From contig CAJVGD010000002.1 in assembly GCA_910890315.1 (NCBI GenBank), forward strand, positions 2,728,001-2,792,000: DNA of 64,000 nt, in the 5' to 3' direction. This document shows, one piece after another, positions 1 through 64,000 of this stretch. This DNA comes from Serendipita indica DSM 11827 (taxonomy: Eukaryota > Basidiomycota > Agaricomycetes > Sebacinales > Serendipitaceae). The position numbers and the translations under genes were made by a program. How positions within the stretch are numbered: the first letter of the stretch is position 1; every line of letters begins with the position of its first letter. The notes under the pieces were generated by a model. It was given only the letters and a program-made list of their open reading frames with translations, was not told the DNA's origin and searched no databases.

Positions 1-1584
1 AGAACAGTGAAAACACTTGCCATTTCGAGAGCAGAAACACTTGCATCGTTGAACTCGAAAGTCTCTGCTTGTCGTTTGATGTGTCCGAACATATTAGCCA
101 GCTTGGCCCATCTTTCCTGTGCCAACTGACGACGATCTGGGAGCGACGGCCCGGTTGGTGGAGGAGGTGGAGGATGAGATACCTGCTGCGCCTGTGGTCC
201 ATGCAGAGGCATGTGCTGAGATGCCGGCTGTGGCTGGGGACCATGTATGGTGAGATGCGGCGGATGGGCGACCCGCTGAGGCTGTTGAGTCATATGTGGA
301 TGCATATGAGCGCGTTCTTGGTCTGTGCGGTGTTGATAATGTGCTATTTGATGCACAGCTTGTGGGGGCCCGACGTCGTGGTTTGGCGTGGATAGACCAG
401 CCACCGAATGCTGCCTCGTACGATCGAAGTTCTCGTTTGAAGGGTTCATCTGCATCCTATGATGGTCTTGAATCGGCGTTGGTTGTTGCTGCTGCTGCTG
501 CTGCTGGGTGTGTGGTCCATGTTGGGGATGCTGCGAGGCTGGTGGGTGCCCGTGGTGTTGAATAGGCTGTGGGTGGCGTAATGGATGGTGATGTGGATGA
601 TGCGGGTGCAAATGCTGATTGTTTGGTGCCGAAGGTGAGGTATGTTGGCTGGTCATGGCGTGCTCGTAGTTAAGGGAATGCATAGGATACTGGGTTTGGT
701 CTACGTGCTGCAAGTCCAGTGTATCGTGCATCGATGCCGGTGGTGAAGGAGGTAGAGATGGACCGTCGTCCCCAGTCTGATAATTGTTTTGGTCGGTCGA
801 GATGTCGGATGGGAAGTTGTGGTCAGGGTGGGAGTTATGGTCAGGCGACGTGGTCGCAGTATTCTTATGCCGATTATTCCTATTCTCTCTGCGAAACTTC
901 TTCGTGAACGGACGGTTCGCTTCGCCAGTCTCGTGCGAGTGATTGCCGTTATAGTTGACCTTGACGATGGGCGTATCAAAGTACGTCTTGTATGATATTG
1001 TACTAGGGCAGCCTATTCCTTCTATCTTCTTGCTCGGCGTCTTCCGCTGACGTTCTGGATACTTCTTAACGTATTTCTTCTGGCCAGCCCTGTATCGCCG
1101 GTAAGCGCAAGTTTTTACGGAGAAATGACTCGCGTACCTAGCGTGTCTCGAGCACGCAAACTTGACATGTTCCTAACAAAGTGCTATCAGACCCATGCGG
1201 CACCAGAACGGCGATCCTCACTTTGAAGCGTGGGGGAACGGCCTTGGATGTATGACAGTCGACCTTGAAATAATCGACGCAGCTAAGGATATGAGTTCAT
1301 TTTCGGTCCTACAGCTATACTGCTCACTGAGTTTCTTCCTCTTGCTGTTTCCACTCCATAAAAGCGTCTAGTGTGGCAAACTGGAGGTTGAATCCATCCT
1401 CCACCTGGTCACCAGAGCCATAGAGATGTTTCTGGTTGGTCCCATCATACTGGATAATGATCGGCTGTGGTGTATTCGACGCCCCAGGTGTTACAGTCTG
1501 TGTAGGGCCCTGGAGGGTCAAGTCTGAGGTGTCCGAGGGGTAGTTATGGGAACCAGAACTGATCTGAAACTCATAGGTGGACAT
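1..1584 (-). CDS. FAR1/GCM1-like zinc-binding protein, 3' end cut by the window
   Basis: Spliced minus-strand model. Exon 1 is 1322-1584 (ATG at 1584) and two or three short introns follow before about 1100. The joined protein has an N-terminal segment of about 85 residues, then a compact basic domain with Cys near FACSRH, a second Cys in GIGCP, and a closing His-x-His (HSH). That CC-HxH order is typical of the WRKY/GCM1-like fold used by FAR1-type DNA-binding domains. A long low-complexity tail rich in His, Pro and Gln follows (about 1-900, with a Q run near 490-510), ending in a more ordered helix-like stretch. The reading continues past base 1; a GC-type donor (gcaagt, 15-20 on the complement) may end the last visible exon. 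Probably a transcription factor. The domain is judged from residue pattern only. No transposase-like segment is visible, so I favour a host regulator. Confidence 0.6.
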
Positions 1585-1700
1585 TCAGACAAGGCGCGGG
1601 CCAAGCTGCAACCGCAACTGCCACCCACGAAAAGAAATCAGAAAAGTCACGGGATGTGAATAAAAATGATAGGATTAAAGATATACAAGCAACCCATTGA

Positions 1701-2374
1701 CTAATCGCAGATCAGCTCGGAAACACTCCAGTCTTCGAAGCTGCCGTCTGGGAGATAGCGTCGAATGACTAATGGAATTTTGCGTTGGGCCAGCTCCTTG
1801 ATAGCTATCTGTAACGGGTCCGTCTCTCCCTCGGCGGGGACGAGAATGGGTGCATTCATGCTCGAGAAACAGTCAATCCCACGTTTGAGCCGTTTAGCCA
1901 CAGGAGTGCTTACCTAATCTGCAAAGCTCGCGTTCCCAATATTCTTGCCCGCTCATACTTTGTGAGATATGGTGTCGTGATGCGGACTTTGTTGGGCTTT
2001 CGTGGTTCGTTGTTTTGCTGCTGAGTGTTACCAGCGCCTGTTCGTTTGCCAGATGTCCCGTCTCGCATCTCCATATCGTCATCTTGTCGTATTCCGTTTA
2101 TAACATCTTGCGAGTCCAGCGCCTGGTCGTCCTCGCCTTCGCCGACTGGGAGTGGCATTTCCTCGTCCTGAAACGCGCAGCAATTGGGTCACGATGCCTG
2201 ATAACAGTGTTTGAGATTGATTTTGTACCTGAATAAACCCCTCATAACTGCCACAGGACGCGTTTAGCCCTCCTTTGCTGCAAGTGCACGCTAAAAACGC
2301 TGTCTAACTCACCCAGCATCCTCAAGATCAACATCTCCTCCTCCCATATACTCGTCTCCTCCATTATCAGACAT
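1701..2374 (-). CDS. RPB6: RNA polymerases I, II and III shared subunit RPB6 (ABC23)
   Basis: Four exons: 2313-2374, 2229-2247, 1914-2167 and 1701-1860, giving 164 residues, close to the usual fungal length of about 155. The acidic N-terminus is variable. The C-terminal half matches the omega/RPB6 core closely: [20 protein letters not shown], then a SMNAP segment, [10 protein letters not shown] and [13 protein letters not shown]. The subunit helps assemble and stabilise all three nuclear RNA polymerases. Exon 2 is only 19 bases, and it is needed to keep frame between the acidic first exon and exon 3. All three junctions keep phase. Identification is firm; only the microexon is inferred from frame and splice sites. 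Confidence 0.95.
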
Positions 2375-3136
2375 TTTTGAGCAACCGTCCCGGAATGAAG
2401 TAATATGGTCAGGGTCAAGTTCTAAAGGCGCCAGCCTTGCCAATAGACTGCGATTCAGCAGTTATGGTAGAGACCTTTAGGATGCATTTATTAACCATTA
2501 CGACGCGTCTTCGAGTTGGAAATCTCGCGGGCCCTGGAATATCCAAACTCGTCTGTTTAAACGCACATGAAAGCACCTGATCTGATCTTGAATAGATCAA
2601 AATGTCCGTTTCCAATTATTCTCTTGACGGAGTACAAGCAGCGGAGTTTGAAGAGACCGCTATCCAAGGGTTGCTCCCGACCACATCTGTAACACTGCCA
2701 ACTCGCCACTAAACAGCCAATGGCTGCATTTACGAATAGATACTCTGCTCTCTTACAAGAGCCTGGCACCGTAATGAATGAGACCGACGACACCCAGCCG
2801 GTCAACGCGCGATCTGCGACCAAAGGTTACATCCGCAGGGCTCAGAGCTTACTCAGAACAAGAGGATTCTCTCACAAGCGAGCATTTTTGTGGCCTGGTG
2901 AGTGAATCCGCTCGTGGCTGGTGGAGGCAACGCGAGTTTGTTGGACCGTTAAAGGCAACCCAAGAGTCTCCAACCTTTGTCTAGAGAGACAATAGACCAC
3001 CCATAATACATCTCAGCATCTGATTTAGCCATATTACTTCTCGCCACTATTCCTCTCAATCGTCAAATTTTTATCCATTCATTCTCGTCTTCCTCGTCGC
3101 TCTTTTGGCTCTCCATTATTCTATCTATTTTGCTAT
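2375..3136. other. Divergent intergenic region between RPB6 and the RRM gene
   Basis: No convincing gene. A plus-strand reading of 61 codons from 2720 ends at a perfect donor (GTGAGT at 2898) and could be an upstream exon of the RRM gene, but no clear partner acceptor or conserved motif supports it. The stretch 3010-3135 is pyrimidine-rich, like a fungal 5' leader or core promoter, which suggests that transcription of the RRM gene starts here. Confidence 0.5.
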
Positions 3137-6038
3137 ATGCACTACGCAACCTCCGTTTCGACCCTGGGGGGTCCGTCTCATGTGGCGTGTACCTTACGAG
3201 CCACTGCTTACTCTCTTCCTAGCTTGCCCAGCCGCGTTGCTCCAGAGGTTCTGGAGACCAAGCTCAGAGAGCTGGTTTCACGTATCATCGACCCAGTGTA
3301 CGTGAACATTATCAACGATAAACTCGGCAACAAGGCCGCGTTTGTTCAAGCAAAGGTCCGTCTTTTCTCGATCCAGACGCGGTGAAAACCTGACTCATTC
3401 GTAGACTGTCGAGGATGCACATATCCTTCTCAAGACTGAACTCGAGTACGATGGAATACCTCTCCGTCTCCAACTTGCCAAGGCACATCGATCCCTCACG
3501 GTCTGGTTTCGCAAATTGGCGGGTCCGGCGCCCAGCTTGCGTCTCATTAGGAGCAAGCAAGGGTGATTATACATGGCTCTGGATGTGAGCTACTACTAAA
3601 TCTTAACAGAAGTGTTCGAGCTATGGTCAACGAGCTCCAGGCGCCCAATCCGTTCACACCTCCCCGCAAAGAGGACCCATACTCGGGATCTGGTCAACTT
3701 TTCCCGCAAATTGCATACAATACAGCCTTTATGAGGAAGATTTGCGAAGCTCTTGGGCCCCTCGAGAGTTTTGAGCCAGCGGGCATGCGTCCAATGTACG
3801 ACGGTGGCGCAGGATTGACCGAGTCGTGGCAAGTCAAGTGGCAAGACCGCTCGGACGCTATACACGCCAAATCAGTTTTCTCCTTTTTACCCTTCGTTGG
3901 TTGGACCTGGTCGCACGAGGAAAGGCAATACGATAGAAGCTTTTACGGAGATGGATTCCCGGTCATGGGTAGATATCATAAGCAGGCAAGCGTTTACAGC
4001 GACTATCACCCTCTTATCCCCAAACCGTCGCGGATTGGGGCTCCTGGTGCTGTCGACGGATCGTTTCCCAGGAAGAGCGCAGAGGAATTTCCTCCATTGT
4101 CTGCGGTACAACCTGCAAAGTATGTCTGGGTCATTCTACCATCCTTCACGCTGATGGCGTCTCCAGATTGTCCAACATCACGTATCAGCCAAGTACATCC
4201 GACGTGACGGATATGCCTATTACCCCTACCTCTCTTCTTTACTCGTCTCCAGTCATCGTGTCTCCCACCGAAGCCGTTTATCTTGATCCCCATGCAGCCG
4301 CCCATCCCAGGTTGGAGGATGGGTCTACGACAAAGCCCTTTCGTCCTCGGATTTCTTATTTCTATGACACGCTTTACGTCAGCAACATCCTTCCAACCAC
4401 TTCGGATGGTGACTTGGAGCAATTGTTCGCACCCTATGGGTCGATCAAGGAAGTCAAGCGTGTCAATTATCGTACGTCCTCCTATGCTTCTTGCGTGCGT
4501 AATTGAACCGGGATAGGTGGCGAGTTGTCCGCGGCTTTTGTTACCTACGGCGTGGAAGCAAACGCTGCAAACGCAGTCAGAGATTTTGTAGGACTCGATG
4601 AAAACTGTTGACTCTGTATTCTTATGTATCCCTAGGGCAACGGCGTAGTCTTCAAGTTGGATGGACGCGAGCTCCGAGTAGGATATAAGCGCTACTATCA
4701 AAAGAACCAACGTAAAGGAAGAACGTATGATCGTGTTCGCATTCTACAACGTCCCGAAGAAAAGGATGTCACACTGTTGGTGGCAACTCCGACTACGGAG
4801 CTGCTTCAACTCCCAGTTGAAGCTCCGCCCATTTCTGAATCCGATCAGTCTACGGATGAAACATCCAAGGACACGGGTGGAGAGTGTTCGGAGACGAATT
4901 TTACATCCTTTGAAGAATCGATAGCGCGGGATATACCCCGAGGTCTTTCGTCTTCCCCGGAACCATCGAGCAGTACTCAAGGTGAAGAGGAAGAGCAGAT
5001 AGAAGACGTAGAAGAGGCAAAAGAGCAGAATAAACGTCCAAGACCCTCAGTTGACGTCGATATTACGCCTGTTCATGCTGCAGAAATCCCCAAGCCACTT
5101 CCAGAGGACATTTCGGGACCGACGGGTCCTCGGGCAACAGTCTACTCACAGCTTTGGCAGCAGCAATACTATTCAGGATGGGGATATCCGTATCCAGTCT
5201 ATCCTCCTCCAATGGCAATGCCTCGGTACCCGCCGCCGCAATGGGTATGTGGCTTGGCCTTGCTCTGAATTATGCTCATGTCTCATCTTAGTACCACGCC
5301 CAGCCACCTCCATATGCGTCATCTGATCCTTATGGCTCGATGGGACCTCCCTCTCAGCCGGCCCCAACATTTCACAACGGACCGATTCTGCCGTCTGGGA
5401 GCTATGAGAATGCGGATGGTGGAATCACATATGTGTACGCGCCAGAGGTGTTGAAAAAGTATGTGCCAGAGTTGCAGTCGGAGCCGGATCCAAACAGAGA
5501 GACTACGAGAGTCAAACACGCAAGGGCGGTACAACACTCGTTTGTCAACGCAATGTACCCTCAATTTGGACCTCCAGAGGCCTATCATCGTCCTCCGCAC
5601 CCTCACGTATACCCGCATTCGGTGCACCCGCACTACATTGGTCCTCGGAGAATGTACCCAGAAGGTCCACTGGCTCAAGAAATGTTCAACCATCGACCTC
5701 CATTCGAGCACGAGATGGCAGGATACGTGCCACCGTATGCTCCCATGATGCGAGGACCAGCCGTGCAGACTTTACCTCCGACGCGCCCGACTGCCTATGC
5801 AAGAGCCTATGACATGTCGATGAACGGATATCCAACCGCAACCGTACCCGCTCATAGTCTCCCTCCTCCGGCACAGCACTTTCCACAGCTGGAGCACTTA
5901 GCGCGCGATAGGACGTTTATGAACGCGGCAGCGAATCATGGCGCCAGTCGTCATCGTCGGAGTGTGAGCAGTGGGAATGTCCGATTCGAAAAAAAGGATG
6001 GCGATGTGGCAGAGGGTAGCTTGGGACGGTCGGTGTAA
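3137..6038 (+). CDS. RNA-binding protein with three RRM-like domains
   Basis: Seven exons: 3137-3355, 3405-3562, 3610-4119, 4167-4471, 4517-4587, 4636-5244 and 5292-6038. All phases agree and the product is about 872 residues. The first domain (about residues 20-100) is a divergent RRM with YSLPSLP as RNP2-like and KAAFVQA as RNP1-like strands. A second lies at about 150-230. The third is the clearest: LYVSNILPTTSDGDLEQLFA, then SAAFVTY and LDGRELRVGY. A Glu/Ser-rich acidic segment and a long Pro/Tyr/His-rich tail follow, as in mRNA-binding regulators with disordered C-termini. I do not recognise the exact orthologue. The start at 3137 is the first ATG after a pyrimidine-rich leader, but an upstream exon cannot be excluded. 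Its 3' end converges on pacC, 249 bases away. Confidence 0.75.
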
Positions 6039-6287
6039 AAAGTACGGACAAAACCAAAAGCGAAAAGGCTCTCGCGGACTATCTTGGACGCTACGGACGT
6101 TTGGTCTGTTTCTTGTAGAATGGTCGTTTGACTGATGAATGATGAGCATAGTTAACTCAACGAGAATTGGGTGATGAACATATTAGATTCACATGCGAAA
6201 ACACGGTGTACAACGAAGAAACGGGGACATAAAGAGACAGCTGGATACTTCAAAAAAAAAACTAGTCCAAAAACGCGACTCGAGAAA

Positions 6288-8788
6288 TCAAACGGCGTCA
6301 ACCTCCATCGCATCCTCAAACGGCGTTCGACTCCTCTCGACCGTCTTTGGCTGCAACCCCTCTGTGCCAAATCGACGCACATAATCCGTATTTATATGCA
6401 CGAGCAACGCACGGATAAACGCAGCATGTCGGACACGTTCATCATACGACACTTTGGGACGCGACGAGCCAGCGGTGTTGTTGGTAGGCGTAGCCGGGAG
6501 CGATCCGTCTGTACTCTGCGGTGAATCCTTGATCCCAATATCACTAACGCGCGACGCCAGATCAGAGCCAGGTGTCGACGGGGGTGAAGCGACGACGACA
6601 GAGGCAATGGACGGCAATTTGGTGCGCGAAGAAGGTACACTGCCGAGCGAAGGATAAAGAGACGAACTCGAAGAGTCGTCCGAAGTCGCAGATGATGCCG
6701 ACGACGACGACGATGACGACGACGCGGTGCGTGGAGGCGCGTCAAAGCTAGGATAAATCGACGACGGTGTCGGTTCCGAAACCTTTTTCGACGGCAACGT
6801 CAGGGCGGGCAACTTGAGCGCCGGATCGCCTTCTTGATGAACGAGCGAATAGAGCGCATGAGACGGTTTATGGACGCCCGTCTCCGAATCTGGCGAATCG
6901 CTATCGCTTCCACTACCTTCTTGAGGTTCAGGAGTCGAGTGATGCGAGTTGCTCTCCATTTCGACATCTCGTGATTCTTGAACAGGCGTCGTCTCTCCAT
7001 CCAATTCCTCTTCTGCTTCCTTTTTACGGAGAGCTTCTTCGCGTTCGCGCACGGCCTTTAGTGGTGCCGTCTGGAGGAAGAGCGAAGACTTGGGTCCAGT
7101 TCCAAGAATGCCTGCACCCTCACGTGGTCCAAGCGTCGGGTGTTGGAGGAGCAGAGACGGTGGGGAAGGTGCCTTGAGCGAATCAAACGAGACACGGAGA
7201 CTCGACGAATCGTACGAGCCAAAGGCATCGTGTCGACCACTACCACTGGTCGAGGAGAGTGGACCATCATACGGCGAGCTTGGGTATCCGCCAGGCGCAT
7301 TCGTAGAGGGACCGTGGGAGGAAGCGGCAGAGCTGCTGGTGGTGCTCAATGGACTACCTGTATTCGCAGGAGGAGTGCCCGTGAGGGAATGTCCGAGACC
7401 AGTATCGCGTGCACCAAAGCGCGGGACACCGAGGTCGAGCGAAGGGTAAAGCGACGAGAGGTCCGAATGCGTGCTCAGGTGCGACGGTCGATTAAAGAGA
7501 CGCGAGCTGTGCAAATCGCGACCGTAGAGATCATCATGCACTGGCAATGTCGATCCAGGGAGTCCCGGGAGACCAGTGAGGCCGATCGAGGCAAGCGCGT
7601 CGTCGTTGAACCAGTTTTCGTGTGGGATGTATTCTGACATGGGGCGACGAGGTTGCAACAGAGGATGAACGGGTTGAGGAGGTGAACGAGGGAGACCCGT
7701 CACGTCACGACCGAGAGCGAGCAAAAAGGCATTGACCGCCGCGAGATCCTCTGGGGTATTAATGTCGACGGAGACGGAGCGAGGAAAGGTATCTGGGAGG
7801 TCGGGTTGCTTGTTGTTGATACGCATATTGACCGCGGGTGGCGAGACGGAGGACGCATTGGAGAGCGAGGGCGTCGAGAGGGACTGGAGCGTCCTGAGCG
7901 AAGTCATTGGGGAGACTGCGAGCGATGGCTGGTGCTGCTGTTGTGGTGCTGTCGCTGCCTGGTATTGCTGTGATGGTTGCTGTTGGTGCTGCTGCTGCTG
8001 CTGCTGCTGTTGGTGCTGCTGACCAGATGGCTGCGGCCAGTCGCTGCCGACCAAGGACGAGAGAGTGGCGGCCATGTCTAGACGGGGTCAGAGATTACAT
8101 CAATAAAGCGCACGAGGAATACTTGCCATCGTTGTACGTCGGGTCCAATCGTCGCTTCTTGATAATATCATTCACCAGGTCATCAACGTCTAGACGGCGT
8201 TTGGGAGCGCGGGTAGTTCCAAGGCCTTGGCCGCCAAGGAGACCTCCCAATGCATTGATGAGCAAAGCGTGCTTGAGTTGCTCGGCAGTGACGCCGTCGA
8301 GCAGACTTGCGACACTGCCTCCGCCGCTGGTGCCGCTTGAATTGCTGCTATTGCTAGAGTTGTTTGCAGATGAGATGGATGGATGTGACTCTTTGACGGT
8401 AATGGCCTTTGAGTGCTTGTGCTGTTGGTGATGGGCCTCTGTGTGAATCTTTTCGTGCTTTTTGAGATCCTGGGGCCGTTTAAACGTCTTTTGGCACACA
8501 TCGCACTGGTGCGGCTTGAGCGGGGTATGTACTGATGAATTGTCAGCACATCAGTGAGATGGACCCCTAAGCCACTGACTCACCTCGGAGATGGCTCGTA
8601 ATGTGGTCTCGCTTTGCACACGTCGTCCCACAGTCTTTCCAGTGACACGTCAGGCAGAGGTTGTTGGTCGACTTGCGGCCTACATGGTCTGCACACAAGT
8701 GGTTGTACAGCGTCTCTGCGTCTGCAAATGCCTTTGTGCATCCCGTCCATTCACACGCAAATGCATCTTCTGTTCGATTCGACTCCAT
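6288..8788 (-). CDS. pacC: pH-response transcription factor PacC/Rim101
   Basis: Three exons, 8584-8788, 8127-8531 and 6288-8077, giving 799 residues. The N-terminus carries the three characteristic zinc fingers: finger 1 with C12, C17, H30 and H35, then the signature VGRKSTNNL; finger 2 with C48, C53, H66 and H70, containing KRDHITSH; finger 3 with C78, C81, H94 and H98, containing [10 protein letters not shown]. This is the PacC/Rim101 arrangement, in which alkaline pH triggers proteolytic release of the N-terminal part. The rest is disordered: Gln/His runs just after residue 200, many Ser/Pro, Asp/Glu patches and a Ser run. Intron 2 fits only as GC-AG (gcaagt donor, 8121-8126 on the complement); the nearby GT would break frame. 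Five GCCAAG motifs lie upstream, which suggests autoregulation. Confidence 0.93.
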
Positions 8789-8851
8789 TGATTTTCCACT
8801 GGATTTTAGAGAGGGAGCAAAAGACCAGGCCAGACGACGTCTAGGTCAAAG

Positions 8852-8958
8852 TTATATATAAAGCCAAGCGGCGGCCGCTTACCGAGCGACTGGGCGCCAA
8901 GCAGTCAAGTCTCTTGGACACACTTGGCGTGGATCCCTTGGCAAAATCGAGAGCCAAG
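8852..8958 (-). promoter_or_regulatory. pacC promoter: TATA-like element plus cluster of five PacC-type sites
   Basis: A TATATATA element lies at 8853-8860, about 65 bases upstream of the pacC start codon. Immediately beyond it, five exact copies of GCCAAG, in either orientation, occur within 96 bases: 8863-8868, 8896-8901, 8923-8928 (as CTTGGC), 8937-8942 (as CTTGGC) and 8953-8958. GCCARG is the established binding core of PacC/Rim101. By chance one would expect about 0.05 copies of this exact hexamer (both strands) in 96 bases. That the protein binds here is inference. Confidence 0.7.
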
Positions 8959-9781
8959 AGCCATTAGTCAGTGGCGACTGCAGTTTCAGACAGAGATGCA
9001 TTGCCCAACGTGAGGAATATTCAAGGAATACATTGTCACAGCGCATCACCCGTCTCAAAATAGCTGCCCGCCGGGTGTTTCATTCGGCCGGCAGACTGTA
9101 AATGTCGTAATCCTCTAAATAAGACTGGACCAGTCGCACATGCTGACGTCGAGACTATCATTCCAAGGGTCTTCAACCTGGGTTCAAACAAGAGACTTGT
9201 AGCTATGAAAACAACTTATTTCACCATCATCATTCAGTGGAGTTCACCGTACCGAGGTGTACTTTGGTCGATAATTGTTAAACTCCTAGAGCAGTATAAT
9301 CATGCTAGTATAATATCATATCACACATTTTAACACCATAAATAAGCTTAATGAGATGTGGCAAATTTGTTGTCATATCTCGATGGTGGCGTCGCCTTGA
9401 TTGAATCATGGAATCATACCCAAAATCATTTGCCGATGGCACTATTCAGAACATGTCACGCGATAGATGGACAGAAATCCCAACGGCCGCTCGCCGCAGT
9501 GTTAAATGTATTCCAACGTGTATTTCCACAATACAAGGCACTGAAAACCACGCCCACCCTGCAAGGACGCTGACGACAAGGCGCACCAGGGCCCCGCCGG
9601 ATAAAATGCATGGGCGGAGGCGGGATGCGATGAGCGTATAGAGTCCCGACGCAATTGTAGAACAGCTCCAACCCGCCCTGCAACTGCCGCAACCAAACAA
9701 CGCGCCCCTTCACCTTCAACCCCAACACCTTACAGCGCACATCTCGTCCAGCTGCTCCCATTCCTACTTTATACTCTCTAA
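8959..9781. other. Intergenic region upstream of the E2/F-box gene
   Basis: No supported gene. The stretch is A/T-rich around 9200-9350, with short repeated AT motifs, and holds the presumed promoter of the gene starting at 9782. Small reading frames on both strands (9358-9842) show no recognisable protein and no splice context. Confidence 0.5.
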
Positions 9782-12669
9782 ATGGACATTGCTCACCTTT
9801 TTCGCTCCCGTCTTCGTCACGATTTGCACGAGATTCATGCAAATGCTGATCCAGGCATCCACGTCCACGTTGCTAGCGAGGATATGCGCAGGCTTTGTCT
9901 CCAGCTCTGTCCAGAAACGGGTCCTTGGGCACGATTGAGGTTGCATTTTACGGTCGAGTTGCCGTCAAACTGGGTCCGTCTTTTTTCGACATTTGCCACA
10001 TCATTGTCCGCCCTTCCTGCGTCCGCCAGCGGCGATACGAGGGTATCATGATGCGTAGATCGTATTCCTCCGTCGAGTGGACGGTTTGATGACCGTTTTC
10101 TTCATCCTCGCTATGGGCCGCGTCGATACTGACAATGTTGCCACTTCTTTTGCCGTACAGCCCGCGAGCCCACCGCGCATCTGGTGTACCAAAAACAATA
10201 TCCAACATCCAAACATCCTTGAAGAGGGCCTTGTATGCTGCGACCTCTTTCGTGAGACGGCCAGCGGGTACTCGGGCACCAAACACGTCGGGTACGTCGA
10301 TGAATAGTGTCGAATGGCGTCGATTGTTGATCTAAAAACGTCAAAGATACACTCCGGGGTACAAGCTGCGTGGTGTGTTCCAGCAGCTGCTCGCCCTCTT
10401 TTCCTCCGAGTTTATCAACGACAACTGGGGTTCAGGCGGCCAGCATCTTGGAAATGCTGTGATTGAGCATTTTGTTTCCGAGGCGGATCTATTGCGGCCG
10501 TTTCGCTACTCACACCCACTCAGCGATAGGCGGGCCATGTACCCCTATGTTGAGAATGAGGAACGGCTGGAGAGGTTGTGGAATGAGGATGATTCGGAGG
10601 ACGTATTGATTATGACCTATCAATGTGAGGACGGAACCGAGATGAGACAACTCACCAAGAAGAGCATGTTGCGCGGTCAAGAGCCCCAAGTACAAATCCC
10701 GCGCAGCATGCATCCTCAAGCACAATGCAAACCATCAGTTGCATCTCGTGTTCCCGTGTCCTCGCGTGCCTCAAGATCTGCCTCAAAGGGCCCTCCCCGC
10801 ATTTTCAAGTTTGAGTCGCGGAACCCGTACTGGGAGCGAACGCGCCGCAAACTGGCATCCTTTGAGTGCTCTGAGTGTGGTTATGGAAGTGATTCCATGC
10901 CACATCATTCGCCTGGCGGGATTTCGTCTGTTGGACGAGAGTCGAAGCCCGCCTACATGGTGCCCGCGGCGGTCAATCAGCTTTCCCGACTCAAAATGGA
11001 TGTATTACACGTCCTGTGCGAGTTTTTGCCCGACGAGTCCCTCCGAGCGCTCAGCAACGCGTATCGGCCCTTTGACGCGTTTTTGCGCCGTACAAACGTC
11101 CTCCGCAGGCGCCAAGTGCGCTGTTTCTATCTCTCCACGCCCTTTGAAGATTGTACAAAGCCCGAGGGAGCGCCAGAGCCAGCCTCGAGCGAGGTGATGG
11201 GCATTGGCATCTCGTTGGAAGGTGCAAAGTTGTCTTGCCCCACTCTCCTCGACGGCTTCCTCTCTGAAGCCGCGTTCCAGAAATGCGGCGTAAGGAGGAG
11301 TATAAGGAAAAAGGAGTTTGGATTCTTCCTCCCGCTTGCTCTCAACTATCGACATTTCCAGCAGATCAAGCCCCGCGTCTTGGACTGCCTGAAGACGCTC
11401 AGCGCAGAGGTTGCACTATCAGAACCATATCGACGCGAACATGGTTTTGGAAGCCGTTCTCATCGTCCAACGGCGGCTAGAGGACCTGGTTATGTGCGCG
11501 GAGCGACTCCTGCGATGAACACGAGGAGTGCGGTCCAGGCAGATGTGGACAGTGTCAACGTCCTGTACAAGTTTCTCAATGACGCGGTTGGGACGTATAT
11601 GCGCACTTGCGAAGCCATTCTCGACGCACCTCCTGCAGCGCTACGACGTCGTGGTGACATGGGAGGCCACTCTCAGAGTCACCCCCAGGATGAAGAATCA
11701 TATTCTACCAGTTTGATGCACGCAGCGGAAAAGTTTTTGCCCGTTTATTGGCAGATTATGCATCTCCTCATCTGCCTCTGCCGTGATAACCCAGCGATCC
11801 TCCGAGCGGCCCATACACGAGTACGACAGTTTATCGACAGTCCAGACAAACGAAGCAAAGAGTATGAACCCGAACTCGGGGAACTTTTGGTCGTAGCGGC
11901 GTTGGTCTTTGCATGCCAGGACGAAGGATTACTCCCATCGAAAGAACCCGCCGAATCCGCCCCTGATCCACCTCCACGTCAATCTCAGCGCCTTCAGAGA
12001 ACTCCTGGAAGTCGAACAAACACCCTCCTCCGCACACCGAGTAAGCGACGAGGCGCGTCCGTGGCTCCGAGTCTTGCTGGCTCTTCAGCCTCTCAGTCCT
12101 CCAAAGACCCGCATATTCGCTGGTCGGAGCACTTTGCTGGGCCCCTCCTCCAAGAGGCCATGACTCGCGGTGCAAAGAGCACAGTCGAGCATTCGCCCGA
12201 TTTGCAAGTTTTCGAGACTGGTGCTTCGCCGTATCGTATCATGCGGACTTTCCAGCACTGCCGTGGGCCATTGCGGCAGCTTGCGCTCCAAGTCTCGATG
12301 CTCGCCGTATTCAACTACTTCACAGGATCACAACCCGGACCCCACCATCAACAGATGCACCTCGATCGGTCGTTTGGCAACCCACCGCCAGAAGCCATGC
12401 ACGCACTCACAGAAGAAGTCAAAGTCGTGCATCGGCTCTCCACGTGGGGAGAGCTCTTCACCAAAGTACAATACGAAAATGGGAAAGCGTGGAACGAAGA
12501 CGAACTTTCCGCTGCTTTAAGACAATGCATGCTGCTCAGCGAGCAGCGAGGGTATCATACAAACCAACATCGGCATGGCGATGCGAGATCGCGCTTGGCT
12601 CAGATTAGGGAACGCAAAGAACGGGATTGGAAGCGGGATCATGCTCGACGTGTGAGAAATCAGCGCTGA
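9782..12669 (+). CDS. Ubiquitin-conjugating (E2)-like domain fused to an F-box-like region
   Basis: Exons 9782-9973, 10161-10291 and 10347-12669 give 881 residues with all phases consistent. Residues 1 to about 140 follow the UBC fold: an N-terminal helix (FRSRLRHDLHEI), the hydrophobic strands ending at PSNW, PASPPRIW, then the HPN motif (QHPNILEEGLVCCDLF) with a Cys at the catalytic position, and the C-terminal helices (LRGVFQQLLALFSS). The next 200 residues are Ser/Arg-rich. An F-box-like helix set follows (LKMDVLHVLCEFLPDESLRAL), then a long alpha-helical region with a Ser/Thr-rich loop. The combination suggests a protein that both carries ubiquitin and selects substrates. Whether the Cys is active and the F-box binds Skp1 cannot be told from sequence. 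Intron 1 is long for this window (187 bases). Confidence 0.75.
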
Positions 12670-13032
12670 GAATCGTCTCGTTTGCTCTAGTTGTCTTTCT
12701 TTTCGACACTACCTCGCGTCTGTTCTACAGGCTGCCACCAGTGTCGAATCGAAGCTGCTGAGCACACCCAAACCAATCTACTTCCAGTGCTCCCAGTCCT
12801 CGCCAAGCAAATTCACGCTCACCATGCCGAACAGGAGACACGGAATCTCTTCCTTTCAGGTAACATAGATTATCACGCCTATTCTCGATGTCCATAATGA
12901 TCTCGCTGTTTGTGCCATACTGCGGACATTTTACTCTTCCTGTCACATACTGTATCTCTGAAATCGAGTTTTGTCGCGTTTCTTCACGAGTAGGAGAGAC
13001 CCGTTGAACAAAGCTTAGACCGAACTACAACC
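12670..13032. other. Intergenic spacer before the F-box array
   Basis: It holds the 3' flank of the E2/F-box gene and the promoter of the first F-box copy. The spacers before copies 2 and 3 resemble each other but not clearly this one, so the duplicated unit probably begins near the first start codon. Nothing else is seen. Confidence 0.4.
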
Positions 13033-15013
13033 ATGCCAACAATCAACGACCTTCCAACGGAGCTCATCCTCGCAATTTTCGCGTTTATGGACCCTAAGAC
13101 TATGATTAATGCGTCCTCTGTAAGTCATCTTCTGGATGTTGCCGCCTAGCTTGACCAATCCGTTCAAGGCCTGTCGTCAGTGGTACAAACTCTACTCATT
13201 ACCTGAGCAGCAATACAAGGTCGCTCAGCATCGATATTCTGTTGCCGATGGCCCGCCAAACGACGAGTGGCCTGCCAGTCGGCGCCTTGAGGCGCTTCGA
13301 GCGCATCAAGCGCGATGGCGCACACTTTCATGGGCAAAGTGCGCAATGCCTGAGTTGATTCTATGTAACCTCTGACTACTACAAGAGCCATACGTTCAAT
13401 AATGACACAAGGGATCAATGGGAATGCTTTTCAGGAGTTTATGGACGAGCAAACAGGTTCCAGAACTGTATCAGTCAGTATTTGTCATCTATCCAGATAC
13501 TATAGAGGTAACAGAACTTTAGCCTTCAACAAGGCGCCTTCAGTCATAGTCAACAGCGACGAGTCGATGTGGTCAATCAATGTGCCCATTCCCATCCGTG
13601 ACTTTTGCATGGACAGTTACCAAGATCTTGTTGTCGTTATGAATGCTGAAAATCAACGGTAGGATTCACTTCCCAGCAATAGATAGCTCTGATAGTTGAT
13701 GATAGATCACGACGAGACGTTCACTTTCTTTCAATGAAGGATGGAAAACCCCATCCTTGTGCTAAATACCCTATGGTTTCGGAAGACATCAGCTCTGTCT
13801 GGCCTTACGACAGTGGATGCATGATTGAAATCTACGGGGAGCACGTTATCATTCTCTTTAGAGGACACATATATCCTACTATGGAGGCACGGAGTCGTAC
13901 ATCCGTTTTGATCATATGGAACTGGATCACGGGCGACAAAACGATGGTATGTTATCGAATCCAGAAGTTCACTGCTTAGTGACGATCATAGCACCTCAGT
14001 TCAAGCGGTGGCAATCTCATTGATTCGTTCTGCTTTTTATCTCCCGGCCATGTCCTAGTCGGACGACGACGGCTAGAGGCGTCTACGCCTTCTGCTCAGT
14101 CTTCATTGGAGGTATATTCCTTTGGCAAGGGACTACGACACGTCACTATGCGCCGGTTTCAGCTACCCCAACTATCATCGGACATTTATCTGACTTTCCT
14201 CGAACTCTTGTGTCAAGCAGTCCCAACACCAAACCACCATGCATGGCGGCCCTTCTACACCTCACCATCCGATTGCATATGTATGATAAGCGCGTAAGGG
14301 TAAACTCTGTCCATCTCTTCCTAACTCATCACACCAAAAAGCTTTTACTCAAATTGGGATTCACATCGATGCATGAACTATATTGTCTTCACGTCTACAT
14401 TCCTCAAAGCGTTTCCAGATGAAGAAATCAATTCGGAGATTATCGATATGGGTGGATTCCGACATATTTCGACAGTATCATGGAAAGACTGGAGTCCGCA
14501 GGTTCGCGTCACATCTTGGAATTCAGAAAGGAGCGTATTCAAAGCCGTGACGTGTGGTACCCGCATTGTGCGTCGCATCCAAGCTGGCACCGTGGGTCGA
14601 TATCGGATCCAAATCTGCGATTTCAATCCATATGCGTACTCTCAGGTTAAAGGCGCACTGGATGTGGATAAGAGGGAGACAGAAATAGTCACACGAAAGA
14701 AATTGGCCAGATTCCGCTTTGACCTCTTTAGGCGCGTGGATAGAACGGAGAGTAATGTCAAGCAGAGTGAAGATATCGCGACCGTGATCTACAAGTACAT
14801 TGACTCTGTTCACTCTCCTCTTGATCCCATATTCATGGAGCCTATTGACTATGGACTGCCGTACTTGGAGGTGACAACTGTGGAAGATTTCGAGGTGAGA
14901 TACGTGATGATGGATTTCGAAAATATATACCTGCTGAGCGTGCGTGGTGACTTGTTGCCAGAAGACCACTAACCATTTTCTAGGATAATGGCGTACGAGT
15001 CCTATCCTTCTAG
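13033..15013 (+). CDS. F-box-like protein, tandem copy A
   Basis: About eight exons, from ATG at 13033 to TAG at 15011-15013. Exon 1 (13033-13119) encodes an F-box start (INDLPTELILAIFAFMDPKT). The intron uses an AAG acceptor, and exon 2 (from 13169) continues with the F-box-like ACRQWYKL. A long family-specific region follows: RRLEALRAHQARW, RDFCMDSYQDLVVV, VWPYDSGC, IIWNWITG, FCFLSPGHVLVGRR, HAWRPFYTSP and YIVFTSTFL, ending in VLSF. Such proteins usually act as SCF substrate receptors; the target is unknown. One G is missing at the exon 2 donor relative to copy B, so exon 3 is read in a different frame from copies B and C but stays open. The gene is therefore either slightly altered at about residues 80-105 or carries a sequence error there. 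Nearly identical to copy B by eye. Confidence 0.7.
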
Positions 15014-15390
15014 AGATTGTGCTTTTGGAATGATATTTATGGCCAAGGAGATATTAGAGCCATCTTTTCGTCCTCTGAATTCAGCCCATTGAGCTACTCG
15101 GAGATTTATATTTGCATATTATTGTTCGATTCTCGATGTGCAGACACCTTGTTCAGTTCTGGGTGTCCTTAGCTCCGACCAAGCCACTCAGAGTAAACGA
15201 GAGAACGCATCCCTTCTTCCTTTCTAGATACACAAATTGCCACTCTCTTACTTCCCAGGTGCCCATATGTGAAGTACATCTATTTGAATTGATCGATGAG
15301 TTTCATTACATACATGAAGCGGTACGTAGATTATATACGAGGCGTGTTTCGTTCGGATGGACGCTTGGTGCCTTGGACCCGACTTCCACG

Positions 15391-17374
15391 ATGCCAACCA
15401 TCGACGACCTTCCAACGGAGCTCATCCTCGCAATCTTCGCGTTTATGGACCCCAAGACTATGATTAGTGCATCCTCTGTAAGTCATCTTCTGGATGTTGC
15501 CGCCTAGCTTGACCAATCCGTTCAAGGCCTGTCGTCAGTGGTACAAACTCTACTCCTTACCTGAGCAGCAATACAAGGTCGCTCAGCATCGATATTCTGT
15601 TGTCGATGGCCCGCCAAATAACGAGTGGCCTGTCAGTCGGCGCCTTGAGGCGCTTCGAGCGCATCAAGCGCGATGGCGCACACTTTCATGGGCAAAGGTG
15701 CGCGATCCCTGAGTTAATTCCATGTAAACTCTGACTACTACAAGAGCCATACGTTCAATAATGACACAGGGGATCAATGGGAATGCTTTCAGGGGTCTAT
15801 GGCCGGGCAAACAGGTTCCAGAACTGTATCAGTCAGTAATTATTATCTATCCTGATATTATAGACGTAACAGGCTTTAGTGTTCAACAAGGCGCCTTCAG
15901 TCGTGGTCAACAGCGACGAGTCGATGTGGTCAATCAATGTGCCCATTCCCATCCGTGACTTCTGCATGGATAGTTACCAAGATCTTGTTGTCGTTATGAA
16001 TGCTGAAAATCAACGGTAGGATTTGCTTCCCTGTAATGGATAGCTCTGCTGACAGTTGACGATAGATCACGACGGGATGTTCACTTTCTTTCGATGAGCG
16101 ATGGAAGGCCCCATCCTCGTGCTAAATACCCTTTGGTTTCGGAAGATATCAGCTCTGTCTGGCCTTACGACAGTGGATGCACCATTGAAATCTACGGGGA
16201 GCACGTTATCATTCTCTTCAGAGGATACACATATCCTACTACAGGGGCACAGAGATTTTCATCCGTTTTGATCATATGGAACTGGATAACGGGCGAAAAA
16301 ATGATGGTATGTTATCGAATCCAGAGGCTCATTGCTCAGCGACAATCATAGCGCCTCAGTTCAAGCGGCAACAATTTTGTTGATTCGTTCTGCTTTTTAT
16401 CTCCCGATCATGTCCTAGTTGGACGACGAACATATCCTTCTACGCCTTCGGCCCAATCTTCACTGGAGGTATATTGCTTTGGCAAAGGGCTACAACACAT
16501 CAACATGCGACGTTTTCAGCTACCCAAATTAGCAGCAGATGCATCGCTGAATTACCTCGAGCTCTTGTGTCAAGCAGTCCCAACACCGAACCACCATGCA
16601 TGGCGGCCCTTCTACACCTCACCATCCAACCGCATATGTATGATAAGCGTGTAAGGATAGTCTCTGTTCCATCTCCTCCTAACTCATCACTTCAAAAGCT
16701 ATTATTCAAACGAGGTTTCATATCGATGGGTGAACTACATCGTCTTCGCGTCTACATTCCTCAAAACTTTTCCAAACGAGGAGACTAATTTGGGTATTGT
16801 CGATCCGGAAGAATTCCGATATATTTCGACAGTGCCATGGAAGGATTGGAGTCTGCAGACCCGCATCACGTCTTGGAATTCAGAAAGAAGTGTATACAAA
16901 GCCGACGTATGGCACCCGCATTGTGCGTCTCCTACCAGCTGCCAATCCGGGTCGATATAGGATCCAAATCTGCGATTTCAATCCGTACGCGCGCTCTCAG
17001 ATCAAAGATGCACTTGGTGTGAACAAGAGAGAGACGGGAATAATAAAGCAGAAGAAGTTGGATGGGTTCGGCATGGACCTCATTGGGCGCGTTGATGAAA
17101 TGCAGAGAGATGTCAAACAGAATGAAGATGTGGCGACTGTAAACTACAGGTATATCGCCTCTGCTCCTGCTCGTTTTCCTCTCGATTCCATCTTTGCGGA
17201 GCCTATATTCTCTGCACTGCCGTATCTGGAGACGACGACAGTGGAAGATTTCGAGGTGAGATACGTGATGATGGATTTCGAAAATATATACCTACTGGAT
17301 GTGAGTGGTGACTTGTTATCAGAACACCACTAACCGCTCTCTAGCATGATGAAGTACAAGTCTTATCTTTGTAG
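15391..17374 (+). pseudogene. F-box-like protein, tandem copy B, frameshifted
   Basis: Same exon plan as copy A, with ATG at 15391 and the equivalent stop at 17372-17374. By eye it is well over 90% identical to copy A, introns included, so the duplication is recent. The F-box exon, the exon 2 donor and the middle exons are in good order. In exon 3 a run of four T has become three. In the last large exon, near 16905, two bases present in copies A and C (within the codons for AVTCGTRIV) are absent. The reading then shifts into a stop about 20 codons later, and the conserved downstream frame resumes in another phase. Unless rescued by splicing or a sequence error, the C-terminal third is lost, so I call it a probable pseudogene. 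Confidence 0.55.
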
Positions 17375-17757
17375 AAATCGTGCTTTGTGGAATAGGATTT
17401 ATGGCCATGGAGAGATTAGAGTCGTCTCCCCGTCCTCTAAATTCATCCCACTGAGCTACTCGACGATTTATATCTGCAAAACGTGTTATTCTTTGATTCT
17501 CGACGTGTAGGCACCTTGTTCAGTCCCGAGTGCTCCTAGCTCCGACCAACCCACTCACAGCAAACAAGAGTCTAGAGCACATCTCCTCCCCCCTTCTGGA
17601 TTCGCAAATTGTTGCTCTCCTGTTTTCAGGTGTTTATTTCTTAGGAAATACACATATTTGAGCTGATCACTGAGTTCGACTACCAAGATGGACCGTCGAC
17701 GTATGAGATGTGGAGAATATACAAGAGGCGCGTTTGTGCCTTGACCCAACTTCTACG

Positions 17758-19667
17758 ATGCCAAGCATCAACAACCTTCCAACGGAGCTGATACTCACTA
17801 TTTTCGGGTTTATGGACTCTAAAACTATGATTCGTGCATCCTCTGTAAGCTGTCTCTCCAATGTTGCTGTCTAAATGGACCAATCGTCCAAGACTTGTCG
17901 TCGATGGTACAAACTCTACTCCCTACCCGGGCAGCAATACAAGGTTGCTCAACATCGATATTCTGTTGTCGATGGCCCGCCAAACGACGAGTGGCCCGTC
18001 AGTCGGCGCCTTGAGGCGCTTCGAGCGTATCAAGCAAGATGGTATGCGCTTTCATGGGCCAAGGTGTGTAACGCCCGAACTATTGCCCTATGTTTTCTAA
18101 TTACTATAAGAGTTGTAGCTTTGACAATAAGACGAGTGGCCAATGTAAATTCTTTTCAGGGGTTTATGGCAAGGCGGATAACGTAAATAAGCGGATCAGT
18201 TAGTCGTATTTGCCAATTCGCATAGATGTAATGATTTCAGGGTTCAACAAGGCGCCTTCAATAATGACCGATGCCACCGAATCAACATGGTCAATCAACA
18301 TAGGTGTCCCTATCTGTGGCTTTTGTATGGACGATTTTCAAGACCTCGTCGTCGTTATGACTACTTCTCATCAAAGGTAGAGGCCGGCTGCAAGCGTTAA
18401 ACAGTTCTGACTTTTGATAGTCCACGACGAGACATTCATTTCCTCTCGATGCAAACAGGAAACCCCCATGCCGATGCCAAATCTTCTTTTGTATCTGAGG
18501 AAATTGCCGAAATTCAGCCTCGTGATTGTGGATGTAGAATCGAAATCCACGGCGAGCGCGTGGCCATTCACTTCAAAGGAGCCACACTCCCCGAGGTAGC
18601 AGATTCCACATCAGTGGTCATCATATGGAACTGGAAGACAGGCGAAAGACTCGCGGTACGTCTCTCGAGTCGAGCTTTCACTACTAAGCGATGCTCATAG
18701 CGTCTCGGATCGGATGAAGGCGCTCTATTCAACTCATTCTGTTTTCTGTCTCCAAGTCACCTTTTAGTTGGACGACGAATAGGTCCTGAATACGCGGCTA
18801 CCTTCGCTTGGTTGGAGGTACACGATTTCAGCAAGGGTCCAGAGCATATCGCCATACACCGGTTTCAGCTGCCTCAGCCACAGTCAAATATAATTTTGAG
18901 TGGGTTCAAAATACTATCTGAAGTAGCCCCGACTGTCAGCTCTCGCGCCTGGCGTCCCTTCTACACTTCGCCAGCCAATCGCATCTGCATGATCCAAGTG
19001 TAAGAGGGTTTCCTTCTTCTTACCTCATGGCTCACGTTGTGAAGTGAATACGAGATAATGTCCATGAATCAATCTGTCAACTATATCGTCTTTGCGTCTA
19101 CCTTCCTGGGTTTGCTTCCAAAGGCGGAATCTCCTTCAGAATCAGCGGAAGGAGGCAATTTTCTATGCGCTTCGACTGTTCCATGGAAAGATTGGAGCCC
19201 ACACGCTTGTATCATGGTTGAAGAACCATCACCAGGCTTGGACAAAGTCGTCACTTGCGGAACCCGTATCGTGCGGCTCCTCGACACTAGCAATTGGTTC
19301 AGATATCAGATTCAAATACTTGATTTTAATCCATATGCAAGCTCCCAGGTCAAGGGTGTAGTAGGTTCGAAGGACAACGAGAAGCCGCCGAAAGCGCGTC
19401 AACCCTTGGAGTACGAAGATCGCTGCCCCAAGTCGACGACCGTAACACACGAATACGTCGAGCCCCATGTGATCTTCGAAAGCATCTTCGAGAATCCCGT
19501 GTTTTCCGCACTACCATACCTGGCGACGACAACAGTAGAAACATTCCCAATAGATGATGTGATGGTAGACTTTGAAAATATTTACTTGACAAACGTGAGT
19601 ATCACTTGTTGTCATGACATCGCTAACCAGATTCTAGCCACATGGAATCCGAGTTTTGTCTTTCTAG
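17758..19667 (+). CDS. F-box-like protein, tandem copy C
   Basis: ATG at 17758, stop TAG at 19665-19667, with the same order of exons as copies A and B but clearly more diverged (roughly 60-70% at the protein level by eye). The F-box exon encodes INNLPTELILTIFGFMDSKT, with TCRRWYKL after the first intron. Family landmarks are kept: RRLEALRAYQARW, CGFCMDDFQDLVVV, IIWNWKTG, SFCFLSPSHLLVGRR, RAWRPFYTSP, YIVFASTFL, DFNPYASSQ and the final VLSF. Exon 3 joins exon 4 in frame only if a GC-type donor (GCAAGG, near 18167) is used, so that junction is uncertain. Likely an SCF substrate receptor of unknown target and the most divergent member of the array. Confidence 0.65.
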
Positions 19668-19714
19668 ATTGACTTCGACCTCTCCGTAATCGCATAACCT
19701 ACAGAGGTAAAGGC

Positions 19715-20563
19715 TTAAAGGTTGTAATCATTTTCCTGCGTCTTCTTGACCCAATCCAACCAACTCCCCGAGTAATTTTTGATACTGTACGGGACATCCT
19801 GTCAGTACCCATTGAACCTATCGACCCAACGACAACATACTTTGTATACCCATTATCACGCGCACTATCCGCAGCCGTCGCCGACCGTCTGCCACTCCGA
19901 CAATAAAACACAATCTCTTGATCAGGTCGAGGCTTTGTGAACCCATGGAGTCGTCTGAATTCATCAGGTGATGAACGAATAGAGGCGATGAATCCCGAAA
20001 GAGGAATGTTAACCGCCGTCGGGATCATGCCCTGCGCGACTTCGTCCTTTTCGCGCACGTCAATCAAATATGTACCCTACAACCCACCCAACCCAACAAC
20101 CAAAAATAAACAAAAACAAACAACAACACCCATATAGACCTTTGTCAGATACCTAGAATTGGTTGGCAATAGTGATAGTTCACTTACAGGCGGCGGCGCG
20201 CGAACGCGGGCTTTAACCTCTTCATAGGTGACGACAGGAGCCGACCAGTCCGGGTTCAACGTACGTCCCTGTGTCTGATTTTGACTCGTCGTCGTCTGGT
20301 TCGGCGTCTCTGTTGGCGGTTTCGAAGACGACGACGAGTTCCAACGTGTTGGATGAACCAACGAGTTGATGAACGGCCGCGCACCCGTGACTCTGGACAA
20401 CGAGGATGAAGAAGCGCGTGGTGCTCTTGATAATGTGCTGCATGTCTTGGATACAGCCGCTCAGGGTTTTGGTAGGAGTGCAAGTTGTGGATAAGTAAGG
20501 CGTGATCACTTGCCGAGTCCTCCGTCGGATACTTACAGACCCTCTCAAAGTCTTACAAACCAT
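19715..20563 (-). CDS. Rhodanese-domain protein, probably mitochondrial
   Basis: Spliced minus-strand model: start at 20563, a large exon ending at a donor near 20188, exon 19841 to about 20075, and last exon 19715-19784. The N-terminus is basic and Ser-rich (SRAPRASSSSLSRV, then RPFINSLVHPTRWNS), as in a mitochondrial presequence. The rhodanese core reads YLIDVREKDEVAQGMIPTAV, then the active loop CRSGRRS with the catalytic Cys, and ends NYSGSWLDWVKKTQE. This fits the single-domain thiosulfate sulfurtransferase family (yeast RDL type), which handles sulfane sulfur. The first junction is ambiguous: two acceptors keep frame. The intron between 20076 and 20187 is unusually A/C-rich on the plus strand. 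Confidence 0.85.
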
Positions 20564-21116
20564 TTTCGCACATCAACACAATGTATTTCTCATGCACGAA
20601 CGTCAACAAAGAGGTATACAAGAGACATCAAGCCTTGATCCAGACCTCGGGACCGGCGTTTGGTTCGTGAAAAAATGAAAACCCATTGGCTACAAAGTGT
20701 GGTGATGTGTCATGTATGATATGAGACCACGTGCGCAACTAGGCGCGCGACTGGGAGCGAAAAGATTGTGTCGAGCGAGTGTGAGCAGAGTGCAAAAGTG
20801 CCCGTGAACCGTCGAGCCATGCGAGGGATTCACAGGCAGAGGGTTTGTAAAAAGGTGATGGCCACCATAGCTGCTATGCTCGGCTAGGAGTACAGTGGTA
20901 TCGTGATCGGGTCGGTATCATGGCAGGTGAAGAGGTGAGCAGGGGAGCGGAGGACGTCAGGATAGCGACCGAAACGAAGAATGAAACCCCAGAAGAAAAA
21001 CGGAATCAAGATCTAGTAGAGGCATCGGCACCATCGAGGTGCGCCCAGGATGTATGGGATAGGTATATCGTGACAGTGCAAAGTCAGATGGGACTTGCAA
21101 AGTATAGTTTCGTGAT
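20564..21116. other. Intergenic region, no supported gene
   Basis: A plus-strand reading of 73 codons (20920-21141) is open but polar and featureless, and its end overlaps the last exon of the GH16 gene. I see no protein family, splice context or repeat here. The part next to 20563 presumably holds the rhodanese promoter. Confidence 0.5.
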
Positions 21117-22618
21117 CTATTGCTTGAAGTACTTGACGTAGTTGACCGTCCAGTCTACGAATTTGTTAGCACATGACTCTCCCGACGGGTAATGCGGCAA
21201 CGTACAGGCCTCGGAGAAAGCGGAACCGTTTTCTCTGACATATCGCTCGCAAGATTCAAATCCAGTCTTTTGTGCGCAGCCGGAAGATCCCCAAGTGGCA
21301 CCGGCCCAGTCTCCGCAGAATGTCCTGGAAAGACAATGAGTGCAAGTCTATCAAATAGACTGATAACTTACGTATCAAAGATGGCAATCTGGTCGCGGAA
21401 AAAGTCGCGAGGCGAGCATCCCGAAGCGCTCCAGTGAGCAAATGGATGCTGCCAGGTCCATGGCATCGGCTGATCGGCGGCGAGATCGGCAGGAATGGCA
21501 CCACGAGGGAAGAACCAGACAGAAATGCCAGAGTCGACCCATTGCATGGCATAGACGCCACCCTTTGCAGAGTTGAAGCCAGCGCCGTAGGTGTTTTGGC
21601 TGGTCACATCTGCAAAGCCACATCCAGTGTTGCTGGAGCCAGAGGAGCCGCAGTTGGCATTGATGAGCTGGCCAGAGGACGGATGGTTGGCATCGCTGAC
21701 CGCGGTACAGCCATAGCTGGTGTGGAGCGTCGCCGAGTTTGTATCCGAATCGTGAACGCCTTCGAGGATATCAATCTCACCACCTGCAGGCCAATTGGGT
21801 CCTGACGAACAGAGATGTCAGCGCGGTATAGACCAGAACGAGGGTGGGCTACTTACCATTTGCCCACCAAGCGGGCCAAGTACCACAACCCGTTGGCATG
21901 TGCTCTGCATCCATGACGAGGAGAGAGTTGATATTGAAGACGTGCTTGCCGTGAATACGAACAGACTGGCGCATGTGCTGGTATTGCTCAGTGCTGACAC
22001 GCATAATTGCCTGCGTGTCGGTAACACTGATGAGCCCAGTGTTCCAAGCAGTACCAGCATCGACATAGTTGACGGTTCCTGGAAAAGACGGGGAGTTAAG
22101 GTCCAGGCCTAGCGTGTGGCGCGGGAAGGAGGGGTTGACATACCATGAGTCGGATCAGGGGCATTCCAAAATGTCCAACCATCGAAAAAGGTCCTGCCTT
22201 GGTTCTTGACCTCGAGAGACCAGGGCGTGTTAAAGGTTTGGGTCGACGGAGTAGACGAAGGCTGGGCGCTGCTGCCAGCGTTTGTCGACGTCACATTGGA
22301 AGTCGATGAAACAGTGCCAGAAACAGAACCCGAGGAAGAACCGCTTGTCGAAGTTGGGGCGGCGGTGGCGGAGAGAGACGAAGTGGGGCGTAGACGGCAT
22401 TTCTTCTGCGTGCGTTTTGCGCGTTTCTTGGCGACGTTGTGAGCAGCCTGAGCGAGCGGGCTTGATGCATCACGAGCAGACAATTTGTGGTGCAACGAAC
22501 CCGGCGAACGGGCAGCAACGTTGTGATGGCTAGCGGCGTGTGCGGAAGGAGCGGCCTGGACGCCAGCGGCGGCGGTGAAGAACAAGGCAGAAAGAGTGGC
22601 GATTGTAGAGAACTGCAT
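21117..22618 (-). CDS. Secreted GH16 family endo-beta-1,3(4)-glucanase
   Basis: Five exons, 22144-22618, 21857-22078, 21372-21801, 21206-21324 and 21117-21154, all in phase, giving 427 residues. The N-terminus is a clear signal peptide (STIATLSALFFTAAAGVQA). A basic segment with KKRAKR, a plausible Kex2-type site, follows, then a Ser/Thr/Gly-rich linker to about residue 130. The catalytic domain starts at FFDGWTFW. It contains DAEHMPTGCGTWPAWW and the GH16 signature EIDILEG at about residues 241-246, whose two Glu are the nucleophile and the acid/base, and ends WTVNYVKYFKQ. This layout matches fungal laminarinase-type GH16 enzymes that cut beta-1,3- and mixed-linkage glucans in cell walls. 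Secretion and family are firm; exact linkage preference is inferred. Confidence 0.92.
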
Positions 22619-23096
22619 GATTGGGATCGCGAGTACTATGCTCTTTCAGGAAACGAGTGCGATATTCTTTGGGTTTGTTCGCTGGGCGCGGGCGAGTGGG
22701 GTGACTAGAAAAAATCCAGGAAAAATAAGACTTGTCGCAGAGGATGCTGGTGAGCTGCAGACGAGTCTGATAGATGCACCTGGCACGGAGCACACAACGT
22801 CAAAGACGCTTTGCAGAAAAAGGGAGGAGAGGGAGCGAGGCAAAGAGGCGAGGTCTATTTGTACCGGCGTGGCCACTCCGGAATTCAACGCCAGGCTAGG
22901 CAAAAAGGGCGATGAACCGCCGGTGGGCGGCGCGCTAACAATCGTCGTCTCAGGAGCGCGGATTCTCTTTAAAGTGTTTGGAAACTGCTGCTAGGGCCGA
23001 GGCGGGCACAGCGGAAGCAAAAGGGCTAGCGTTGTTATTCGGTAAAGGCTGGCGATACAGCTAGTACAACTACATATCCCGGTTTATATCCATTTT
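22619..23096. other. Intergenic region upstream of the GH16 gene
   Basis: It holds the presumed GH16 promoter (minus strand) and the 3' flank of the 6-phosphogluconolactonase gene. No reading frame here resembles a protein, and no repeat is apparent. Confidence 0.5.
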
Positions 23097-23945
23097 CTAC
23101 GACCACACACTCTTTGGATGTGCCACAAGCTCTGCCGCAGCGTCGTCGACAAACCAGCTCAACGTCCCGACGAGTGGCCGGACTCGCGAACAAGGTAAAC
23201 CTTCCTCTGGCCGGTCAAGGATCCTTGCCAACATCTCCTTTTTCCCTTCTCCCGTTGCCACAAATGCAACCCGGGCCGCATGGTTCAAGACGGGAAACGT
23301 AAGCGTGATTCGCTTCGGAGGCGGCTTGGGCGAGTCTTCGAGACAGGCCACCCATTCGACTTCTTCCATAAGCAGCTCGTGTCCAGGAAACAGCGAGCAC
23401 GTATGGCCGTCGGGTCCCATGCCAAGCAGGATCAAGTCGAATATCGGGAACCGCGCCGTCTCCTTTGAAGCAAACTGCAGGATCAGGTCGTTTTCATATG
23501 CTTCTCTGAGCTCTTCAATGTCATCCAGATAGTCAGTGTTGATGGTATGGATATTTCCCTCGGGAATGGGCACCTTGTCGTAAAACTCCTTCTTGCAGAG
23601 CGCATGGTTTGAATCCTCGTGATCCAATGGCACAACGCGCTCATCTGCATAGTATACCTGCCTGTAAAAGTGTGAAATCGCGACAGAGAGCCATCTCGCC
23701 ACTGCTTACCATCGGTCCCATTGCACATCAGGTGCGTCAACGAGCTTGCCGAGCATTTTCGGCAAGGAACCTCCAGAGAGTGCAATCGTAAATCTCCCCT
23801 TTTTCTCAATCGCCTCGTGTTGCGCTTTGACGACAAACTGAGCGAGCGCATCCTTGACGTCGTCGACTGTCGGCAGCGAGTAGACGACGGGCGTTGCAGG
23901 AGAATGATGCATCGCTTTCTGTAATTTACTGGATTTTATTTCCAA
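23097..23945 (-). CDS. SOL3: 6-phosphogluconolactonase
   Basis: Two exons, 23710-23945 and 23097-23661, give 266 residues (255 if the second Met is used). The sequence has the family marks: [13 protein letters not shown] near the N-terminus (sugar-phosphate binding), [18 protein letters not shown] across the splice junction, then [20 protein letters not shown] with the catalytic His, and [11 protein letters not shown] near the end. The enzyme hydrolyses 6-phosphogluconolactone in the oxidative pentose phosphate pathway, in the cytosol. It is related to yeast SOL3/SOL4. Start choice is open because the first 11 residues are not conserved-looking. Confidence 0.95.
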
Positions 23946-24018
23946 CTACTTTGGTCCGCGTCTGTGTGGCGTTTGGCGGTCAAGTGGCGAGTCCCCGGCG
24001 TAATGAACATGTTGACCA

Positions 24019-24526
24019 ATGACCTCGACTTCTATTACTCTAGCTGCCTCTAGCTCGGGGCGAGTATCTGGCAAAAACTGGAAGACACGCAAGACAGCAA
24101 CAGTGTACATCCAATTTCTTATAAGACGAGACTCCATCTCACTCTTTGCCAGCCGCTCAAATCTACCCACCGGTGTCAAGACCAAATCATGGCAAGAGAG
24201 AAAGCGAAAGGACACCCAAATGGCAGCCGTAAAGGCACTGCAAAAGGAACTCAAAGATGAGAAACTCGCAGAGATTCAAAGGTGGGCTATGTTCGCCGTC
24301 CGATGCGGAACCCGCCCCCACTCACAGCACGGGTTCGACAGGCGCAAAGAGATTACCAAAGAACGGAAAGAACGTGCAGAAGAGCGCAAGCGACTCGAGG
24401 AGATGAAGGCAAAGGTCTGCCCTTTTCCGTTCATTGGTTTTCACTCTCTGACTCTCACAGATGTCGGCGAAAAAGCTTGCTCGCATGCGAAGAAGACAAG
24501 GTCGAACAAAAAAGATCAATGGATGA
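24019..24526 (+). CDS. CGR1: rRNA-processing protein CGR1
   Basis: Four exons, 24019-24104, 24153-24281, 24342-24414 and 24461-24526, in phase, encode 117 residues. The protein is strongly basic and coiled: VSGKNWKTRKTAT, SWQERKRKD, AVKALQKELKDEKLAEIQ, RRKEITKERKERAEERKRL and the conserved end KKLARMRRRQGRTKKING. That is the whole Cgr1 family pattern, a nucleolar factor for 60S ribosomal subunit assembly. The reading frames through the introns are open in part, so unspliced readings look longer, but only the spliced form restores the family. It converges tail to tail on ATG6 with 27 bases between the stop codons. Confidence 0.93.
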
Positions 24527-24553
24527 GTCTATACATGCTACTGGTAATACAGG

Positions 24554-26228
24554 TCATCTCGTCGCGTACAATAACAAGGTCTTCAATGCTCGTAAAATGC
24601 TCTTCAATGCTCGAGTCCACGTCTCGTCTGCGGAACCAAATGGCAGTTTGATCGAAATTTCGCCAATCTTGTCATGAGAGATCCTGGCCAGATATCAGGC
24701 TATGCACAACAGCTATTGCAGACACTTACGTGCAAGTCTCGGGGAACCGTACGGACGAATCCTCGGCCGTGACGTGGTCCATGAGTTGCTTTAGACAATC
24801 GAGAAAGGCGGCCATTCCGGTGCTGAACCGTCGACGTTGAAGTACATTCGTCAGCTCTCCACCAGCGTCGTAAAGCTCGTAAATGTCATTCTTCGCGAGT
24901 CCTTCAATCTTGGAAAAGGATCCCATAGGGATCAGACGCCACCTATCAACCTTGAGCAATGCACGATATAGCTTTTGTATTCCTCACCTCTGAAAGGTAA
25001 AATCCAGCTTTCTCGCGATTACTTGTAAAAGTAGCACAACTTGTCCCCAAGCTGCATTGATTTCGGGATAGTCTACCGTCACCGGACGGCCATCGACTGT
25101 ACCAGTGCGCCCGAAGCGGAGTCCGTTGATGGTCCCAAACGACGGTCCGTCCTGGCCTATGCAAAAGGCATCATTGTAGACGTTTGTGCTCTCCAATCTA
25201 TCCAAGGTGGCGGAATCGGCAATGTAGGCAGCCTTGAGCGAATCCAATTTTGCCTTTTCCTCCGACTGTGCAAGCATGACAGCATTGTGAGATCTCCAAA
25301 ACCTGGACCATCGTGAGCAGTGTTCAATTCAGACGGGAAATACTTACTCTGCCTCTTCCTCCTCCAGGAGCTTCTCCTCTCGTTCTAGTTGCTCCAGCTC
25401 AGCCTCTAGCGCTGCACGTTCTCGGTCCGCCCTGAGCAGTGCTTCACGTGCCTCTTCCTCTTCAACTTTGAGTTGCTCTATTCTGCGCTGATCTTCTGCC
25501 AAGGCAGCCGGATTATCGCCCTCCTTTTTCCTCTCCTCCTTGATCTGCTTCTCAAAGGCAATGTACCCATCCTTTTCCCTTGAAATGTCGCTTAGCTGCT
25601 TGTCAAATATCTCCTTGAGGGCACGTGTGCAATCGTCGCACAGTGGATGGTCGATTTCAGTCTTTGATGACAGCAACGCGTATAGTTTTCCAGCCGACCG
25701 CAAGCGCTCCGAAAATGGTGGAGCCTCGATATCTATTTCCTGTTGATTCGTGGTGCTCTCTTTGGTTGCTTTGCCTTTACCCTTGGGCGAAGTGACGAAT
25801 CCGCCATTTGGAGAAGCAGGCGGAATGTTCTTGATGATACTCTCCTGCAAGAGCACAAACGACTCTCCTCCAGCAACAGACGCACGGTGTCGATTCTTGG
25901 CAGCGGCTGCACCCGCCGCCGCCGTCTTCCTCAACGAGCCAGTGTCCCCCGCCGTCGAACCAGAACCCGCAGCGCGTTGTTGTGAGCGTTCCCATGCGCT
26001 CTTCACATCCGGATGTCCAGGCGTCTTGGCTAGCAAATCCTTTGGCGTCGTTCCAAACCGCAAACTCGTCCGTCCACTCCCACCGCGCAGCGTCTCGGCT
26101 TTCGGAATGGAGCCTGCAATGAGCTCGTAGTTTGATGGTGTCAAGTCGCTCAGCGACTCGTCAATTTGTACCGGCTGATTGCATTGTTGGCACGTCAGCG
26201 TCTCCATCGCAGACGCGGCAGACTCCAA
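24554..26228 (-). CDS. ATG6: Autophagy protein Atg6/Beclin 1 (Vps30)
   Basis: Four exons, 25348-26228, 24988-25302, 24730-24942 and 24554-24683, all in phase, give 512 residues. A CxxC pair (CQQC) starts the protein, a disordered part follows, and a second CxxC (CDDC) leads into a long Glu/Lys coiled coil at about residues 200-290. The evolutionarily conserved domain then begins: FWRSHNAVMLAQ, NVYNDAFCIGQDG, FGTINGLRFGR, EINAAWGQVVLLLQVIARKL, RLIPMGSFSKI and DETWTRALK. The protein is the regulatory scaffold of the Vps34 PI3-kinase complexes in autophagy and vacuolar sorting. It is divergently paired with IRC3. Confidence 0.96.
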
Positions 26229-26288
26229 GTTTTGGCTGACCCAAGCTCACAAAGTTCCCCACTTTGCTCCCAACTTCGATGAGAGGGA
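26229..26288. promoter_or_regulatory. Very short shared 5' region of ATG6 and IRC3
   Basis: Only 60 bases separate the two start codons as modelled. Both genes must share or overlap core promoter elements, or one transcript must begin inside the other's leader. If the helicase starts at a later Met, the gap would widen. Confidence 0.5.
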
Positions 26289-28723
26289 ATGCGTCTTGGC
26301 CTTTATACTCGGGAAATACACGCTAGGAGAATCAATTTATCCATTTTACCCCTTTTTCCACTCGTTCGACGCGCCCATGGACTCGCAACGCGCGAGAAGC
26401 CAACGCAGACCGCGTTGCAGCTCAGAGATTACCAAGAAAACTGTATAGACGCATGTATGAGCGCGTTATCCAGAGGTGTTACGCGTATTGGCGTGTCTAT
26501 GCCCACAGGCTCGGGCAAAACAACCGTCTTCGTCTCGCTGTTGCACAAGGTCATGGCTGCAAAGGAGAGACCACATGCCAAACGGTCACTCATCATCGTC
26601 AATTCGATAGAGCTCGCTCTCCAGGCCGCAAATCAAGTCAAGCGAATGTTTCCAGACACGACCGTAGAAATTGAGCAAGGAAAGAATAGTGCATCGGGTT
26701 TGGCCGACATGTAATGTCCTTTAAACTCGGCTCTGCTCTTCAATTGACCCGAGAATAGCACGGTCGCGACGTACCAGACCCTAGCTCGTGGTGGACGCCT
26801 CGAGAAATTTGATCCAAGGTGGACCAAGGCAGTCATTGTCGACGAAGCGCACCATGCAGCTGCTAAATCGTCCGTTTGGTCTCTTTCATGCAAGGTTTTG
26901 CTCACTTTCGTCAGGTACCTGTCAATCCTTTCGCACTTTGACCCAGTTGTCGGTATAAAAGATGCTCCACCGGAACAATCCACCTTAGTTCCTATCATTG
27001 GCTTCTCAGCTACCTTTGGCAGGCACGATGGGCAGGCCCTAGGTGCCGTCTTCCAAGAGATTGTCTATCATAAAGACTTTCTCCAAATGATAAAGGATCA
27101 ATGGTTATGCAATGTTCGGTTCACCATCGTCAAGGCTAACATTGATCTATCTGCGGTCACGGTCAATCGAGCGAGCGGAGATTTTGCAGCCTCTAGTCTA
27201 GCGCAGGTCATGAATACTGAAGCCATCAATTCTTTGGTAGTTCAGAGCTGGATTGAAAAGGCCGGTACGTCGCTTGCTTGGTCTTTTGGAAACAGACCTC
27301 ATTCTTCTAGGGAACCGCAAGTCGACTCTGGTCTTTTGCACCAACACTGCCCACGTACATGACCTCACCAACGAGTTTCGTAAACGGGGCGTAGATGCAC
27401 GATACATTCATGCTGGCACGCCAGCAAAAGAGCGACTCGCTCTCTTGGACGGCTTTCGGTCAGGGTTGTTCCCAGTTTTGGTGAACTGCGCCATCCTCAC
27501 AGAAGGGGCCGACGTCCCGAACATTGACTGCGTGGTTATCGCTCGTCCGACACGTTCCAGAAATATTTTTGCCCAAATGGTGAGTGCCGGTGTGTTTCAT
27601 CCCAGGATAACTTGGACTAACGTAACTCGAGATTGGACGTGGAATGCGATTGTCGCCGGGTACAGGCAAAGAAGACTGTCATATTCTCGACTTTGTTGAT
27701 ACCCATGATCGTGTCGCAGGGACGTTTTCGACTCCGACCCTGTTTGGTTTGCATCCCAGTGACATTGAATCGGGTGCGACATTGGAAGAGTTGATGGCGA
27801 AAAAGGAAGCGGCTCAGGAGGATGACAAGGAGCGTCCGGCCAGAGAAACTGAGGAGCCCATGGACTCGCCACGCATCAAGAGTGTGACATATGTCGAGCA
27901 TGAGGATCCATTCAGCTGGGAGTATGACTCTAAGCGAGAGAAGCATATTCACTCTCTTAGCGCGCTGTCTTGGGTACCTATCCAGGGCTCTTACATTCTC
28001 GAGTGCATGGGTAAAGGCAGCATGCGAATTCAGCCCTTTGAAGATGCCAGTGAGTGGACGATAACTACAAGTGGAACGAAAGCTCATCGAAATACAGATG
28101 GCAAGCGGATATGGGAAGTCAACTTTATCGCAGCATGGGACAAGGAATCGATGAAGCAGCTCTTTGGTCGACCAGGAGGGATCGCTGGACGAACAAGACG
28201 GATTGCGACAGCCGGAACCTTGCCCGACGCCGTCAGCGCCGCCGAGAGCTTTGCAAAACAAAAGCTCGCCCCAGGGCAATTGGGACTCGGGTGAGTCTCG
28301 AACCTTTTGCAACAGCCTGCGATCGCTAAGCCCTGTCTAGATTACTCCGGACAGCAAAATGGCGACAGGGTCCCTCGACGCTCCCACAGCGACAAATTCT
28401 CGCCAAGAGTCTTGGTATAAGCCTGGATCCAAAGTCAAAGGAGGTTGATCCTGCAAAAGCGCATATGCGTGCGTTTTCGAGAGTGCATTCAAAGGAGGAC
28501 CTCGCTCGATTGACAAAGGGCCGAGCGGCGGATATGATTACCAAGTTACGTAGTGGTGTCAAGGTATGCACAATCGAATTGGCATTCGAATGTTCTGATA
28601 CTGTGGTTCCAGGGTGCATACGACAAGGAGTTGAAGCGGCGAGCTCGAGAGGCGAAAGAACAGCAAAAGGAAGATTCAAGACGAGCACGCGAGACTGTTC
28701 GAGTCGGTCCCTTGTCTACTTGA
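26289..28723 (+). CDS. IRC3: Mitochondrial superfamily 2 DNA helicase IRC3
   Basis: Seven or eight exons; the junctions I could place keep phase to TGA at 28721-28723. The N-terminus is Arg-rich with few acids, as in a mitochondrial presequence, and leads into LQLRDYQENCIDA. Helicase motifs occur in order: motif I PTGSGKT, motif II VDEAHH, motif III FSAT, then the C-terminal RecA half with LVFCTNTAHV, YIHAGTPAKERLALL, TEGADVPNIDCVV and, across an intron, QMIGRGMR (motif VI). The long C-terminal part is family-specific (WEVNFIAAWDKES, then a basic coiled end). In yeast Irc3 maintains mitochondrial DNA. Fungal IRC3 is a better fit than a nuclear DEAD-box protein because motif II is DEAHH and the PTRS...IGRGMR order is kept. 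Confidence 0.88.
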
Positions 28724-28948
28724 GATTCGAACCAGATACTGTATCCTTATGACTAGCAACAAATGCGCGTATAGTACACAATCTCTATTGGACAGACCAA
28801 GTACGGGACAAACATCGACAACCGATATTACAGGATTCTTGACAAACACGAGATGGACCAAAAAAAAATCCAAGAAATTTGTTGTGCGCACGTCGTGTGC
28901 GCAAATGCACGTATAGTAATATGATGCAAGAAATGAGTCAATGGAGAT

Positions 28949-31900
28949 TTACCCATCAAAGCCGGGGAAGAATTGGTGGAAGAGGTCCTTTTCCCAGCTG
29001 TTTAACGCCGCGGCGGGCGGAGGCACGCTCGAGGTGGACTCGTGCGGCCAGAATGAACCAGATAAAATATTATCCAGCGTGTATTTGCCATCGCGATTGA
29101 CATCGTCGAGGGCAGTTGCCGTTCCAGAACCGGATAATGTAGCGGAGTCCCCGAGGGACATCTCGTATCCAAAGTCTGGCACGGCCATACCCACAGTTGA
29201 CGGTCCATTCAACACATGGTCGATGGATTCAGGGAGGGTATACCTTCCATACGTCTCGTCGTCGTATGACGGCGGGGTAAATTGGATCGAGGGGTGCGAC
29301 GAAGGGGACAAGAGCTGTCCGTGAAGTGAAGTATTGTCCTGGTGAACCGTATTCAGATCAATCGCGAGTCCACTTTCACGGGTGTCCATCGCCGTGTCCT
29401 GATCCCGTCGAGGCTCGACGCCGTTTGCTGCTGCACCTCCTCCAGACTCGTACTTCTGCGCGGCCTCTGCCTCGTACATACGGTGCTTTTGCAGTAAACT
29501 GTCGAGGAAGCGGGCATAAATCTTTGGCATGTGCGAGTCGTCGATGGAGACGGACGAGTCGCTGAGCACGCGAATAAAGCGCTCAACGAGCGGATGATCC
29601 TCACGTTTCTCCTCTTCAATGAGGTGAACGAATTTGTGTCGAAGAAGCTTGAGGAGGAATGCGGACGCAAACGAGGCGAAGACGAGATGGCTGTCAGGTG
29701 CGTGTCGGAGATAAGGTCTCATGACGGGGTCGTTGACCATCATAGCAATGACCTTTTGGGCAGCGTCGAGGCACTGCGGTAATGTCAGTCATGTCAAAGG
29801 ATCTATAGAACGGTGTACGAACCCGCGTGATGAGGTCGTCTCCTGGGGTAAGCAATCCCATACTGAGCGAGTATTGGAATCCAAACGACAGTATAACAAG
29901 TCTCGAGTAGTTGGCATAGCTGGGTAGAGTTAGAAAGCGATTGAGGAAGAAAGAATAGACTCACAATGGGAGTAAATGGCGTCGGTAACGGCAGCGGGGA
30001 TCTGGGTGAGTTTATTAGCATATATAGATGTCTTCGAGGTGTTAATTACCATCCGAAGTCTCTTCTGCCGCAAGGAGCGCGGCAGAGCGCTGCTCCCAGG
30101 CAACAATCTCGTCGTCAAACTCGAACGCCGTCTGACGGAGATCAAGATCTTCTTTGATACCCGAAGGCGTGTTCACGTCGGCATAAATGGTATCCTGAGC
30201 GCGAGACATAATGCGCATGAGCGCAGTGATTTGGCATAGATGAATGTCATAAGGAGTGTTGTATTTCGAGCGGCGGTACCAGTCCTCCGACTTGTGGATC
30301 AGGTAGTTTTCGCGGATTGTCATTGGCTTGCCAAGTTGTGCAGACGTCGAGCGGTCCATATTGAAGCAAACGATCCAGGTACGGGTGCGGTTCTGTCGGG
30401 GGCCAGTTTGTTAGCAATGACATCCCTATGAGGGCGAAGGGGAATGCTTACAAGAATTTCCCTCTCCTGTTCCTCGTTTGCGGCTTCGATGTCGACTGGA
30501 ATGTGCAGGTTGAGGTCCATGGCCATGCGGATGGCGAGACCAAGATAGATCCAGGCTCTGTCCTCGTCGTACTTGCGGCAGGGAAGAGGCCACAAGGATA
30601 GGAGTAGATACGCCTGGCAAAGCTCGACACTCTTCTTGCTATCCGTGAGCGACGAGGCGGCCGATGTCATGGCAAAGTGCATGGCAATACTGTAAAGCTC
30701 CGGACGTTCCGTGTGATATCGAGAGGCAACGGCACAGACTAAAATCAGTTAGCGCATGGTTCCTGTCCCGTCCATCGGCGGGAGCCACTCACCGACAGTG
30801 AAGAGGAGCGGGCAGCGTGCAAAGGTCGTAGCGGGCTTGTGCAATGTCTCGTCGAGCAAGTTGATAGATGGCTGCCCAAGGATGTCAGTCAACCCGTAGG
30901 CGTCTCGAGAGCTCCCAAACTCACGTTGAGCTTTTCGTAAAAGATGGCAAACAGCTTGTCGACTTCTGGAGGTTCGATGAGACCCTTGCGCAACAACTTT
31001 GGCTCCTCGCTGAGTCCACGATCAATCTCAATCCTCCTCAACCCAAGCTGCGAGAACTTGGCGGCCATCGGGTCGCCCGAGATGAAATAATCATGTCTCG
31101 CAACACCAATATCGACCGAAGAGGGACTAATAGGGAGCGGAGGCTCGCCTACACTCGATTCTGCGTGGCTTGCAGCGGTATTGACGGCAGCCCCGCGTAG
31201 CGAAGCAGCAGCGAGGACACCGACGGGGTGGCGAATAGAGAGGTTTGCGCCACGGGATGCGCGCGGGGACCGCGAGGGTGTTGAGCGACTGTCACTCAAC
31301 TCGAGATGGGCCATTCCGAGCCCGCTCATCCCACTCGCTGATCTCGCGGAACTGCGAAGACCTGGACGACGAGGTTGTCGACCACCAGAGTAGTCTTGCT
31401 GCTGGTAGTGTTCGCCGTCGTGGGAGGTCGGCTTCGCTTCGTCGTCGTCGGACGAGGACGAGGTTTCGTTGAATGCGCGGCCGTTGAGATCCATCGAGGT
31501 AAATGCTACGCGTGAAGCCTCGGCCTTTTCGAGCCATTCCAGGACTTGCTTCCGCAGTGGCTCTTCGTAAGCTGCAGAAGAGGGAGGAGAACCGGACGAA
31601 AGGTTCTCTTCGCCTGGGTGCTGGAGCATATAAGGCTTGAGCATACGACTGAACAACTCGATGATAGCATTCTTCTTGTCGAGTTCGGCTTGGAGCACCT
31701 TGCGTGAGCTGTATGGGATCAGCTGTGGGACCCAAGTAATCGTCGTCTGGAGACATACATGGGCAGTCTACGCTCTGGACGTAGCTCAACAAAGCATTCA
31801 CGGTTATGCAGCTGGCAGCTTTTGCACGTGTTACTATTCTTGTCCATGTGGCATTTGCTCTAGCGGATCGTGAGCAGGATGTCTCGGTATAAAGTTGATT

Positions 31901-32908
31901 GGAAGCTCACCTTTTGCTTGCGACAATGGTGACAAGCCTTGTGGCTATAAGAAGAGCATGAGAACGAGTGATTTAGAGGACGTTGGGAGACCGACTATTT
32001 GTTGGCTCGCGTTGCCTCGTCGTCGTCCGAGTCGACATCGTCGTCTTCCGACTCGACCTGGCGTCTAGGCCGTTTGGATGGACGACCATTGTTGTTAGTC
32101 GGTCGACGAACTGGGTCACGGGGAGTTATTTTTTTCCTTTTCGACTTTACAACGCCATTGGAACTGTCCGAGTGCGGTCCAGGCCCTGTCACTGGGAGGT
32201 TGTCATCATGCCTGTCAAAACATCGACAGAAACAAAAGGGAAATAGTCAGCAAGACCGAAACAACGGCGAGAGCGGAAGCGAACAGACTTTAATGAAGCC
32301 TCATTAGCAACTCCTAGGCCGCCTCGATTTGCCTGCACCGACGGGAGCGGCTGCTGCAATTCTTGCTTTGGATTATTCTCAAGGAGCGCAAGGTGAAAGC
32401 CTCGAGGATCCTCAAAGATGGACTTGTCAAAGGTAGCATGGTCCTGGGACGATTGGTGATGCTGTTGCTGCTGCTCAATCGAGCTGCCTTCATGTGAAAA
32501 ATATGATTGCTGTATCCACGGTGGGTTTGGTGGAGGAGACAGCGTAAGCTGCGGGTTGACGGTTGGCACTGAAGACCCAAAGACACCTGTGGGTGCGTGG
32601 GGAAAAGCACCAAGGGTGCGAGGAAACGAAGTAGGTCGCTGTTGTTGGTACATGGGCATGGCTTGCATGGAAAACGACTGCTGGGACGCGTAAAAGGGAG
32701 GAGAGCCATAGGCAAGTGCTGGATTCATCAGCTGAGGATCATGGTCGCCACCTGGGAGACCTTGAGCATTGTATATGGCCTGATGTTGATGGAGAGTGTT
32801 GGCGTGGAGGAGCGGAGAGTTAAAGGGGGGAGACTTTGGATGTCGAGCAGGCGACGTGGGTAGACTACTGTTGTTCATCAGATTCTTCTTCTGAGTGAAC
32901 ATATACAA
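28949..32908 (-). CDS. Zn(II)2Cys6 fungal-type transcription factor
   Basis: A gene of at least ten exons. The first exon (32289 to 32908 or the Met at 32878) encodes a Pro/Gln-rich N-terminus. The second (31996-32211) carries two basic clusters (KSKRKK, SKRPRR). The zinc cluster is split over exons at 31911-31944 and 31759-31859: ACHHCRKQKSKCH, then TCKSCQLHNREC, spacing C-x2-C-x6-C-x8-C-x2-C-x6-C. A coiled-coil start follows (QAELDKKNAIIELF), then a Ser/Arg-rich linker. From about 30930 the fungal transcription-factor middle homology region begins: FARCPLLFTV, AYLLLSLWPLP, WIYLGLAIRMAMDLNLH, RTWIVCFNMDRS and YSRLVILSFGFQYS. The acidic C-terminus may activate transcription. It regulates unknown targets; no catabolic or biosynthetic cluster sits beside it. 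Confidence 0.9.
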
Positions 32909-33285
32909 TGAACAAAATCTCCGTAGACGCGTCGAAACCGGGGAGGAGAGGGAGAAGGGACGGAGTCGGTGGCTGCAAGCTCGGATCCCCAGAAGGTCGC
33001 CTTATGAAGAGATCCGAGGTCGATCATCTCGACAATATACATTATTATATTTCCTATTATTTTTGTAGCTGCTTTACCTTCTCACTATGCAGCGGGATGT
33101 GCAGTCGCCTGGACATCTCAATAGGTGTTAACTTTGAATGGCCGGCCAAAGAACTAACGCCGGTTGGTTTTCTAATAGCTCTGTGATCATTTATTCGTGG
33201 TGAATATTCTCAACATTCTCAACGCAGACTTGGTTTACTGGCCTACCGTCGTCCTCTTGGAGTCTGACCTCGACAGGCCACGGCC
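32909..33285. other. Divergent promoter region, Zn2Cys6 factor and WDR70
   Basis: 377 bases between two divergent starts. The centre (33030-33065) is strongly A/T-rich, with a tract of TATTATATTT type that may serve as core promoter. No gene or repeat is seen. Confidence 0.5.
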
Positions 33286-36067
33286 ATGGACGACGACATT
33301 TCCGCCTCGTTTGGCTTTGGATCGTTTGGAAAGCAGAAGAAACAGAAAAAGGACGAGACTCCGCTGTTCGATGACATCCGACGGCCAGTGGTACGGGCGC
33401 TGCTATTCCGTTTATTCCGCTCACATCCTTTCCGGGTTATCTTACAGGATTCAGGTCCCAGTCCCGCTCTTGAGCGCTCAGTCCCGTCACCTGGCCCCTC
33501 CAAACCTCTGCCAACAAATTCCTCGGATTCAGTACGCCCCCCGCGCGTAGAAGACGACGACGACGCGGATGAATATGGTAATGACGATGAAGACGACGCA
33601 GGAAACGCGTCGCTCTTCCCCATCTCCCACGAGGCCACGCTCAAAGAGCACAAAAAGGTCGTCACCGCGCTCGCGTTGGACTCGTCTGGCGCACGCTTTG
33701 CAACGGGCTCGCACGATTACGATGTAAAACTATGGGATTTTGGTGGTATGGGTGGTGGCGTTGGAAGGCCGTTCAAGTCATTTGAGCCGGCAGAAAACTA
33801 TTATGTGAGCTATCCCTTCCGCTTCTCCGCAAGTTTCCCTATTTCTCCAGACTCGCACCATATGTTGAGCTATGCCACTCTCTCTATCTTTTACATTTCA
33901 GGCTATCGCCGCTTCTATCTGCCAAGCGCTCAATGTCCATACTCATCCGGCCTCTTGAATTCGCCTCCGGGGGTGGAGGCCACGCGCATACATGTCTTTG
34001 TATGCCAGCATATCCCATCCGTCCCACCTTGGTTGTTTCAACCATCAATCCTGCTCCATTACGCCCATTACGCCGCTCCATCCGATTTCCATCCTCCATC
34101 CGTCAACGTCCACAAACTGACGTGCTGGGACTTGTTCTCAGGTCAACGACCTCAAGTACTCAGTAGCTGGCGACCAGTTACTGGTGATTTCAGGAACAAC
34201 TCAGGCTAAAATATACGACCGTGATGGTGAAGAACTGTAAGTGGTTTCCCCTGACTATCCTATACATGCTCTCTCGCGTCGAAACACCTGACTTCGGTGC
34301 CTTTAGTCAGACGTACATCAAAGGGGATCCATACATCCGGGACATGAAGAACACTGCGTGAGTTTCATTCTCAAAATACCCTCACAATGCTGATCCTTTG
34401 TATTTTCCATGGCGCCCGTCTCGATCTCTGAATGACCATTGGTCCAAACTCAAAACCCTTCCGACCTCGCAGGGGCCACGTTGGAGAGTTATCTGGCGGT
34501 GCATGGCATCCAAAGGACCCACAGACGTTTATCACGAGTTCGGCTGACAGTACGATCCGGTAGGGTTTTGCATATCTTGTCCCCCCCTTATCCATTCCCG
34601 CCCTACTGAACCAAGCTCGGGCCTCCCTTGCCATCACGAGACCGTATGCCAGCGCTGACAATCGCCAATCAGGATATGGGATGTCGAGAACAAAAGAAAG
34701 CAGAAGACGGTCATTGTGGTCAAATCCAAAGAACGTGGGGCAAGAACGAAAATATCCAGTTGCTCTTATTCGCACGATGGTTCGTTGATCGCCGCGGGTA
34801 CGTCTTTGGTATTTCGTTCTATTCGCAAGTACTTACGCATGTCCCATAGCTTGCCATGATGGTGCACTCCACTTATGGTCGACGAGCTCCAATTTTGTTC
34901 GCCCCAACATGTCGATGGAAAATGCACACGCCAAGGGGACGGACACGAGTTCCCTTGTACTTTCTATGGATGGGAGAACCCTGCTCACTCGAGGAGGCGA
35001 CGATACAGTCAAGAGTAGGTTCCCCTTAGCCCTTCCCCTGAAGTCGACGATTGTTGACCTTATCCACAAGCCTGGGATATTCGGGCATTCAAGAAACCAC
35101 TCTACACCGTCGGCGGCCTGACCAATCTCTACCCAGGTATGAATGCCATTTGGAGCCCTGACGAGAAGCACGTCGTTGTTGGATCCGGGACACCCCCAGT
35201 GAATGGACGCGCAGCAGGCGGAAGATTATTATTCCTCAAACGGGAGGGATTGACAGTTGCCGAGCAAATCGATATGAGCAGCTGCGTAGTCCGAATAGTT
35301 TGGCATTCCAAGATCAACCAGGTGCGTTCTCACGATGGTCTAACCGGCCAAACCCCGCCTTTTTTTCACAAGCACTAACCAGCGCTTTTTATTCATGCCA
35401 CACGCACATGCATATGTCCCGATCCCGACGCGGCTACATTCACTCCTGTCACTCTCTAATATGACAACCGGCAGATTTTTACGACTCACGCCGATGGGTC
35501 AGTTCACATCCTATATTCACCGCATTCGAGCACGAATGGCGCAAAGCTCCTGAACCGACAACGGGATAAACGTGGACCGACGATTGAAGATGCGTCTGCC
35601 GCGCTGCAAATGGCACCAATTGTCGCACCCGACGAAAACTTCCGCGAAGATGATTTGAGTGTGTTTGGCGTGGCGGGCACGAAACGCAAGAGGGAGAAGA
35701 ATGCTCCGCCGGATCCACGAAAGGCGTTTAGGCCAGAGTTACCCGTTACGGGTCCCGGTCGTGGTGGACGGGTTGGAGCTAGTGCGACGCAGCATGTCGT
35801 ACAGAATTTGGTGCGGGATACGATGAGGGATGAAGACGTGTGTGATCTTTCTTATTCGCCTCGAGGGTTTTGGTTTACTGACTTTCTTCCATAGCCACGA
35901 GAGGCATTGTTGCGCATTGGAAAGACGGTTGACAATGATCCGCAGTGGACCAAAGGTAGGCATTCGTATCGTTTATTTGATGGCTTGCTGACGGGTGGCC
36001 AGCGTGGCGAGAAAATCAGCCCAAGCCAGTGTTCCGCGAGGTCGAAGAGGACGACGAAAAGAGCTAG
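33286..36067 (+). CDS. WDR70: WD40-repeat protein WDR70
   Basis: Multi-exon gene ending at TAG 36065-36067. Exon 1 encodes a short acidic/basic start (DDDISASFGFGSFG). After a Ser/Pro and acidic stretch the WD repeats begin: HKKVVTALALDSSGARFATG, HDYDVKLWDFGGM, FKSFEPAENYY, then across introns VNDLKYSVAGDQLLVIS, KGDPYIRDM, GHVGELSGGAWHP, TSSADSTIRIWDVE, CHDGALHLWS, SMDGRTLLTRGGDDTVK, WDIRAFKKPLY and IWSPDEKHVVVGSG. The C-terminus has FREDDLSVFGVAGTKRKRE and ends DPQWTKAWRENQPKPVF. This is the conserved WDR70 family, a nuclear protein tied to the DNA damage response in yeast and animals. One intron (about 33805-34139) is some 335 bases, far above the local norm, and is open in the upstream frame. 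Confidence 0.92.
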
Positions 36068-36245
36068 ATCATCACTTGTTTTCATGCTGTCATGTACTTT
36101 TATGTGCCAATCAAGCGCTGTCCGCCTATCGTACACGATGAATGACAATTGGCTGGAAGGTCAACCTCAGCCCCTCCCAATGTGGATTCGAATGCAATAA
36201 ATCTAGATTGGTGTGTGTCTCATCCATTAGAATGCAGCCCCTCAC

Positions 36246-38266
36246 TTGCGCAAGGCTCTCGACAAGCTTTTCACGCCTTGCTTCGACCCTCTGTCTCCTT
36301 CGATGTCAGATTCAGCCAGCGAACCTTCCTCTAAAATTACAGAAGAGCCCAAGGAGTCTATCGAAGATGTCGGCTCCAACTCGTATCTCACACTTGTTCA
36401 GAAAATTAAGAGCACTCGCTTCGATTCTACGCCTACCCCAATGTCGGACTCGGCCAGCGAGCCAGCATATCAAACTACCGAGCATTTGAAAAACTCTATC
36501 GAAGATACAAGCTCCAACTCGTATCTTGCGGTCGTTCAGAAAATCAACACCATCGGACCCCAACAGCAAGGACCGGCAAAGGCAACCGGCGTGCGTACGC
36601 GAGAAGAAGATGTCACAATGGAATTTCAAGAACCCCCGACGAAGCGAGCTCGCATCGAGCAAGACGTGCGTGTTTCGCATCTCTGGACTAGAACATTCGA
36701 TCCAACGTTTCGTAGTCACCTCAGCAAACTCGAATATCCGATGAGCAAAAGAGACACATTGAAGGAGCGCTGAAAGCTCTTATGAAACATCCCGCTGCAG
36801 TTCCATTCCTCGTTCCGGTCGACCCCGTGCAGGCGAATATTCCAACTTATTTTGATGTAATCAAGCAACCGATGGATCTTGGAACGATACAGAGTAAATT
36901 GATGGCGTCTCCGTGTGCGTACGATACGTTACAGTCCTTTGTCAACGACGTGGATCTCGTGTTTGATAATTGCTATCGCTTCAACGGCCTTGCGCACTCA
37001 ATATCGCATCTGGGTGTCCAATTGCAGACGGAATTCCAGAGGCAGATGCGCCAGTTACCGGAGAGCGCGGTGAGCTGACTACTTCCGACTATTTTCGAGC
37101 CCTGAGACTCATCGAATGCAGAATCTTGAATTCAGAGCTATACCAGAAGTTATTCCTCTAGCTATTCCTCCAGCGTTGCCGCCCAAGAAACCGAGCAACA
37201 CTGCCAGTACGTCCCTCATGAACCATCCCACGTACATGGGCTAATGTTAGCAGTCAAGAAAATTATTCCTCCTCCCGTTTACACACCAGCTACCTTGAGC
37301 TCGCGTAGCAGGCGCGATCCACTTCGCATCGCCCAAGTCAAGTTTTGCAAGACGGCCCTCGATCATTTGTACCGCAAAGAGTACGAAACATGGGTTTTCC
37401 CATTTCTCCGGCCAGTAGGTGCGCATTATGGATGCTGTCCCTCCCCTTGCTTTTCTGACCCTCCCATGTTCTGATGACCGATGTTGGCAGACCTCTCAGA
37501 GTTTCCCAACTACCTCGAAGTCATCAAGAATCCCATGGACCTCGGGACCATTCGAGACAAGTTGTCGCATGCGGTATATGGGACCGCCGAGGAATTTCAC
37601 AAAGACGTCAAGCTCATGTTCACCAACTGCTATACGTATAATCCAGACTGGGCTCCTGTGTGGTAAGTGACTGGTGGAACCTTTGCGTGCGAGCTCAAGG
37701 TTTTCAGGGGATATGCCAAAGATCTCGAAAAGTGTTTGATTCAAAGTGGAAGGAGCTCCCTCTCGAAGTTGAGGTACAAGAGAGTACGTTGTCAGAATCG
37801 CCTGTTCCATGTTGTCCTAAATTTATCATAGAAAGCTCAAGACGCGATGCGAAGAAACATGTCGGCGAAGGGCCCGTCTTGACCCAACTAAGAACAAGGC
37901 CAAACAAGACAAAGCCGCGCAACTCTACAGCATCTTCTTTGACAGAGAATCAAAAGATTGAGCTATGCGACGCGCTATGGGAACTACCAGATGCCAAATT
38001 GGACGAAGTCATTGAACTTATAAGGAAGCGGCTCCCACAATATCGAAATGTACGTACGCATACCATGTCTGAGAATGATTACTCACTCGATAAAGAATGT
38101 GGAGACCATGTCGCTGGATTTCGAGCACATTCCCCCTGCTGTGCAGTGCGAGATGTTTGACTTTTTGGGTTTAAAGTCAAAGGTTGTGCAGGATTTGGAT
38201 AGCTCAACCACACTCTCGAGTTCTGATAGTGAACAGCAAATGGATACGAGCGATGATGATTCTTAG
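36246..38266 (+). CDS. BET-family double-bromodomain protein (Bdf1-like), one apparent frameshift
   Basis: Start at 36246 or, more likely, 36303. The N-terminal part holds a 138-base tandem repeat. Bromodomain 1 spans a splice at about 36675/36721: KRHIEGALKALMKHP, VPVDPVQANIPTYFDVIKQPMDLGTIQSKL. Bromodomain 2 follows: CKTALDHLYRKEYETWVFPFLRPV, then YLEVIKNPMDLGTIRDKL and MFTNCYTYN. The C-terminus has the NET domain (ENQKIELCDALWELPDAKLDEVIELI). BET proteins bind acetylated histones and recruit TFIID. Just after bromodomain 2 the spliced frame reads WGYAKDLEK but must shift by one base to continue as VFDSKWKELPLE; an A run of four (37728-37731) would need to be five. Either the NET domain is lost or this is a sequence error. 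Confidence 0.85.
36303..36570 (+). repeat. 138-base tandem repeat in the BET coding region
   Basis: Two consecutive units begin at 36303 and 36441, each starting ATGTC and encoding SDSASEP near the start and SNSYL(T/A)xVQKI near the end. The second unit is slightly shorter and diverged. The unit length is a multiple of three, so the frame is preserved. A likely in-gene duplication. Confidence 0.8.
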
Positions 38267-38439
38267 GCTCACTTCTTTGCTTTATACCTGCCCTCAATCT
38301 TGTACAGTCGAATACATCGACCTGAATATAGCTCGTGTCAGCCCGATTCCGTAGGTTCCCCTTATGTCATAGGCAACGCGAGCTCTCCCGTGGTTGTTCT
38401 CAGCCATCATTCGACGTGTGTCTATTGAGAAGGCACAGA

Positions 38440-39121
38440 TCATGAATGGGCCGCATCTAGTGCCGCCAGTTGGTCAACCAAGTCTGCCATCACGTCTCTC
38501 TGGGGTGCTGCTGGAGGCGGCGGCGGTGGGAGCATCAAAGAGGATGTTGAAGCGTCTGTACTCGCAGCTGCACCAACTTTCTTTGGGACTAACGCCCCGA
38601 CGCTTGGATCAAAGCCTGGCGCTACTTTGCGCAGCTGTTCTTTCCGTATACGCTCCTGTTCTTCTTGCTGGAGGCGCTTAATTCTCTCCAACTCTAGACG
38701 CTGTTGTTCCTTTTTGTGCTCATGTCTCTGCAGGACGGCGAGGCGCTGGGCGTCGTTTGTTGCGAGCGTCGATCGTCGTTTGTTCTCTAAAGTTATGATA
38801 TGTTCTTCTAGAGTGTATGGATAGACAAACTATAATGAATGTCAGCAATGATCACGCTTGAAGTATGAATATGCGCACGTATGCCGTGACCGAGTCTGGA
38901 AGGGGGTGGATGTCTGGTGGCACTTGTACCTACGTGTTGTTTAACCATTAATGGCAACGGTTATTATCTGACGTACAAGTTTGGGAACGCGAAGGCTGGG
39001 CGATTTGATGAGTGGAACATGGACGGCCTCGCCATATTGCGACGTAGAGCCTGAAGGAACTATAAGATTATTTCAAGAATCATTGCATTGCTAGCTGACC
39101 AGATGGGCTTGAGGAGTGCAT
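38440..39121 (-). CDS. Small coiled-coil protein of unknown function (arm 1 copy, intact)
   Basis: Four exons from ATG at 39121. A 22-base first exon (MHSSSPS plus one base) joins VPSGSTSQYGEAVHVPLIK, then VQVPPDIHPLPDSVTAY, then FVYPYTLEEHIITLENKRR. A Glu/Gln/Arg/Lys coiled coil follows, then KVAPGFDPSVGALVPK, a Pro run and PQRDVMADLVDQLAAL, about 180 residues in all. I do not recognise the family. The clean splice phases and the fact that the other arm keeps most of the same residues suggest a real gene. It diverges from the kinase copy beginning at 39370. No signal peptide or membrane segment is present; a cytoplasmic or vesicle-associated adaptor role would be speculation. Confidence 0.65.
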
Positions 39122-39225
39122 GGGCAAGGATGCAGTCAGGTGGTAAGTGACTGTTTGACCTTACGTTCAGTTCTTGGGCGTACGCCCGCGTTAGTCAAGC
39201 TTAGTTTGTTTCAAGTCCTCGTTTT

Positions 39226-39381
39226 TAATAGGTGACGAATAGATTGGAGTGTTGGTAACGACTTTGGGGTGACTAGCTGAGGTTCTGGTGAATCCTGCTT
39301 CATCTTTCAAGTCGGTTGGGCCAAGGCCAACCGTCCACGGTCAGAAAATAACGAGTCTGCGTGCAGACCATGGAAGCCTGG
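39226..39381 (+). other. Nested inverted segment inside arm 1
   Basis: These 156 bases match 58885-59042 in the same plus-strand orientation, whereas everything around them matches in the opposite orientation. So this segment has flipped in one arm after the arm duplication. It covers the kinase promoter and its first codons: arm 2 starts MEQDSPEPRPVTPK, while in arm 1 the fused start reads MEAWKLPLNPVVNF. The junctions sit at about 39225/39226 and 39381/39382. A 7-base inverted repeat (CGGTTGG...CCAACCG) lies in its middle, near 39311-39331. Confidence 0.8.
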
Positions 39382-41720
39382 AAACTTCCACTCAACCCAG
39401 TAGTGAATTTCGACAAGCGGGATGAGTGGAGCGAGTATGTATACTCTAGAGTCAACGAGGCGATTCCGATCAAGCATATGGTGCGAAATCTCTCCCCTTG
39501 CATCACAGAGACAAGGAGTGGCTCAAGGAAGCCAACTCTATCGAGTCTTGGACCGAACACTCCGACGTTTTCACCTACTTGAACGAGATTAGTGCCTCAA
39601 TACGGAAGAAGAAGGTATGTGTTTACCTACCCCGTCAAGTTTGACCATTAACGACGCTTCTAGACCATGAGTACAAGATATCGTTTCTAAAGACCACGAA
39701 CAAGCCAGTTGCAGGTCACCCAACCGAGACTGGTTGTCAACCAGACATATTAGCCTAGAGGGATTACCCAGGCAGAGTCCTCACACCTGAACAAGTCAAT
39801 GGCTGCACTTGGGAGGGTCGGGGGAGACATGGTCAGCGGGTGACAACCAAGAAGAAAAGAAGCAAAAGCGGGGGCGTATACGGCATTCAACTTGCTGGCT
39901 CGACCAGACTTGGTCTCCGTACCCGGCCTGTGGATCAAAAGGTAACAGGCTCATTATCTTCTTCACCAACGCGTCCAGGGTCTACCATTCGCCAATCGTC
40001 AAACTCAATGAGAACAATGGTCGCCTATTGATCTACGCATTCGTTTGGCATCTCTATCACCCAATCACAGATCCAACAATTACCATCGACCTCAAATCCC
40101 TTATTTCGACTTTTACTGTCACCTCTGACGAAGTCTACGAGAATATCTCCATCCTCTATGTTGGCGATGCAATCGGTCGGAGGACTACAATCCTCGAGCA
40201 GCCAACAAATTCTTCATTGGTTATCAAGGAACAATACCTCAAACCTGACCAACGGTTTAAAGAAGGAGACCTGTTGAACAAGATCCATAAGGGCGGGTAC
40301 TTCCCTGGCGTCGTCCGTGTCAAACGCGTTGAACAAAAAGTGGCTCATCAAGGCAAGGAGGTTGCCACATCTGATCGGGTCAAAACGCGCCTAGCTCTTC
40401 TGGACAAAGGAACGCAGTTTCAGGAGGTCAAAACCTTCCGCCAGATGTTGATGATCATGTACGACGTCTTAGAAAGTCAGTGATCTATTAGCACGCTTCT
40501 TCGTCTGCTAAAACTTGTTTAGTGGTACGTATGCTTCATCGGAAGCGACAGATAGTGCATCGGGATCTCAGTTCTGGGAATATCCTCTTCCGAGAGATGA
40601 CCAAACCGGAATTACGATGCATCTCACCTGATCTGTGGGACTCGGACATATGCTCCACCCATTGTCTACTTGAGTCGCAGGAAGAGTGAGTAGGTGATGA
40701 TATGATGTACAACGAATAACCCGGATATGTATAGACCTACAATCGAGGATTGCCTTTCCACCTCGCTTCTGCTGAGGACTTTGACCGTGGACAAGATAAA
40801 GACGTCAACACCCAAAGCAGTATGCCTCGAACGGTAGTGGTACTCTGCTCCTCCATAACTCCTCCGCTGACAAGCTTCCAGGGTACTTCGATATTCATGG
40901 CGTACATGGTGCGAAATAATGTGTACCAGACCGGCAATAAAACAATACCCGCGATACCTCATGTTCATTCCGACTTGATCTCTCGCTACCAGTCACTACT
41001 TCCGGATCGACTGACGAGATTTCCGGAGAACGAGGAGGAATTGAGACCAATGCCGAAAGGGGAAACACGCTCGGATAAAGATTTCAGCACCTTCTTCGGC
41101 ACGACGCCGAGTCGGTGTTCTGGTGCATGGTGTGGTGGTCGATCCAAGTCAAACCCAATGGTTCAGGCCGAAGCGAGTTGCTACAGTCGTATTGGGCTAA
41201 CCTCACGGACGATCAAAAGGATCATCGCTACCATTGCTACGTCAACACCACCGAGCCATTTCCTCTACACAAAGACTACGTCCTCGTCAACGAGCTGCTC
41301 GATCAAATGAGGGAATACCTCAAGGTCGACCTCAAGTACTCTGAAGATGAAAGGAAACGTAACGATCCCGAATACCTGTGTGAAGTGTTCCAGAGACTCA
41401 TCCTCAATTTCCTCGTCGAATATCAAGGGTCACCCTTTCTGACACTCGAAAGGGATGCAGAGTTTCGAAAGGTTGGAGAACCGTGTGGTGGTGGAGCAAT
41501 GTCAACGACAACCGGGACCAAAGAGTCATATTTATCTCGCTCGAGCGTCGGTGCGCAACACCCTTCGGGTTCAGTCTATTCAAGTGGATCTAGCAATGAT
41601 GCCAAGCGACGAGCTGACACGGATGACTCTGAACTCGAGGTGAGTAGTAACTGCGAGGAACACAGCTACTCATACCTTGAACAGGGAGGTCATCGGCCCA
41701 AGAGACCACGTCATGCGTAA
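39370..41720 (+). pseudogene. FunK1-type fungal protein kinase, arm 1 copy, disrupted
   Basis: The kinase body is easy to follow: LIYAFVWHLYHP, VYENISILYVGDAIGRR, LVIKEQYL, HKGGYFPGV, then the catalytic loop HRDLSSGNILF, and further on SDLISRYQSLL and VFWCMVWWSIQ, with a C-terminal basic tail (KRPRHA). These mark the FunK1 family, common in Agaricomycetes. The copy is disrupted: the N-terminus has been replaced by the nested inversion, a stop follows DILA near 39755, and one base is missing near 40778, where arm 2 reads LLLTDFDCGQD. It retains the C-terminal exon that arm 2 lacks. Function, if any transcript is made, is doubtful. Confidence 0.7.
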
Positions 41721-41867
41721 CTCTATATTGGTTCCTCTCTGTGAACATAGCCTCTTGGTCGTTATATGAATAACGGTTGAATTATTGGCGCTGAGCGCGG
41801 AAACATTTTTCCAGAATCTGTGTATATTATAACCAGTACTAGATAGTTAGTTGACATCCCACAAGGA

Positions 41868-42584
41868 CTAGGCTGAACCCTGGTCTTGTGGCTCTATCCC
41901 AAATCGGATCTCTTTATCGAATGCTGAAGACAACTCTTGCTCGAGTAAGGTTCCAAGGGATACGCCATCTCGACTGTATACCCACTTCCCGGATTCAACG
42001 TCGTAGTCATAGCGTTTAGGGCCGCTGTGACTAGTCAATAAAGTCAGGTAAATTGGAGCACACTCACCTCGTTGGGGAGGATAGCCATATTTGTTTGTTA
42101 GGAGGCTGCTTGTTGATCACGTATGTTCCAAGCTCTCCGAGTTTAAGTGTAAGTACTCCACTCTACTTGTTGTGAGTAATGAACATACGCCATTGCGCCA
42201 TAACCCACCGAGTATTCGACTTCGTAGCTCGCGTCGGCTGCCTCGTCTACTAGCGTCTCCAATGCCGTAAGGAGAGACTCCATTGTATCATCCGAGTACG
42301 CATGATACTCTGCAGTTGATAGCGAACTTGTGAAAAGGTTAGTGAATTCTCGAGGATGCTCTCGCACAGAACCTTGTTGTTTCTGGAGGCGGAGGGGTTG
42401 CATAGAATCTTTCTTGGGATGCCAGCGGTCTCGCTGAGCGTTTGTTCCAAATGGTAGATGGCGCTCTTCTTGATATTAACACTGTTAGGGTTTCTGTCCC
42501 CAGGCGTCGAGTTTGTGATGTTAGAGACAGCTTCGGGAGTGCTCTTGGTGATCTCCTGGCTAATATTTGTAACAGAGACTGCAT
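41868..42584 (-). CDS. YFH1: Frataxin (mitochondrial iron-binding protein)
   Basis: Four exons, 42373-42584, 42205-42326, about 42068-42155 and 41868 to about 42024, in phase, encode about 192 residues. A Ser/Arg/Leu-rich presequence ([20 protein letters not shown]) leads to the frataxin fold: [37 protein letters not shown] with the acidic ridge, [37 protein letters not shown] and [14 protein letters not shown]. Frataxin supports iron-sulfur cluster assembly in the mitochondrial matrix. The junction after EYS uses a non-obvious splice pair (reading SVVLTL where the family has SnGVLTL), so that boundary may be off by a codon. It diverges from the G-patch gene. Confidence 0.95.
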
Positions 42585-42675
42585 TTTTGACAAGGCCAGT
42601 GGTGACAGAGTCCAAGTTGTCACTCAACCTCGCCCACCAACCGAGTATACGCAAGCAACTTGACGTGCGGCAGCC
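42585..42675. promoter_or_regulatory. Shared 91-base divergent promoter of frataxin and the G-patch gene
   Basis: The two start codons lie 91 bases apart on opposite strands as modelled, so transcription signals for both genes must be packed or shared here. No named motif is obvious. Confidence 0.45.
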
Positions 42676-44436
42676 ATGTCAGCGGCATCAATAGCTCGAT
42701 GGAAAGCAATTCCAATGGAACGAGATAAGCCGAGCGCTGGAACAAAGGTATTCCCTCTACACATACACCTTTTGGACCTCGCACTACCACGCCCATTTCT
42801 CCCTCGCCTTGACCATATAGCGTGCACGAGACGACTCTTCCGATGATGGAGGGAACGACGACGACGACAACATCTCCCTTGTCTCTCGTTCGCCGTCGCC
42901 AAAACCTATGTCAGCCCAGGAAATGTTACGCAAAGGGATCGACGACTACACACATGGAAATCTAGAAGAAGAAATTGCGACTCTAGAGACGAGAATCAAG
43001 GCTACGAACATCGGTTACAGTATGCTGGCGCGAATGGGTTGGAACCCAGGAGACGGGCTAGGGTTGAACGGAACAGGTGAGTATTAATGCTAAATGAGCA
43101 CTGTATCTCATATGGATATTCAGGTCGACCGGACCCAATCCCGTTCTCGCTCAAGAATGATACCAGCGGGCTTGGCAAAACCAGAATGGACTTTGAGATG
43201 ATCGACGCCACAGTGGGACAACGAAGGGACCTGGAATCAGAGCGACAAACAAGAGAGACTGATGAAGAAAAGCGGACAAGAGAGGTGTGATACAGCCCTT
43301 CGGTGTGGATTTTACTGATTCAATAGGAATCTGTTGCGAGACAAGCGGCAATCCAGACAGAGATAACAGGAGTGTTGAAGCCGTTTTACTGTCAGCTCTG
43401 CGATAAACAATTTCTCAACGTTGGTCAATATGATGAGCACACGAACTCGGTAAGACCTACCCATGTAAAGTCAATCGTCTAACAAGGATGCAGTATGCGC
43501 ATCACCATAAAGCTCGTATGAAGGATCTCAATGCTTCGGCAAAGGTCGGTAAAGAATCTCAGTCCGTTCGAGCCGAAAAAGAGCGCAAGCGAGAGGAACG
43601 TGAGCTACGCAAGATGGCAAAAGCTGCCGGGTCAAGGTCACCAAGCCAGCTACACTTTTACCCTCCTTTGGTACACCATCGACCCCAGGAGAAGGGTCTC
43701 AAAAGACTGGTTGGGCGTCTGTGACCTCCGCATCCACATCCAGTAAATCTGGTGGATGGGCCACTGTTGGAGCTGCAAAGCCTCCTGGAGGTGGATGGAA
43801 GTCGGTGAACGCGCCCTAGCGTCACCCATTATTTTGGATCCTGCTCAATCACCAGCGCCGCCTGCAGAAGCGCCTCCACCTTTGCCTCCTACAGAGGCAC
43901 CCCCTCCGTTACCGCCATCGGATTCACCCCCACCAGTGCCACCTTTGGACGATCACCCAACGAAACCCGTCACCAAACGTGCCCCCAGGTTCAAGAGTTC
44001 TGGTTGGACAAACCTGACGCACCAGTTGGAAGAAAAAGCCATTTTAGACTCCACGACGATAGGTTCCAAAGACGATTCCGGGATGATGGATAGCTCAAGC
44101 GATATTCAGAAAACCCCAAGTTCATCTCCTAAGCACATGGTCATCGACGTGGACGCGCTGTACCCTCCGACACCTGGTCCAGCATTGCCTATGCATACCA
44201 AAACGCCTGGTTGGAGAATACACGAGGCACCATCGCCGTCCCCACACGTCGGTAGTGGTCCAGGAGGGGCTATGGCAAATTATTTCTCGCCGATAGGAGA
44301 CAGAGGCTCTAACGCGGCGACAAGAGGACGAGTTCCGATAAGAGGGAAACTTGTTGGCAAGGGCTATCAGCCAGCTTTTCGCGCATCATCCCCTATGCAA
44401 GACCTTGAAAGCGCACCGCCTGGCTATAAACGATAA
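42676..44436 (+). CDS. G-patch and C2H2 zinc-finger protein, two apparent frameshifts
   Basis: The start at 42676 gives SAASIARWKAIPMERDK. After the first intron come an acidic stretch and the G-patch (YSMLARMGWNPGDGLGLNGTG). Further exons give RPDPIPFSLKNDTSGLGK, then a single C2H2 finger (FYCQLCDKQFLNVGQYDEHTNSYAHHH) and a basic coil ending MAKAAG. G-patch/finger proteins of this layout bind RNA or helicases in mRNA processing. After MAKAAG the family-like text continues as VKVTKPATLLPSFG and GW-rich repeats only if one base is added to the G run at 43629-43631. One more C at 43814-43816 is needed to enter the Pro-rich tail ending GYKR. Both needs are single bases in homopolymers. Confidence 0.8.
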
Positions 44437-44607
44437 TACGGTCGATGGTTGCGGTTGACCTTTATAATGGGACAACATGTAGTATACCCTGGTCTAGAAT
44501 ATGATGAATAATTTATTAGCTATAAGTACATGGACCGCATTCGAGCTAAATGATACAATGTCTACAAGAGCAGTAAAGCAACGTGCAAGAAATGGAATGA
44601 ACTCGTG

Positions 44608-45409
44608 TTATTCGTCGTCCGACGAGACTTCGTCAGAAACCTCTTGCTGCGGGATATGAGGTCGACGGGAGATGGCGAGTCGTCCCAAAGCTCTGGAGCA
44701 ACTCCTCAGTTCAAATATGACCTTGATACATGTAACTGACCTATTTGCTTCCTCATAGAGGCGAGTGACAGTATCCTTTTCAACCAACCCGACCTGTGGA
44801 CGCCCAGAGGTGGGGGCTCCAGAACGGGATTGCACTGCCTTGGATGTATCCATACGTCGCATCGCATGAGGAACCTCTTGTGGAATCTGCAGAGTGCTCT
44901 TGTGTTGAGCTCGACCAAGGTGGAGCGACTTTAGCATTTGGTTTATTTGCGCATATTCTGAAGTTTGCTGTTTCTCCTGAGGCTGAGCAGATATCTGGGA
45001 GCTAGAGATCCTCGTGTCAGCAGCGCGACGCTCTCCAGGCTGCACCGCACCTCGAGAATGGTTCCTCATCCGAGCTTGGTTCTACTACGCTCGTGGATCT
45101 CAGCGCAAGCAAAACATCACTCCACTCCCGTCCAGAGATATGCACCCGTTTATTCGTTTGTGCTGCAGCAGAGTGACGCGTCGAGGCTCGCCACTCTCGG
45201 CCAATCATTGACGTGTCCTTTGGAGACCGAGCATCATCTTCATCATCTGAAAAGCCGCGCGTACGTTTTGTTGCGCGCTTCTGTATGGTTGAAAACGCGC
45301 CTACATGCGCCGACGGTCCATCCCCAGCAATTTTCGGCAGTTTATCAGCCAGCACACTAGAAGGAAATGGTAGATTTGTGTTTTTATGTGGTTGAAGGGG
45401 CTGGGTCAT
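44608..45409 (-). CDS. Hypothetical protein, Ser/Arg-rich, two or three exons
   Basis: The first exon (about 45053-45409) begins MTQPLQPHKNTNLPF and contains KRATKRTRGFSDDEDDARSP and REWSDVLLALRSTSV. An intron ending CTCTAG (near 45003) joins it in frame to SSQISAQPQEKQQ, NQMLKSLHLGRAQHK and VEKDTVTRLYEEANR. A last small exon may end QQEVSDEVSSDDE. The protein is polar, with a possible nuclear localisation cluster, no signal peptide and no membrane segment. I do not recognise the family. It converges on the G-patch gene and lies head to tail with the aminotransferase. Confidence 0.5.
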
Positions 45410-45535
45410 GGCGCCGAGGTTGCCTCGGTGTTGCGGAGGAGTTCAAGTTTTGTGTCAGCCAAACAGCCGGCTGTCACGCTCCCAGGTAATAGCCACGCAA
45501 TAGATTCCAAAGAAATACGAGCCAGCGACATAGTT

Positions 45536-47179
45536 CTATTCTGAAACCACAACGGACCAATCGCTGGGAATGGTGCCCATCTGTCGACCGACAATTTCTC
45601 CAAGGAGGCCCTTGGCAATATCGCCGATGCCAGCCTCTCCGGTGGGTATGGTAATGTCTTCTCCAAGATAGCCAATCCTCTCAACGGGGCAAATGATCGC
45701 CGCCGTTCCTTGACAGACGTGAGCATCGAGACGGAGCGTGGCAAGACTACACACCTGTACCGAAAACCTCAATCACTTTGCCAGATTGTGCCTTTTCCTT
45801 GACCTCCTTCATGGTAATGGGACGTTCCGAAACCGTAAGGCTTTTGGGAAGTCCCTTGATGGGATTCTTGCCGGACGCATGATCTCTGGCGAGAGCAAGT
45901 ACCGAGTCACGAGTAACTCCTGGCAGAATAACGTCGTCCAGAGGAGGAGTAACTAGCTCTGCAGAGCCGTCATCCTTCTTGAGCGCGACAAACAGATTCA
46001 TCGTTCCCACCTAGCCGTGGTCAGCAGGCAAAGGATGCGAAAAGCAACAATTACTTCGGTTAGGTAGTGCTCGGGGCCAAGGAGCCAAAGGTTCTGACTG
46101 TACCCAAGCTTGGCTGCTTCCTTTTGTGGGACGACCCCAGGTGCATAGTTTGCACCAAGCTTATACCCCCCAGTACCTCCAGGTGCCGCTCGAATATACT
46201 CCGTAGTGGCCATGAGCGATACAGGTTTAAAACCGGTAGGGTAGTATGGTCCGACAGGGGAGCAGATGACAAATAGGAGCGCCTCGTTCGGAGGGTTAAC
46301 TCCAATTGCTCGTTGAGTGCCAACTGTGCAGATAATGAGCTAGTTCAAAGCATGCAGAGTATCAACACGCACTGAGGGTTGGACGGATATACAAACTGTG
46401 GCCAACCTCTTGTGGGATCCAATGTGCGTCAAGTCGGATAAGAGTTTTGATACAGTCTAGCAGCGCGTCCGCATCAAAAGTCTGTAAATAGATGAGGGGA
46501 ACCTCCTGAGAGACCCAGATTGACAAACCGGGAGGGCAATTCTTGCTGCACTCTTATTCATTCTCTTCATATTCATGTCAGGTCGGAAGAGCGTGACCTT
46601 TCCATTCTCATCCCGGTACGCCTTCATACCCTCGAACAGCGTTTGTGCATAATGGAGCACAGTAACGCTCGGTTCCAAACTCAACGGACCATCTAGATAA
46701 ATATTTCAGAGGATACGAGTCGTTCGACAAAAGTGGAACATACAAGGTCGAATTTGCGGAGCTTGCCATCCCGTTGTTTGTGACCACGGGATCACCAACA
46801 TATGATCCGTCTTTCACGCGTTGTCTCTCAGCTTTTTGTGCACGACTAACATATATTACTCACAAAGGTGTGACCAAAGACCAATGTCTTTGCCGGAGGA
46901 GGAACTTTGGGTTTCGACGTTCGGATAACATGAAGGCGTGCTGGCTATGAAGAATAATCAACATTAATATCCACATTATCAGCTCAAGAAGCGAGTAGAG
47001 AAGCGTACATCAATATCAGGGAGCGAGGTGAGCTCGCCAGTCATCGGATCTCGAACAACATCTTGTGCATAACCACGAACGAGGGCCGCACGAGAGACAT
47101 TGAGACGTGCAACACGCGTCGTCTGTGGTACGAGTCGACGTGCAAGTAATGGCTTGGATAGTAGCCGTCGCGCGTACAT
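45536..47179 (-). CDS. BAT1: Mitochondrial branched-chain amino acid aminotransferase
   Basis: About eight exons from ATG at 47179. An Arg/Leu-rich presequence (YARRLLSKPLLARRLVPQTT) precedes the fold-type IV aminotransferase: KTLVFGHTFTDHMLVIPW (spliced), YGPLSLEPSVTVLHYAQTLF, EGMKAYRDENGKVTLFRPDM, MNKSAARIALP, HSLYIRPTL, GGTGGYKLGANYAP with the PLP-binding Lys, LTEVGTMNLF, LPGVTRDSVLALAR, then GTAAIICPVERI and the end SDWSVVVSE. It transfers amino groups between leucine, isoleucine or valine and 2-oxoglutarate in the matrix. All junctions I placed keep frame and the motifs are complete, so the gene looks intact. Confidence 0.95.
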
Positions 47180-47346
47180 GGCTGCTATGGGTGAGTCCAA
47201 AGTTGACTCGCCTCGGCGCGGTTCGGACTTAGGATTCTCAGCCTGTGGGGAATTACTCAGAAATAGCCAGTGTTTTGAGAAAAATATCCAGTAAAGATTG
47301 TCATCAAGTAAATGGTGTCGTAAAAGATCAGACAACAAAATGGTCG

Positions 47347-50300
47347 TTACCGTCGCAGGAGCCGACGGACAGGAGAGGAAGACGAAGGCTTTGGGGGAAC
47401 ATTTGGCGGGAGAACGTCATGAATGTTCGTAAGATACGGGTCCACGGTGTCGTAAGCGTCAAAATAGTTGGAACGAGAAGTCGCACGAGGATAACGAGTA
47501 TCGCCATTGGGTGAGTGAGGCGAAGATGGCGAAGATGGACTCTTGAGGTTCGCAGTCGCAACGGATGGACTGATTGACACATCAGCGTTGTAGGACGTAG
47601 AGTGCAAGGGTCCTGGGCGCTGTCTTGGGGCGGCCTCGGGGGGTCCGCCAGAATTAGGTCTCTTTGTAGGCCGTGCAGATCCAGGCGTCTGCGGCAATGG
47701 TTGGGATTGCCTTCTTCGTCGAGTAGCGTGTTGGCGAAGAGCGGGATGGCGAGGGAGAGATTCGCTATCAGACAAAGCAGGCTGAATCCCGAAAGGAGAT
47801 GTCGATCGCTTTCGATCTGGCCGCACACCTTGGCGTCTACTCTCTGTTTGCTGCTGGTCCCTAAATTGAGAGCGAGGCTGACGTGGCTGTTGGGGAGGCA
47901 CAAAGGTGGGGGAGATGACGTTGAAGTCCTCATACGGCTCAGCAGTCCTTCCCTGCATCGCCGGAGACACAAAGGATGCGTTGATGACCCGAGCAGAAAC
48001 GGGTGCTGGCCGAGGGTGATGCGCAGGTCCATATCCAGCTCCGGGAGGCAGAGCATGCGGGTTGGGGATGTTCGAAAAATGCGTTCCCATGGATGAAAGA
48101 ATGCCGAATGCCGGTTGGCTGGGTTGTCCACCGGGATACCGGGCAGGAGAGAGAGGCGTGGGCATGACCAGTCTTTGAGGTTTGCGAGGTCCTTTCACCG
48201 AACGCGAGTTGTATCCAGGGAACGATACAGGCTCAGCCGTTACCCTGTTGACATTCATGCCAAACTGTGTCGCCTCCAATCTAGACGCGGGCCCCGCAGC
48301 GGCGAGAGGCACGGTCGACTGGACCCACGTAGTCGTTCTGTCACTGGCTTTCGTCTTTGGCTGCTCGATTGGAGGTATAATTCCAGCCTCATCAGCGATG
48401 AGTACGCTTGGTCTCCTAGCTCGTGAGAGACTTTGATGAAGGACTGGCGTGGGCTGAGCGGGTGCTACTATCGGTGCGACAACCGCCTGTGGTGAAATCT
48501 CTTTCCCTTTTGACGGTTTTCTTGGTGGAGATGGACTTGGCGTAGGAATAGAAGGTAGGTCGTCTGCCTTCTCGCCAGGTACGTCCTTGGGGACAGGCTC
48601 TGGCTCGACCGTCGCAGGTCGTTTGACGGCATGCATTGCCCATCCTCTGACGGCACCTATAACATCCTGGGGTTTCTGGAAAAGACTAGGCAAGCCTCCA
48701 GGGTGATCTGCCGCCTGGTCAGTCACAACATCATGACCCCTGCTGGATTCGTGTGATCGGGTGAAGATGCGGTCTAAAAGGCTATCCTCCTTCTGGTGTT
48801 TGCTAATTTGAGAGCCTTTCCCTTTTGCCGACTGAGGATTAGGAGACGTAACCTCCGAACGGCGAGAGGATTCAGCGAGATCGGGAACACGGGGTGGCTG
48901 CGTGGTGGAGGGGTCCCAGTCCAAAAACGGCTGCTTCTCATCAATCTCGTAGCTCTTCAGTACCGCACCGGAGGCTCTTGACTTGCCAAGGAGAGATGGT
49001 GGAGGTGGCTCATCTAGGTCCATAATTCCGGTGGCATAGGCGCGAACCTTGCCGTCCGAGGAATGGAGAGGAAGTGCAATCGCATCGCCTTTGGATCTTT
49101 TACCCCTTGCCAGATCGATCTCAGACTCGGGATCATCTCCCGAAAGGCGTCCGTACATGCGATTCCACCACGAGCGTTGACCTCGTTCATGACCGGGGAG
49201 AGCCATCTCCTCGTCAATCTCGATTGCTCGCGGTTTCTTCTCTCGGGATCCTTGCTGCTTGATTCCACTTGATTTCTTGGATGGCTTGCCCGATGAAGTT
49301 CTTCCATGCGCACCCAGGGGTTTGCGGTTGAAGTGGGAGAAACCTTCATCGGCACTATCCTCGTCGTCCTCCGGTGGGTGAGGTTCTGGCGGCAGCTCCT
49401 TCTTTACATCAGTAACGGTGCGGCTCTTTCCCATCGCGCGTTCAAAGTGAGTGCGTCGCCTTGCTTCAAACTCTGCCTCCTTTCCACGTGCAGTTCGCCA
49501 CATATAAACAGAACCGTCTCGCGTCTCGCGCCAGAAATCACGAAAGTCCATGGCGTTGAGAAAGGCTGGGCCTTTGGGCGTCATTTCTGAACGATCTGCC
49601 TTCCGGTATGGGATATACGAGAAGCAGCTTACGTGGAGAAATGCAAAGAGCCTAAGAGATGTGAATGTAAACTCTCGGATGCCAACTTGAAACGCACATC
49701 ATCTCAAATGTCTGCAAAAGAGCTGCAAATCCGACATTGATATCTCGCGCGGTCATATATTTAGTCTGAGTCAATGTCATAAGTGGGACTACCCGAAGAA
49801 TGGAGGGACATACATCCTTGATGACGTCGAAGGAGTGCAAAGCGCTCAAAAAGGCGGTTTGCCAGAACATCAAAAAGATAATGGCTTTGATGGAGAAGAG
49901 CTGGAGTATGGGCCGATGCTGCTTGATTCTGTCCGAGATGGACAGGTAGAACTGAATCAGGCAGTACATTGCCACCGTCACTGACAAAGAGACGATGATC
50001 AGAATCTAAGGAGGAAATGAGAATTGAAAATCCAAATGTGTTGGAGCGCGTACCCATACACTGCCAAAGCGCGGACTCCAGGATGCCTCGCAGTAAATAC
50101 CTATCATGTTCATAATGATTGCTGCCTACAAGAATAGTCAGATTCAATCCATCGGTATAGATTTACGCACAAAGGTGGTCAAAGGTCTGACCCAGCAATA
50201 TTGAAGGATGGCCCATTTCATGAGCTGAAGAAAGTAGAGACCATCCTACGCCTTGTCAGATCCAAAAATTTTGCTCTGAAGGTCACATACCGGCTTTCTT

Positions 50301-50979
50301 TTCACCCATCCAAAAGGCCAGGCCCATTTCTGAAGCTTGTAGGTCCGGAAGTACTCTTTTTGCTCTGCCTGGGTAGGTGCGAGGTATTGTAAGAGGAGAT
50401 AAAAGAAGGCGGCGAGAATAATGCCCTCGTAGGCGTCACGAATAAGGCTGAGAGGAATAGCGTGATTCTGTTCATCGACACGGGTAAGCGCTCCGCAATG
50501 AAGGCCCGACTTTGAGTGCTCACCCAGAAGAAATAGCAACCGCAGCTGATAATCGCGTAGATTGGAACCATGAGGAGTAGTCTTACAATCTGACGTTGTT
50601 GTCGTCGATTGGTGTACCAGGAAAGGTGCTACAGGCGGCAATGTTAGAAACGCCGCAGGTGGCTGCCAAGTGCTGTAACTAGCCTTGATAATCAACCAAA
50701 TCGAGACTGCTGTTGCGACTATGGCAAAAAAGCTAGCAACAATCCATCCGACCTGAGCAGTCAGGTTAGGAGGCGGCAATTAGTAGATGATTTCAAACGA
50801 CGTACATGATGGGCTGGCCAGCGCAATGAATATTAGCCATAAAGTAAAATAATCAACGATAAATACTTACCCTGAAAGGTCAGGACGCCATTCTGGAAGA
50901 GTGGCGGCGCTTCATGGACCTCTGCGTGCGTCGGACATGCTCCAGGCGGAGCGGTGGTCGTATGCGTAGCTTCCGCCAT
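47347..50979 (-). CDS. TMEM184/OST-alpha-type membrane protein with a long disordered tail
   Basis: The N-terminus (ATG at 50979) has no signal peptide. The exons encode about seven membrane helices: VGWIVASFFAIVATAVSIWL, RLLLMVPIYAIISCGCYFFW, DAYEGIILAAFFYLLLQYL, LFSIKAIIFLMFWQTAFLSAL, and LRLFAFLHVSCFSY. Motifs are those of the organic solute transporter alpha/TMEM184 family, also called DUF300, found in vacuolar or Golgi membranes of fungi and plants. After the last helix comes IPYRKADRS and a single huge exon (47347 to about 49620) of roughly 750 residues that is charged, Ser/Pro-rich and without visible domains; yeast-type members have much shorter tails. The tail may be a cytosolic scaffold. 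It lies head to head with VAM7. Confidence 0.85.
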
Positions 50980-51047
50980 GGAATCTAAACGCCAAAGAGG
51001 CGTCTCTCGTCGCGTCTGACGACCTCTGGGACGCGCTAACGACTAGG

Positions 51048-52198
51048 GTGGGTGACCGGAGGGAGCAAGCGGTGAAAGCCACTTTGGACCGCCCACAAAC
51101 TGTGAATTACCAAAGGATGGCGACAGCAATCCAAAGCGTAGCAATCACTGGAACAAAGGACCGTACAAGTCCTAAACCACACACAGTCTATGAAATCACC
51201 GTCACCACGCCGATGCGCTCATGGCAAATGTGGCGACGGTACTCGGAATTTGACGACTTGCACGACGAGCTCGTCAAAACATGCTCAGCAGCACCTCCAG
51301 CGCCTCTCCCGGGCAAGCACTTCTGGTCCTTGAAGAGCAGCTTTCACAACGAGGCGCTGATCCAGGAGCGCAAGGCCGGGCTGGAGACATACCTGCGTGC
51401 CATTATCGCGTCCAAGGATTCTCAGTGGAGAGACAACGCTGCATTTAGACAGTTCTTGGGTGTCCCAACGTCCAAGTACCAGGAAGCCCAGGCAGCGAAA
51501 TCGGTTGGCCCCGTGTTCTCCACGGCGTCATGGATCGAGGAGCATTCAGAACTCCAGACGCTTGCGAGAAACGTTCGAGCATCTCTTAACAAGCGCGATT
51601 CACTCTGGGACTCCGGTGACACGCGCGCGTCGAGCTCGTCCAACATTCAGGCGAAACGACAGCTCGCCGACCTTGCCGACCGCGTAGGCAATCTAGCAAA
51701 GGGACTACAATCCCTGAGCGAGGCAGGACTCAGCCCCGGAGAACTCCAACGCCGTACGGATATGGTGACAAAGCTGCAAGACGACTGCGAGCAGCTGACG
51801 CGCATCGTCGCTATTGCGCGTAACCCCAACCGACGAGCAAACGCACCTACCTCAGCGGATGCGATGCCCTCTGGTAGTGCACGTTCAAACCTGCTCAGCG
51901 GGCAACTCGTCCCGTCACGCGCGTGTTCGGTGCGCCTCAGCATGCCCCCGAAGAAACGGCAGAAACGCGTCCTTTGGACAACAAGGGATTGCTACAGCTT
52001 CAGAAGCAAAAGATGGACGACCAAGACTCGCAGCTCGACAATCTCTCCGCCATCCTACAGCGGCAGATGCACATTGGAATGGCGATTTCAACAGAGGTAG
52101 AGGAACAGAACAAGATTTTGGACGAGATGAACGAAGACGTTGACCGGGTCACGGACAAGCTGAAGCGGGGTAATAAACTCATGACCAAGATTTCCTAG
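51048..52198 (+). CDS. VAM7: Vacuolar SNARE VAM7 (PX domain plus Qc-SNARE), one apparent frameshift
   Basis: The N-terminal PX domain starts after Met 51117 (IQSVAITGTKDRTS, VYEITVTTPMRSW, WRRYSEFDDLHDELV, PAPLPGKHFW, RKAGLETYLRAII, FRQFLGVP). A linker and coiled segment follow (QLADLADRVGNLAKGL, LQDDCEQLTRIVAIA). The SNARE helix ends the protein (LLQLQKQKMDDQDSQLDNL, then TEVEEQNKILDEMNEDVDRV). PX binds PI3P and the SNARE drives vacuole fusion, the known role of Vam7. Between SARS and RPVTRVFGAP the frame must advance one base; an A run of three at 51887-51889 would need to be four. Without it the SNARE would be lost, so a sequence error is likely. No intron seems required. Confidence 0.9.
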
Positions 52199-52270
52199 AT
52201 TTACTTCATAATAATCTCATGGACGGATTTAATACACTAGAATTACAGCCTTAGACACCATACAGTAAGA

Positions 52271-54352
52271 TCAAAGACAAAATACTTCGGTGTGTAATGC
52301 GACTCCTCCAACTCGGGCTGCTCGGAGACCTAGCTTTGCGACGGTGTTTCTTGCCTCTGATACGAGTGAATGAGGTCCACTTGCAGCAATTCCTATCCCC
52401 CCAGTACCGTGCGAGGCTCCAGAGACAAACTCATCTAGCATGTCGGCAATCGAAGGCTTCTCCATCGTGGCCTCGCTATTGGGTATATCTGGAACTTGCT
52501 CAGGATCACACAAGCAAGTGACGAAAAACTTGATGTGAAGCTCCAGTGATGGATCTTTCGCAGCTGCAGTGGCGACGTCGTCTAACTGTGATGCAAACCA
52601 CTTAATCGCTCCTATGCAGATTAAAGGGTCAGTGCATTACCAATTCACTGAGAAGGACTCACCAAACGACTTGATGCACCAAGCCAACTCGATCTTATTC
52701 GTCCGTTCTCCATAGGGTCGACCCAGTCTGACAATCCTCCCAACGAGATCATCCAATACTCCAAGAGTGAACGTAATCCCAGCTCCACCTGCGACAAGGA
52801 GGACGTGCTCATATGTCCCCAAGTCGAAACTAATCCCACCGTACGGGCCATCAAGCATGACCGTAATCTGCTGCTCCGGGAGCTTATCATCACAACATTG
52901 TTCTTCCGTGGAATGATCATCGATCGCTTGCGCAAAGGCGTTGAGAGAGCGCGTCCAATCACCAACGACGCGCGCGGCGAGGAAAATCTGTCCGTGCGAG
53001 GATGAGATGGTAGAAATGTTGGCGGGTGCGTTGCAAATGGAGAGAGCATGGGATTCAAAGACGCGGCCTCCGTAGAGCGCACGCACTCGGACGTGTTGAC
53101 CTGCAACCCACCCAAAGTCGCATCCATCAACGTTAATCTGGAAGTAGAGAGCTGTTAGCAAGTGAGCTTGATATAGAGGGACAGAAGACGGACAAAGGTT
53201 ATCTGGCTATCCGGGGCGGACAAGGTGGCGGGCTTGAAGCGGAAGCGGAAGAGGCGCATCAGCATATCCAAGGCGTAAAAGGCAATGGCTGGGAATATCC
53301 ACGGTTGAGCATATGGCGTGTGATAGCAGACAAGCACAAAAAATGCAATAAAGCCAACAATACTGATTCAAGTCAGCATAATACTCGGTTCCTGTGGTAG
53401 AATCAACGAACTGTGTCATGAAAAAGAACTGGTATGCTAGCTTCCGGACGGGTTTGACTGAGGTGAGGACGATCAAACAGAGGATAGCATATGCTGCCAA
53501 GCCTCTCATTTCCTTATCTTGATTAAACTTGACACCAATCCTGAGGTGACTTTGTATCCATAGAGCCCCATGAATGGTCGCCGAGAGGAATATAGCGCGG
53601 CCAGACCAGCGGTGTAAGAAATTGAGTTTTTCGTAGCCACGGCCCATCAAGGTTGCTAAGATATTGTTCTTCGTGGCGAGAAGAAAGACAAGAGGCAGTT
53701 GTGCGACTGCAAGGAACCCTGGAGCGGGCTCAGCGAATATGCCTCAGAGGATAGAGCACGGCTAACCTGCCCTGTTGGCATTTGTTCGTAACTGTGCATC
53801 CTTGAGAATGCAAGCCAACAGCGTACTCAGGTAACCGAGAAGAAGAATGACTAGCAAGACCCCCAAGACTGGTCAGTAGTTGGCCAATAACAGCGTGATA
53901 AATTTGGCTCACTCTGCCCGACGTCCAGTCTGAGAAAGGGAGGTTCATACAAGCTCCAACCCGCCAGCGCGCTCATCCATCCGCGCAATCGCGTTGCCGG
54001 TCTACGGCTTGATTGACCAGAGGAGTGCTTTTCGCTCGAGGTTGCAGTGTCGATACTTTCATAAGACGTAGGTCCATAGTCCTCTCCAACACCTCGGAGC
54101 GCAGCCCAAAGCCGACCAGTCTTGATTGATCTGGCTATTCGAGGGCTGCTGATGAGGACGCAGAACACAGCAACAGAGACCCAAGTGTACGTAAATGCCT
54201 TTGCAAATGGCGGGTCCTGCTTGAACGAGCTAGTAGCGAAAATGGCGCAGAATTCATTAGAGTGATAGCGGAGCAGCCAAGATAAACAAAACCCACTCGT
54301 ACAACTGGAGCGACTCTGGGACGATGGGGATGCCGTTCTCGTCGTAGGACAT
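52271..54352 (-). CDS. Ferric/cupric reductase transmembrane component (FRE family)
   Basis: A multi-exon gene from ATG at 54352 (SYDENGIPIVPESLQLYEW). Membrane helices follow (AFTYTWVSVAVFCVLISSP, LVILLLGYLSTLLACIL, FLAVAQLPLVFLLATKNNIL). The hallmark heme segment is LNFLHRWSGRAIFLSATIHG, with two His, then GLAAYAILCLIVLTSVKPVR. The cytosolic half has an FAD-binding stretch (VAGQHVRVRAL, FESHALSICNAP with the HPF-like His), VMLDGPYGG and the NADPH-binding GGAGITFTLGVLDDL, ending GVALHTEVFCL. FRE enzymes reduce Fe3+ and Cu2+ at the cell surface. It is the first of three minus-strand genes with related copper roles. Several exon junctions are not fully resolved, but motif order is complete. 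Confidence 0.9.
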
Positions 54353-54479
54353 GTAGTGGAAGAGTTCAAGATGCGAGTTGCGGATTATCTCGACGTTTAT
54401 ATGCTTGCTTCGGCTGGGCACCCTTCCCTTCCCAGCCTCACATAGAAGTTAGCGGTGGAGGACATGTGTATTCAAGTAA

Positions 54480-55397
54480 TTAGAGCATGGACGACACTAG
54501 GCCTATCAGAGCGAGAATAGAGGCCCCAGTTGCTGCCGAGATACTTCGCTCGGTACCACCGGTCGAGCTCGTCGTGGAGGATGATGCAGTGGGAGTTCCA
54601 CTAGAGCCACCCGTTCCTGTACCAGTAGGTACATTATACTCGTTGGAGCACGTCACATTAGATGGAATCGTCGCATTGCTCAATAGAACAATATCCGCAC
54701 ACTAAAACTTGGGTTAGAAATCTCGTCCCCTCCTTGTAGATTATCGACTCACCTGGAACAGGTTTCCATCGCCGCCTGCATACTGGACAGCTAGAGTTGC
54801 TGGAGTCCCCTCTGTGACATTCTGGTAGCCAATCGACTTGACATTTACTCCAATGCAAATGTCTTCACCGTCGACTTGGAAAAAGTCACGCACAGGGGCT
54901 TGGGTTTGGCCTGTCGTGGAGTTTGTAAAGTCGGAGATGTTGGTCGGGTTTGTTTTGAACGAGATCATTACGCGAACTGTACCAATCTGTCGTCAGGCCC
55001 AACTTAGAGCTCAGACCACAAAGTGGGACGCACCATTGGCTTGCTCGTGCTCACTCGCGAGTTTGATGTATGCTGCACCTAGGGGAAACGGCACCCGTTC
55101 GCCGACAGTGTCAAACCCGCCTGTGGAAGTCTATTAGATCGAATCCGAGCCATTTGTGCTATAGGGCACAGGCGCACCGCATGGGGCTGTCGGTTCCTTA
55201 GTCTATTATTAGAGTCAGTACAGATCTCTAGGGCGTCCAGCTCGACCTACCTCGTCAAACCCTCGACTGGCGGGGTACGTGAGCTGGAAATGGGCAGAAG
55301 CATAGCCTAGAGAACCATCAGAGGTTTGTATCGGTGAACGCGGACACAATCTACCCAGGAGCGCTGCAAATGCGAAAAGGTGGGCAACAGTGAGCAT
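54480..55397 (-). CDS. BIM1-like (X325, LPMO-fold) copper factor, secreted and probably GPI-anchored
   Basis: Spliced: a signal peptide (LTVAHLFAFAALLGYASA) is followed at once by HFQLTYPASRGFDE, so the mature protein starts with His, the His-brace residue of LPMO-like proteins. Then TAPCGGFDTVGERVPFPLG, a second His in LASEHEQAN, NPTNISDFTN, the Asp-containing VDGEDICIGVNV, and YAGGDGNLFQ. A Ser/Thr/Gly-rich stretch leads to a hydrophobic C-terminus (ISAATGASILALIGLVSSML), as in GPI-anchored proteins. This matches the BIM1/X325 group, which binds copper but lacks polysaccharide oxidation. In Cryptococcus neoformans Bim1 works with Ctr1 in copper uptake. Two introns were placed so that the conserved PCGGFD and NVRVMISF segments join; these are inferred. 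Confidence 0.9.
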
Positions 55398-55523
55398 CGT
55401 GGGGGAGTCAAGATTTCGACAATTGGTAGTCTTTTATATCCTGTCGGGTGGCAACCTCCAGCCGTAGAAACGATAATTATAGACGGAGAGTTTCAACACA
55501 GAGATATTGATTGATTACAAGAC

Positions 55524-56253
55524 TAGTGGTCTACATGGGCGGAAGCATAGGCAAGTCTCCCAAAGAGAACCTCTCCAGTACCGAGACCGAGGAGTATAGA
55601 GAGAATGAAAGAGGCGTTGAAAGTCCTTCAAAGATGCAATTAGATCAATTTAATATTGTTGTGGTGGGTACTCACATCACGGTCAGCATCAGCGCATAGG
55701 TTATGGCGGTCTGGCAGACTACGAACGCTCCCCGAGCGAGGTCGTGAGAGAGAATGAATGGAGGGATTGCTTCGCGAGAGAAGCGTGCTGTAGGCTGCGT
55801 CTGGCGCTTCGAGCCACTGGCCGGTCTGATGTTGATCTCGCCCAGCTTTTCCTCCTCTGAACGCGACTTGTCTGAAAGTTCGACGAATCGACGTGTAATA
55901 GCTGATCGTGCACTATTCACCGCAAAGAGACATTTGTGCTATCAGTCCTGTGCCCTTGAAACGACGAATAAGACTCACCGCTGTGCCCACCAGAGTTCCA
56001 TAAGGCGGCGCATCGCAGCGAGCCATCTGTCGAGAATTGCAAGCATAAAGAGGCCGATGCATGCACCAAAGATGGCGCCTGGCTTTCTGGGGATCCAGTT
56101 CTTGAAGAGGAGGGTATCTCCTGGCGTGAAATGAAGCCAAGGAACCATCATGACCATACTGGAATCTGAGCTTCCAGACGTGGGTCCATGGTCGTGCTGT
56201 GCAGCGGCGTGCTGAGCGGTGAGCGCAAGGACGAGGAGTGGGAGAGTGAGCAT
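55524..56253 (-). CDS. CTR: CTR-family high-affinity copper transporter
   Basis: ATG at 56253; three exons ending TAG at 55524-55526. A signal-like leader (LTLPLLVLALTAQHAAA) is followed by a short His/Met region (QHDHG, MVMMVPWLHFTPGDTLLF). Membrane segment 1 is KPGAIFGACIGLFMLAILDRW. A cytosolic loop follows, rich in charges (KSRSEEEKLGE). Segment 2 is FVVCQTAITYALMLTVM with the conserved MxxxM copper-selectivity motif. Segment 3, after the last intron, is FNASFILSILLGLGTGEVLFG with GxxxG packing. These are the defining CTR features. It sits immediately upstream, in transcription order, of the BIM1-like gene (126 bases between coding ends), and the FRE gene follows. Confidence 0.95.
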
Positions 56254-56784
56254 GGGTGGGGTGCAAGGTTTATGGGAGGCAATACACGGCCGCTCGCGTA
56301 TTTATGCACTAGAGCCAAGGCCATTGGAGACCGAAGTAGCACATACACTGACAATTGTAATCTCCGATAAGCCCAGGCTGCAGAGATTCCTGGTCGTTGC
56401 TGGACAACTTGGACTTGGCATCATCAACCGCGTATAGACTCCTAAGCCAGCCAGCAACACGAAAACTACCGATATTGTCTAACATGCCTTGCAGATACTA
56501 CGCTCAGTTCACCCGCCTTCGTATTCCCGAGCAGTCCTGGCCCTCTCACGCACATGGTTGAAATAACGTCAAGATACCAAGTATATGGCGGATGCGGCCA
56601 GGTTACCAGTTCAGGCGCTTTTTGATAGAGGTTCCCAACCCAGTCTTAGGTGTACTCATCTGTAAATATATTCAAATAGAACAACGAATAAGGAGTTACA
56701 CCTGATGCGGCCTTTTGTACTGTCGAACCCCCTTTTCGAAACATAGCCTCAGCAAGAAAACAGTTTAGTGAGCAGACTAACACA
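56254..56784. other. CTR promoter region and spacer before arm 2
   Basis: The part next to 56253 is the presumed CTR promoter, with a TATTTATG element near 56298-56305. I found no exact copy of a yeast Mac1-type copper element. The segment 56450-56780 holds no supported gene and leads into the truncated end of the arm 2 kinase copy. Confidence 0.45.
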
Positions 56785-58964
56785 TGGTTCTCCGACCTTT
56801 CGGAACTCTGGATCCCGCTCGAGTGTCAGAAAGAGTGAGCCTTGATATTCGACGAGGCAATTGAGGATGAGCCGCTGGAACACTTCACACAGGTATTCGG
56901 GATTATTCCGTTTCCTTTCGTCTTCAGAGTACTTGAGGTCGACCTTGAGGTATTCCCTCATTTGATCGAGCAGCTCGTTGACGGGCCCGTAGTCTTGGTG
57001 GAGAGGAAATGGCTCGGTGGTGTTGACGTAGCAATGGTAGCGATGATCCTTTTGATCGTCCGTGAGGTTAGTCCAATACGACTGTAGCAACTCGCTCCGG
57101 CCTGAACCTTTGGGTTTGACTTGGATCGACCACCACACCATGCACCAGAACACCGACTCGGCATCGTGCCGAAGAAGGTGCTCAAAATCTTTATCCGAGC
57201 GTTTTTCCCCTTTCGGATTGGCTTCAATTCCTCCTCGTTCTCCGGAAATCTCGTCAGTCGATCCGGAAGTAGTGACTGATAGCGAGAGATCAAGTCGGAA
57301 TGAACTTGAGGTATCGCAGGTATTGTTTTATTGCCGGTCTGGTACACATTATTTCGCACCATGTACGCCATGAATATCGAAGTACCCTGGAAGCTTGTCA
57401 GCGGAGGAGTTATGGAGGAGCAGAGTACCACTACCGTTCGAGGCATACTGCTTTGGGTCTTGACTTCTTTATCTTGTCCACAGTCAAAGTCTGTCAGCAG
57501 AAGCGAGGTGGAAAGGCGATCCTCGATCGTAGGTCTACACATATCCGGGTTATTCGTTGTACACCACATCATCACCTACTCACTCTTCCTGCGACTCAAG
57601 TAGACAATGGATGAAGCACATGTCCGAGTCCCGCAGATCAGGTGGGATGCATCGTGATTCCGGTTTGGTCATCTCTCGGAAGAGGATATTCCCAGAACTG
57701 AGATCCCGATGCACTATCTGTCGCTTCCGATGAAGCATACGTATCACTAAACAAGTTTTAGCAGACGAAGAAGCGTGCTAATAGACCACTGACCTTCTAA
57801 GACGTCGTACATGATCATCAACATCTGGCGGAAGGTTTTGACCTCCTGAAACTGCGTTCCTTTGTCAAGAAGAACTAGGCGCGTTTGACTAGATCAGATG
57901 TGGCAACCTCCTTGCCTTGATAAGTCACTTTTTGTTCAACGTGTTTGACGCGGACGCCAGGGAAGTACCCGCCCTTATGGATCTTGTTCAACAGATCTCC
58001 TTCTTTAAACCGTCGGTCAGGTTCCAGGTATTGTTCCTTTATAACCAATGAAGGATTTGTTGACTGCTCGAGGATTGTAGTCCTACGACCGATTGCATCG
58101 CCAACATAGAGGATGGAGAGATTCTCGTAGACTTCGTCAGAGGTGACAGTAAAAGTCGGAATAAGGGATTTGAGGTCGATAGTAATTGTTGGATCTGTAT
58201 TTGGGTGATAGAGATGCCAAACGAATGCGTAGATCAATAGGCGACCATTTCTCTCATTGAGTTTGACGATTGGCGAATGGTAGACCCTGGACGCGTTGGT
58301 GAAGAAGATAATGAGTTTGTCGCCTTTGATCCACAGGCCGGGTACGGAGACCAAGTCTGGTCGAGCTAGCAGGTTGAATGCCGTATACGCTCCTCCTTTT
58401 GCTTCCGTTTCTTCTTGGTTGTTACCCGCTGACCGTGATTCCCCGGTCCCTCCCAAGTGCAACCAGGTGACTTGGTCGTCTTCAGGAGCTTTATCTGGAT
58501 ATTGTCTGTAGGCCGATATGTCTGGTCGACAACCAGTCACAGTTGGGTGCAGTTCAAGTGTCTGGTTCTCTGTTTCCAGAAATGCTATTCCGTATTCGTG
58601 CTCTAGAAGGATCGTCAATGTATAAACTCGATGAGGTAGCTCGGAACATACGTTCAGCTTCTTGGATTGAAGCACTAATCTTGCTCAAATAGGTGACAAT
58701 TTTGGAGTTTGTGGTCCAAGGCTTGATAAGCTTCGCTTTTTTGAGCCACTCGCTGTCGCTATAATGCAAGGGACATAGATTGCGAATCATATCCTCAATC
58801 TGAATCTGCCGTTTGACTAGGGGATATACGTGCTTGCTCCACTCATCCCGCTTGTCGAAATTTATCACTGGTTTGAGTGGAAACTTGATGGGTGACGAAT
58901 AAATCGGGGTGTTGGTTGCAACCTTGGGGGTGACTGGCCGAGGTTCTGGTGAATCCTGCTCCAT
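56785..58964 (-). pseudogene. FunK1-type fungal protein kinase, arm 2 copy, truncated and frameshifted
   Basis: The copy starts MEQDSPEPRPVTPK at 58964, which I take as the ancestral N-terminus. It runs through INFDKRDEWSKHVYPLV, an intron, HEYGIAFLETENQTLELHP, GCRPDISAYRQYPDKAPEDD and the kinase body (AFVWHLYHP, VYENLSILYVGDAIGRR, HKGGYFPGV). A single A is missing from a run near 57891 relative to arm 1, which brings a stop after DLVKRA. Beyond it the catalytic loop, PTIEDRLSTSLLLTDFDCGQD, and the C-lobe remain recognisable. The basic C-terminal tail of arm 1 is absent because the repeat ends. It complements arm 1 in an odd way: its 5' half is sound where arm 1's is not. Confidence 0.7.
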
Positions 58965-59160
58965 CTTTCAAGTCGGTTGGGCCAAGGCCAGCCGTCCATG
59001 GTCAGAAACCAACGGCCTTGCGTGCGTACGATGGAAGCCTGGAAAACGAGGACTTGAAACAACTAAGCTTGACTAACGCGGCCGTACGCCCAAGAACTGC
59101 CCGTCGGCTGGAAGAGGCAAAGGTCAAACAGTCACTTACCACCTGACTGCATCCCTGCCC

Positions 59161-59838
59161 ATGCACTCCTCAAGCCCATCTGGCCAGCCAGCAATGCAAT
59201 GATTTTCGAAATGATCTTATAGTTCCTTCAGGCTCTACGTCGCAATATGGCGAGGCCGTCCATGTTCCACTCGTCAAATCGCCCAGCCTTCGCGTTCCCA
59301 AACTTGTACGTCAGATAATAACCGTTGTTATTAATGGTTTAACAACACCTAGGTACAAGTTCCACCAGACATCCACCCCTTCCAGACTCGGTCACGGCAT
59401 ACGTGCGCATATTCATACTTCAAGCGTGATCATTGCTGACGTTCGTTATATTTTGTCTATCCATACACTCTAGAAGAACATATCATAGGTCTAGAGAACA
59501 AAAGACGATCGACACTCGCAACAAACGACGCCCGGCGCCTCGCCGTCCTGCAGAGACATGAGCACAAAAGGGAAGAACAACGTCTAGAACTGGAGAGGCT
59601 TAAGCGCCTCCAGCAAGAAGAGCAGGAGCGTATGCGGAAGGAGCAATTGCGCAAAGTGGCGCCGGGCTTTGATCCAAGCGTCGGGGCGCTGGTCCCAAAG
59701 AAATTTGGTGCGACTGCGAGTGCAGGCGCTTCAACGTCCTCCTTGATGCTCCCTCCGCCGCCGCCTGCAGCGGCACCCCAGAGAGACGTGGTGGCTGACT
59801 TGGTTGACCAATTGGCAGCACTAGATGTGGCCCATTAA
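59161..59838 (+). pseudogene. Small coiled-coil protein of unknown function, arm 2 copy, decayed
   Basis: It is the counterpart of 38440-39121. The first intron donor has changed from GT to GC, one C is missing in the HP run (four instead of five, near 59375), and the third intron acceptor AG has become AT near 59450. The coiled coil and the end (VAPGFDPSVGALVPK, PQRDVVADLVDQLAAL) remain readable. I judge it non-functional, while the arm 1 copy is intact. Confidence 0.7.
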
Positions 59839-60094
59839 GAATCTGTGCCTAGTCAATGAACGCATGTCGACCGTGTCTTTCGATCCTATCCTGTGATGAG
59901 AAGGGTTCGTTGATGGTTGAGAACAACCACGACATGGTTGCGTCGATATTGCACGGTTACATCCTTCAAGGAAAGTGGTGGGATATCCACAGCCCTTGTA
60001 CACACTCGTGCGATAATCCTTGCTACGAAACGAGACCTTGAGTGACAATGCAGTTGGATTATACAGCGTCTATGCAAAGGTGAGATAGATATGA

Positions 60095-60864
60095 CTAGCA
60101 GCGCGGCTGGTTCTGGATGCCCTCTGTGTTCCGGGTGCATGTAAACTCGGGACCAGGCATCTTGACAGGAACGCCAGGGAGTACGTCCATGTTTCCTATT
60201 CGCGGTGGTGTCGATTTGGTGATAAAGTCGGTGGTGACAGGCAGCTTTCGCTGTGCCAGTTTCAAGACTAGAGAGAGGTGAGAAGGTGGAATGCACGTCG
60301 GCCAAAGACTGACTGCTTTTTGCAATCTCCTTGTCGATCAGCGCGCCCTTTGGTGACTGCAGCTCGAACATGACCTTTCCTGTCGAAACCCTATACATAG
60401 AACGTCAATTCAGCATTACACATAAAACTTTTGACAACGAACCATTTCGCCCAATACTCGAAACCTCCTTTTCCTTTACCCATTCGAGTCTCGTTTCCCT
60501 TAACACCAACTGGCATATCTGGGAATATCCTCATGTGAATCTTTGAGCCCTTGATGAGCTTGGTCTTGTGTCGCATAGCGGCCTCTGCGACCTGGAGTTG
60601 TTTTGCCGTTACACGCTTGCCCATTCCACGCACTCGAATGCCATAATCGCCAAATGCGAGTGTCGTACCCTTTGTGCTACCACCGACGGGGATGTGAACG
60701 CGGCCCTTGTGCTGTCGTGGCCATTTTACTCGACGCGGTGCGAGTGCGGATCGTAGACGGCTAAAGATCTGAGGCAGCGAGGGTCCAATGCGTGTTCTAG
60801 AGCCCTTTGCGTGCAGCAATGACCGTGATTGTAAAGTCGGTCGGGACAGGAAGGAGAGAAACAT
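60095..60864 (-). CDS. MRPL16: Mitochondrial ribosomal protein uL16m
   Basis: Three exons. The first (from 60864) has an Arg/Ser-rich presequence then the L16 core: RRVKWPRQHKGRV, STKGTTLAFGDYGIRV, RVTAKQLQVAEAAM, KIHMRIFPDMPVGVKGNETR and MGKGKGGFEYWAKW. The second gives VSTGKVMFELQSPKGA and the third LKLAQRKLPVTTDFI with a family-specific tail (PGPEFTCTRNTEG). uL16 lies near the peptidyl transferase centre of the large mitoribosomal subunit. The junction after AKS needs a donor GTCAGT; both neighbours keep frame. Confidence 0.93.
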
Positions 60865-60952
60865 GGTTGAGCAACAAACTCAGGGTTTCGACTGTGGATT
60901 GCATGCGAGTCTAGGATACAGAATAATAATGTAATCAGTCGTAGACTAGATA

Positions 60953-61387
60953 TTAAAACCAAGTAAGCTGCATTTCGAGGCCTGGGGATAGAACACGAAC
61001 CGTGGATGATTCCTGGCCATTGTTTCAGCAATGTAGGCCAGTAGGAATAGAATCGTACGCACCATATAAGAGTGTCCATGTCAGAATAAACCCAAAGAAG
61101 TTGTCTACACCTGGCAGTAGCAGCTGCATCACCGCTCCGCGCGTGCTGAGCGTCTTGCCATCGCCAATATACAGACTTGGCTTGCCCCCACACTTGAGAA
61201 ATACAACCAGAGCTGCAGATACAAGGGTGCTGACGGCAAAGAGTAGAAAGCCAGCCAAGTTTGTGAGACCGAGGACGCCTGCTGTCGCGCCAGAAAACAC
61301 GGCAGTGAGGAATTTGATGGTGAATATTGTAGATAGATTGCTCTGGAGATGTGGAGCGTAGATCAGCGACGCCGTCTGGTCGTCCAT
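60953..61387 (-). CDS. EMC6: ER membrane protein complex subunit 6
   Basis: Two exons, 61063-61387 and 60953-60981, encode 117 residues, the usual EMC6 size. It has the family's short N-terminus (DDQTASLIYAPHLQSN), then two tightly spaced helices, TIKFLTAVFSGATAGVLGL and NLAGFLLFAVSTLVSAALV, and a third after a loop (FFGFILTWTLLYG). EMC6 is a core part of the insertase complex in the ER membrane. The second exon is small and ends GLEMQLTWF. It is divergently paired with RPN1, with 81 bases between start codons. Confidence 0.9.
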
Positions 61388-61468
61388 GGTAAAGTCCAAA
61401 GAAGCCAAAGTCAAAGTTACGCGTTACGCGTCGCTCAAACTTGGACTTGACCATCACTCGTCGCTGAT

Positions 61469-64000
61469 ATGCCCGTCGAACTACCAGTAGCTCCAGTAAC
61501 ATCAGACGATCGTAAGAAGAAGGACAAGAAGAACGACGACGACAATACGGCGTCGGGGAGCCGCCCAGGTGCCCCAGGCAAGGATGGCAAGCCAGATGAA
61601 GAGGAGCTCGTGAGTCAATACTTGTACACATCGAGCTCATTATTCATAAGCATCAGTCTGAAGAGGACCAGGCGTTGAAAAATGAGCTAGAGATGCTCGT
61701 CGAGCGCCTCCAGGTAAGTATTCAAGAGTTTATAGTCCATTACTCATTCCCTATCCAGGAATCAGACACCCGTCTATATAAGCCTGCTCTCGAAGCGTTA
61801 CGAACACTCATCCGGACATCGACGTCCAGCATGACCTCCGTCCCAAAACCACTCAAGTTTCTACGTCCCGTATATCCATCACTACAAACTCTATACGAGA
61901 CATGGCCAGCGTCGAGTGACAAAGCGCTCTTTGCGGAAATCCTATCTGTGCTCGCGATGACCTATTCGGATACGCAACCGCGAGGCACGCTCAAGTATCG
62001 TCTTCTCAGTGACGAGATTACAGGTGGTGAGAAGAGCGATCCAGGTTCGTGGGGTCACGAATACGTACGGCACATCGCCGCCGAGCTCGGTACCGAATAC
62101 AACATGCGAAAGGAGGCAGGCGAACCAACAGGGGACTTGGTGGCGCTCTCGACGACGTGTGCAAAGTTTCTGCTTCAGCACAATGCGGAAGCAGATGCCG
62201 TCGACTTGCTCGAAGAGCTGGAATCCATCTCGGCCATCGTCGACCTCGTAGATGCAAACACGTTTGGTCGCGTGTGTCTTTACATGGTCTCATGTGTCAA
62301 CTTTCTCGCGCCTCCGGACGATGTCACCTTTTTGGAGACAGCACACACACTATATGTCAAGTATTCCAAGTTTCCTGAGGCGTTGGCCCTATCCATCCGA
62401 CTCTACAATCCAGATCTCATCCGTGCCGACTTTAATGCCCCAGCGAATCCGTTGATGAAGCGTCAGCTTGCGTTTATCATTGCCCGAGCGGGTATTCCAC
62501 TTGATTGGGTCATTGATCTCTCCGACGATGATTCCGTCGAACCAGATCTCAAGGAGTGCCTGATGAACGCCAAACTTTCCACGCACTTTAAAGCGTTTGG
62601 AAAGGACGTTGGGGCGTTGGAGCCAAAGTCGCTCGAAGACATTTACAAATCGCATCTCGAACAGAACCGACTTGCGACTGGACCAGGTGGCGACTCGGCG
62701 CGGGCGAACCTTGCGGGAACATTTGTCAATGCCTTTGTCAATGCTGGGTTTGGAAACGACAAGTTGATGGCCAAGGCAGAGGCTGGAGACTCGTGGGTGT
62801 ACAAGAACAAGGATCATGGTGTCACCAGCGCTGCTGCGTCGCTGGGCATGTGTGTTCTATGGGACACGGAAGAAGGCTTGACAGAAGTCGACAAGTACAC
62901 CTACCTCAACGATGAAAAGATCAAGGGAGGCGCTCTCATGGCTACCGGGATGCTCCATTGCAATGTATGGGACGAGAACGAAGCCATTATTGCCCTCTTG
63001 GAGGAATCCGTGGCGGAGAAGAGTGCCCTGTTGAGGAAAAGCGCCATTGTTGGGTAAGTAGGAAATATCCGTCTGATTCGTTCTCACTCGTTCTAGGCTC
63101 GGCATGGCGTATGTTGGGACCCACAAGGAGCGCATCTTGGAATTGCTATTGCCAGTAGTCTCAGACGAGACACAGTCTATGGAGATTGCGTCGCTAGCGG
63201 CGCTGTCCATCGGATTCACCTTTGTTGGCAGTTGCAACGGCGACATTGCTACGACGATTGTTCAAGCGCTCATGGAGAGAGCCGAGGCGGATCCAAACCA
63301 ACTTGACGAAAAGTTTACCCGCTTTATGTTGCTCGGACTCGGACTCCTCTTCATCGGTATGTGTCGTTGAATCCAGTTGAACTGAGCTTACCCTCGTTCA
63401 GGCGGCCAAGACAAGTCGGACGTCATCATAGAAACGCTGAAGATTATTCAACACCCATGTTCAAAGCAGGCCCAGGTCATTGTGGAGATGTGCTCGTTTG
63501 CTGGAACCAGCAATGTGCTCAACGTACAGAGTATGCTTCACTACTGCACAGAAGTAAACGACAAGGAGAATGGCGGTGATGATATCTATCAGGCATACGC
63601 CGTAATGGGCATTGCACTTACCGCAATGGGTGAAGATGTCGGCGCTGAGATGGCGTTGCGCACGTTCAGCAACCTGGTATGCACAACTAATAACGATCTT
63701 CATCATACTTATGCCGCATAGATGCACTATGGCGAGCCTACTGTACGACGGTCTGTTCCTCTGGCGCTTGCACTGTTGAGTGCGTCGAATCCACAAGTCG
63801 GCCTCATCGACACTCTATCCAAGTACTCTCACGACTCGGACATTGGCGTCGCAATGAATGCCATCCTCGCCATGGGCTTCATTGGCGCAGGCACCAACAA
63901 TGCTCGTCTAGCGCAGATGCTTCGACAACTTGCCGTGTACTACCATCGCGAACCGGATGCGCTTTTCATTGTCCGAGTAGCGCAAGGAATACTGCACATG
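61469..64000 (+). CDS. RPN1: 26S proteasome regulatory subunit RPN1, 3' end beyond the window
   Basis: Exons 61469-61609, 61657-61713, 61759-63053, 63097-63356, 63402-63676 and 63722 onward, all in phase, give the first 769 residues; the usual length is 900-1000. A Lys/Asp-rich start ([12 protein letters not shown]) leads to [18 protein letters not shown], then the conserved [56 protein letters not shown] and [16 protein letters not shown]. The PC repeats begin with [17 protein letters not shown] and continue [29 protein letters not shown] and [23 protein letters not shown]1 is the base-lid scaffold that docks ubiquitin receptors. Confidence 0.97.

Follow-up and report, generated by a model that had tools for sequence, protein, structure and literature searches.

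Between positions 52271 and 56253 of the 64-kb stretch of DNA that we analysed (the window), the minus strand is filled by three intact, intron-rich genes running head to tail—a CTR copper transporter, a BIM1 copper protein and an FRE metalloreductase, in that order—and we think it likely that they form one module, functional as well as physical, for taking up copper during copper starvation. The region's coordinates match exactly the stop codon of FRE (52271) and the start codon of CTR (56253). The spliced models of all three genes hold uninterrupted frames from ATG to stop across 13 introns (2 in CTR, 5 in BIM1 and 6 in FRE), each 48-67 bases long and each GT...AG, and Pfam recognises all three proteins. 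The original prediction had placed three consecutive minus-strand genes here (FRE, BIM1 and CTR), and coordinates, spliced models and Pfam agree with it.

Table 1. Features of the copper gene trio, its spacers and its upstream region (window coordinates; sites counted from the ATG)
Feature	Position	Strand	Details
CTR copper transporter gene	55523..56253	-	3 exons 56253-55979, 55912-55676, 55625-55523; 204 aa; N-terminal hydrophobic stretch, MVMM, MxxxM (167), GxxxG (184)
BIM1/X325 (LPMO-like) copper protein gene	54480..55397	-	6 exons 55397-55355, 55306-55251, 55202-55178, 55120-55034, 54976-54753, 54701-54480; 218 aa
FRE-type metalloreductase gene	52271..54352	-	7 exons 54352-54297, 54229-53913, 53850-53767, 53718-53412, 53362-53194, 53137-52663, 52611-52271; 582 aa
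CTR stop-BIM1 start spacer	55398..55522	-	125 bases; TATAAA at -41, Ace1-like GCTG site at -70 from BIM1 ATG
BIM1 stop-FRE start spacer	54353..54479	-	127 bases; TATAAA at -49, Ace1-like GCTG site (reverse orientation) at -65 from FRE ATG
CTR upstream region	56254..56749	-	496 bases; ATAAATA at -52 (not canonical TATA box)

How might three such neighbours work together? What the sequence shows directly is which genes these are, that their frames are open, that the key residues are kept, that the genes adjoin, how long the spacers are and that TATA boxes precede BIM1 and FRE; on this we build the following scheme. BIM1, probably GPI-tethered at the cell surface, would catch Cu(II) in its histidine brace; FRE would draw electrons from NADPH in the cytosol and relay them by way of FAD and its two haems to the outer side of the membrane, there reducing Cu(II) to Cu(I); and Cu(I) would enter via the methionine pore of the CTR channel. 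By analogy with relatives, copper starvation would induce the trio and BIM1 would hand copper on to CTR; that FRE might act on BIM1-bound as well as free copper, and that a copper regulator of the Cuf1/Ace1 family might govern the set, is pure inference on our part. BIM1 and FRE would most likely have their own promoters, and the tight linkage would keep the trio together in inheritance and in expression.

The identity of CTR rests on PF04145 (E 2.4e-34, 119.5 bits against a cut-off of 25.3), on a match to the CTR1 chimera structure 6m97 (E 3.1e-7) and on the MxxxM and GxxxG motifs that had been predicted, which are both there as MLTVM and GLGTG (at 167 and 184). A methionine-rich outer N-terminus is typical of high-affinity CTR members; here that region offers no more than MVMM (33-36), with QHDH following the likely signal peptide.

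BIM1 matches BIM1-like_dom (PF20238, E 4.7e-30, 105.3 bits against a cut-off of 27), and its residues 20-166 align to residues 1-148 of the 155 in LaX325 (PDB 6ibh, E 1.1e-19), the sole distinct PDB sequence listed for it at E <= 0.001. Judged by eye, the signal peptide ends at A19, and the mature protein starts with His (residue 20, mature residue 1). H20, H66 and D140 (mature H1, H47 and D121, the last being the Asp of a GGDG motif) align with H1, H49 and D122 of LaX325, counted on the match, which we take to be the LaX325 ligands. With this domain, this signal peptide and these three residues kept, the secreted His-brace BIM1/X325 protein that had been proposed is indeed present. LaX325 (PDB 6ibh/6ibi/6ibj) shares the domain and the His, His, Asp positions, whereas its solved chain goes without the C-terminal part found here, a Ser/Thr-rich stalk followed by a hydrophobic stretch at 199-217; the sequence suggests that BIM1 is probably GPI-anchored. 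It is unlikely to be an active LPMO, because its sole Pfam match is BIM1-like_dom and its sole PDB match LaX325. Pattern matches to BIM1 numbered 73 in bacterial and archaeal genomes and 9 in viral contigs, and 0 of these were confirmed as relatives.

FRE carries Ferric_reduct (PF01794, E 6.6e-27, 94.4 bits against a cut-off of 28) and NAD_binding_6 (PF08030, E 4.4e-10, 40.3 bits against a cut-off of 22.2), while FAD_binding_8, at 20.4 bits, falls slightly under a 22-bit cut-off. A haem His pair had been foreseen, and what we find is two pairs rather than one, 188/202 and 255/269, both H-x13-H, with His255 made by splicing at intron ends that were chosen with the expected motif known. Equal spacing in the two pairs is the FRE pattern rather than the NOX one, and so the motif favours FRE over NOX. 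The best PDB matches are NOX2 and DUOX1, and NOX2 can be aligned over the second His pair only with a gap of one residue; a NADPH oxidase identity is less likely, given the spacing of the haem pairs and the presence of Ferric_reduct.

Could the three genes have come together by accident? Under random gene order, about 4e-6 to 1.6e-5 such triples would be expected per genome (the lower figure with P. destructans copy numbers, the higher with assumed ones, and for a trio picked after being seen), which makes chance adjacency improbable. When CTR, BIM1 and FRE were run against the 64-kb window by tblastn (E up to 1), none had a second copy; an extra match of FRE at 33802-34050 (23% identity, E 0.054) is at chance level.

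Nor is the arrangement without precedent. In A. fumigatus, Afu6g02800, Afu6g02810 and Afu6g02820—a GPI-anchored protein, a copper transporter and a metalloreductase—were described in 2008 as adjacent and co-induced and were deleted as a unit; the triple deletant was menadione-sensitive and had no defect in iron-limited medium (PMC2481287). The original prediction leaned on such genes lying side by side in some other genome as well, and here they do. The clustering itself, which it had singled out, is real, but it is not new in kind, because the A. fumigatus trio and partial sets in other fungi are already adjacent. The likeness is of three kinds of gene, adjacent, with sameness judged by annotation and inference. 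By gene number the A. fumigatus order is GPI protein, CTR, FRE, as against CTR, BIM1, FRE here, and that cluster is in an ascomycete, whereas our trio probably belongs to another phylum. The relevant passages of PMC2481287 do not term the GPI protein BIM1-like; we infer the resemblance because the P. destructans protein BLP3 is annotated AFUA_6G02800-like and called BIM1-like, and because the A. fumigatus homologues listed for P. destructans VC83_03096 (FRE), CTR1a and BLP2 are the consecutive accessions XP_747795, 747796 and 747797. One homology table gives XP_077660942 as the A. fumigatus homologue of BLP3, unlike the older AFUA_6G02800 annotation. In turn, our trio hints at what the "GPI-anchored protein" of the 2008 cluster may do.

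Partial sets are also on record. A CTR-FRE tandem is reported in 110 of the 127 species screened in PMC7705104, and in A. nidulans (AnctrA-AnfreC) and its relatives the transporter likewise adjoins a metalloreductase. There the two genes have a promoter region in common, while in our trio BIM1 separates them and the three genes run head to tail; a BIM1 or GPI member goes unmentioned in the passages of that paper on the pair. F. oxysporum also clusters CTR with FRE (ctr3/fre9/FOXG_07771 and ctr1b/fre12), and the ctr3/fre9 and ctr1b/fre12 pairs carry Mac1 binding sites and are Mac1-activated in low copper, but the pairs are divergent and the third gene, FOXG_07771, encodes a SAM domain-containing protein, not BIM1 (PMC11563359, in the sections on these genes). 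In P. destructans a BIM1-like gene and a reductase gene, VC83_03095 (BLP2) and VC83_03096 (FRE7-like), have consecutive locus tags, from which we take them to be adjacent, and copper starvation raises both; CTR1a (VC83_00191) and CTR1b (VC83_04814) would lie elsewhere by locus tag, unlike CTR here. In C. neoformans the GPI-anchored histidine-brace protein Cbi1/Bim1 interacts with Ctr1 and is induced in low copper through Cuf1 (PMC9258870), a partnership like the one we propose, although CBI1 (CNAG_02775) and the CTR homologues (CNAG_00979, 01872, 07701) are at separate loci by tag. The advance offered here is modest, given that both CTR-FRE linkage and the trio of A. fumigatus were already published.

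It might still be that the three genes do separate work, BIM1/X325 in the cell wall or in development, FRE in iron metabolism and CTR alone in copper, so that their order implies no joint function. We consider this decidedly improbable. In its favour, a developmental phenotype is described for the X325 relative IcFBR1 of Isaria cicadae (the same paper mentions cell-wall or growth roles of X325 in Laccaria and Podospora), the Cryptococcus cell wall is affected by Cbi1 (PMC9258870), Afu6g02820 rose alongside iron/zinc-starvation genes in one set of data, and no upstream motif common to our trio stands above background. Separate work sits poorly, however, with a same-kind A. fumigatus trio that is co-induced and whose joint deletion leaves growth under iron limitation without a defect (PMC2481287), with the breadth of CTR-FRE linkage (PMC7705104), with the P. 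destructans pair that answers copper starvation together, and with the improbability of chance adjacency. The copper-acquisition reading of reductase, BIM1 and CTR that had been put forward retains its footing in gene identities and adjacency. Cell-wall or developmental roles of X325/BIM1 relatives count against it.

Copper uptake as the shared business of the trio does not imply that the genes rise and fall as one. CTR, BIM1 and FRE may be co-regulated here, but strict copper co-regulation may not hold, to judge from the A. fumigatus reductase Afu6g02820: at high copper it is raised more strongly in wild type than in an aceA mutant, while the transporter Afu6g02810 goes down 4.85-fold with copper, and in a strain overexpressing hasA it is up together with iron/zinc-starvation genes. 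P. destructans BLP2 is 11.9-fold up without copper, yet it is abundant under every condition tested in that work.

A different question, of history and not of function, is where the trio came from. There is a fair possibility, somewhat short of an even chance, that the trio was put together independently in this lineage or passed from one fungus to another, instead of being inherited from an ancestor common with Aspergillus: the numbered A. fumigatus order differs from ours, CTR and FRE in A. nidulans have a common promoter region (PMC7705104), and the locus tags of P. destructans and C. neoformans show no linkage between BIM1 and CTR. Local inversions, on the other hand, would easily reshuffle a linked set, and 13 introns would argue against a recent transfer out of an intron-poor genome.

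We also entertain, with considerable doubt, the idea that BIM1 and FRE work as a couple, FRE reducing copper while it sits on the BIM1 histidine brace and Cu(I) being handed straight to CTR and not set free in the medium, which would be why the trio was assembled or kept, in differing orders, in both great fungal phyla. If that were true, the linkage would mark a catch-reduce-import machine in three parts, and neighbouring FRE genes would reveal the reductase partner of BIM1, which goes unnamed for Cryptococcus in the relevant parts of PMC9258870, a paper that calls the specific role of Cbi1/Bim1 in Ctr1-mediated uptake unclear. A locus in which BIM1, CTR and a specific FRE adjoin offers a candidate for that partner, and the hand-off becomes testable with three linked genes.

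What, then, of the DNA between and before the genes? A Cuf1/Ace1-type motif common to the upstream regions, for which the original prediction proposed a scan, did not emerge. The Cryptococcus CuRE, Mac1 and MacA motifs, which are those of other fungi and may not be this host's, are absent from both spacers. When words of 7, 8, 10 and 12 letters were compared, a random pair matched or exceeded the similarity of the BIM1 spacer to the FRE spacer in 46-100% of draws, and a random trio did so in 65-78% for the set of three that adds the 130 bases upstream of CTR. The controls were segments of 127 bases, coding DNA included, taken at random 1000 times from elsewhere in the window. The 10-mer CTWCGGCTGG, spotted by eye, occurs twice in the 64 kb, once in each spacer. 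The Ace1-type consensus HTHNNGCTGD matches both spacers (about 0.085 by chance for each) and has no match in the 496 bases upstream of CTR; because nine patterns were tried, these Ace1-like sites are only a hint of a shared signal. In those 496 bases the Cryptococcus CuRE consensus is matched once, at -462 (0.05 expected), and an S. pombe Cuf1 consensus once, at -207 (0.5 expected); GGCTGG lies at -199 (0.32 expected).

The same stretches bear on how the trio is expressed. A promoter upstream of CTR could drive all three genes on one polycistronic or read-through transcript, as the head-to-tail order and the short spacers (125 and 127 bases) would permit and as "Widespread Polycistronic Transcripts in Fungi" reports for several mushroom-forming species (PMC4503453). 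This would alter the mode of expression only, and we hold it to be unlikely: BIM1 and FRE each seem to have their own promoter, because TATAAA precedes BIM1 at -41 and FRE at -49, and its probability in a given 40-base interval is about 0.006. Single-gene promoters and a shared transcript can coexist.

Three adjoining minus-strand genes occupy 52271-56253, a span of 3983 bases: a copper transporter gene (CTR), a gene for a BIM1/X325 copper protein (BIM1), and a metalloreductase gene (FRE), set head to tail in the order CTR-BIM1-FRE. They were modeled by reading the strand by eye and splicing exons at GT...AG borders, and each is complete, with a frame that stays open from ATG to stop once the exons are joined. 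The trio has 13 introns in total (each 48-67 bases), and its spacers are 125 bases from CTR to BIM1 and 127 from BIM1 to FRE. What might such a trio be for? We think it quite probable that it is a copper-starvation module, in which BIM1 would capture Cu(II), FRE would reduce it, and CTR would import Cu(I); that copper might be reduced while still on BIM1 is a further hypothesis of ours. The identities of the genes and their arrangement can be seen in the sequence; the copper-dependent expression and the hand-off are what we infer from relatives.

Coordinates of the trio, its spacers, and nearby features
Feature	Coordinates	Strand	Description
CTR	56253-55523	-	3 exons, 204 aa
CTR-BIM1 spacer	55398-55522		
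BIM1	55397-54480	-	6 exons, 218 aa
BIM1-FRE spacer	54353-54479		
FRE	54352-52271	-	7 exons, 582 aa
PX-domain gene	50970-52198	+	downstream of FRE, convergent with it
Kinase pieces	56749-57777	-	directly upstream of CTR; HRDLSSGNILF
Further weak kinase piece	39791-40480	+	

The BIM1 product matches BIM1-like_dom in Pfam (E 4.7e-30) and, among solved structures, LaX325 alone (an X325 protein, 6ibh; E 1.1e-19). An A-S-A stretch before His20 is the likely end of a signal peptide, so that His20 would be mature His1, and His20, His66, and Asp140 of GGDG pair with LaX325 positions 1, 49, and 122 (counted on the match). There are five N-glycosylation sequons, and the hydrophobic C-terminus with the Ser/Thr-rich stalk before it would suit a protein anchored by GPI. 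The transporter matches Ctr (E 2.4e-34), carries MLTVM and GLGTG motifs, and finds one solved structure at E up to 1, the CTR1 chimera 6m97 (3.1e-7); its outer N-terminus offers only MVMM and a QHDH start, with few outer methionines. Animal CTR1 has an N-terminal Cu(II) site, and the likely mature start here, QHDH or HDH and then MVMM (residues 19-36), could possibly form one too. The reductase had been predicted with haem histidines and with FAD and NADPH motifs: Ferric_reduct (E 6.6e-27) and NAD_binding_6 (E 4.4e-10) both match and the histidine pairs lie at 188/202 and 255/269, the FAD domain scoring slightly under the Pfam cut-off. His255 spans an exon junction and is model-dependent, because that junction was picked for keeping the frame and yielding the expected motif. 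Nine distinct sequences of solved structure match FRE (NOX2 forms, DUOX1, two "putative ferric reductase" forms, and NOX5).

Compared without bias, the three upstream regions show no excess of shared words over 1000 random draws at any of four word lengths. Ace1-like GCTG sites stand at -70 of BIM1 and -65 of FRE, with none in the 496 bases upstream of CTR. The 10-mer CTWCGGCTGG occurs twice in the 64 kb, once per spacer and in opposite orientations, a sharing that is not significant by an unbiased test. Neither spacer holds the Cryptococcus CuRE (PMC7961099) or the MacA and Mac1 motifs (PMC6514546, PMC11563359); a CuRE match stands at -462 of CTR (one observed, 0.05 expected). TATAAA lies at -41 of BIM1 and -49 of FRE (chance about 0.006 each per 40-base interval), and ATAAATA, at -52, is all that CTR has. 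BIM1 and FRE thus likely have separate promoters, and a regulator common to the trio is plausible.

Could chance have placed these genes together? With Pseudogymnoascus destructans copy numbers (2 CTR and 3 BIM1-like genes, PMC12113139; 10 reductases, PMC13208438; 9575 genes, PMC5810475), random gene order would give about 4e-6 such triples per genome, and larger assumed families 1e-5 and 1.6e-5, all orders of magnitude only because the trio was picked after it had been sighted.

Do such genes adjoin in any other genome? In Aspergillus fumigatus, Afu6g02800, Afu6g02810, and Afu6g02820, a GPI-anchored protein, a copper transporter, and a metalloreductase, are stated neighbours on chromosome 6, with log2 differences of 11, 8, and 3 between hyphae with normal and with CGD neutrophils (PMC2481287). 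Afu6g02800 is listed as GPI-anchored in PMC3601126 also. It is presumably BIM1-like, because P. destructans VC83_07867, called BIM1-like (PMC12113139), was annotated as AFUA_6G02800 (PMC5810475), and because the A. fumigatus homologues listed for P. destructans FRE VC83_03096, CTR1a, and BLP2 (a BIM1-like protein) have consecutive accessions, XP_747795, XP_747796, and XP_747797, which we would equate with the Afu6g tags; against this, VC83_07867 has another A. fumigatus homologue, XP_077660942, in that homologue table (PMC13208438). The triple deletion is menadione-sensitive, with no rise in sensitivity to hydrogen peroxide or neutrophils and no loss of growth on iron-limited media (PMC2481287). 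The 2008 deletant was assayed against oxidants, neutrophils, and iron limitation; a copper-starvation phenotype may be unreported. This trio is already in print, so the Serendipita trio is not new in kind; its gene order differs, and all its genes are head to tail. No description of a BIM1-CTR-FRE trio in a basidiomycete was found among the matches listed, in a collection with few subscription journals, which is weak evidence of absence.

Partial sets occur in other fungi. A CTR-FRE tandem is reported for 110 of the 127 species screened (PMC7705104), and Fusarium oxysporum has the pairs ctr3/fre9 and ctr1b/fre12, with Mac1 binding sites, although ctr3/fre9 adjoins a SAM-domain gene, not BIM1 (PMC11563359). 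In P. destructans, BLP2 and FRE have consecutive tags and are both raised by copper starvation (PMC12113139, PMC13208438), whereas the CTR genes lie elsewhere by tag (PMC12113139). BIM1 and CTR tags are unlinked in Cryptococcus neoformans (PMC11509074, PMC9258870), so these proteins can cooperate without linkage. High copper raised Afu6g02820 more in wild type than in an aceA mutant while Afu6g02810 fell 4.85-fold (PMC8425704), overexpression of hasA raised Afu6g02820 along with iron- and zinc-starvation genes (PMC4208449), and BLP2, up 11.9-fold without copper, is yet abundant under all conditions; these data count against tight copper co-regulation in relatives. In Isaria cicadae, the transcriptome of a mutant of the X325-type IcFBR1 shows a log2 fold change of -1.17 for a CTR3 copper-transporter homologue (PMC9695133), possibly a further X325-CTR link.

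Both immediate neighbours of the trio look unrelated to copper. The PX-domain gene is presumably Vam7-type: what is likely its final exon resembles a SNARE domain weakly, with a score below cut-off. Its stop would lie 72 bases from that of FRE if 52198 is that stop; the kinase pieces have weak fungal-kinase-family Pfam matches, also below cut-off. These pieces and the density of introns make it likely, on general grounds, that the sequence comes from a basidiomycete. Besides the trio, no further copper gene was found among 29 of the window's 62 open stretches of at least 150 aa and some shorter ones, a weak negative because the genome is intron-rich and most exons are shorter than 150 aa. Farther away lie an exon of an Ost-alpha-type transporter and a gene for the proteasome protein RPN1.
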